From a virus: a DNA stretch of 30,267 nucleotides. Below the pieces are notes generated by a model. It saw nothing but the letters and a program-made list of their open reading frames with translations, was not told the origin of the DNA and searched no databases. Below are positions 1 through 30,267 of this stretch, piece after piece (positions within the stretch are counted from its first letter, which is position 1; each line of letters starts with the position of its first letter). The position numbers and the translations under genes are program-made. The stretch spans positions 1 to 30,267 of the IMG/VR virus record IMGVR_UViG_3300021356_000111, one strand, 5' to 3'.

Positions 1-183
1 CTTGCGACTTTTTTTGCTCAATCTTTCGAGATTGGTCCTGGTCATAAAGGCGCACAAAAGAAAGAGAAGCTTTACAAAAAAGGTAAGGGTACAGATAACC
101 CATACGAAAAAGAAATCTTTCTCAAGCGCACAGGTCCTCAACTTCCTCTAGCCAAAAAGAAATCTAAAAAACGTTATGGCTAA
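1..183 (+). CDS. C-terminal end of a basic protein (5' end outside window)
   Basis: An open frame runs from base 1 to a TAA at 181-183 and gives about 60 residues; the start lies left of the window. The visible tail is rich in lysine and ends AKKKSKKRYG. It overlaps the next gene by 8 bases, which suggests translational coupling. In T7-like phages the portal and scaffolding genes lie just before the capsid gene, so a head-assembly role is possible. The visible part has no motif that I can assign, so the function is unknown. It resembles the other small basic proteins in this window only in composition. Confidence 0.6.
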   Translation, partial: LATFFAQSFEIGPGHKGAQKKEKLYKKGKGTDNPYEKEIFLKRTGPQLPLAKKKSKKRYG

Positions 184-337
184 ACCCGGACTCTATGCAA
201 ACATCCACGCCAAGCGCAAGCGTATTGCTGCTGGTAGTGGTGAGAAAATGAGGAAGCCTGGTACCTCCGGTGCTCCTACTGCTGCCAACTTCAAGCGTGC
301 AGCAAAAACAGCTAAGAAGCGTAAATACGCAGCTTAA
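176..337 (+). CDS. Small basic phage protein, DUF6321-like
   Basis: This 53-residue protein starts at an ATG that overlaps the preceding stop by 8 bases. Its core reads YANIHAKRKRIAAGSGEKMR, followed by a KPGT-type turn. I recognise this block from small proteins of many marine phages annotated as DUF6321; the family name is from memory. The function of that family is not known to me. The protein is strongly basic and ends KKRKYAA. The small protein at 19897-20034 ends in the same RKYAA. Its place between head-assembly genes and the capsid gene suggests a virion or head-assembly role, but that is inference. Confidence 0.7.
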   Translation: MAKPGLYANIHAKRKRIAAGSGEKMRKPGTSGAPTAANFKRAAKTAKKRKYAA

Positions 338-344
338 GACTATT

Positions 345-400
345 CGTACGTTCATCCCATTTGGGACGCATGCTGCCTAACCATGGAACGGGGGTTAGGT
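345..400 (+). promoter_or_regulatory. Candidate glutamine-II riboswitch (Downstream-peptide RNA)
   Basis: A short hairpin (TCCC 355-358 with GGGA 363-366) is followed by GACGCATG. A second stem pairs CCTAACC (376-382) with GGTTAGG (393-399). Its loop carries GAACG (386-390), which is complementary to CGTTC (349-353), giving an H-type pseudoknot. The elements CGTTCATCCC, GGGACGCATG and ATGGAACGGG match my memory of the Downstream-peptide motif, the glutamine-binding RNA of marine cyanobacteria and their phages, which precedes short ORFs. A short ORF does follow here. The 3' arm contains TTAGG, the only Shine-Dalgarno-like stretch nearby, so ligand binding could hide it. Rfam was not searched. 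Confidence 0.75.
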
Positions 401-418
401 TTAATCTTGTACGAACTC

Positions 419-526
419 ATGTCCATCAATCTTATTCGTTTCCTTGCATCACAGAAGAAGCGCGCACAGCGTTATCACACTGACAAGCTTCGCTACCGTG
501 GTGTAGTGTATAAAGAGATCGACTGA
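419..526 (+). CDS. 35-aa riboswitch-linked peptide, DUF4278-like
   Basis: This short ORF lies directly downstream of the pseudoknot RNA. It encodes MSINLIRFLASQKKRAQRYH and ends KLRYRGVVYKEID. The LRYRGVVY part resembles the start of DUF4278 proteins (L-x-YRG-x-x-Y), which are common in cyanobacteria and cyanophages. The start is uncertain. The ATG at 419 has no close Shine-Dalgarno sequence. A TTG at 407 in the same frame sits 7 bases after AGG. An in-frame ATG at 383 lies inside the pseudoknot. Its position under a likely glutamine sensor suggests that expression depends on host nitrogen state. The biochemical function is unknown. Confidence 0.65.
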   Translation: MSINLIRFLASQKKRAQRYHTDKLRYRGVVYKEID

Positions 527-691
527 TCCGTAAAAGCGGCAAGGGAGGTGCAATGCCTCCCATCAGTATTGGCTTTGGCCCCTTACGAGGGATACCCTTA
601 GCCGTCTAGACGGTGGGATAGACCACACAATAAATTTAAATTCTAAACGTTTAGAGCAAGTCAATCCTTATTAACTTACTCTTTTTTAACA
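527..691 (+). promoter_or_regulatory. Structured leader of the capsid gene
   Basis: This stretch has no ORF but several symmetric elements. A hairpin at 543-561 pairs GGGAGGT with GCCTCCC. CCCTTACGAGGG at 581-592 can form a small stem. CCGTCTAGACGG at 602-613 is a perfect 12-base palindrome and TCTAAACGTTTAGA at 642-655 a perfect 14-base palindrome. AATTTAAATT lies at 633-642. The capsid start follows a TTACTCTTTTTTAACA tract without a Shine-Dalgarno sequence. T7 has a strong class III promoter and RNA processing signals here, so a promoter and stabilising 5' structure are plausible. The sequence around 524-548 matches the promoter-like sequence after terL only weakly. Confidence 0.5.
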
Positions 692-1786
692 ATGGCTAAC
701 GCTACCCAAACTGCGCTAGGCCGTGCTAATCTTAGCACCGGCACTGGCTACGATGGTGCTGGCAACAAGTATGAACTTTACCTGAAGCTTTTTTCTGGTG
801 AAATGTTCAAAGGCTTCCAGCATAACACCATCGCTCGTGATCTGGTGATGAAGCGGACTCTGAAGTCCGGTAAGTCCCTCCAGTTCATCTACACCGGTCG
901 TATGGACGCTTCGTTCCACACGCCTGGTACGCCTATTCTTGGCTCTGGTGATCCCCCGGTGGCAGAGAAGACCATCGTGGTTGACGACCTGCTCGTGAGC
1001 AGCGCCTTCGTCTATGACCTCGATGAGACCCTCTCTCACTATGAGCTGCGTGGCGAGATCAGCCGTAAGATCGGCTATGCTCTTGCTGAGCACTATGATC
1101 GCCGCATCTTCCGTGCTATCACCCGTGGTGCACGTGCTGCTCACCCCGTGTCTGCAACCGGTAAGGTTGAGCCCGGCGGTACTCAGATCCAGGTTGGTAC
1201 CGGTACTGGTACTACCGCTGACGCTCTTGACTCTGACAAGATCGTGGCTGCTTTCTTCGATGCTGCTGCTGTCCTGGATGAGAAGGGTCTGTCTCAAGAT
1301 GGCCGCTGCGCTGTCCTCAGCCCTCGTCAGTACTACTCCCTGGTGGAGAACGTCTCCAGCAACGCTTTGATCAACCGTGACATCCAGGGCGACGCTCTGC
1401 AAGATGGCAACGGCATCATGAGCATTGCCGGTATCAAGATCTTCAAGTCCATGAACATCCCGTTCCTGGGCAAGTATGGTACTGCTTCTACCATTGATAA
1501 CGCTGGCTCCTTCGTGGGTGCTGACGTCGAAGCTACTGCTACCGGCGAGAACAACCCCTACGGTGCTGCTGACGACTTCGACACCTCCTGTGGCCTGATC
1601 TTCCAACGTGAAGGCGCTGGTGTTGTTGAAACCATTGGACCCCAGGTTCAAGTCACCTCTGGTGATGTCTCCGTGATTTATCAGGGCGACGTCATCCTGG
1701 GCCGTCTTGCCATGGGTACCGACTACCTGAACCCTGCTGCTTGTGTGGAACTCCACGCTACCAGCACTGCCGGTTCTGCATTCTGA
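692..1786 (+). CDS. Major capsid protein (T7 gp10-like)
   Basis: This 364-residue protein is close in length to T7 gp10A (about 345). Landmarks agree with that family: LYLKLFSGE near residues 29-37, SGKSLQF followed by GR, KTIVVDDLL, and VYDLDETLSHYELRGE. It forms the icosahedral shell with the HK97 fold, as known for the family. The gene uses strongly preferred, GC-ending codons compared with its neighbours, as expected for the most abundant virion protein. This bias also leaves the opposite strand open for nearly the whole gene. There is no Shine-Dalgarno sequence before the ATG. A strong intrinsic terminator follows the stop. I saw no slippery sequence for a gp10B-type frameshift. Confidence 0.95.
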   Translation: MANATQTALGRANLSTGTGYDGAGNKYELYLKLFSGEMFKGFQHNTIARDLVMKRTLKSGKSLQFIYTGRMDASFHTPGTPILGSGDPPVAEKTIVVDDLLVSSAFVYDLDETLSHYELRGEISRKIGYALAEHYDRRIFRAITRGARAAHPVSATGKVEPGGTQIQVGTGTGTTADALDSDKIVAAFFDAAAVLDEKGLSQDGRCAVLSPRQYYSLVENVSSNALINRDIQGDALQDGNGIMSIAGIKIFKSMNIPFLGKYGTASTIDNAGSFVGADVEATATGENNPYGAADDFDTSCGLIFQREGAGVVETIGPQVQVTSGDVSVIYQGDVILGRLAMGTDYLNPAACVELHATSTAGSAF

Positions 1787-1806
1787 TAACACTTTTGTTG
1801 TTTACT

Positions 1807-1832
1807 GGGGCTCCTTCGGGGGCCCTTTTTTT
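1807..1832 (+). terminator. Intrinsic terminator after the capsid gene
   Basis: GGGCTCC (1808-1814) pairs with GGGGCCC (1819-1825) across a TTCG tetraloop with one G-T pair, and seven T residues follow (1826-1832). This is a classic rho-independent terminator. T7 has its single late terminator (T-phi) at the same place, after gene 10. Partial readthrough would set the ratio of capsid to tail proteins. Confidence 0.9.
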
Positions 1833-1841
1833 ATAGTTATT

Positions 1842-2462
1842 ATGGCAACTCCTTCATACGCAACGTCCACCGAACTGGATGCTGTTAACTCAATCCTAAT
1901 GAGTATCGGTGAGTCTCCGGTCAATACTCTTGATACGCAAAGTCCTGAAGTTGTTATTGCTCTGAGCACTCTCCGACAGGTGTGCCGTGAAATCCAATCA
2001 GAGGGTTGGAGCTATAACACTGAATATGAATACCCATTTGTCCTTAATTCACAGCAGGAAGTGATCATTCCTGTTTCTGTTCTACAGCTTGATGTGAACA
2101 GGTACAAGCATCATGACACTTATGATGTGGTACGTCGTGAGGGTAAACTTTATGATCGTTACAATCACTCATTTAAATTCACTGGCATCGAGACTCTTTA
2201 TTGTGATGTAGTGTGGTTCTATGAGTTCGCTGATATTCCTCAAGCTTTCCGAGATTACATTACTGCACGATCTGCCCGTATTGCAGCAGGTCGTATGGTG
2301 AGTGACACTGACACTGTTAAAATCCTTCAAACTGACGAGGCACTTATGCGTGCCGTGGCGCTTGAATATGATACTAACCAGTCTGACTATAACGTGTTTA
2401 ACTCCAGTGATCTGCGAAACCCTTACACCAGCTATAAACCGTTCCAAGCTCTAGCACGATAA
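1842..2462 (+). CDS. Tail tube protein A (T7 gp11-like)
   Basis: This 206-residue protein matches gp11 of T7 (196 aa) in the N-terminal pattern ELDAVNSILMSIGESPVNTL, followed by REIQSEGW. In T7 this protein forms the adaptor ring between portal and nozzle. The frame is open upstream to 1743, but that stretch overlaps the capsid gene and runs through the terminator. The ATG at 1842 (MATPSYATSTELD) is the sensible start. The leader is a T-rich tract without a Shine-Dalgarno sequence. The stop overlaps the next start by one base (TAATG). Confidence 0.92.
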   Translation: MATPSYATSTELDAVNSILMSIGESPVNTLDTQSPEVVIALSTLRQVCREIQSEGWSYNTEYEYPFVLNSQQEVIIPVSVLQLDVNRYKHHDTYDVVRREGKLYDRYNHSFKFTGIETLYCDVVWFYEFADIPQAFRDYITARSARIAAGRMVSDTDTVKILQTDEALMRAVALEYDTNQSDYNVFNSSDLRNPYTSYKPFQALAR

Positions 2463-5227
2463 TGGCAGCAATTAACCAACGTATTCCCAATTTCTTGGGT
2501 GGTGTATCACAACAACCCGACTTCGTTAAATTTCCTGGACAACTTAGAACCTGTCACAATGCTCACCCTGATGTAACCTTTGGCCTGGTCAAGCGTCCTC
2601 CTGGCGAATATGTTGGTACATTGACTGGTGCTGAGAGTGGCGGATACTGGTTTGAGATTGACAGGGACAGTGATAAGAAGTATATTGTTCAAGTCACTTC
2701 TACTCCTGAAATCAAAGTTTGGGATCTAGCTACTGGAGCTGCTCAAACCGTTAACTTAGCTTCTGGTGTCACTTATAATTATCTTACTAGATCTGGTGCA
2801 GCTACAAAACCCCTTAGTGTTTTAACAATCAACGATTACACGTTTATTGCTAACCCTGATGTTACTGTTGGTACTGCTCGTACTACGGACAGCTTTGGCA
2901 GTTCCTATGGTTTTGTAACTCTTAATACTGTTACCTATAATAGTGAGTATGTGGTTGCTCTTGACAACCCAAACATCACTACCACCACTAAATACAGAGC
3001 AAAGACAGTAAGCGTTGTTAAGACAGGTACTAGCAGTGCAACCTGGACTGATGAAAATGATGCTGCTGAACAGCAAGGCCAAGAGACTGTAATCAGTAGC
3101 ACAGCAGGCAGTGTTGGTGTCGAAGTTACTGTTACTGTTTCTGGTGCAATCTATGCTGATGGTACTAGCGATTATGACAGCGCTTACTATGCTACTGTTG
3201 TGTTGGTTGATGGCGGTGACGACGTCACTGATGGATCTACCTTTACTGTTGATGTTGAAGGTGTGAGCTACACTGTTGAGATCACAGGTGTTGTTCCTTA
3301 TGCTTCCTACGTTGACAACAATGCTGCTTACTACCGTACACCTAAAGACCAGAACGAAGGTGAGCTGAACATTGATAGCGTTCTTGGTGAACTCGCTGAC
3401 GCTATTGAAGCTAAGTACACTAACGTTACGGCTACTCCTATTGGTTATGGTATTTACATCACAGCCAATACGGGAAGCTTTGATTCAATCACTGTACGAG
3501 GTGGTGTAGCTAGTGACGCTTTGTACGGCTTTACAGATAGTATTCAAAACGTTGCACGGCTTCCTGCCGAATGTAAGCATGGATACAAAGTTAAAGTATC
3601 CAACACAGAAGCAACTGAAGATGACTACTATGTAGAGTTCATCGCTGACGATGAAGACCAAGGTAGTGGTTCTTGGGAAGAGACTGTAGCCGGTGGCATT
3701 GACGCAGGGTTTAATTATACAACCATGCCTCACGCCTTGGTTAACAACCTTGATGGAACCTTTACTTTTACCACACTTGACCCTACTAACGAGCCTGATA
3801 ATCATTGGGTAGATAGGCAGGCAGGAGACGATGACACTAATCCTATGCCGACTTTTGTTGGTCTTAACATTAGTTCTCTTTTCTTCTACCGTAACAGGCT
3901 TGGTATTATTGCTGATGAACAGGTTGTCATGGGACAGCCTGCTGATTATTTTAACTTCTTTATCACTTCAGCTTTGAGTGTCAGTGATTCAGATCCTATT
4001 GACCTGGCTGCATCTGACATTAAACCTGCACTCATCAACCATGCACTGCCTGTGCAAAGAGGTGTGATGCTGTTTAGCGAGAACGCTCAGTTCATGCTAT
4101 TTACAGATTCAGAAACGTTTAGCCCTGAGACTGCTCAGCTAAAGAAACTCTCTTCCTATGAGTGTAGTGAGGTAGTTCCCCCTGCTGACATGGGTACGTC
4201 TATAATGTTCATATCTAACTCTTCCTCGTTTACTAAGGCATTTGAGATTGAAGTTGGAAGTGAAGATACATCTGATGTTGTAGAGCAGACTAGGGTTGTA
4301 CCTGAGTTTGTTCCTAAAGCTATTACTAAAGTCACTAACTCTACTCAAGATGGTATTGTAACATACTTTGCAAAAAATTCAAAGATTCTATACCATTACA
4401 AATACTACAACGTAAATAACAAACGGGAACAGTCTGCTTGGTATACTTGGGAACTACCTGATGGTATCCAGCATGCTCTCTACACTAGCGGTAGCTTCTT
4501 TGCTGTTACACTGCAAGGATCTGAATACATCCTGTCTAGGCATGAATTGATTACTGAATCTTCTTCTGACAGAAGCTATGTTCTTGGTGTTGGTACACCT
4601 GCATCTCCGTTAACCACAAGTCGTAGGTTTGAAGCTGCTCTAGATAACATGTTTGTTCCTGAGGCAAGCGATAAAAGCTTGTCAAACGGAAACACAACCA
4701 TTACACTACCATACAACGTACAGACTGGTACGGATTATGATTTAGTGATGGTCGTTCTCAGTGGTAATGATACAGGCTATGTAGCATCTCCAGACAATGT
4801 TTCAGGTACTACTGTTACTTTCAATGACATTGATGTAACAAATGCTAATGTAGCTGTTGGTTACAAATATACCACAGAGATTGAACTACCCTCCTATTTC
4901 TACACAACAGCGAAAGGTAGTACGGATGTTGATGGTGATCTACGGATCCATCGTATCAACTTCGAGCTTGGTGTCTCTGGTCCTATGGAGTTCCATCTGA
5001 CTTCTCCTCAAACAGATGACCACGTTCAGTATTGGTCTGGAATTATTGCTGACCTCAGTGATTTCAATACTGTTCCTGCTAAACTTTTTAAACAAGTTAG
5101 TGTACCTATCTATAAACGAAATGGTAACTACAGCTTGATTATTAAAATTCCTGACCCTTTTACCGCTACTATTGTCTCAGGCAGCTGGGACGGACGATAT
5201 GACAACCGAAGGTATGTACGAAAGTAA
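2462..5227 (+). CDS. Tail tube protein B / nozzle (T7 gp12-like)
   Basis: This 921-residue protein begins with INQRIPNFLGGVSQQPD and then VKRPPGEYV, the hallmark start of gp12-type nozzle proteins (GGxSQQPD, then KRPP). It is longer than T7 gp12 (794 aa). The extra length probably comes from Thr/Asp/Val-rich beta-sandwich-like sequence at about residues 180-350. The family forms the tubular tail nozzle that holds the fibres and channels DNA. Translation is probably coupled to gp11 through the TAATG overlap. The 3' end overlaps the next gene. Confidence 0.93.
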   Translation: MAAINQRIPNFLGGVSQQPDFVKFPGQLRTCHNAHPDVTFGLVKRPPGEYVGTLTGAESGGYWFEIDRDSDKKYIVQVTSTPEIKVWDLATGAAQTVNLASGVTYNYLTRSGAATKPLSVLTINDYTFIANPDVTVGTARTTDSFGSSYGFVTLNTVTYNSEYVVALDNPNITTTTKYRAKTVSVVKTGTSSATWTDENDAAEQQGQETVISSTAGSVGVEVTVTVSGAIYADGTSDYDSAYYATVVLVDGGDDVTDGSTFTVDVEGVSYTVEITGVVPYASYVDNNAAYYRTPKDQNEGELNIDSVLGELADAIEAKYTNVTATPIGYGIYITANTGSFDSITVRGGVASDALYGFTDSIQNVARLPAECKHGYKVKVSNTEATEDDYYVEFIADDEDQGSGSWEETVAGGIDAGFNYTTMPHALVNNLDGTFTFTTLDPTNEPDNHWVDRQAGDDDTNPMPTFVGLNISSLFFYRNRLGIIADEQVVMGQPADYFNFFITSALSVSDSDPIDLAASDIKPALINHALPVQRGVMLFSENAQFMLFTDSETFSPETAQLKKLSSYECSEVVPPADMGTSIMFISNSSSFTKAFEIEVGSEDTSDVVEQTRVVPEFVPKAITKVTNSTQDGIVTYFAKNSKILYHYKYYNVNNKREQSAWYTWELPDGIQHALYTSGSFFAVTLQGSEYILSRHELITESSSDRSYVLGVGTPASPLTTSRRFEAALDNMFVPEASDKSLSNGNTTITLPYNVQTGTDYDLVMVVLSGNDTGYVASPDNVSGTTVTFNDIDVTNANVAVGYKYTTEIELPSYFYTTAKGSTDVDGDLRIHRINFELGVSGPMEFHLTSPQTDDHVQYWSGIIADLSDFNTVPAKLFKQVSVPIYKRNGNYSLIIKIPDPFTATIVSGSWDGRYDNRRYVRK

Positions 5228-5660
5228 GTACATCAAACCATGCACTCCTGAACTAGCTCTTAAAGTAGGTAAAACCCTGCGTTGGGAAGACAAACGTGAA
5301 GTAGAAGAGACAACGGGACTGACTGCTCCGGCAGCGGTCCTGGAGTCTTACTACCGATCATCCGTCTCAGTATTCTTTGTGGTACCCAACGGCAAGGCTG
5401 CCGGTGTGGCTGGCATAACTCCAGATAACCTTATTTGGATGCTGTGTACGCAAGCTAGTGAAGAGTATCCCCACACATTTGTTAAAGAAGCGAGACGCTG
5501 GGTACAGAGTCTCCCATGTGAATACTTATGGAACAGGGCTGATATGAGAAACGAAAGTCATATCAAGCTGCTTAAGCTTTTAAAGTTTAAGTTCCTTAGG
5601 TATTATGTAGTTAACGGTGTCCCCTTAATCGAGTTTATGAAATTATGTGCGAACCAATAA
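5199..5660 (+). CDS. gp13-like internal virion / assembly protein
   Basis: This is a 153-residue protein in the position of T7 gene 13. The start chosen is the ATG at 5199 (MTTEGMYESKYIK); the frame also opens at a TTG at 5172. Sequence such as ELALKVGKTLRWEDKREVEE, a hydrophobic strand VSVFFVVPNGKAAGVAG, and then TFVKEARRWV fits the gp13 (DUF2833, acetyltransferase-like) group seen in T7-like phages. In T7 gp13 is needed for a normal internal core, and its chemistry is unknown. The gene overlaps the end of gp12 and the start of the gp14-like gene, so the three are tightly linked. Confidence 0.78.
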   Translation: MTTEGMYESKYIKPCTPELALKVGKTLRWEDKREVEETTGLTAPAAVLESYYRSSVSVFFVVPNGKAAGVAGITPDNLIWMLCTQASEEYPHTFVKEARRWVQSLPCEYLWNRADMRNESHIKLLKLLKFKFLRYYVVNGVPLIEFMKLCANQ

Positions 5661-6334
5661 GCATTGGTATTGCTACGGCAGCTTTTGGTACTATGCAGGC
5701 TGTAGGAGCTTACGAACAGCAAGCAGCTGCAACCGCATACAGCAATGCTGTAGCTCAGCAAGATTATGCTAATCAACTGGCAATCGCAGCAGCTAATGAT
5801 GCTAACAACGGTAATGCTTATGAAGCAGAACTTGAGTCAGTTGCTAGTGCTAAGTCTGCTTACTACTCCCAGCTAAGCGTCAACCAGTCATCAGCTAACA
5901 CAGCTGTTGCAGCTGAAACCAACAAACTTCAAGAAAAGCGCAATGTAGCTTCGTTTGATCAGCAAACAGCTCTAAGCAACGCTATCCAAGCACAAGGTGC
6001 TGTTCTTGCATCAGGTAAAACAGGTCAGTCTCAGTATCTACGGCTACTTGATACTACTCGTCAGCTTGGTTTTGAACAAGCTCAAATTGATCAAACGATT
6101 GCTGATGCAAACCGTGCCACTGGTCTTGCTGTTGAGGGCATCTTGTTAGACCAAACTTCTGCTGATATTGCAGCCTGGAATGGTCTTCCTGCTGACCCCT
6201 TGGCACCTGCTCCTTCTGCCTTGCCTCCAGAGCCTATCATGCAATCAGGTCCTTCTACTCTGGGACTTATTGGCGGTGTTGGTAGTTCTGTTACGGCTGG
6301 AGCATCTACAGGATATTCGCTTTCAAAAGCCTAA
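5645..6334 (+). CDS. Internal virion protein B (T7 gp14-like)
   Basis: This 229-residue, Ala/Gln-rich protein starts MCEPISIGIATAAFGTMQAV, the typical opening of gp14-type core proteins, with a hydrophobic helix at about residues 5-22. The rest is predicted to be mostly helical with Gln/Asn-rich coils, and the end is Gly/Ser-rich. T7 gp14 (196 aa) is ejected first and forms a pore in the host outer membrane, so a similar role is expected. It overlaps the gp13-like gene by 16 bases. No Shine-Dalgarno sequence is seen. Confidence 0.85.
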   Translation: MCEPISIGIATAAFGTMQAVGAYEQQAAATAYSNAVAQQDYANQLAIAAANDANNGNAYEAELESVASAKSAYYSQLSVNQSSANTAVAAETNKLQEKRNVASFDQQTALSNAIQAQGAVLASGKTGQSQYLRLLDTTRQLGFEQAQIDQTIADANRATGLAVEGILLDQTSADIAAWNGLPADPLAPAPSALPPEPIMQSGPSTLGLIGGVGSSVTAGASTGYSLSKA

Positions 6335-6345
6335 GGTAAATTAAC

Positions 6346-6363
6346 TTTTTAATCAATTAAAAA
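6346..6363. repeat. AT-only inverted repeat before the gp15-like gene
   Basis: TTTTTAAT (6346-6353) and ATTAAAAA (6356-6363) are perfect inverted arms separated by CA. The element sits in the only gap between the core genes and ends 4 bases before the next ATG. Without GC pairs it is a weak hairpin. It may be an unwinding or initiation-enhancing tract, or simply AT-rich spacer. Confidence 0.4.
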
Positions 6364-6367
6364 CATC

Positions 6368-8938
6368 ATGCCGTATCAAGGTAGTGCACAGTCTATCGGC
6401 TTCCGTAACCGCACTGTTATTGATCCCTCTAAGCGTAAGCGTGAAGAGGCTCAAAAACTCAAAGAGCGTGGTCGCGAACAAGTCCGTGGAATGGAGACGC
6501 AAGCGTCTCAGCAAATCAATGAAATGCAGCGTGTTGGAGATCTTCAAGCCAAAAACGCTCAGTATGAATTAGAAGCTCTTTCTAAATTTAGTAAAACAAT
6601 CGAGTCTTTCGTCACTGATACGGTAGTACCGTTTGTTGAAGAGAGGAAAGAAGAAGAACGGTTTAACCAAGAGTTAAGCTATTATCTACAAGATGCTGAA
6701 ACACTAAAAGCAGCTGAAGAAGAAGTTGATGCTAGTATAGCAGAAGGTCAGCGGATTCACATTGCCCTGAATGACGAAGCTAACAAAGTCGATGATCCTG
6801 AGATCGAAGACCGAATCCGTGCTGCATCTAACCAGCATACTCGTGGATGGCAGCTAGCCAACCTTAGAGAAAAAGCTAATGGATGGGGTACGTACCTGAT
6901 TAGTGAGCTAGACACGTCTGAGGTTCGTCTTGAAGATGAGCGTACAGGACAAGCGTTTGCTATCAAAGACGCTAAGGATGCTTATCAAAAAGAACTAGCC
7001 GTCCGCTATCTTCAGGCTAAGTATATCAAAGAGAATAGGGGCAATCTTAGTGCAAAAGTAGTTGTCACTAAGCTTGTTCAGCCTATGGCTCAAGCAACTA
7101 ACCTGCAGCGCAGGACTTATCAAACTAAATTTAGACAAGACGCTGCTCGTCAGAAGCTGGATTCTGAAGAAAATAATCTTGCTACAGTTCTCCAAGACTC
7201 TCAGGCTTCGTTCGAGACTAAACAGCAGGCTCTGGTATCTTACCTTACTGTTGCTCCTTCTCAATATAAGATCACTAACCCTGGCAGCGAACAATTTGCG
7301 GCTAGCAGAAATGGATTGCTGAACATGGTTAAGGCTATGATCAAAGCCAATCCCGATGAAGCACAAGGTATAATCGATGTTTTAAAAACAACTAATATGC
7401 CTAACCACCCTGCTGGTCCTGGTACTTTGTTTGATCATTACAAAGATGAGTTTAATGAGCAAGAGCTTCTAGCAGCGGCTACTGATGCACGGCTCGCTAA
7501 ATTTAACGACACAAACGCTTCACGAGAAATGGAGGCCAAGGCTGAACATCAAAGACTTATCTCGATGTTTAACGAAAACCACCCTACTGAAGATGAAAGA
7601 AGGGCTGTGGCTCAGCAGTTTAATGAAAAATTCCCTTTCTTTAGAACTTTAACAGAAGACTTAGCTGGCTGGACGCCAACATTCCTTGGTGTCGAAGCCT
7701 CTGAAGAAAAAGTCGCAGCGTTAAAGGCTGCATTTGGTGGTGAGCTGCCAAAAGAAGAGATGCAAAACATTGACAGAACTGTCTATGAGAAGCATAAAAA
7801 CTTTATAGTTGACCATCCTTTTGGTAGCCAGTACAAAGATGATATTACAGAGGGTCAGCGAAGGGTAAAAGCTGCAATTAAAACAGCTCTTAAAATCAGT
7901 CTTAATGATACTGTAGTCAAACCTGACGCTTTAAGGGCAATAGCACAGGCTGACAAAGAAGCTATGGCAAGAGCAAAGGATATACTTACTCTTGCTAAAG
8001 AAGCTGGCAAGTCTATGACTGAAGGACAGGCTATCCTCCAAGCTTTTGATGAAAAGGCTTATGAAATTACCAACGCTAAGAAAGGTGACACATACTACGC
8101 TGCAAATCGTGACGGTTTTGAGAAGTTTAAACTAGCAAACGATGCTGCTGGCGCTGAAGGCTTGATGAACAAAAGAGTAGACATGTATAATCGAGCTGAA
8201 GAGGCCCTACTAAAAGACCCTAATGCACTTATTAACACTCAAATTATCAAAGACCCTATTTACTTGGAGCTTGACGATAATGGCTCCCCTAAGTCTGTCT
8301 TTTATCAGTTGGCTGAATTAGACGGCAAGCGTAATGCGTGGGAGATCCTCAACGCACAACGCAAAAAAGCTGGAGAAAAAGAACTAACTGTTCCTTCTGA
8401 AGCAGCTCTTCTTCAGTCATACATTGACCGCAACCCTGCGGCTAAAGACCTTTTTTATAACAAACCTAGCTACCAACGCATCAACCGTGGACTTCAAAGT
8501 CTAGGAACTGTAAGTGCTCCTAACCTTCTCCAAGCCATTGGTTTCCAAGAATCTGGTGGCGGCAACTACCAAGCGTATAATGCTGACTCTTATGGTCCCT
8601 CCAACCCTGCTCTAGGTAAATACCAAATCCTTTGGACAACTGCTCTTGATTGGTCACGACGAGCTGGTATGCCTCCTCCGGTTTCAAAGCAAGCTTTTCT
8701 TGATGACTCTGAATATCAAGAAGAACTGGCTAGATGGGCTATGAATGAGTATGTACGCCAAGCAATGGTAGCGTCTGGTAATAATCCTCGCATTGCCATC
8801 CGTATGGCAGCTGCTATGTGGTATGGTGGTGCAGGTGCAATCAATTCTTATGACCGAGCCACTAGAGAAACAGGTGGCAGATACCCCAGCATGCGTGAAT
8901 ATACTACTAGTGTCCTTAATCATTACTTGGCAGGCTAA
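6368..8938 (+). CDS. Internal core protein (T7 gp15-like) with C-terminal transglycosylase-like domain
   Basis: This 856-residue protein sits where T7 gene 15 (747 aa) lies. Residues 1-700 are charged and helical, as in gp15. From about residue 715 a muralytic-type domain appears: IGFQESGGGNYQAY with candidate catalytic Glu728, then GKYQI about 25 residues later, and MAAAMWYGGAGAINSYD. This pattern (ES-GG, GKYQI, WYGG) is that of lytic transglycosylase / lysozyme-like virion domains. In T7 the comparable domain is at the N-terminus of gp16. The next gene starts at the stop codon (TAATG) and would be the gp16 partner. The domain would open a local hole in peptidoglycan during DNA entry. Catalytic assignment is inference from motif. 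Confidence 0.82.
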   Translation: MPYQGSAQSIGFRNRTVIDPSKRKREEAQKLKERGREQVRGMETQASQQINEMQRVGDLQAKNAQYELEALSKFSKTIESFVTDTVVPFVEERKEEERFNQELSYYLQDAETLKAAEEEVDASIAEGQRIHIALNDEANKVDDPEIEDRIRAASNQHTRGWQLANLREKANGWGTYLISELDTSEVRLEDERTGQAFAIKDAKDAYQKELAVRYLQAKYIKENRGNLSAKVVVTKLVQPMAQATNLQRRTYQTKFRQDAARQKLDSEENNLATVLQDSQASFETKQQALVSYLTVAPSQYKITNPGSEQFAASRNGLLNMVKAMIKANPDEAQGIIDVLKTTNMPNHPAGPGTLFDHYKDEFNEQELLAAATDARLAKFNDTNASREMEAKAEHQRLISMFNENHPTEDERRAVAQQFNEKFPFFRTLTEDLAGWTPTFLGVEASEEKVAALKAAFGGELPKEEMQNIDRTVYEKHKNFIVDHPFGSQYKDDITEGQRRVKAAIKTALKISLNDTVVKPDALRAIAQADKEAMARAKDILTLAKEAGKSMTEGQAILQAFDEKAYEITNAKKGDTYYAANRDGFEKFKLANDAAGAEGLMNKRVDMYNRAEEALLKDPNALINTQIIKDPIYLELDDNGSPKSVFYQLAELDGKRNAWEILNAQRKKAGEKELTVPSEAALLQSYIDRNPAAKDLFYNKPSYQRINRGLQSLGTVSAPNLLQAIGFQESGGGNYQAYNADSYGPSNPALGKYQILWTTALDWSRRAGMPPPVSKQAFLDDSEYQEELARWAMNEYVRQAMVASGNNPRIAIRMAAAMWYGGAGAINSYDRATRETGGRYPSMREYTTSVLNHYLAG

Positions 8939-11900
8939 TGCAAAACGAATTTCCTACTAGCGAGTCTTTAGAGATGAGTCCTAGGGCTGCTGCTCTAAAC
9001 GACTCTGTAGCTGCAGAAGCTGCCGCTATCAAACAATATGAAGATGAGCAAGCTCAACAAGCTGCTCAAGAGCAAGCTCAGTCTACTGAACCCCAGCCTA
9101 CCTTTCTGTCTGAAACTGGAGCAGCTATTGCTGGCGGTGCAGCAGATGCTGTGGAAAGTGTTGGTGGTTTTGCTGAGCTTACTGGTGACACCCTTAAGAC
9201 TGGTTTTAATCAGCTTATGGGTCGTCCACTTGATGACACACAAAACCCTTTTAGCAATGACTACCAAGCAGGTGATGCAGGTTGGCTTGATATTCCTGAT
9301 ACTTGGGTTCCTGAGAACAAGACCGGACTCGGTAAGTTTGCCCGTGGAATGGTCGAATTTGGCTTTCTGACGGCTGCTACTGGTGGTATTGGGGGTGCTG
9401 CCTTTGGTGGTGCCCGTATTGGTGCCAAAGGACTTGCTGCAGCACAGGCAGCAGGTGTTGGTGCCAAGGGTACTCGCATACTTAAGTTTGTTGGTAAATA
9501 CGGTAAGATTGCTGGTGAAGGTGCTATTGCTGACCTTGTGTCCAGTAGCTCCGAAGCTGCTAACCTAGCTAACCTGGCAGAAGAGCATACCCCTTGGATG
9601 GCTCCTTGGATAACCCAAGCTCTTGCCATTGATCCTGAAGACAACCCCTGGCTTGCACGTATTAAAACAGTGGCTTCTGGTGCTGGATTTAACTTGGTTG
9701 GTCATCGCATTGCTGCTTTTGCAAAAGGTGCCTGGGCTGCCAACAGAGCAAAAGCTGCAGGCAAGTCTGTTGACGAAGCCAACGAAATTGGCAACAAAGT
9801 CATGCAAGACGACTTTGACAAAAGCATTGAGCTAGACAACGCTCACGCAGATGAAATGGCTGCTGATCGCTTTGCTCAAGGTCGTGGTATCAGTACTGCA
9901 GATCCTCGGGATGAGTACCTCCGTACTTATCTAGACGAAAAAGATTACGCACAGTATAAGGAATCTGCTGACCCTAATATCGAAGCTCTTGCTGATCAAC
10001 GTGGTGCAGAGCAAGGTGATGTGTTTGATTTTGATGTTAATCTAAGTACTAATCAAGCAGCAGAAAATCTAGGACGACAAGTTGATCCGTTTGTCAATCC
10101 TGGTAAGTTCGATGTCTCAGAGTACGCTACCTATCGTTCCGAGCCTAATCCTACACTGACTGTCCTACGGGAAGGTATCCAGGATATGAAGCAAGGTGGT
10201 GAAGGCCGTAGCTGGACTCCTATCATGACTGAGAGTTCTCTTAATAAGATGTCTCGTGGTGATAAAAACCTTAAAGAGTATATTACTGAGGTAGCAGACG
10301 ATTTAGCTAAAGAAGCGTTTGAGTCCCTTGAAAATACGCTAAGCCATAAAGAAGTTAAGCAGCTGATTATTCGCCAAGCTAGTGAGCTGACTTCTATGAT
10401 GGAAGGCGGTGGAGACATTGCCAAGCGGTTTGCTGATTATTTTGTAAAAGAAAATAAGAACGCCCGTGTTTACTATAATGACGGTAACAAAATTGTTACT
10501 GGATCTCCTGCGTCAAAAGCTGCTCTTCAGCTGGTCATCAATAGCCTAGCTAAACAAGCCCAAGGCATTGCTACAGGTACTATGTTTATTGCCGATGGCC
10601 TTCCTATTAACCGTCAGGTTGAGATGGTGTTTGACGCTATGAAGGTCGCTTTGGTTGAGCATAAAAAAATGGGCTACATGTGGGGCTTGGATGGTAAGTA
10701 TCAGCAAGTAAGCTTGATGCCTGAACCTATTAGAAAAGCTACAGAAGCTCAGCTCAAAAAGATTGATGACGAGATGGATGAGCTTTTTAATGCATACCAT
10801 GCCCTTAACAAAAAAGGTGACTACCAAGGACTTAAAGACTTGATGGAGATTCATGCTCTGTCTGGCGGTAATGTCCGTACTCTTGAGCACGTTCACGACT
10901 ACCTTAAGTCTAGGCTTTATGGCGGTCGAATGAATGGTATCAACATTAAAGGACGTCTTCGTAAAGAAATTCAATCTACTTTCTATAACTCTGTTCTTAG
11001 TAGCCTTAAGACCCCGATTAAAGCCATTGGTGGTACTAACCTGATTGGCATCTTGCGTCCTTTGCAAGCTTACCTTGGTGCTGGTTTTCGTGGCAATAAA
11101 AAGGAGATGGCTGTTGCTGCGGCTACTCTTGACGCCTTGGGTCAAGCGTGGGCTGAAGGCATCATGATGTTTAAATACAACTGGGATCTTGGTCTTAACC
11201 GTAAATCACTGACTTATGAAGGTAAGTTTGACCTAGAAAATGATTTAGCAGAATGGCAAAGCTTGAAGCCTTTTTATGACAAGTACGGTAGTGCTGTTGA
11301 AAAAAATGCTTATGGAGCTTTAGATGTTGTTGTTAAATTTAACACAAACCCTTGGGTTAAATATAGTCAAAACGCAATGGGAGCTGGTGACGCTCTTGCT
11401 CGGACTATCATCGGTCGTTATGAGATGAGGATGCGTGCTGCTCGTAAAGCTATTGATGAAGGTAAGTCTTTAGAAGACATTACTACGTTTGCACGTGAAT
11501 ATGAAGAAAACTTTCGTAACGAAATTTTCAAACAAAACGCAGACGGTAAGTATGTTGTATCTGATAAAGCCGCTAAAATGGCTGGTGATGAGGCAGCAAT
11601 GACTCGTGCGTTGGAAGAAAACTTTAGTGCGTTTGAACGTTTCTCAAGCATTCCTGGTATGAAAGCTTTCTTCCCGTTTGTCCGTACTGGCTTTAATGCT
11701 CTTGACCTGACTTTTCAACACACTCCTTTGGTGATATTCAGGGATAAGTATAAAGACATTATGAGTGGAACGGAGATTAACAAATATGGTATTCGTCCTG
11801 AAGACCTTCCTCAAGCGCAAGCTTTGATGGAAGGACGTGTTGTTATGGGCTCTGCCATTATGGGTATGGCAACTCTAGCAGCGCTAACGGGCAAAATGAC

Positions 11901-12930
11901 TGGTGACTATCCTTACAATAAAGACGAAAAAGACGCATGGCAAGCTGCTGGTATCCAGCCGTTTTCTTTTGTAGTTGGAGTAGGTAAAAGTAAGACTTAC
12001 ATTTCTTATAAAGATCTGGAACCATTCAACACCTTATTTAGTGCAGCAGCTAATCTTGTACAAACCTCTAATGTGTTAGGTGAAAAAATCACCGAAAACT
12101 TGATGAAGAAGCTCGTTTTCATGACAGCTGCTGTTCTTGTAGATAAATCAATGCTATCAGGTGTTGAAGATCTTGCACGGGTGATGAATGAGGAAACTTC
12201 TGAAAATCTACTCACACGTTTCGGTTCACGTTATATTCGTTCTCACCTTCCTTTTGCTGGGTTGCTAGGTCAGTTAGGCGATGTTATGGATGCTAACCGT
12301 AAAGAAGCTGTTTCTATGAGAGAAATGGCTGTACAGCGTGACGCACTGTTTAAATCTATAATTCCTCCTAAGTACGATGTGCTTAATGAGGACCGTAGTG
12401 GTGTACCTCTCAAGTATGGTGCTGAAAATCCTTTGCTTAGGTTGTTCAATTCCTTGAGCCCCATCGCTGTTGTTAACGTTGAGGATGATGAAATTAGGCA
12501 AAACCTTGTGGACATCCGCTTTAACATGCCTGAAATGCTTACCCAGTACAAAGGGGTAGAGCTTGACTCTCAGATGCGTTCTGAAATGCAGAAATACATG
12601 TCTATGGGTAGTCTTCGCGCTGATCTTCACAAAATTATGAAGGTTGACGATGCGTGGCGTAGAGATTTTGATGCATACAAAGCCAACAAATTAACAATTG
12701 ACGAAGGGTTTGACCTGTATAAGCAAGCGTTTTATACAGATGTTCAAAAAACCTTTCAAAAGGCTAAAGAGGAAGCTATTGCTAAGGTCTATTTAAACAA
12801 CCCACAGCTACGAGATAAGATTGACCGCATTGAAATGGCAGAAAATATCAGTAAAGCAGGCGTTGGATCACCTTCAATGCAGCACCGAATAGAAGAACTC
12901 CGTAAATTTCATTTAAATGGCAGTAACTAA
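8938..12930 (+). CDS. Internal core protein (T7 gp16-like)
   Basis: This 1330-residue protein has almost exactly the length of T7 gp16 (1318 aa) and occupies the same place before the tail fibre gene. The N-terminus is Ala/Gln-rich and acidic, then a Gly/Ala-rich hydrophobic stretch at about residues 140-180 could insert in a membrane. The remainder is long and helical with many charged residues. I do not see the N-terminal transglycosylase motif that T7 gp16 carries; a similar domain is at the end of the preceding protein. By analogy it is ejected with DNA and spans the host envelope. Its 3' end overlaps the fibre gene by 14 bases. Confidence 0.85.
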   Translation: MQNEFPTSESLEMSPRAAALNDSVAAEAAAIKQYEDEQAQQAAQEQAQSTEPQPTFLSETGAAIAGGAADAVESVGGFAELTGDTLKTGFNQLMGRPLDDTQNPFSNDYQAGDAGWLDIPDTWVPENKTGLGKFARGMVEFGFLTAATGGIGGAAFGGARIGAKGLAAAQAAGVGAKGTRILKFVGKYGKIAGEGAIADLVSSSSEAANLANLAEEHTPWMAPWITQALAIDPEDNPWLARIKTVASGAGFNLVGHRIAAFAKGAWAANRAKAAGKSVDEANEIGNKVMQDDFDKSIELDNAHADEMAADRFAQGRGISTADPRDEYLRTYLDEKDYAQYKESADPNIEALADQRGAEQGDVFDFDVNLSTNQAAENLGRQVDPFVNPGKFDVSEYATYRSEPNPTLTVLREGIQDMKQGGEGRSWTPIMTESSLNKMSRGDKNLKEYITEVADDLAKEAFESLENTLSHKEVKQLIIRQASELTSMMEGGGDIAKRFADYFVKENKNARVYYNDGNKIVTGSPASKAALQLVINSLAKQAQGIATGTMFIADGLPINRQVEMVFDAMKVALVEHKKMGYMWGLDGKYQQVSLMPEPIRKATEAQLKKIDDEMDELFNAYHALNKKGDYQGLKDLMEIHALSGGNVRTLEHVHDYLKSRLYGGRMNGINIKGRLRKEIQSTFYNSVLSSLKTPIKAIGGTNLIGILRPLQAYLGAGFRGNKKEMAVAAATLDALGQAWAEGIMMFKYNWDLGLNRKSLTYEGKFDLENDLAEWQSLKPFYDKYGSAVEKNAYGALDVVVKFNTNPWVKYSQNAMGAGDALARTIIGRYEMRMRAARKAIDEGKSLEDITTFAREYEENFRNEIFKQNADGKYVVSDKAAKMAGDEAAMTRALEENFSAFERFSSIPGMKAFFPFVRTGFNALDLTFQHTPLVIFRDKYKDIMSGTEINKYGIRPEDLPQAQALMEGRVVMGSAIMGMATLAALTGKMTGDYPYNKDEKDAWQAAGIQPFSFVVGVGKSKTYISYKDLEPFNTLFSAAANLVQTSNVLGEKITENLMKKLVFMTAAVLVDKSMLSGVEDLARVMNEETSENLLTRFGSRYIRSHLPFAGLLGQLGDVMDANRKEAVSMREMAVQRDALFKSIIPPKYDVLNEDRSGVPLKYGAENPLLRLFNSLSPIAVVNVEDDEIRQNLVDIRFNMPEMLTQYKGVELDSQMRSEMQKYMSMGSLRADLHKIMKVDDAWRRDFDAYKANKLTIDEGFDLYKQAFYTDVQKTFQKAKEEAIAKVYLNNPQLRDKIDRIEMAENISKAGVGSPSMQHRIEELRKFHLNGSN

Positions 12931-15829
12931 AACTACCTATACCCAATCGGGTTCGACAACTCAATATGCGGTACCTTTTGAGGTCATCGCTGCTGCAGAC
13001 ATCGACGTTTATCTTGATGGTGTCCTGCAGCTACAACAAAATACGACTTCTACTGCTGACCCTACCCACCCACAGGTAATTTCAGGTGAGATTAGTCAAG
13101 GTACTTCTTTGACTAACTACACTGTAGCCTCTAACAACGCCACCATCACATTCAATGCAGCCCCTACTACAGGGGCTTTTATTATTGTTGAGCGTACCAC
13201 AGACGACACGTTGCTGGAAACCTTTGTTTCTGGTAGTACTGTGCGTGCTGCTGACCTTAACAGCGCTTTTGAGCGTGTATTGTTCATTGCTCAAGAAGGT
13301 GTTAGTATTGCTGAGGAAAGCCTCAACCCTTCTGAAACCTTAGATAATGCTTTTGATGCAAAAGGTTCCCGAGTTGTCAACGTAGGTAATGCTACTGAAG
13401 ACACTGATGCGGTTAACCGTGCACAGCTTGGTAAGGTTATCACGGATGACCTGCTAGAAGGTGAAGCTATCGACCTTAGTGACGCTACTGGCGGTACTAA
13501 TTCTAACAAGCAAGTCACCATTTCTGTTGAGGATAGCTCTAAAACCAACAAAGGTGCTGTCAGTATTAACGAAGGGCATGCTATTGGCGTGACTTATACT
13601 GCCGGTGATGCAGTTATTGCTGCTGATAAGAGTACTGCATCTCAGCAGGGCGTAGTTCAGATTAGTTCTACTACCCCTATCCAGATCGATCGGGCAGCAG
13701 ATGGTGAAGTTGCTTTGTCCATCCCTGACGATACGGTTGATCTTGCCAAGATTAAGGCAGACGATATTCGTACTCTTACAGAACAAAACGCAACTCCTAA
13801 TGCTGCTGGTTCTGACGATGAAATCGGTACTACTGCAGCTAACGACAAGAGGTATGATACAGTTTACCAAAGCGGCACACCTTCTGGTACTGATTGGCCT
13901 GTAGGTAAGTTCTGGTATGATCATGCTAATGACCAAACCCTCTCTGTCTGGAGTGGTAGTAACTGGCTAAACATCTCTTCAGGTGGTACATTTGTCACAC
14001 AGCCTACTGTTATCTGGGTTGACCAGGCAAATGGTGATGACACTAACGATGGTCACCGGATCATTGACTCAATGAAGACCATTAAAGCTGCTGTAGCTTC
14101 AGCAGATAATGGAGACATTGTCCTTGTAGCCCCCGGTGTTTACCGAGAGACTGCTCCTATTGACGTTACTGTCAACAATCTTTCCATTATTGGTCAATCT
14201 TTGCGTAGCTGCTTTATTCACCCCACTCCTGCTACTGAAGAGAACACTCTTTTCCGTGTTAACAGCGGTACACAGATTGCTAACTTCTCTTTTGGTGGCT
14301 TAAAAGCAAGCGGTACACGTGGTGGTCACGCTATTGACACCGACCCTACGTATGGCTTGCCCACTAACCAGGCGTTTGTGGCTGAGTTCTATCCAAACGC
14401 AGTCATTTATAAGTCCCCTTACCTCCAAAACTGCACTAACTTTGCAGACAGTGGTATTTATAACCACACAGAAGCTGAGTATAACGCTGACAATAGCCTT
14501 GGTGGGTTCTTTGATCCCAACAATGTTAACCAAGGAGGCTTTGGTGGTGACCTTACTTCTGGTCCTACTGGTGGTGGTATGCTTGTTGATGGCTCTGCTG
14601 TTGCAAGTAACTCCCCGCTTCGTTCAATGGTGGTGGACTCGTTTACTCAGATTGCCCTGGACGGTCCTGGCATCTTGTGCTGTAACAACGGTTATGCACA
14701 GCTTGTTTCCTTCTTTGGCACTTTCTGTCACTATCACGCTAAATCGCTTAACGGTGGTCAGCTTAACCTTAGCAACTGTACCACTGACTACGGTCGGTAT
14801 GGTCTAATTGCTGATGGTAAGTCTACTACTGCAATCTTTACTGCGACCGCAACAGCATCAGCGTCTATTGGAGACTTGTTCTTCACTATTGGTGCTCCGA
14901 CTGCTGACGCATCTTGGCATGGTTCTGCTACTCGTCCACAAGATAACATGCTTGTGACGATTGGTTCTAACACTTACCCCGTTAAATCAGCCACGGCTAA
15001 CGGTTCTGGGTGGGATGTTTACATTGAAAACCCCGATCCAAACGCTCTTGCCACTAATCTTGGACTAGCAGCAGCCATTAATAGCAGCGATGCTGTTAGT
15101 TTCTTCTACCGCTCTTACATTTCAACCGGTGGTCACACTTTTGAATATGTAGGTTCTGGTACTGACTACACTGCTGACCCAGCAAACGGTGGTGTACCTA
15201 TTGAAGCCAACCAAGTTAAGAACTTAAATGATGGTAAGGTCTGGCAATCAAGTACAGATCATAACGGTAAATTTAAAGTTGGTGATACATTCTCTGTTGA
15301 CCAACGGACTGGTCAAGTAAACATCAGTCTTGACGCATATCGACCTGAGCTTGTTAACGATCTGACTCCTCAGCTTGGCGGTGACCTTGACGTTAACGGT
15401 AAAGATATTACAGGTACAGTTAAGCTTAATGGACTGACATATCCATCGTCTGATGGTGCTACCGACCAAATCTTGAAAACTGACGGTAGTGGTAATCTAA
15501 GTTTTGTCGGTGTCTCTTCGTTGCAAGGTTCTGGCCTGCAAAACGTTAGTGATGATACCACGCCACAGCTTGGTGGTGAGCTTGATGCATTAAACAATAA
15601 AATTGTTAACCTTGGTGCTCCTACCAGTGGTAGTGATGCAGCCACCAAAACCTATGTCGATACCAGCCTTGGTAACGTTGATGCAGCTTTCATTGAAACT
15701 GATCAAACACTTACTGCTGATAAAACTATTGGTGCAAACATTAACGCAGCTTGTGTTGGTCCTATGGCTGTTGCTTCAGGCGTCACACTTACAATCACTG
15801 CAAACTCTAAACTCGTCGTTCTTAACTAA
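12917..15829 (+). CDS. Tail fibre protein (T7 gp17-like N-terminus, beta-helix)
   Basis: This is a 970-residue protein. Residues 1-130 match the T7 gp17 attachment domain: YAVPFEVIAAADIDVYLDG, then TVRAADLNSAFERVLFIAQE. A short module with KFWYDHANDQTLSVWSGSNW lies near 330. From about 366 the text TVIWVDQANGDDTNDG opens a right-handed beta-helix with VLVAPGVYRE and LSIIGQS-type turns, suggesting a receptor-binding or depolymerase-like fibre. Two copies of TPQLGG-(D/E)-LD appear near residues 815 and 880, followed by AATKTYVD, phage fibre motifs often found near trimer tips. No catalytic residues can be assigned. It is probably the host-range determinant together with the next two proteins. 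Confidence 0.92.
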   Translation: MAVTKTTYTQSGSTTQYAVPFEVIAAADIDVYLDGVLQLQQNTTSTADPTHPQVISGEISQGTSLTNYTVASNNATITFNAAPTTGAFIIVERTTDDTLLETFVSGSTVRAADLNSAFERVLFIAQEGVSIAEESLNPSETLDNAFDAKGSRVVNVGNATEDTDAVNRAQLGKVITDDLLEGEAIDLSDATGGTNSNKQVTISVEDSSKTNKGAVSINEGHAIGVTYTAGDAVIAADKSTASQQGVVQISSTTPIQIDRAADGEVALSIPDDTVDLAKIKADDIRTLTEQNATPNAAGSDDEIGTTAANDKRYDTVYQSGTPSGTDWPVGKFWYDHANDQTLSVWSGSNWLNISSGGTFVTQPTVIWVDQANGDDTNDGHRIIDSMKTIKAAVASADNGDIVLVAPGVYRETAPIDVTVNNLSIIGQSLRSCFIHPTPATEENTLFRVNSGTQIANFSFGGLKASGTRGGHAIDTDPTYGLPTNQAFVAEFYPNAVIYKSPYLQNCTNFADSGIYNHTEAEYNADNSLGGFFDPNNVNQGGFGGDLTSGPTGGGMLVDGSAVASNSPLRSMVVDSFTQIALDGPGILCCNNGYAQLVSFFGTFCHYHAKSLNGGQLNLSNCTTDYGRYGLIADGKSTTAIFTATATASASIGDLFFTIGAPTADASWHGSATRPQDNMLVTIGSNTYPVKSATANGSGWDVYIENPDPNALATNLGLAAAINSSDAVSFFYRSYISTGGHTFEYVGSGTDYTADPANGGVPIEANQVKNLNDGKVWQSSTDHNGKFKVGDTFSVDQRTGQVNISLDAYRPELVNDLTPQLGGDLDVNGKDITGTVKLNGLTYPSSDGATDQILKTDGSGNLSFVGVSSLQGSGLQNVSDDTTPQLGGELDALNNKIVNLGAPTSGSDAATKTYVDTSLGNVDAAFIETDQTLTADKTIGANINAACVGPMAVASGVTLTITANSKLVVLN
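13159..13180 (+). terminator. Terminator-like hairpin inside the fibre gene
   Basis: AGCCCCT (13159-13165) and AGGGGCT (13171-13177) are perfect inverted arms around ACTAC, followed by TTTATTATT. The geometry is that of an intrinsic terminator but it lies at about codon 82 of the fibre gene. It could attenuate fibre transcription, or it may reflect coding of APTTGAF. No independent support. Confidence 0.35.
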
Positions 15830-15831
15830 TC

Positions 15832-16323
15832 ATGGCTTACGGAAAAATTAAAGCTGATACAATTACCTGGGATAACTCAGGAACCGATACCGATGTTACT
15901 ATTAGTGATATTCTTGACAACGCTGCTCTTACTGCAGAAATTGGTGTAACCGTTCAAGGTTATGACGCCGACACCACTAAAAATGATGTCGCAAATACCT
16001 TTACTGCTGAGCAAACCTTCGGAGAGCTGAAAGAAACTGTTTACACGCTGGGAACCACCGGTTCGATTGCTCTTGATCCTGCAAATGGTTCTATCCAGGT
16101 GTCTGTCCTAACAGGTGATCCAACGTTCACGGATTCACTTGAAGCGGGTCAAACCATTGTTCTTCACCTTGAGGGTGGTGCAAGCAATACTGTGACTTGG
16201 CCAACAATCACCTGGACAACAAGTGATGGCAATACAGCACCGACTCTGACTGCAAAGGATGTGCTGGTTTTTTGGAAAATTAGCACCACGCTCTATGGTG
16301 CATATGTTGGGAGCTATGTCTGA
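15832..16323 (+). CDS. Short accessory tail fibre / tip protein
   Basis: This 163-residue protein starts MAYGKIKADTITWDNSGTDT. I know this opening from short structural proteins after the fibre gene in cyanophages. The middle has FTAEQTFGEL, and the C-terminal half is beta-rich: VLHLEGGASNTVTWP, then VFWKISTTLYGAYVGSYV. It lies two bases after the fibre stop and shares one base with the next start (TGATG). It is likely to add to the fibre tip or to a second adsorption appendage. Exact role unknown. Confidence 0.7.
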   Translation: MAYGKIKADTITWDNSGTDTDVTISDILDNAALTAEIGVTVQGYDADTTKNDVANTFTAEQTFGELKETVYTLGTTGSIALDPANGSIQVSVLTGDPTFTDSLEAGQTIVLHLEGGASNTVTWPTITWTTSDGNTAPTLTAKDVLVFWKISTTLYGAYVGSYV

Positions 16324-17372
16324 TGCTTGGTAAGAATCTTGCACTTGCTGCAGCGGGCAATGCTGGTGGTGGCGGTGCCACAGATATTGCCATGGTTAGC
16401 AACAATAGCCCCTACATTACTGTTTACCCGTACGAGTCAGGAACAGGCTTCGGGACTAAATACTCTAATCCCGCATCTTTACCAGAAAACGAAGCAGCTG
16501 GTGTTGATTTTAGCCCTGATGGTAGTTATTTAGCTGCAGCTCACAACGATGGAGGCAGAGTCTCTGTTTGGCCGTGGTCTTCGTCAGGTTTTGGAACTAG
16601 GTATTCAAACCCAAGCACCTTACCTAACGGAGTTGGACTTTCTGTTGCTTTTTCTCCCGATGGTAATGACATTGCTGTAGGCTATTCGACAGCAAACTAT
16701 ATTTCCGTTTATCCGTGGTCTGCCTCAGGTTTTGGGACTAAGTATTCAGACCCTGGATCAAAGCCCAACGGTGATGGGCGCGATGTTGTATGGTCTCCTG
16801 ACGGCAGCTATATCGCAACGGCTAATGATTCTGGCACCGGTTTACACGTAAATGTTTGGAATTGGTCTTCAGGCTTTGGCACGAAAGTAGCTGCTAAAAA
16901 CCTGGGCACCGGCAGTGACGGCCATAGCGTGGCTTTTAGTCCTGATGGCAATTATATTGCTGCGGCAAGCCAGCTTACTCCATACGTACATGCTTGGCCA
17001 TGGTCAGCTTCAGGTTTTGGCACTAAGTATTCCAACCCTTCTACACTCCCAACCGGAACTGGTCGCAGGGTAGCCTTTAGTCCTGACGGCAATAATCTCG
17101 CCGTAGGTCACAGCAGCAGCCCTTACATCACTGTTTATCCATGGTCAGCTTCAGGATTTGGTACTAAATACTCAAACCCTTCTACAGCTCTACCAAACAC
17201 CGTTCGCGGTGTATCTTGGAGCCCTGATGGAAATGATTTGCTTCTTGGTCACACCAGCAGCCCTTGGATCACTGCATACTCATGGTCAGCTTCAGGGTTT
17301 GGGACTAAGTATGCCAACCCCGCTTCACTTCCAGCAACAAACAGCTATGACATCGCTTTTAAACCCACCTAA
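16323..17372 (+). CDS. Seven-bladed WD40-like beta-propeller protein
   Basis: This 349-residue protein is almost entirely made of repeats of about 45-48 residues. Each has the plan YITVYPWSASGFGTKYSNP, a short PSTLP-type loop, and an AFSPDG-(N/S)-(D/Y)-(I/L)-A-V-G strand. GFGT occurs seven times and the (F/W)SPDG element six times. The seventh strand seems to be shared between the start (DIAMVSNNSPYITVYP) and the end (YDIAFKP), a velcro closure. Only a short Gly/Ala stretch precedes the propeller, and there is no signal peptide. Position after the fibre genes suggests a virion-attached binding domain for a host surface ligand. An enzymatic or signalling role is less likely. Confidence 0.85.
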   Translation: MLGKNLALAAAGNAGGGGATDIAMVSNNSPYITVYPYESGTGFGTKYSNPASLPENEAAGVDFSPDGSYLAAAHNDGGRVSVWPWSSSGFGTRYSNPSTLPNGVGLSVAFSPDGNDIAVGYSTANYISVYPWSASGFGTKYSDPGSKPNGDGRDVVWSPDGSYIATANDSGTGLHVNVWNWSSGFGTKVAAKNLGTGSDGHSVAFSPDGNYIAAASQLTPYVHAWPWSASGFGTKYSNPSTLPTGTGRRVAFSPDGNNLAVGHSSSPYITVYPWSASGFGTKYSNPSTALPNTVRGVSWSPDGNDLLLGHTSSPWITAYSWSASGFGTKYANPASLPATNSYDIAFKPT

Positions 17373-17375
17373 CTC

Positions 17376-17627
17376 ATGAACAAACTCGAAACGCTTCAAT
17401 CTGCTTTGACCGCCCGCAACGATGAAATTGAAGGGTATCAAATCAATATCGATAACTACACCCGCGCTATCGCCAAAATTGACGCTGAGCACGCGGACAA
17501 TCCCGCAATGGTTGATTTTGCTAACAATTTAAAAGAAATGCTTGAGCAGCATAAAACTGAGCAGCTTAAAACTATTATCATCCGTGATGTCATCGCGGAA
17601 CAAATTCCTAAATCAGAGGTATCTTAA
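17376..17627 (+). CDS. Small coiled-coil protein
   Basis: This 83-residue, charged protein (MNKLETLQSALTARNDEIEG) has regular Leu/Ile spacing at its start and in FANNLKEMLEQHKTEQLKTI, which suggests a helical hairpin or coiled coil. It lies between the propeller and an assembly-chaperone-like gene and shares one base with the latter. A chaperone or fibre-attachment role is possible. I do not recognise a family. Confidence 0.6.
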   Translation: MNKLETLQSALTARNDEIEGYQINIDNYTRAIAKIDAEHADNPAMVDFANNLKEMLEQHKTEQLKTIIIRDVIAEQIPKSEVS

Positions 17628-18112
17628 TGTTTTATGTTAAAACTAATTCTGAAGGTCAACTAGAGCGTTACCCATACACGCTCACTGACCTTAGGCGTGA
17701 TCAAAACAACGTCAGTTTTCCTAGGGATATTTCTGACGGAACAGCAGCAGAATACGGTGTTTACCCTGTTACACCGGCAGATCAGCCTGCTGATGATTAC
17801 ACTAAAAATCTAGAGCGTACTGCTGTTCAATCTGGTAACGGTTGGACAGAGCAGTGGACACAAGTCGATGCTTCTGCTGAAGAGATTACTGCTCGTACAG
17901 AAGCCAAAGCTCAAGACATCCGTGCTGAGCGCAACGATCGCCTGACTGCTACTGATTGGCGTGTGATTTACGAAGTAGAAAGGGCAGCTGTAGACGGACT
18001 TGGAGTACAACTCCCAACAGTCTGGTCTGACTACCGTCAAGCCCTTCGGGACGTTCCCTCACAAGCTGGCTTCCCACACAACGTCACCTGGCCTACTGAA
18101 CCTACTACCTGA
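17627..18112 (+). CDS. Tail fibre assembly chaperone-like protein
   Basis: This 161-residue protein ends with a pattern common in phage tail fibre assembly proteins: ERNDRLTATDW, then a spacer, WSDYRQALRDVP, and GFPHNVTWPTEPTT. Its N-terminal half (MFYVKTNSEGQLERYPYTL) looks like the interaction domain of such chaperones. The usual role is to help fold or trimerise fibre proteins without joining the virion. One of few genes here with a recognisable Shine-Dalgarno (AGAGGT about 7 bases upstream). The location just after the fibre module supports the call. Confidence 0.7.
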   Translation: MFYVKTNSEGQLERYPYTLTDLRRDQNNVSFPRDISDGTAAEYGVYPVTPADQPADDYTKNLERTAVQSGNGWTEQWTQVDASAEEITARTEAKAQDIRAERNDRLTATDWRVIYEVERAAVDGLGVQLPTVWSDYRQALRDVPSQAGFPHNVTWPTEPTT

Positions 18113-18120
18113 GAATTATC

Positions 18121-18282
18121 ATGATTGCTCTTATTCGCCCCATTCTTTTCACCTTCCTTGGTTCTACCCAAGTCAAGCGTCTTATTGTCGATCTTCTCAA
18201 AAAACTCGCTGAGGCTACCGACAATACGATTGATGATGAAGCCGTTAAATTTATTGAGAACGGCCTCTTCCCTAACTCATGA
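18121..18282 (+). CDS. Small conserved phage protein with hydrophobic N-terminus
   Basis: This 53-residue ORF encodes MIALIRPILFTFLGSTQVKR, followed by an amphipathic segment with DLLKKLAEATDNTIDDEA, and ends FIENGLFPNS. The first 14 residues are hydrophobic and could anchor in the membrane. Proteins of this look (RPILF, T-DNT-D-D-A, GLF) occur in lysis or tail regions of many phages, but I know no proven function. It overlaps the next gene by 4 bases (ATGA), so translation is probably coupled. Confidence 0.65.
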   Translation: MIALIRPILFTFLGSTQVKRLIVDLLKKLAEATDNTIDDEAVKFIENGLFPNS

Positions 18283-18572
18283 CTATTGATAACGTTTTAA
18301 CTCATCCTGGATACTACAACACTCCAGGGGCTGCATACACTGTTCAGTTACACTCAACTTACACAAGCCAAGCATTGTCTAGTCACTGCCGTAGGATTAG
18401 TCTACACTCTGACGGTCACGACGCTTATTTTAAGTTAAATAACGGAACTGGTGAGCACTACCTTAAAACTGATGAACGTGAGTACATCACTGTACCGGAA
18501 GGATCTACAATCCATGCCAAGCTTGTGTCAAGCAACAGTGGTACTCTTTACATTAGCGAGTATAACTGGTAA
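18279..18572 (+). CDS. Small beta-rich protein of unknown function
   Basis: This 97-residue protein has alternating beta-type sequence: AAYTVQLHSTYTSQALSS, ISLHSDGHDAYFKLNNGTG, then EYITVPEGSTIHAKLVSSNS. The pattern of a variable-looking strand with DAYFK and a late TVPEGS turn resembles small beta-sandwich virion proteins found in several phages, perhaps decoration or fibre-base proteins. It shares overlaps with both neighbours (ATGA upstream, TAATG downstream). No catalytic motif is visible. Confidence 0.65.
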   Translation: MTIDNVLTHPGYYNTPGAAYTVQLHSTYTSQALSSHCRRISLHSDGHDAYFKLNNGTGEHYLKTDEREYITVPEGSTIHAKLVSSNSGTLYISEYNW

Positions 18573-19141
18573 TGACTATTCGGCTAACCGATGTAGTCAA
18601 GTATTACAAAGGGTTGCCGCATCAAGACAAAGCTTTAAAGGCCCTTGAAGAACTCTTAGGAGATGTTGGTCTCTCTGAGTTTCAAGAATGGGTACAGCTG
18701 TGGCGTACACCTGTTACTGAAGAACCTGCTGAGGTGGATGATAACACCTGGGCAGGTATTTTAGTAGCAGCCGCTGCAGCTGGAGCTAAATTTCCTGAAG
18801 TAGTGGCTGCCCAATGGGCACTTGAATCTGCATATGGAACCGCTACAAGCGGTAAGAACAATTATTTTGGAATCAAAGGTACTCCCGGTACAATTAAAAC
18901 TACTTGGGAAGACTATGGAAGTGGTCCTGTGACTATTCAAGCTTCTTTTAAAGATTTCGATACACCTTATGACTGTGTTAAACACCTTGTAGACCAGTGG
19001 TATAAAGACTATAAAACCTACAAGGGTGTTAATAGAGCTACCACAAGAGAGGATTGTGCGTATCTGCTAAAAGCAGAAGGGTATGCTACGGATCCAATCT
19101 ATGCACAGAAATTGATCCGTCTCATGGACCAACATGACTGA
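18572..19141 (+). CDS. Endolysin, glucosaminidase-like
   Basis: This is a 189-residue protein. Residues 55-187 resemble the mannosyl-glycoprotein endo-N-acetylglucosaminidase family: AQWALESAYGTATSGKNNYF with candidate catalytic Glu85, then GIKG, FKDFDTPYDCVKHLV, and a C-terminal KAEGYATDPIYAQKL. This is the typical order in bacterial and phage glucosaminidases that cut peptidoglycan glycan strands. The first 45 residues (YYKGLPHQDKALKALEELL) form a small helical domain that could bind the substrate. No signal peptide is present, so a holin would be needed. The TM protein that follows, which overlaps by 8 bases, is the nearest candidate. Confidence 0.82.
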   Translation: MTIRLTDVVKYYKGLPHQDKALKALEELLGDVGLSEFQEWVQLWRTPVTEEPAEVDDNTWAGILVAAAAAGAKFPEVVAAQWALESAYGTATSGKNNYFGIKGTPGTIKTTWEDYGSGPVTIQASFKDFDTPYDCVKHLVDQWYKDYKTYKGVNRATTREDCAYLLKAEGYATDPIYAQKLIRLMDQHD

Positions 19142-19388
19142 AGCTATTGTATCTGCTGCAGTGGCTGCTGTTGCAGGCGTTGCAGCTCTTACAAACAGAA
19201 TACACACTCGAATTAATAATGTCCATAGCCGTGTATCGGAGATGGACCGACGTATAGATGGCTTTGAACTTCGTGTGGCGTCTTCATATGTTCAAAAAAC
19301 TGACCTTACTGCAGTTCTTGACAAAATGGAAGACCATATGAACCGCATGGAAGAAAAGCTAGATCGAATCATTATGCGAAATGGCTAA
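19134..19388 (+). CDS. Membrane-anchored coiled-coil protein (holin or spanin candidate)
   Basis: This 84-residue protein starts with a hydrophobic segment at residues 4-20 (AIVSAAVAAVAGVAAL). A long charged coiled coil follows: SRVSEMDRRIDGFELRV, then LDKMEDHMNRMEEKLDRII. It overlaps the endolysin gene by 8 bases. One N-terminal TM plus a coiled coil fits an inner-membrane spanin; a short Ala-rich TM next to an endolysin would also fit a holin. I cannot choose between these from sequence. Confidence 0.65.
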   Translation: MTEAIVSAAVAAVAGVAALTNRIHTRINNVHSRVSEMDRRIDGFELRVASSYVQKTDLTAVLDKMEDHMNRMEEKLDRIIMRNG

Positions 19389-19620
19389 CACACGCGCAAG
19401 TGAAGACCAATTTAACGAACTTCACCAGCTTATTACTAAAGAGTTTTTAGAGCGCATTAAAAAAGGTGAGGCAACTACTGCTGATTTGAAAGCAGCAGCG
19501 GATTGGCTTAGTAAAAACGACATCACTGGCATTGCTGTAAGTGATTCTGCACTGAGCAATCTTGCAGACCTTATGCCTACCATTGATTTTGATGCAGTAC
19601 AGAAAGCAGTTAATCGCTAA
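19381..19620 (+). CDS. Candidate small terminase (DNA maturase A-like)
   Basis: This 79-residue protein contains LHQLITKEFLERIKKGEATT followed by ADLKAAADWLSKNDITG. The pattern of a helix ending in RIK-GEAT-ADL, then a helix ending in LSKNDITG, is familiar from small terminase subunits annotated in T7-like phages. That subunit would recognise concatemer DNA and work with the TerL encoded at 21606. In T7 the small subunit gene is also upstream of the large one, but closer. It overlaps its upstream neighbour by 8 bases and the downstream one by one base. The assignment is from memory of the family and is only moderate. Confidence 0.55.
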   Translation: MANTRASEDQFNELHQLITKEFLERIKKGEATTADLKAAADWLSKNDITGIAVSDSALSNLADLMPTIDFDAVQKAVNR

Positions 19621-19904
19621 TGGCTCCTAAAAAACTACCATACAACAAACTGTCTAAAAGTGCGAAGAATTACCGCGACAATGCAGCCGCTCGGCGTCAT
19701 AAAAACGCAGAGAATCGGAAAATTAACAAACGCGAAGACCGAAAAGACTACCGAGCCAAACACAACAAAGCCAGAAGAGACGCAGGAGTCTACGGTAAAG
19801 GAGGCAAAGACTTCTCCCAAACCACGAAAGGCACGTTCGTCCGCGAAGACGCGCAAAAAAACCGTGCAAGAAACCGAAGCAAACTAAGGATTAAAAATGC
19901 CTAA
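19620..19904 (+). CDS. Very basic small protein, possible nucleic-acid binder
   Basis: This 94-residue protein has very high Lys/Arg/Asn content: NYRDNAAARRHKNAENRKIN, then DRKDYRAKHNKARR, GVYGKGGKDFS, and a C-terminal NRARNRSKLRIKNA. Proteins of this type (KxYRxN-AARRxKNA, Y-GKGG-KD, N-R-RNR) recur in cyanophages next to HNH or packaging genes. Function is not established as far as I know. The composition suggests DNA or RNA binding. TAATG coupling links it to the candidate small terminase. Confidence 0.65.
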   Translation: MAPKKLPYNKLSKSAKNYRDNAAARRHKNAENRKINKREDRKDYRAKHNKARRDAGVYGKGGKDFSQTTKGTFVREDAQKNRARNRSKLRIKNA

Positions 19905-20034
19905 TAAAAAGAAAACTCCCCGAGGAGATGCTACTCCCGTCAAAAAGTTTAAAGGCGAGTATATGCCTGTACCGTACGGCCCCACGGAGAAAGCTAAGCG
20001 TAAAAAAGGTAAAAATCGCAAGTACGCTGCCTAA
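19897..20034 (+). CDS. Small basic protein ending RKYAA
   Basis: This 45-residue ORF encodes MPNKKKTPRGDATPVKKF, a central EYMPVPYGPTEKA, and a basic tail KKGKNRKYAA. It has one of the best Shine-Dalgarno sequences in the window (AAGGA, 6 bases before ATG). It overlaps the gene before it by 8 bases and shares one base with the HNH gene (TAATG). Its RKYAA ending is also the ending of the DUF6321-like protein at 176-337. No known domain. Confidence 0.6.
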   Translation: MPNKKKTPRGDATPVKKFKGEYMPVPYGPTEKAKRKKGKNRKYAA

Positions 20035-20363
20035 TGACTCCTCTGCTACCTACTCCTGATCATTACCTATACAACCTAATAACGATGACATCCCCAGAAG
20101 CCAAGCGCCTGTGGAGGCGTGCAATTAAAGAGCACTTCAAATGTCAATGCGTTTATTGTGGAGAAACTTATGATTTACATGAACTTACTCTTGACCACGT
20201 TCACCCTAAGTCTCTGGGTGGAGAAGATCTTACGAGCAACTTGGTACCAGCCTGTACCCATTGTAATCAGGACAAAGGTAGTAGCAACTGGCTAAATTGG
20301 ATGCGTGCTAAATACGGTCTGCATCCCGACAGAGAACAACGAATTATTAACCACATCAACTGA
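20034..20363 (+). CDS. HNH endonuclease
   Basis: This 109-residue protein has a complete HNH / beta-beta-alpha-metal motif. C39-x2-C42 and C74-x2-C77 would bind a structural zinc. D54-H55 (LTLDHVHPKS), N69 (TSNLVPAC) and N78-x2-K81 form the nuclease core. The ATG at 20034 gives TAATG overlap with the previous gene. An in-frame ATG at 20085 would give a 92-residue protein starting MTSPEAKRLW. HNH proteins beside terminases assist packaging cleavage in some tailed phages; others are homing enzymes. Position between the small and large terminase candidates favours the former, but that is inference. Confidence 0.85.
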   Translation: MTPLLPTPDHYLYNLITMTSPEAKRLWRRAIKEHFKCQCVYCGETYDLHELTLDHVHPKSLGGEDLTSNLVPACTHCNQDKGSSNWLNWMRAKYGLHPDREQRIINHIN

Positions 20364-21274
20364 TGGCTAAAATTAAACCGGGCACTCCTCACCCTACTAA
20401 ACGAGGAATGGTGATGGGTAAAAACGGCCGTTATGTGGCTAAATCTACATACAACAAGCAGGTCAAGGCTGCACAATCCAAACCTGCAAGGCAAAACGTT
20501 ACAGGACAAAAAGCCCTGCCTCCCGCTGGTCAATCTGGTGGTAGTAAGCCGCCCAAAGGTACCAAACAACCAGGAACTACACGTAACCAGCCTGGTAACC
20601 GCCGTTCTGCAGCTGCTAGCAAAAAAGCAGGAGCTTCTGCAGGTTCTCGCGGTACTGGTGTAAGGACTGCTGGAGGAAGTCCCACTAGGGTTGGAGGTTC
20701 CGCAGGAGCTGGTCTTGCAAGTGGTGTTGGCCTTGAGATAGCATCAAAAATGGCACAAACCATTGGTAAGCCTGGACAATCTCGGATGTCACGTCTTGGT
20801 GTTCAAGGTCCTGCTAAGCCTAAAGTTAAGGCTAAACCCAAAGCTAAATCATCTCAATCTACTAAGTCTGGGATGACTGCTGCACAGCTTAAAGCTGCAC
20901 AAGACAAAGCTAACAAAGCTCGGAAGGGTGGCAAGATGTCGAACATTCCTGCTTCTAAAGCTGCACCTACACGTAAAAACGTAACTTCTAAGCCTCAAAC
21001 CGTAAAACAACGTGCTTACGCTGCTGACGCTCGTAACAGAGAATACGACAAGCTTCGTAAAGCAGGTAAAACTAAGGAAGCTGAAAAGCTGGGTAGGCAG
21101 ATTGCAGCTGATGCTCGTAAGAAGGCTCCTAAAAACCCATACCGTGCTCCTCAAGGTTCTGAGCGCAAAGATCGTCTGTCTAAGCAAGTCAAAGAACTTA
21201 AAGGCATGGGCAAAAAGAAAAAGAAACAGTCACGTGCTAACCAAGCAGGCTGGCAGGGTAACCGCAACTATTAA
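20363..21274 (+). CDS. Low-complexity, highly basic protein
   Basis: This 303-residue protein starts MAKIKPGTPHPTKRGMVMGK, then becomes rich in Lys, Ala, Gly, Pro, Ser and Thr. It has a short less basic stretch at about residues 112-140 (GLASGVGLEIASKMAQTIGK). A KPKVKAKPKAK tract follows, and the end is GMGKKKKKQSRANQAGWQGN. It is likely to be largely disordered and to bind nucleic acid. A histone-like, packaging-associated or virion-internal protein would all fit. Overlap with the HNH stop (TGATG) suggests coupling. No homologous domain is recognised. Confidence 0.6.
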   Translation: MAKIKPGTPHPTKRGMVMGKNGRYVAKSTYNKQVKAAQSKPARQNVTGQKALPPAGQSGGSKPPKGTKQPGTTRNQPGNRRSAAASKKAGASAGSRGTGVRTAGGSPTRVGGSAGAGLASGVGLEIASKMAQTIGKPGQSRMSRLGVQGPAKPKVKAKPKAKSSQSTKSGMTAAQLKAAQDKANKARKGGKMSNIPASKAAPTRKNVTSKPQTVKQRAYAADARNREYDKLRKAGKTKEAEKLGRQIAADARKKAPKNPYRAPQGSERKDRLSKQVKELKGMGKKKKKQSRANQAGWQGNRNY

Positions 21275-21284
21275 TACATCGTTG

Positions 21285-21310
21285 TGTAAGGCCCTTACAA
21301 GCCCCTACAA
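21285..21310 (+). repeat. Small palindrome and tandem 10-mer before the terL unit
   Basis: The 69-base gap 21275-21343 contains TGTAAG-GCC-CTTACA (21285-21299), a short hairpin, and two adjacent 10-base units, GCCCTTACAA and GCCCCTACAA (21291-21310). There is no T-tract, so a terminator is unlikely. It may be a processing site, or a binding site near the packaging genes. Confidence 0.35.
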
Positions 21311-21343
21311 GACGCTTTAACACGCCCTTAGGTACATCCTATC

Positions 21344-21652
21344 ATGAATGACTTTTTAAAGCCCTCACAGCTCCTTCTAGAGCAGTTTCGTAAAATAGCG
21401 TATGCTGCTCCAAAAAAGTATCGTTGGATTGTTGTGTGGGTGTTGTTGTACATAGAACCTATTTACATCAACCTTGTCGTTCGTGAAACCGTAGATAAGG
21501 CAGTTCAAGAGTATCACGAACAGATGGATGCTCTTGAACCGTCTTTGTTTACTACTGAGTCTAAACCGTCTGAAGTGGAAGGGTTAGACGAACTCCATAC
21601 TTATTATGACCCAACAGCCGGAAACAAAGATCGAGACACAGCTCAAGAATGA
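21344..21652 (+). CDS. Membrane protein upstream of terL (spanin / holin candidate)
   Basis: This 102-residue protein has about 27 N-terminal residues, a clear TM segment at 28-46 (WIVVWVLLYIEPIYINLVV) and an acidic C-terminal half (KAVQEYHEQMDALEPSLF). It overlaps terL by 47 bases. In T7 the gene just before gene 19 is 18.5, the inner-membrane spanin, with 18.7 inside it. Synteny and the single TM fit a lysis protein. The C-terminal part is short for a spanin, so a holin or another membrane protein is also possible. Confidence 0.6.
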   Translation: MNDFLKPSQLLLEQFRKIAYAAPKKYRWIVVWVLLYIEPIYINLVVRETVDKAVQEYHEQMDALEPSLFTTESKPSEVEGLDELHTYYDPTAGNKDRDTAQE

Positions 21653-23366
21653 TTTTAGATATTTCTTGACCGCTGTCTGGACACACCTTAACCTACCTAC
21701 ACCAACTAGAGCACAGCTGTGCATCGCTGAGTACCTTCAACACGGACCGAAACGTTTGCAGATCCAAGCGTTCCGTGGTGTGGGTAAGAGCTGGATTACA
21801 GCAGCTTTTGTGCTATGGACTCTATACAATGACTCTGACAAAAAGATCATGGTAGTATCAGCCTCTAAAGACAGGGCTGATTCTTTCTCCATCTTTTGTC
21901 AACGTCTTATCCTAGAGGTAGAGTGGTTGTCACATTTAAAACCAAAGAATGATGACCAACGGTGGTCTCGTGTTAGCTTTGACGTTGGCCCCGCTAAGCC
22001 CCACCAAGCCCCCTCTGTGAAGTCTGTGGGCATCACAGGTCAGTTGACCGGTTCTCGCGCCGACCTGATGGTCCTAGACGACGTAGAGGTCCCAAACAAC
22101 AGTATGACAGAACTCCAAAGAGAGAAGCTTCTGCAACTGGTTACTGAATGTGAATCTATCCTGACTCCTAAAAAGGAAAGCAGGATCATGTTCCTTGGGA
22201 CACCCCAGACAACCTTCACAATCTACAACAAACTAAGAGAACGTAACTACAAACCGTTTGTGTGGCCCGCTAGGTACCCACGAAAGACAGAAATGTATGA
22301 AGGGTTGCTAGCCCCTCAGCTGGTTAATGACCTAGACCAAACAACAGATAATCTTGTATGGAAACCAACTGACAGCCGGTTTAACGAAAACGACCTGCTA
22401 GAACGTGAAGCAGCAATGGGTCGTAGCAATTTCATGCTACAGTTTATGCTAGACACTAGCTTGTCTGACGCAGAGAAGTTTCCCCTTAAGTTTGCTGATC
22501 TGATTGTCTATCCCATCAACCCTACACAAGGACCAGAAAACATTATCTGGTGTTCTGATCCACGTAACGTTATTAAAGACCTGCCTGCTGTAGGATTGCC
22601 TGGAGACTACTTCTACAGCCCCATGCAGACGCAAGGAGACTGGGCTGAGTACCAAGAGACCATCTGCTCCGTTGACCCCTCTGGTAGGGGCACAGACGAG
22701 ACAGCAGCAGTGTACATCTCACAACTTAACGGTTTTCTTTATGTCCATGCAGTACGGGCTTACAGAGACGGATACAGTGACAACACACTTCTAGATATTC
22801 TTAGAGGCTGTAAGAAATACAAAGCTACTAAGCTTATTGTAGAGACAAACTTTGGTGATGGTATCGTAGCAGAATTGTTTAAGAAACATCTCATCCAAAC
22901 CAAACAAGGCATTGACGTAGAAGAAGTACGAGCAACTGTCCGTAAAGAAGACAGAATCATTGATGCCTTAGAACCAATCATGAATCAACATAGGCTTGTG
23001 GTTGACCCTAAGATTATTGAATGGGATTACAGATCTAACCCTGATGCTCCCCCTGAGTCACGACTCCTTTACATGCTCTTCTATCAGATGAGTAGAATGT
23101 GTAAAGAAAAAGGTGCCGTTAAACATGATGACAGATTAGATGCCCTAGCTCAAGGTGTAAAATACTTTACAGATGCCATGAGCATCTCAGCTAATCAAGA
23201 GATCATTAGACGTAAAAATGAAGAGTGGAATGACCTCCAACAGGCTTGGATAGATGACCCACAATCAGCTGCTAATCACATGGTTTTAGGCATGTCTTTA
23301 GGTCAAAGACAAGAAGCTAGAGGAAAAGCTAAAAACTCAGTCCCTACCTGGGTTTCTCTTAATTAA
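21606..23366 (+). CDS. terL: Terminase large subunit (T7 gp19-like)
   Basis: This 586-residue packaging motor has the length of T7 gp19 (586 aa). Walker A is FRGVGKSW at residues 56-63. Walker B is LMVLDDVE, with the acidic pair at 158-159. The nuclease domain opens with ICSVDPSGRGTDETAA (metal-binding Asp), has IVETNFGDGIV, and closes with VKHDDRLDALAQG. It pumps concatemer DNA into procapsids and cuts genome ends. All key residues seem intact. It overlaps the upstream membrane-protein gene by 47 bases. A phage-promoter-like sequence and an intrinsic terminator follow its stop. Confidence 0.95.
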   Translation: MTQQPETKIETQLKNDFRYFLTAVWTHLNLPTPTRAQLCIAEYLQHGPKRLQIQAFRGVGKSWITAAFVLWTLYNDSDKKIMVVSASKDRADSFSIFCQRLILEVEWLSHLKPKNDDQRWSRVSFDVGPAKPHQAPSVKSVGITGQLTGSRADLMVLDDVEVPNNSMTELQREKLLQLVTECESILTPKKESRIMFLGTPQTTFTIYNKLRERNYKPFVWPARYPRKTEMYEGLLAPQLVNDLDQTTDNLVWKPTDSRFNENDLLEREAAMGRSNFMLQFMLDTSLSDAEKFPLKFADLIVYPINPTQGPENIIWCSDPRNVIKDLPAVGLPGDYFYSPMQTQGDWAEYQETICSVDPSGRGTDETAAVYISQLNGFLYVHAVRAYRDGYSDNTLLDILRGCKKYKATKLIVETNFGDGIVAELFKKHLIQTKQGIDVEEVRATVRKEDRIIDALEPIMNQHRLVVDPKIIEWDYRSNPDAPPESRLLYMLFYQMSRMCKEKGAVKHDDRLDALAQGVKYFTDAMSISANQEIIRRKNEEWNDLQQAWIDDPQSAANHMVLGMSLGQRQEARGKAKNSVPTWVSLN

Positions 23367-23372
23367 CACCTC

Positions 23373-23397
23373 TAATCCGACACTACTACAGGGGGAG
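23373..23397 (+). promoter_or_regulatory. T7-like phage RNA polymerase promoter candidate after terL
   Basis: The 25 bases start TAATCCGACACTAC and end ACAGGGGGAG. The T7 consensus has TAATACGAC, a short A/T/C stretch, and ATAGGGAGA, so both halves agree with one extra spacer base. T7 has promoter phi-OR at this place, just after gene 19. A copy with two mismatches lies at 28720-28744 in the polymerase gene. Confidence 0.55.
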
Positions 23398-23411
23398 TGG
23401 TGCCCTCCTGT
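23388..23411 (+). other. Hairpin at the predicted transcript start
   Basis: ACAGGGGG (23388-23395) pairs with CCTCCTGT plus one further C (3' arm 23404-23411), with one G-T pair and an 8-base loop. A transcript begun at the GGGGG would fold at once. It may protect the 5' end or act in RNA processing. Confidence 0.4.
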
Positions 23412-23430
23412 GTGGAAAAAGCGGTCAAAG

Positions 23431-23465
23431 GAAGGAGAGAATGACACAATTTTCTCCTTCTTTTT
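23431..23465 (+). terminator. Strong intrinsic terminator after terL
   Basis: GAAGGAGAGAA (23431-23441) pairs with TTTTCTCCTTC (23450-23460), an 11-pair stem with one G-T pair and an 8-base loop, followed by TTTTT. It marks the end of the late transcription unit on the + strand, before thyX. Confidence 0.85.
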
Positions 23466-23476
23466 CAACCCTTGAC

Positions 23477-23511
23477 CAAGATGAGGTGAGGACGAAGTCC
23501 GAACCATCTTG
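23477..23511 (+). other. Extended hairpin with tandem GA internal loop
   Basis: CAAGAT (23477-23482) pairs with ATCTTG (23506-23511). Inside, GGT pairs with ACC after a two-base bulge. A GA/GA internal loop follows, and then GGAC-GAA-GTCC closes the hairpin. Tandem G-A pairs are a known RNA structural module. No T-tract follows, only a pyrimidine-rich stretch. Confidence 0.5.
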
Positions 23512-23535
23512 TCTTATTCATCTTCTTCCATCTAC

Positions 23536-23553
23536 TCTAGTAAGACTACTAGA
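23536..23553. repeat. Perfect inverted repeat upstream of thyX
   Basis: TCTAGTA and TACTAGA are perfect 7-base arms around AGAC. A second small symmetry, ACATA-TAT-TATGT, follows at 23560-23572, about 33 bases before the thyX start. Candidates are an operator, an RNA hairpin in the thyX leader, or part of a genome-end signal. Confidence 0.45.
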
Positions 23554-23604
23554 TGCATCACATATATTATGTATCATCATGAGGTTCGTTAGAACCGACC
23601 CTGT

Positions 23605-24234
23605 ATGCACACCGCTAAGCTTATTTCCATTACACCTGATGCAGAAGAACTCGTAGCCTATTGTGCACGTGTATCTAACCCTGCTAACCAACATAGCAAA
23701 GAAACAGCACCCCGCCTTCTTAAATATCTTATCAAGCATAAGCATTGGTCTCCTTTTGAGATGGTGAATATGGTTGTAGAGATTAAAACAACCCGAGCAA
23801 TCAGTGCTCAAATCCTTAGACATAGATCATTTAGCTTTCAAGAGTTCTCACAACGGTATGCAGAAGTACAGTCTATACCAAAACCTCCTGGTCTTCGTAG
23901 ACAGGATGTTAAGAATAGGCAAAACAGTATTGATGACATTCCTTTGGCTGAACAATATGCTTGGAATGATCAGATCCAAGAGCATTACCAGTCTGCTTAC
24001 GCCCTTTATGACAGTCTCCTGGCATCTGGAGTAGCAAAAGAGTGTGCACGAGAGGTCCTTCCCTTGGGCTCAGAGACGACTTTGTACATGAATGGTACTC
24101 TGAGGTCTTGGCTGCATTACGTCGACCTTAGAGCGGCTCCTGAGACGCAGAGAGAGCATCGTATGATTGCTGAGAGTGTTAAGGATTTGATTGATGAGCA
24201 TTGTCCTGCTATTTATGAGGCTATGTGGTCTTAA
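23605..24234 (+). CDS. thyX: Flavin-dependent thymidylate synthase ThyX
   Basis: This 209-residue protein converts dUMP to dTMP with methylenetetrahydrofolate, FAD and NADPH. The signature RHRx7S is present at residues 72-82 (RHRSFSFQEFS), followed by QRY. SKETAPRLLKYLIKHKHWSP near the start and NGTLRSWLHYVDLR with TQREHR near the end match the family's substrate and FAD regions. Length is usual. It would raise dTTP supply for phage DNA synthesis. It is separated from terL by a terminator and hairpins, and from the early genes by a 437-base gap, so it seems to be its own unit. No Shine-Dalgarno sequence is seen. Confidence 0.93.
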   Translation: MHTAKLISITPDAEELVAYCARVSNPANQHSKETAPRLLKYLIKHKHWSPFEMVNMVVEIKTTRAISAQILRHRSFSFQEFSQRYAEVQSIPKPPGLRRQDVKNRQNSIDDIPLAEQYAWNDQIQEHYQSAYALYDSLLASGVAKECAREVLPLGSETTLYMNGTLRSWLHYVDLRAAPETQREHRMIAESVKDLIDEHCPAIYEAMWS

Positions 24235-24414
24235 ATTTTAGCAGAAATTTCTGAAGGCATATATTACGCGGTGCCAGCGCCGGTTACCCCCCATGCCGGT
24301 ATCGCGTATCTCATAATCACTACGAGTTTCGCCGAGAAGCCGCGCCAGCACTGGGGTCTTATCCGTCCCAATCCATCAGCATCTGTGCGGGTCTGAAGAA
24401 ATTCTTAAGAACCC

Positions 24415-24442
24415 TTGACATTCCGGAGATCCTCGCTAATTT
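24415..24442 (+). promoter_or_regulatory. Host sigma70-type promoter candidate
   Basis: A perfect TTGACA (24415-24420) is followed after 16 bases by TAATTT (24437-24442), which is a weak -10. It lies upstream of all early genes, where T7 has its host-polymerase promoters. Confidence 0.45.
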
Positions 24443-24637
24443 GATGCGCAAGCCCAGTCAGACACAGGGCCCAGCCTTTATGTATCCCTCGATACGTAAC
24501 GGTTTATGACAAGATCCCTCACGCAACACCAGCGGCTTTGAGCGATCCTGTACAGTGCTTGCATCGGATGAGGAACCGGAACGCCACCGGTCAACCGAAC
24601 CGATCCAGACAGGCATCGATCCGCTCTGCCCGTCATC

Positions 24638-24646
24638 TGCTACACT
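24638..24646 (+). promoter_or_regulatory. Extended -10 element before the first early gene
   Basis: TGC-TACACT is an extended -10 type sequence ending 25 bases before the ATG at 24672. No good -35 lies 17 bases upstream. A start near 24653 would give a leader consisting of the CCACCACCA element. Confidence 0.3.
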
Positions 24647-24651
24647 CTCAA

Positions 24652-24669
24652 CCGTTCAACCCACCACCA
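24652..24669 (+). repeat. Early leader element, degenerate copy 1
   Basis: CCGTTCAACCCACCACCA ends 2 bases before the ATG at 24672. It keeps the CCGTT and CCACCA parts of the element seen at 26136-26155. Confidence 0.4.
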
Positions 24670-24671
24670 AT

Positions 24672-24866
24672 ATGTTCACCTGTTTCGAGGACTCTGTCCT
24701 TGCATCAGCTGACAAGGACGGCAACCTTAGCTTGTCCCTTACTCAGCAGCTCCTTAGTGAGCACGGCTTCACACTCACCGACACCTACGCGGATCCTCAC
24801 GGCGTTGATCCTGTGGCACTTGATGCCCGCAATGCTCAGGCTCTGTTACACTGGCTGGGGTACTGA
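24672..24866 (+). CDS. Small early protein, unknown
   Basis: This 64-residue protein reads MFTCFEDSVLASADKDGNLS at its start. LTQQLLSEHGFTLTDTYADP follows, and it ends LLHWLGY. The frame is open further upstream, but the ATG at 24672 directly follows the leader element. It is acidic and soluble in appearance, with no motif I recognise. As the first gene after the candidate early promoter region it could act against host functions, as T7 early genes do; this is positional inference only. Confidence 0.6.
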   Translation: MFTCFEDSVLASADKDGNLSLSLTQQLLSEHGFTLTDTYADPHGVDPVALDARNAQALLHWLGY

Positions 24867-24871
24867 TCACC

Positions 24872-25036
24872 ATGCTCCGACTCCGTCACGATCAATTCGC
24901 AGGCTCTCAGCGTGTCCGTGAGAACATCGCTAAGGCTAGGGCTGCAGGCTATGCTGCCACGTCACCTGAGGGCCTCACAGCCCTTGAGCGTGCCTTCTAT
25001 GTTCGCAAACTAGAACTGGAGGCATCAGCATGTTAA
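24872..25036 (+). CDS. Small basic helical early protein
   Basis: This 54-residue ORF encodes MLRLRHDQFAGSQRVRENIA, then KARAAGYAATSPEGLTALER, and ends FYVRKLELEASAC. It is predicted to be helical and basic. It follows the previous stop by five bases and overlaps the next start by 7 bases. That tight spacing and coherent residue composition support a real gene. No family recognised. Confidence 0.55.
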   Translation: MLRLRHDQFAGSQRVRENIAKARAAGYAATSPEGLTALERAFYVRKLELEASAC

Positions 25037-25161
25037 GCTTTGTTGCCTTCGTAGCCTTTGCTGCTGCAGCCTGCACTACAATTCCATCAGTCAGCCTACT
25101 ACTGCTCACCTTTGGTGTTGGCTGCATCATCCTATCAGTTATCCTTGACACAACCTGCTGA
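25030..25161 (+). CDS. Small two-pass membrane protein
   Basis: This 43-residue ORF is almost wholly hydrophobic, with segments at residues 2-15 (LSFVAFVAFAAAAC) and 20-39 (SVSLLLLTFGVGCIILSVIL). It has the best Shine-Dalgarno in the early region (GGAGG, 8 bases before ATG). It overlaps the preceding gene. It may alter host membrane function or exclude superinfecting phage, but there is no direct evidence. Confidence 0.6.
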   Translation: MLSFVAFVAFAAAACTTIPSVSLLLLTFGVGCIILSVILDTTC

Positions 25162-25178
25162 TCCACTATCACCACGGC
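25162..25178 (+). repeat. Early leader element, degenerate copy 2
   Basis: TCCACTATCACCACGGC lies directly before the ATG at 25180. It aligns with TCCACCATCATCATCGGC at 26961-26978 with one substitution and small gaps. Confidence 0.45.
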
Positions 25179-25179
25179 T

Positions 25180-25842
25180 ATGCGAGTTCACATCACTCCA
25201 CGTAGCTCTAACGCGAAAACTGGCCCAATTCCAGTCACCACGTCAGAAGAGTCTACGTGCCCATCAACGTGCCCTTTCATTGGCAAGGGTTGCTATGCTA
25301 AATCAGGACCTCTAGCCCTTCATTGGCGCAAGGTATCTGCAGGCGAACGTGGCACCGACTGGCAAGGTCTCTGTGACTTTATCCAGGATCTACCAAAGCA
25401 ACAGCTCTGGCGACACAACCAGGCTGGCGATCTCCCACACAATGCAGGATTGATTGATTATGCTAAAATCGCTCACCTTGTTGTTGCGAACACTGGCAAA
25501 CGGGGATTCACCTACACCCATCATTCGCTCAACTCCCACAACGTTTCGATCCTCTCACGTGCTAATCGTCAGGGTTTCACTGTCAACGTGTCGACGGAAT
25601 CGCTCGATCGGGCTGACGCTGCCTTGGCAATGGGGTTACCAGCTGTTACAGTCGTACGCAATGACCAGCCCGTTCCTACCCACACACCAGCTGGGAATCG
25701 CGTGGTGGTCTGTCCAGCACAGACACGTGAAATCTCATGTTCTGAGTGTGGCCTCTGCTCCCAGGCAAAACGCGCTTGTGTCGTAGCCTTCATGGCTCAT
25801 GGTAACGCCAAACGAACCGTTAACGAGATTGTCTCCCAATGA
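25180..25842 (+). CDS. Cysteine-rich early protein, DUF7227-like
   Basis: This 220-residue protein starts MRVHITPRSSNAKTGPIPVT and then has C27-x3-C31-x6-C38 (CPSTCPFIGKGCYA) and GPLALHW. The middle contains LVVANTGKRGFTYTHH and NVSTESLDRAD, giving an alternating beta/alpha pattern. The end has C178 and C187-x2-C190-x2-C193-x6-C200. I have seen this layout in phage and plasmid proteins labelled DUF7227; the label is from memory. The cysteines suggest metal or Fe-S binding, with some likeness to the Gp37/Gp68 (DUF5131) group. The activity is unknown. It overlaps the next gene by 4 bases. Confidence 0.72.
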   Translation: MRVHITPRSSNAKTGPIPVTTSEESTCPSTCPFIGKGCYAKSGPLALHWRKVSAGERGTDWQGLCDFIQDLPKQQLWRHNQAGDLPHNAGLIDYAKIAHLVVANTGKRGFTYTHHSLNSHNVSILSRANRQGFTVNVSTESLDRADAALAMGLPAVTVVRNDQPVPTHTPAGNRVVVCPAQTREISCSECGLCSQAKRACVVAFMAHGNAKRTVNEIVSQ

Positions 25843-26042
25843 CTGACACCACACCCGGCACCAAAGAGACCACCGTTCTCAAGCTGAACCATCGTGAGAT
25901 CAAACGACTTCTCGATGCAGTGCAGAACACTGAGAAACCTCTCAGCCTGTCTGCTTGGGAAGACTCCGACCGTAGGCAACACTGTAAACTGATCCACCGT
26001 CTGCAGCGTGCTGACCGTCGCTTCTCCATCTACGAATCATAA
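25839..26042 (+). CDS. Small basic early protein, unknown
   Basis: This 67-residue protein (MTDTTPGTKETTVLKLNHRE, then IKRLLDAVQNTEKP) ends with a basic part, RRQHCKLIHRLQRADRRF. It is coupled to the cysteine-rich gene by an ATGA overlap. LNHREIKRLLDAV with the late LIHRLQRA suggests a two-helix protein. Its stop codon is at the foot of a very long hairpin. No family recognised. Confidence 0.62.
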   Translation: MTDTTPGTKETTVLKLNHREIKRLLDAVQNTEKPLSLSAWEDSDRRQHCKLIHRLQRADRRFSIYES

Positions 26043-26134
26043 GGTAAGGGATGGATCTCCTTACAGAGGCAACCTGTACTGTGTGGTGGCAGTTCGGTTG
26101 GTTGTCTCTCTAAGGAGATTCTCCCTCCTTTTTT
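26041..26134 (+). other. Very long imperfect hairpin between early genes
   Basis: TCTCCTTACAGAGGCAAC (26056-26073) pairs with GTTGTCTCTCTAAGGAGA (26101-26118), 18 positions with one mismatch and one G-T pair. Pairing continues outward: GGA (26053-26055) with TTC, AGGGA (26047-26051) with TCCCT, and AAGG (26041-26044) with CCTT (26127-26130). About 30 pairs surround a 27-base loop, and TTTT follows. It could be an RNase III processing site, as between T7 early genes, or a terminator. Confidence 0.8.
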
Positions 26135-26140
26135 AAACCG

Positions 26141-26155
26141 TTTCCACCATCATCA
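26141..26155 (+). repeat. Early leader element, exact copy A
   Basis: TTTCCACCATCATCA is identical at 26141, 26959 and 30243, each time shortly before a start codon (here 15 bases before the ATG at 26171). It is preceded by CCG and followed by GCGGCTTT. Confidence 0.75.
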
Positions 26156-26170
26156 GCGGCTTTCACTGCC

Positions 26171-26605
26171 ATGACGATCAGCTACCAACGCGTCTACGAG
26201 GTATCACGCAATGATGCCAAATGGAAAGAACTCATGGAGCGTATCCAGGGCTACCACAAAGAATGCTCTGAGTACAAACAGAAACAACGCGCAGCCCTCC
26301 GCAAGATCATTCAGTTTGATAAGTTGGAGGATCTCGCCATGGACCGCATGGGTCACTGTGAGGGGGACGACGCAGACGAGGCGCTTCTCCATTGCACAGG
26401 TTCGGATCAGGAATCCTGGTTCTGGTCTTGGAGCGGGGCTCAGGATTTATGCTTCGATGCTATGGTCCAGGCTTGCATTGATGTCAGCAACGCTCAATCC
26501 ATGATTGAAGTCGTTAAAGACAAAATGAAGGTGGCCACGGCTCTTCAAACCAGCCGTGAGCAAGAGATCCGTGTTAAGCTTGAAGAAGAGGACAACACCA
26601 AATGA
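26171..26605 (+). CDS. Early protein of unknown function
   Basis: This is a 144-residue, acidic and mostly helical protein. Residues 1-50 are charged helix (DAKWKELMERIQGYHKECSE). A middle part has HCEGDDADEALLHCTGSD, followed by ESWFWSWSGAQDLCFDAMVQ, and the C-terminus is coiled (EVVKDKMKVATALQTSREQE). The Trp-rich centre with Cys/His residues might bind a partner or metal. It overlaps the next gene by 4 bases (ATGA). Its leader carries the repeated element; no Shine-Dalgarno sequence is seen. Confidence 0.68.
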   Translation: MTISYQRVYEVSRNDAKWKELMERIQGYHKECSEYKQKQRAALRKIIQFDKLEDLAMDRMGHCEGDDADEALLHCTGSDQESWFWSWSGAQDLCFDAMVQACIDVSNAQSMIEVVKDKMKVATALQTSREQEIRVKLEEEDNTK

Positions 26606-26793
26606 AACGAGCCATTGACATCTGCGTTCCTGGGCTTCCAGGTGCTGAGTACGTGTGGCGACGCCGCAGGGTGCTTGTGACCAACAGTGAGTGGTACGCT
26701 TTGCAACGTTGGAAGCTTGAGGGCTTCAAGTCCAAGTCAGCCATGGCTTTGGCATTGTATCCTCATAGGGTCTATCACCACAGCACGGTTTAA
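26602..26793 (+). CDS. Small basic early protein, unknown
   Basis: This 63-residue protein reads MKRAIDICVPGLPGAEYVWR, then RRRVLVTNSEWYALQRWKLE, and ends YPHRVYHHSTV. A short strand/turn pattern followed by WYALQRWKLEGF could form a small DNA-binding fold, but no family is recognised. ATGA coupling with the upstream gene. AGAGGA about 12 bases upstream may act as a weak ribosome site. A terminator-like hairpin follows 40 bases after the stop. Confidence 0.62.
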   Translation: MKRAIDICVPGLPGAEYVWRRRRVLVTNSEWYALQRWKLEGFKSKSAMALALYPHRVYHHSTV

Positions 26794-26833
26794 TTAGTTG
26801 CGGACCCTCACGCATTGTTTGATCAAGGGAATT

Positions 26834-26869
26834 AAGCCTCAGGGGGCCTGAAGAACCCTCTGGGGCTTT
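26834..26869 (+). terminator. Intrinsic terminator-like hairpin in the early region
   Basis: AAGCCTCAGGGGG (26834-26846) pairs along its full length with CCCTCTGGGGCTT (26856-26868), with two G-T pairs and a 9-base loop, then TTG. The stem is very stable, but the T-tract is short, so readthrough or an RNA processing role is possible. Confidence 0.65.
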
Positions 26870-26958
26870 GTCATGTTCACTTATTCGGAGCATGATCCGT
26901 TACTCGCCGTGTGAGGCGGCTAGAGCAGTGTCAGCGCGCGAGCGGCTGCACCTCACAT

Positions 26959-26973
26959 TTTCCACCATCATCA
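26959..26973 (+). repeat. Early leader element, exact copy B
   Basis: TTTCCACCATCATCA, followed by TCGGCGCT and the ATG at 26982 (8 bases after the element). Confidence 0.75.
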
Positions 26974-26981
26974 TCGGCGCT

Positions 26982-27170
26982 ATGAAACGCAAACAACTAT
27001 CACTTTCTGAAGTTGAGATTAACATAATCGTAGATGCCCTTCGCACACAGTGGTGGATGCGTTATGATCCAGAAGTGGAGGAAAACGTAGTTCTTCACCA
27101 CAAGCTCTTTGATCGCCTCTCAGATGCACAGAAGCAAGTATCAACCAGCTCCAAAGAAACCAATTCCTAA
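26982..27170 (+). CDS. Small early protein, unknown
   Basis: This 62-residue protein starts MKRKQLSLSEVEINIIVDAL, then RTQWWMRYDPEVEENVVLHH, and ends in a Ser/Thr-rich tail. The frame is open to 26868, but the ATG at 26982 follows the conserved leader and gives a clean helical start (LSEVEINIIVDALRTQ). It may be a small regulatory protein. No family known to me. The 3' end overlaps the next membrane protein by 47 bases. Confidence 0.62.
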   Translation: MKRKQLSLSEVEINIIVDALRTQWWMRYDPEVEENVVLHHKLFDRLSDAQKQVSTSSKETNS

Positions 27171-27291
27171 CTCAATCATCACTCCTTTCGTAGGTGTGTT
27201 GGTTACGTGGTCATGTCTTGGTGTTGTCGCATATTCACTCCAAAATGAATATAAATCGTCACCATCTCCAGTTGTACACACTCGACAGTAG
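27124..27291 (+). CDS. Small single-pass membrane protein
   Basis: This 55-residue ORF starts MHRSKYQPAPKKPIPN, has a TM segment at residues 18-39 (IITPFVGVLVTWSCLGVVAY) and ends with a polar tail. The frame also opens at a TTG at 27109. It overlaps the preceding gene out of frame by 47 bases. A basic, proline-rich start before the TM segment suggests the N-terminus stays inside. Function unknown. Confidence 0.5.
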   Translation: MHRSKYQPAPKKPIPNSIITPFVGVLVTWSCLGVVAYSLQNEYKSSPSPVVHTRQ

Positions 27292-27299
27292 TTATTGTT

Positions 27300-27590
27300 A
27301 TGTCTCGACGAGATCCTTTTGGCAATCGTATTGATGAAATCATGGAGTGGGATGCTACTGATGAAGCAACCGACTACACTATCGAGGATGGACTTAGCGC
27401 AGCTGCCATGTGGGATCTTCCCGAGGCATACGCCTGCATTGTCCGTTCCACTGGTAAGAATGGTAAGATCCTTGAAAAGGCTTATCGTTCAAACTCAGCA
27501 GCTCACAAACATCTACTCAAGTTGATGGATGAAGAAGCTGATGAAGTCATGGTTCTTACTGATGAGACCATCTCTGTTCCATTGTTTTAA
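27300..27590 (+). CDS. Small acidic early protein, unknown
   Basis: This is a 96-residue protein: MSRRDPFGNRIDEIMEWDAT, TDYTIEDGLSAAAMWDLPEA, then YACIVRSTGKNGKILEKAYR, and an end rich in Glu/Asp. The middle could form a small alpha/beta fold. The ATG at 27300 follows an AT-rich TAGTTATTGTT leader without a Shine-Dalgarno sequence. No family recognised. It lies in the run of small genes leading to the polymerase. Confidence 0.65.
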   Translation: MSRRDPFGNRIDEIMEWDATDEATDYTIEDGLSAAAMWDLPEAYACIVRSTGKNGKILEKAYRSNSAAHKHLLKLMDEEADEVMVLTDETISVPLF

Positions 27591-27596
27591 GTCAAA

Positions 27597-27845
27597 GTGA
27601 ATCCACACGACCTTGCAGATGTCCTTCACTATGAAGGCTTTGTCGTTGACTACGACACAGGAGAAGTGTTTTCAGAGGATACATGTGATGCTCTGATCAT
27701 TCTCGCTGCATTGGGTAAGCTTGAGATCAAACGTGATGTCAGTGGCGAGCCCGTTTATTACATTCCTCACATGAATGTCTGCGATATGCAGTCATACTGT
27801 GAAGCCTTTCCCGATGATGTTTGCTGTAAAATGTACGATGTTTGA
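27597..27845 (+). CDS. Small early protein with GTG start, unknown
   Basis: This 82-residue protein starts at a GTG six bases after the preceding stop. It reads MNPHDLADVLHYEGFVVDYD, then TGEVFSEDTCDALIILAALG, and ends with five cysteines in the last 26 residues (VCDMQSYCEAFPDDVCCK). The pattern VDYDTGEVFS and KLEIKRDVSGEPVYYIP suggests a small beta-rich domain. The Cys cluster may bind metal. It overlaps the next ORF by 8 bases. Confidence 0.62.
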   Translation: MNPHDLADVLHYEGFVVDYDTGEVFSEDTCDALIILAALGKLEIKRDVSGEPVYYIPHMNVCDMQSYCEAFPDDVCCKMYDV

Positions 27846-28080
27846 GTACACCTTGACTCAACGCCAGATTGAAACCCTTAACGAGGAAGAATACTCCCTT
27901 TTTCTAGCCTATGGCGACACCTTTCGAGATACAGAGACAGATCAACCTGGAGCAGGAAGCTCTGAGTTGTGGGAAACAGAAGTTACACGAGTCTCTGAAA
28001 CGGCTGCAAGAGAAAAGCTACTCATCAGCCAGTGTGTATGGAACAGCAAGTATCTCAGCCGCTCTACCAGCGGTAATTAA
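27838..28080 (+). CDS. Overlapping ORF spanning the 5' end of the RNA polymerase gene
   Basis: This ORF of 80 residues begins MFEYTLTQRQIETLNEEEYS and continues out of frame into the polymerase gene from 27911 for 170 bases. It ends SKYLSRSTSGN. Its start overlaps the previous gene by 8 bases, as other coupled genes here do, and the first 24 residues lie outside the polymerase frame and look like a normal protein. It could be a real overlapping gene, or a short leader ORF whose translation feeds ribosomes to the polymerase start. Confidence 0.45.
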   Translation: MFEYTLTQRQIETLNEEEYSLFLAYGDTFRDTETDQPGAGSSELWETEVTRVSETAAREKLLISQCVWNSKYLSRSTSGN

Positions 28081-30241
28081 GGACATCGAGGACTGTAGGT
28101 CCAAGATGAAGAAAGGCAGGGCTGGAGCCTATTACAAGCCTATCTCAGAGCACATTGACAACCTAGAACCACTAGCGATTGCTACCATTGCTTTGAAGAT
28201 CACCTTTGACATGGTGTTCAGCATGAGCCGAGACGCTGATATGCTGACCAATGTCGTGGTGTCCATAGGCGCTGCTCTTGAAGCTGAATGCAAATTCAGG
28301 TGGTACAAAGCAAACCATCCTGGCTTGATGCAATACATTCAGGACAAGTACTTTCACGAGTCTTGTGGTACAGAGCAGAAACAATCCATTGCTTCCGTCA
28401 TTTTCGGTAGGCATGATATTGTTTGGCCTAGTTGGCACATCAAAGCCAAAACAGCCGTTGGTTCTTGGTCCCTTGAGCGTGTATGCAGCACAACTGGCTG
28501 GTTCGTAAAGTCCAGCGAGAAGCGTGGTCGCAAGACTGTGCTACGGTTAGTACCTACACCTGAGTTCATGGAAGTCAGAGACCAGCTCATCAACACTGCT
28601 GAGATGTTCTCAGGCATCCCATGGCCTATGCTTGTTGAGCCAAATGATTGGACCAATGACAGGGCTGGAGGGTACCTGACAAACGAGCTGATGAGAGGTC
28701 ATGAACTGACTCGACGCGGTAATCCGACACTATTACACGGGGAGACACACCTGAAGTTTTTAAACAAGCTTCAGAAGGTGCGATACCGTGTGAACACGCA
28801 TGTGTTGGAGGTTGCTAGTCATTTCCGTGACAAAGGCATCAGGGTGGGGAAGTTCATTCCACTGTGCGAAGCCTTCAAACCACCTAAACCTCCTGACATT
28901 GCGGAGAACGCTGAAGCCAGACAAGCCTGGAAACGGGAGATGGCAGAGGCATATAATGCTGATCGACTTAACTTCAAGAGATCAGTAAGAACAAGAACTC
29001 AGTTGGAAGCAGCTGAGAAGTTCAAGGATGAGGAGTACTACCTTTGTTGGTCGTTTGACTACCGTGGGAGAACGTATCCGATTCCTGCATACCTGACACC
29101 TCAGGATACAGACTTTGGTAAAAGCCTTATTAGGTTTGCTGATGAGTCATTTGTTAATGAAGAGGCAGAAGAGTGGTTGGCCTTTCAGGTCGCTACTACC
29201 TTTGGTCTTGACAAAGCACCCATGGGTGAACGAATCCAATGGGTCAGAAATAACGAAGACTTAATCACAAAGGTCGCTACCGACCCCATAGGCAATCTTC
29301 CTGAATGGGAGAATGTCGAAGAACCATGGCAATTCATGGCAGCATGTCATGAGTACTACCATTGCTGTATCGAATGTGATCACCAATCCACGTCCCTCAT
29401 GGTCGCCGTGGATGCGACTTGTTCTGGGCTTCAGATCCTAGCTGGTCTTGCTAAAGATCAATCTACTGCTAGTCTGGTCAATGTTTGTCCTGGTGACAAA
29501 CCGTCAGACGCTTACAAGGCTGTAGCCGAGGAGTCCAAGAAGTATCTCCCTCCTGAGATGCATCCTTGGATGACGAGGAAAACGACCAAGCGCACCGTGA
29601 TGACGATTCCATACAATGCAACCAGGTCCTCCTCATGGGGGTACATCAAGGAAGCATTGGTTGAGCAAGGCTTTGAACCTGAGAAGGAACAGGTCTCTCA
29701 AGTTGTGGAAGCTGTCTATATGAGTATGGATGCTATTGTTCCTGGTCCTATGCGTGTCATGCGTTGGATCAAGACACATGTTGGTCAGTACATCCGCAAT
29801 GGAGCTGATCACGTTGAATGGACTACACCCTCTGGGTTTGTGGTCAGTCAAAAGAGGAATGTCAAAGAGACAGAGCGGATGGAGTTACAGTTGCTTGGTG
29901 CTACCAAAGTCACTGTGACTGTCGGTGAAGGAAATCCTTGTCCTACCCGTCACAAGTCCAGCACCGCACCGAATTTGATCCATTCACTTGATGCGTCCAT
30001 CCTCCACGAAACCTTTCAAAGATTCAATGGACCATTCACAGTCATTCATGACTCGGTGCTATGCCGAGCAACTGACATGGGAACACTCAATGCACTCGTG
30101 CGAGAAACCTACACGGACATCTTCACACGAGACTGCTGGCTGTCTAAGTTCGGAGAAGCTATTAACGCTTCTGAAGAACCTCCCATCGTCGGAACACTAG
30201 ACCCTGAGGTGGTCGAAGATTCCACCTATTTTTTCTGCTAA
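27911..30241 (+). CDS. Single-subunit phage RNA polymerase (T7 gp1-like)
   Basis: This 776-residue enzyme is shorter than T7 RNA polymerase (883 aa), mainly in the N-terminal promoter-recognition half. Core motifs are intact: FDYRGRTYP near residue 380, motif A VDATCSG with Asp501, motif B KRTVMTIPYN with Lys560 and Tyr568, and motif C VIHDSVL with Asp714. It ends in an aromatic YFFC, comparable to the FAFA end of T7. It transcribes the middle and late genes from phage promoters. A promoter-like 25-mer lies inside the gene at 28720. The start at 27911 is supported by the helix LEQEALSCGKQKLHESLKRL, comparable to the T7 N-terminal region. Confidence 0.96.
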   Translation: MATPFEIQRQINLEQEALSCGKQKLHESLKRLQEKSYSSASVYGTASISAALPAVIKDIEDCRSKMKKGRAGAYYKPISEHIDNLEPLAIATIALKITFDMVFSMSRDADMLTNVVVSIGAALEAECKFRWYKANHPGLMQYIQDKYFHESCGTEQKQSIASVIFGRHDIVWPSWHIKAKTAVGSWSLERVCSTTGWFVKSSEKRGRKTVLRLVPTPEFMEVRDQLINTAEMFSGIPWPMLVEPNDWTNDRAGGYLTNELMRGHELTRRGNPTLLHGETHLKFLNKLQKVRYRVNTHVLEVASHFRDKGIRVGKFIPLCEAFKPPKPPDIAENAEARQAWKREMAEAYNADRLNFKRSVRTRTQLEAAEKFKDEEYYLCWSFDYRGRTYPIPAYLTPQDTDFGKSLIRFADESFVNEEAEEWLAFQVATTFGLDKAPMGERIQWVRNNEDLITKVATDPIGNLPEWENVEEPWQFMAACHEYYHCCIECDHQSTSLMVAVDATCSGLQILAGLAKDQSTASLVNVCPGDKPSDAYKAVAEESKKYLPPEMHPWMTRKTTKRTVMTIPYNATRSSSWGYIKEALVEQGFEPEKEQVSQVVEAVYMSMDAIVPGPMRVMRWIKTHVGQYIRNGADHVEWTTPSGFVVSQKRNVKETERMELQLLGATKVTVTVGEGNPCPTRHKSSTAPNLIHSLDASILHETFQRFNGPFTVIHDSVLCRATDMGTLNALVRETYTDIFTRDCWLSKFGEAINASEEPPIVGTLDPEVVEDSTYFFC
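28720..28744 (+). promoter_or_regulatory. Copy of the post-terL promoter-like sequence inside the RNA polymerase gene
   Basis: These 25 bases match 23373-23397 at 23 positions (differences at positions 14 and 19). They encode NPTLLHGE of the polymerase, so the sequence is constrained by protein. Either it is an internal phage promoter with autogenous output to downstream genes, or the terL-side copy was derived from this place. Confidence 0.4.
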
Positions 30242-30242
30242 C

Positions 30243-30257
30243 TTTCCACCATCATCA
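30243..30257 (+). repeat. Early leader element, exact copy C
   Basis: TTTCCACCATCATCA begins one base after the polymerase stop and ends 2 bases before the ATG of the next gene at 30260. Confidence 0.75.
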
Positions 30258-30259
30258 AC

Positions 30260-30267
30260 ATGGCGAC
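30260..30267 (+). CDS. Start of the next gene (truncated by window)
   Basis: ATGGCGAC opens a frame (Met-Ala-Thr or similar) directly after leader copy C. Only two full codons are visible, so nothing can be said of the product; the leader is the reason for calling a gene start here. Confidence 0.35.

Follow-up and report, generated by a model that had tools for sequence, protein, structure and literature searches.

A Glutamine-II riboswitch and a short peptide gene form a recurrent cassette in T7-like marine cyanophages

The DNA analysed here (the window) is a 30,267-nt IMG/VR virus record from a T7-like marine cyanopodovirus, and its nearest relatives by DNA and capsid protein are phages of the same kind, e.g. 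S-SBP1, S-RIP1, S-RIP2 and P-SSP7. At positions 346–400 stands a Glutamine-II (Downstream-peptide) riboswitch aptamer, followed by the gene for a 35-aa peptide; the pair is a genuine phage cassette and belongs to an already known class. Family membership, intact pocket nucleotides, covariation, purifying selection and strict linkage of aptamer to peptide carry this conclusion; beyond it we infer that this copy binds glutamine and acts on translation as an ON switch, and also what the peptide does. We consider it probable that this cyanopodovirus riboswitch translationally raises the 35-aa peptide, which would tune the nitrogen metabolism of the host.

A cmscan search of the whole window matched RF01704 over the full model length (positions 1–60 of 60) with 57.2 bits against a gathering score of 33 (E = 1.5e-11), and this was the sole Rfam family above cut-off in the 30 kb. 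The glnA family (RF01739, Glutamine-I), which the original prediction had also named, reached 20 bits, under its cut-off of 35, and was rejected. The prediction of a glutamine-type aptamer of the Downstream-peptide family was thus borne out, and the pseudoknot strands, the UCCC/GGGA hairpin, the second stem and the open reading frame it described are all present where it placed them. The aptamer with its parts, the P0 arms, the peptide frame, the capsid gene and its leader all lie on the plus strand. The 5′ pseudoknot strand CGUUC (349–353), part of the ligand pocket, pairs with GAACG (386–390). The P1 hairpin occupies 355–366 (355–358 with 363–366), and its 3′ arm begins the segment GGGACGCATG at 363–372. 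The P2 stem spans 375–400 (375–382 with 393–400) and has eight pairs including one G-U; its loop, AUGGAACGGG, contains ATGGAACGGG. In the numbering of the crystal structure (PMC6698751), C1 G2 U3 U4 C5 correspond to 349–353, G18 to 368, C19 to 369, A33 to 383 and G35–G42 to 385–392, all identical. The pocket and pseudoknot nucleotides C1, G2, G18, C19, A33 and C39–G42 are therefore all found in the window (349, 350, 368, 369, 383 and 389–392), and this copy would be expected to bind glutamine. The crystallised RS01 aptamer itself was suspected to be viral because of its phage-like CGUUCAUCC...GGACGCAUG, a suspicion dropped when no exact match was found in viral contigs.

Related phages preserve the fold while changing its sequence. 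An aptamer-only pattern search of viral contigs, which ignored peptide and capsid, found 85 DNA stretches, most with a capsid gene and a peptide ending in YRGxxY downstream. Covariation was measured over 83 distinct phage aptamers. P2 was paired in 97% of cells and showed 25 additional pair types, whereas 500 shuffles gave 76% pairing with a maximum of 79%; P1 varies with compensating changes (ACCT/GGGT, CCTCT/GGAGG and TCGGAGC/GCTCTGA in relatives), so the expectation that the stems covary in related phages was confirmed. The pseudoknot strands are nearly invariant (5′ strand in 81/83, 3′ strand in 83/83), partly since GGAACGGGG defined the search set. The aptamer of SS120-1, found by the Rfam model and lying outside the pattern, has CGTTT/AAACG, one compensatory change in the pseudoknot.

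The cassette is widespread in this phage group. Among the 80 contigs nearest by capsid protein, a sample biased to near relatives, 50 carry RF01704 above cut-off, two carry a degraded copy and 28 are others; as 20 of these 28 have less than 400 nt before the capsid gene, the figure for visible cases is 52/60, the two degraded copies included. Thirteen of 20 cyanopodovirus isolates have the aptamer, 11 above cut-off (P-SSP7, P-SSP2, P-GSP1, NATL2A-133, 9515-10a, NATL1A-7, SS120-1, S-RIP2, S-TIP37, S-CBP1 and S-CBP4) and two degraded (S-SBP1 and S-CBP3), and seven have none. Aptamer and peptide occur together in the 11 and are both missing from the seven (Fisher p = 3e-5, which overstates the evidence because the phages are kin), and the two isolates with degraded aptamers keep the peptide. 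In S-SBP1 the 5′ half of the aptamer has been lost to the end of the upstream gene while the peptide persists, so that some phages can do without the control. In the environmental set, eight contigs without the aptamer also lack the peptide and 50 have an intact aptamer; the corresponding p of 5e-10 (50 versus 8) assumes the peptide in all 50, where it was seen in most distinct sequences and not tallied singly, and is likewise inflated by kinship.

The aptamer might instead be a captured piece of host DNA with no function in the phage. Hosts do hold many copies (42 of 61 genomes in a host-family sample have the riboswitch, with 1–7 copies each), and some phages have a degraded aptamer or none. 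Against this explanation, which we regard as very improbable, stand the covariation over 83 distinct aptamers from several cyanopodovirus genera, the invariance of the pocket and the strict tie to a single peptide family. The phage cassette shares with the Glutamine-II class the full-length model, the pocket nucleotides, P1, P2 and the pseudoknot, and a short peptide reading frame close downstream. It differs from host copies in its 5′ flank (CGT[AC] in phages, GCTACNAAA in hosts) and in the segment after the P1 hairpin (CGCATG in phages, usually CGCAGTTCGA in hosts). Where they were read, the proteins behind host copies are of the DUF4278 type, mostly with two or three YRG-type motifs, whereas the phage peptide has one; the window's clade also has an additional helix, P0, described below.

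The peptide gene (MSINLIRFLASQKKRAQRYHTDKLRYRGVVYKEID, 419–526) runs from an ATG at 419–421, 19 bases past the aptamer, to a stop at 524–526, and its product has a basic stretch at the N-terminus and a single [LV][KR]YRG[VI]xY motif, and ends in LRYRGVVYKEID. The Downstream-peptide motif precedes reading frames of 17–100 codons (PMC2864571), a range that includes the 35-aa frame; the relatives are mostly 16–51 aa. We collected 80 distinct homologous peptides by their YRG motif, and nearly all have YRGxxY near the C-terminus. With a pN/pS of 0.23 in the window's same-length clade, and 0.28 and 0.15 in two sister groups, the peptide is under purifying selection. The proposal that a short peptide is controlled in cis is supported, and so is the DUF4278-like C-terminus that had been noted. 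The Pfam DUF4278 model (PF14105, gathering cut-off 25.3 bits) does not match the window's peptide and matches its cyanopodovirus relatives weakly, at best with 19.2 bits (E = 0.0016); because these scores are below the cut-off, the peptide is DUF4278-like and not a member of DUF4278. No solved structure was found for any relative of the peptide. P-SSP7 carries the aptamer with a 17-aa peptide, MKVTFVYRGVAYTRVIG; in several annotated isolates, this one among them, the peptide is not listed as a gene. A separate case is L043, a 32,916-nt contig in which a Glutamine-II aptamer and a 51-aa peptide with two motifs lie 3′ of the terminase large subunit gene; this phage is apparently not of the cyanopodovirus kind. 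Another cyanophage contig (L167/L037) lies inside a genome bin named Porticoccaceae (PABE01000131.1), where it is probably mis-binned, and has a 17,840-nt counterpart in IMG/VR.

Judging from the leaders of related phages, ATG 419 is the start codon, because sister clades have a spacer shorter by one base, which puts the TTG out of frame and leaves the ATG in place. The original prediction had suggested TTG 407 as a possible start, and this does not hold: the same TTGTACGAACT stands one base short before the ATG in those clades. Residues 5′ of ATG 419 are not conserved, and of 104 loci only 22 have the equivalent of another candidate, ATG 383, in frame.

The same prediction took the TTAGG at 395–399, in the 3′ arm of P2, for a ribosome-binding site that ligand binding conceals. 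This model implies an OFF switch: glutamine would make the ribosome-binding region inaccessible, and the peptide would be produced under glutamine shortage. Many relatives instead have GGAG or GAGG, Shine–Dalgarno-like and outside the aptamer, between P2 and the ATG. Type-2 glutamine riboswitches are reported to be ON switches, probably translational, and a Prochlorococcus type-2 switch was ON in a GFP fusion (PMC6698751, PMC6316151). The TTAGG model is therefore disfavoured. A second route to the same logic would be P0, a possible outer helix of seven pairs between UUCGUAC (343–349) and GUACGAA (409–415), the second arm being a perfect complement of the first in the window's clade. P0 occurs throughout that clade and is missing in others, and its 5′ arm marks the edge of the clade's conserved sequence. 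The 3′ arm spans –10 to –4 before ATG 419, ending three bases before the start, and the pair probabilities are 0.84–1.0 in a pseudoknot-free fold. P0 could stack on the bound pseudoknot and thereby close the start. It shares C349 with the pseudoknot, however, and in the window's clade the start is predicted to open more easily in the bound form (–1.47 kcal/mol in a simple model without coaxial stacking). P0 could thus act in either direction. The folding model does not prove direction, because the mean change in accessibility on binding is –0.72 kcal/mol for phages' own leaders and –0.66 kcal/mol for clade-swapped ones, which do about as well; the same comparison, in which own leaders were no better than swapped ones, led us to reject the idea that free leaders generally fold over the RBS. 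On balance we judge an OFF switch rather unlikely and retain the ON reading.

Downstream of the cassette in the window is the major capsid protein gene (692–1786; PHROG 267, major head protein, E = 1.3e-82), and directly 5′ of the aptamer is a 53-aa basic reading frame (176–337; PHROG 16028, function unknown). The described location before the capsid gene thus proved accurate for the window and for 101 of 115 distinct contexts. This arrangement would suit a switch that governs the capsid gene or late-region transcription, with the peptide a mere leader reading frame, and the original prediction had tied control to the onset of late expression. In seven of the 115 contexts, however, the order is psbA, cassette, endonuclease I, with endonuclease I in place of the capsid gene, and on this ground the link to late expression is unsupported and the cassette belongs with its peptide and not with the capsid gene. 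Where enough sequence is available, the upstream neighbour is psbA or the scaffold gene, and the cassette often stands right behind psbA. Moreover, the capsid ATG lies some 300 to 1400 nt away, some phages have other genes in between, the peptide is conserved at the amino-acid level, and neither a sigma-70 promoter nor a terminator above chance was found near the cassette on the window strand. Riboswitch control of the capsid gene is unlikely, and as an overall explanation we consider it improbable. The endonuclease I placement characterizes one phage clade (L004, L011, L027, L042, L046, L049 and L082, and also L047); beyond endonuclease I, L047 and L049, where more sequence is available, have primase/helicase and DNA polymerase genes. 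The Syn5 phage promoter ATTGGGCACCCGTAA (PMC3950665) was not found in the window even when three mismatches were allowed.

The capsid gene has a conserved, structured leader of its own (527–691), also present in phages that lack the riboswitch, which further argues against capsid control by the aptamer. The 160 nt before the capsid ATG are conserved in nearly all relatives, with a diverged form in the riboswitch-less Syn5 and P60, and have no Rfam match. At 569–627 an element of the form TTGGC...GCCC, UACG hairpin, GGATACC...GCC is followed by GTGGGATAGACCAC. Of 116 leaders, 108 have a hairpin with a UACG-type loop within this conserved frame; 37 different stems occur, and 79 of 85 counted pairs are formed (two or three pairs beside the loop, one count per distinct stem), counts that come from a motif search made after viewing the sequences; automatic consensus folding of the entire leader was uninformative. 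The outer stem of the hairpin covaries (CT/AG, CA/TG, CG/CG). A similar GCCTGATGCGTCAGACAACC precedes the capsid gene of roseophage CRP-171, and AGACCACA of the leader resembles the start of the T7 gene 10 leader. The leader also contains two perfect, loopless palindromes, CCGTCTAGACGG and TCTAAACGTTTAGA (602–613 and 642–655). The first zone is filled in 95 and the second in 79 of the 116 leaders, whereas a shuffled leader has 0.18 such palindromes on average. Relatives retain a palindrome at these positions but not its sequence: the centres are CTAG, CATG and TCGA, and ACGT, GATC, GCGC, GTAC and others, and many distinct sequences fill the second zone. This suggests pairing between two RNA or DNA strands, and not a fixed protein site. 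Within the leader, a hairpin at 543–561 (GGGAGGTGCAATGCCTCCC) is like a tRNA T-arm (GGAGGTTCGATTCCTCC in relatives; L181, 1306–1376; L109, 2813–2883). The same site holds a real tRNA-Gly(TCC) in NATL1A-7 and L109 and a hairpin with GGCACCTCAGAGTCGGACC in other phages, and is possibly a tRNA-like processing site.

We hypothesize that the switch operates from the leader of a very short phage gene in the psbA-to-capsid region. Plentiful L-glutamine in an infected Synechococcus or Prochlorococcus cell would stabilize the pseudoknot, and this would alter access to the start codon at 419, most likely giving more translation of the 35-aa peptide. The peptide would be a pared-down counterpart of the DUF4278 small proteins that riboswitches control in the host, most likely replacing or adding to these glutamine-responsive proteins and so tuning host nitrogen metabolism. 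Among the closest counterparts are two DUF4278 small proteins of Prochlorococcus under riboswitch control, yfr6 and PMM1846 (PMC1242208, PMC6316151), which share with the phage cassette the riboswitch class, a short peptide (33 aa for yfr6) and the host of the phage group. The phage peptides differ in that only a single YRG motif is left, at the C-terminus and in many cases behind a basic segment; the shortest are 16–18 aa. In Prochlorococcus MED4 infected by phage, an early rise is reported for an antisense RNA against yfr6 and for another against a yfr6-like gene (PMC2518516).

IF17 (GifB), a cyanobacterial glutamine synthetase inhibitor, has an N-terminal DUF4278 part, and its gene is under a type-1 glutamine riboswitch in Synechocystis. 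The MED4 infection presumably used P-SSP7; if so, the phage aptamer and peptide were in the same cells. The DUF4278 part of IF17 is reported to be dispensable for inhibition (PMC6316151), the phage peptide had no match to the inhibitor families, and glutamine synthetase inhibition by the peptide is only a guess. More broadly, it is possible, if doubtful, that the peptide is a glutamine-gated metabolic effector: phage RNA would read the nitrogen state of the host and set the dose of a minimal DUF4278-type peptide acting on host nitrogen assimilation, e.g. on glutamine synthetase or its regulators, within a psbA-linked host-takeover cassette. Methylophage Melnitz and pelagiphage Mosig also bear glutamine riboswitches; that of Melnitz, a myophage, is described as glnA-like and linked to a tmRNA gene, whereas here the riboswitch is type 2 and linked to a peptide in T7-like phages (PMC9004378).

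Phage riboswitches are seldom reported, and few have been linked to a conserved effector gene. The glutamine riboswitch described here is found repeatedly in a major marine cyanophage group, in many cases next to psbA, a photosynthesis gene. As P-SSP7 has both the aptamer and a 17-aa peptide, host-nitrogen sensing by a lytic phage and the role of the DUF4278 peptides of picocyanobacteria could be tested in culture. Because relatives across the ocean carry the same pair of switch and protein, viruses of this kind probably regulate a single small protein according to the host's nitrogen state.
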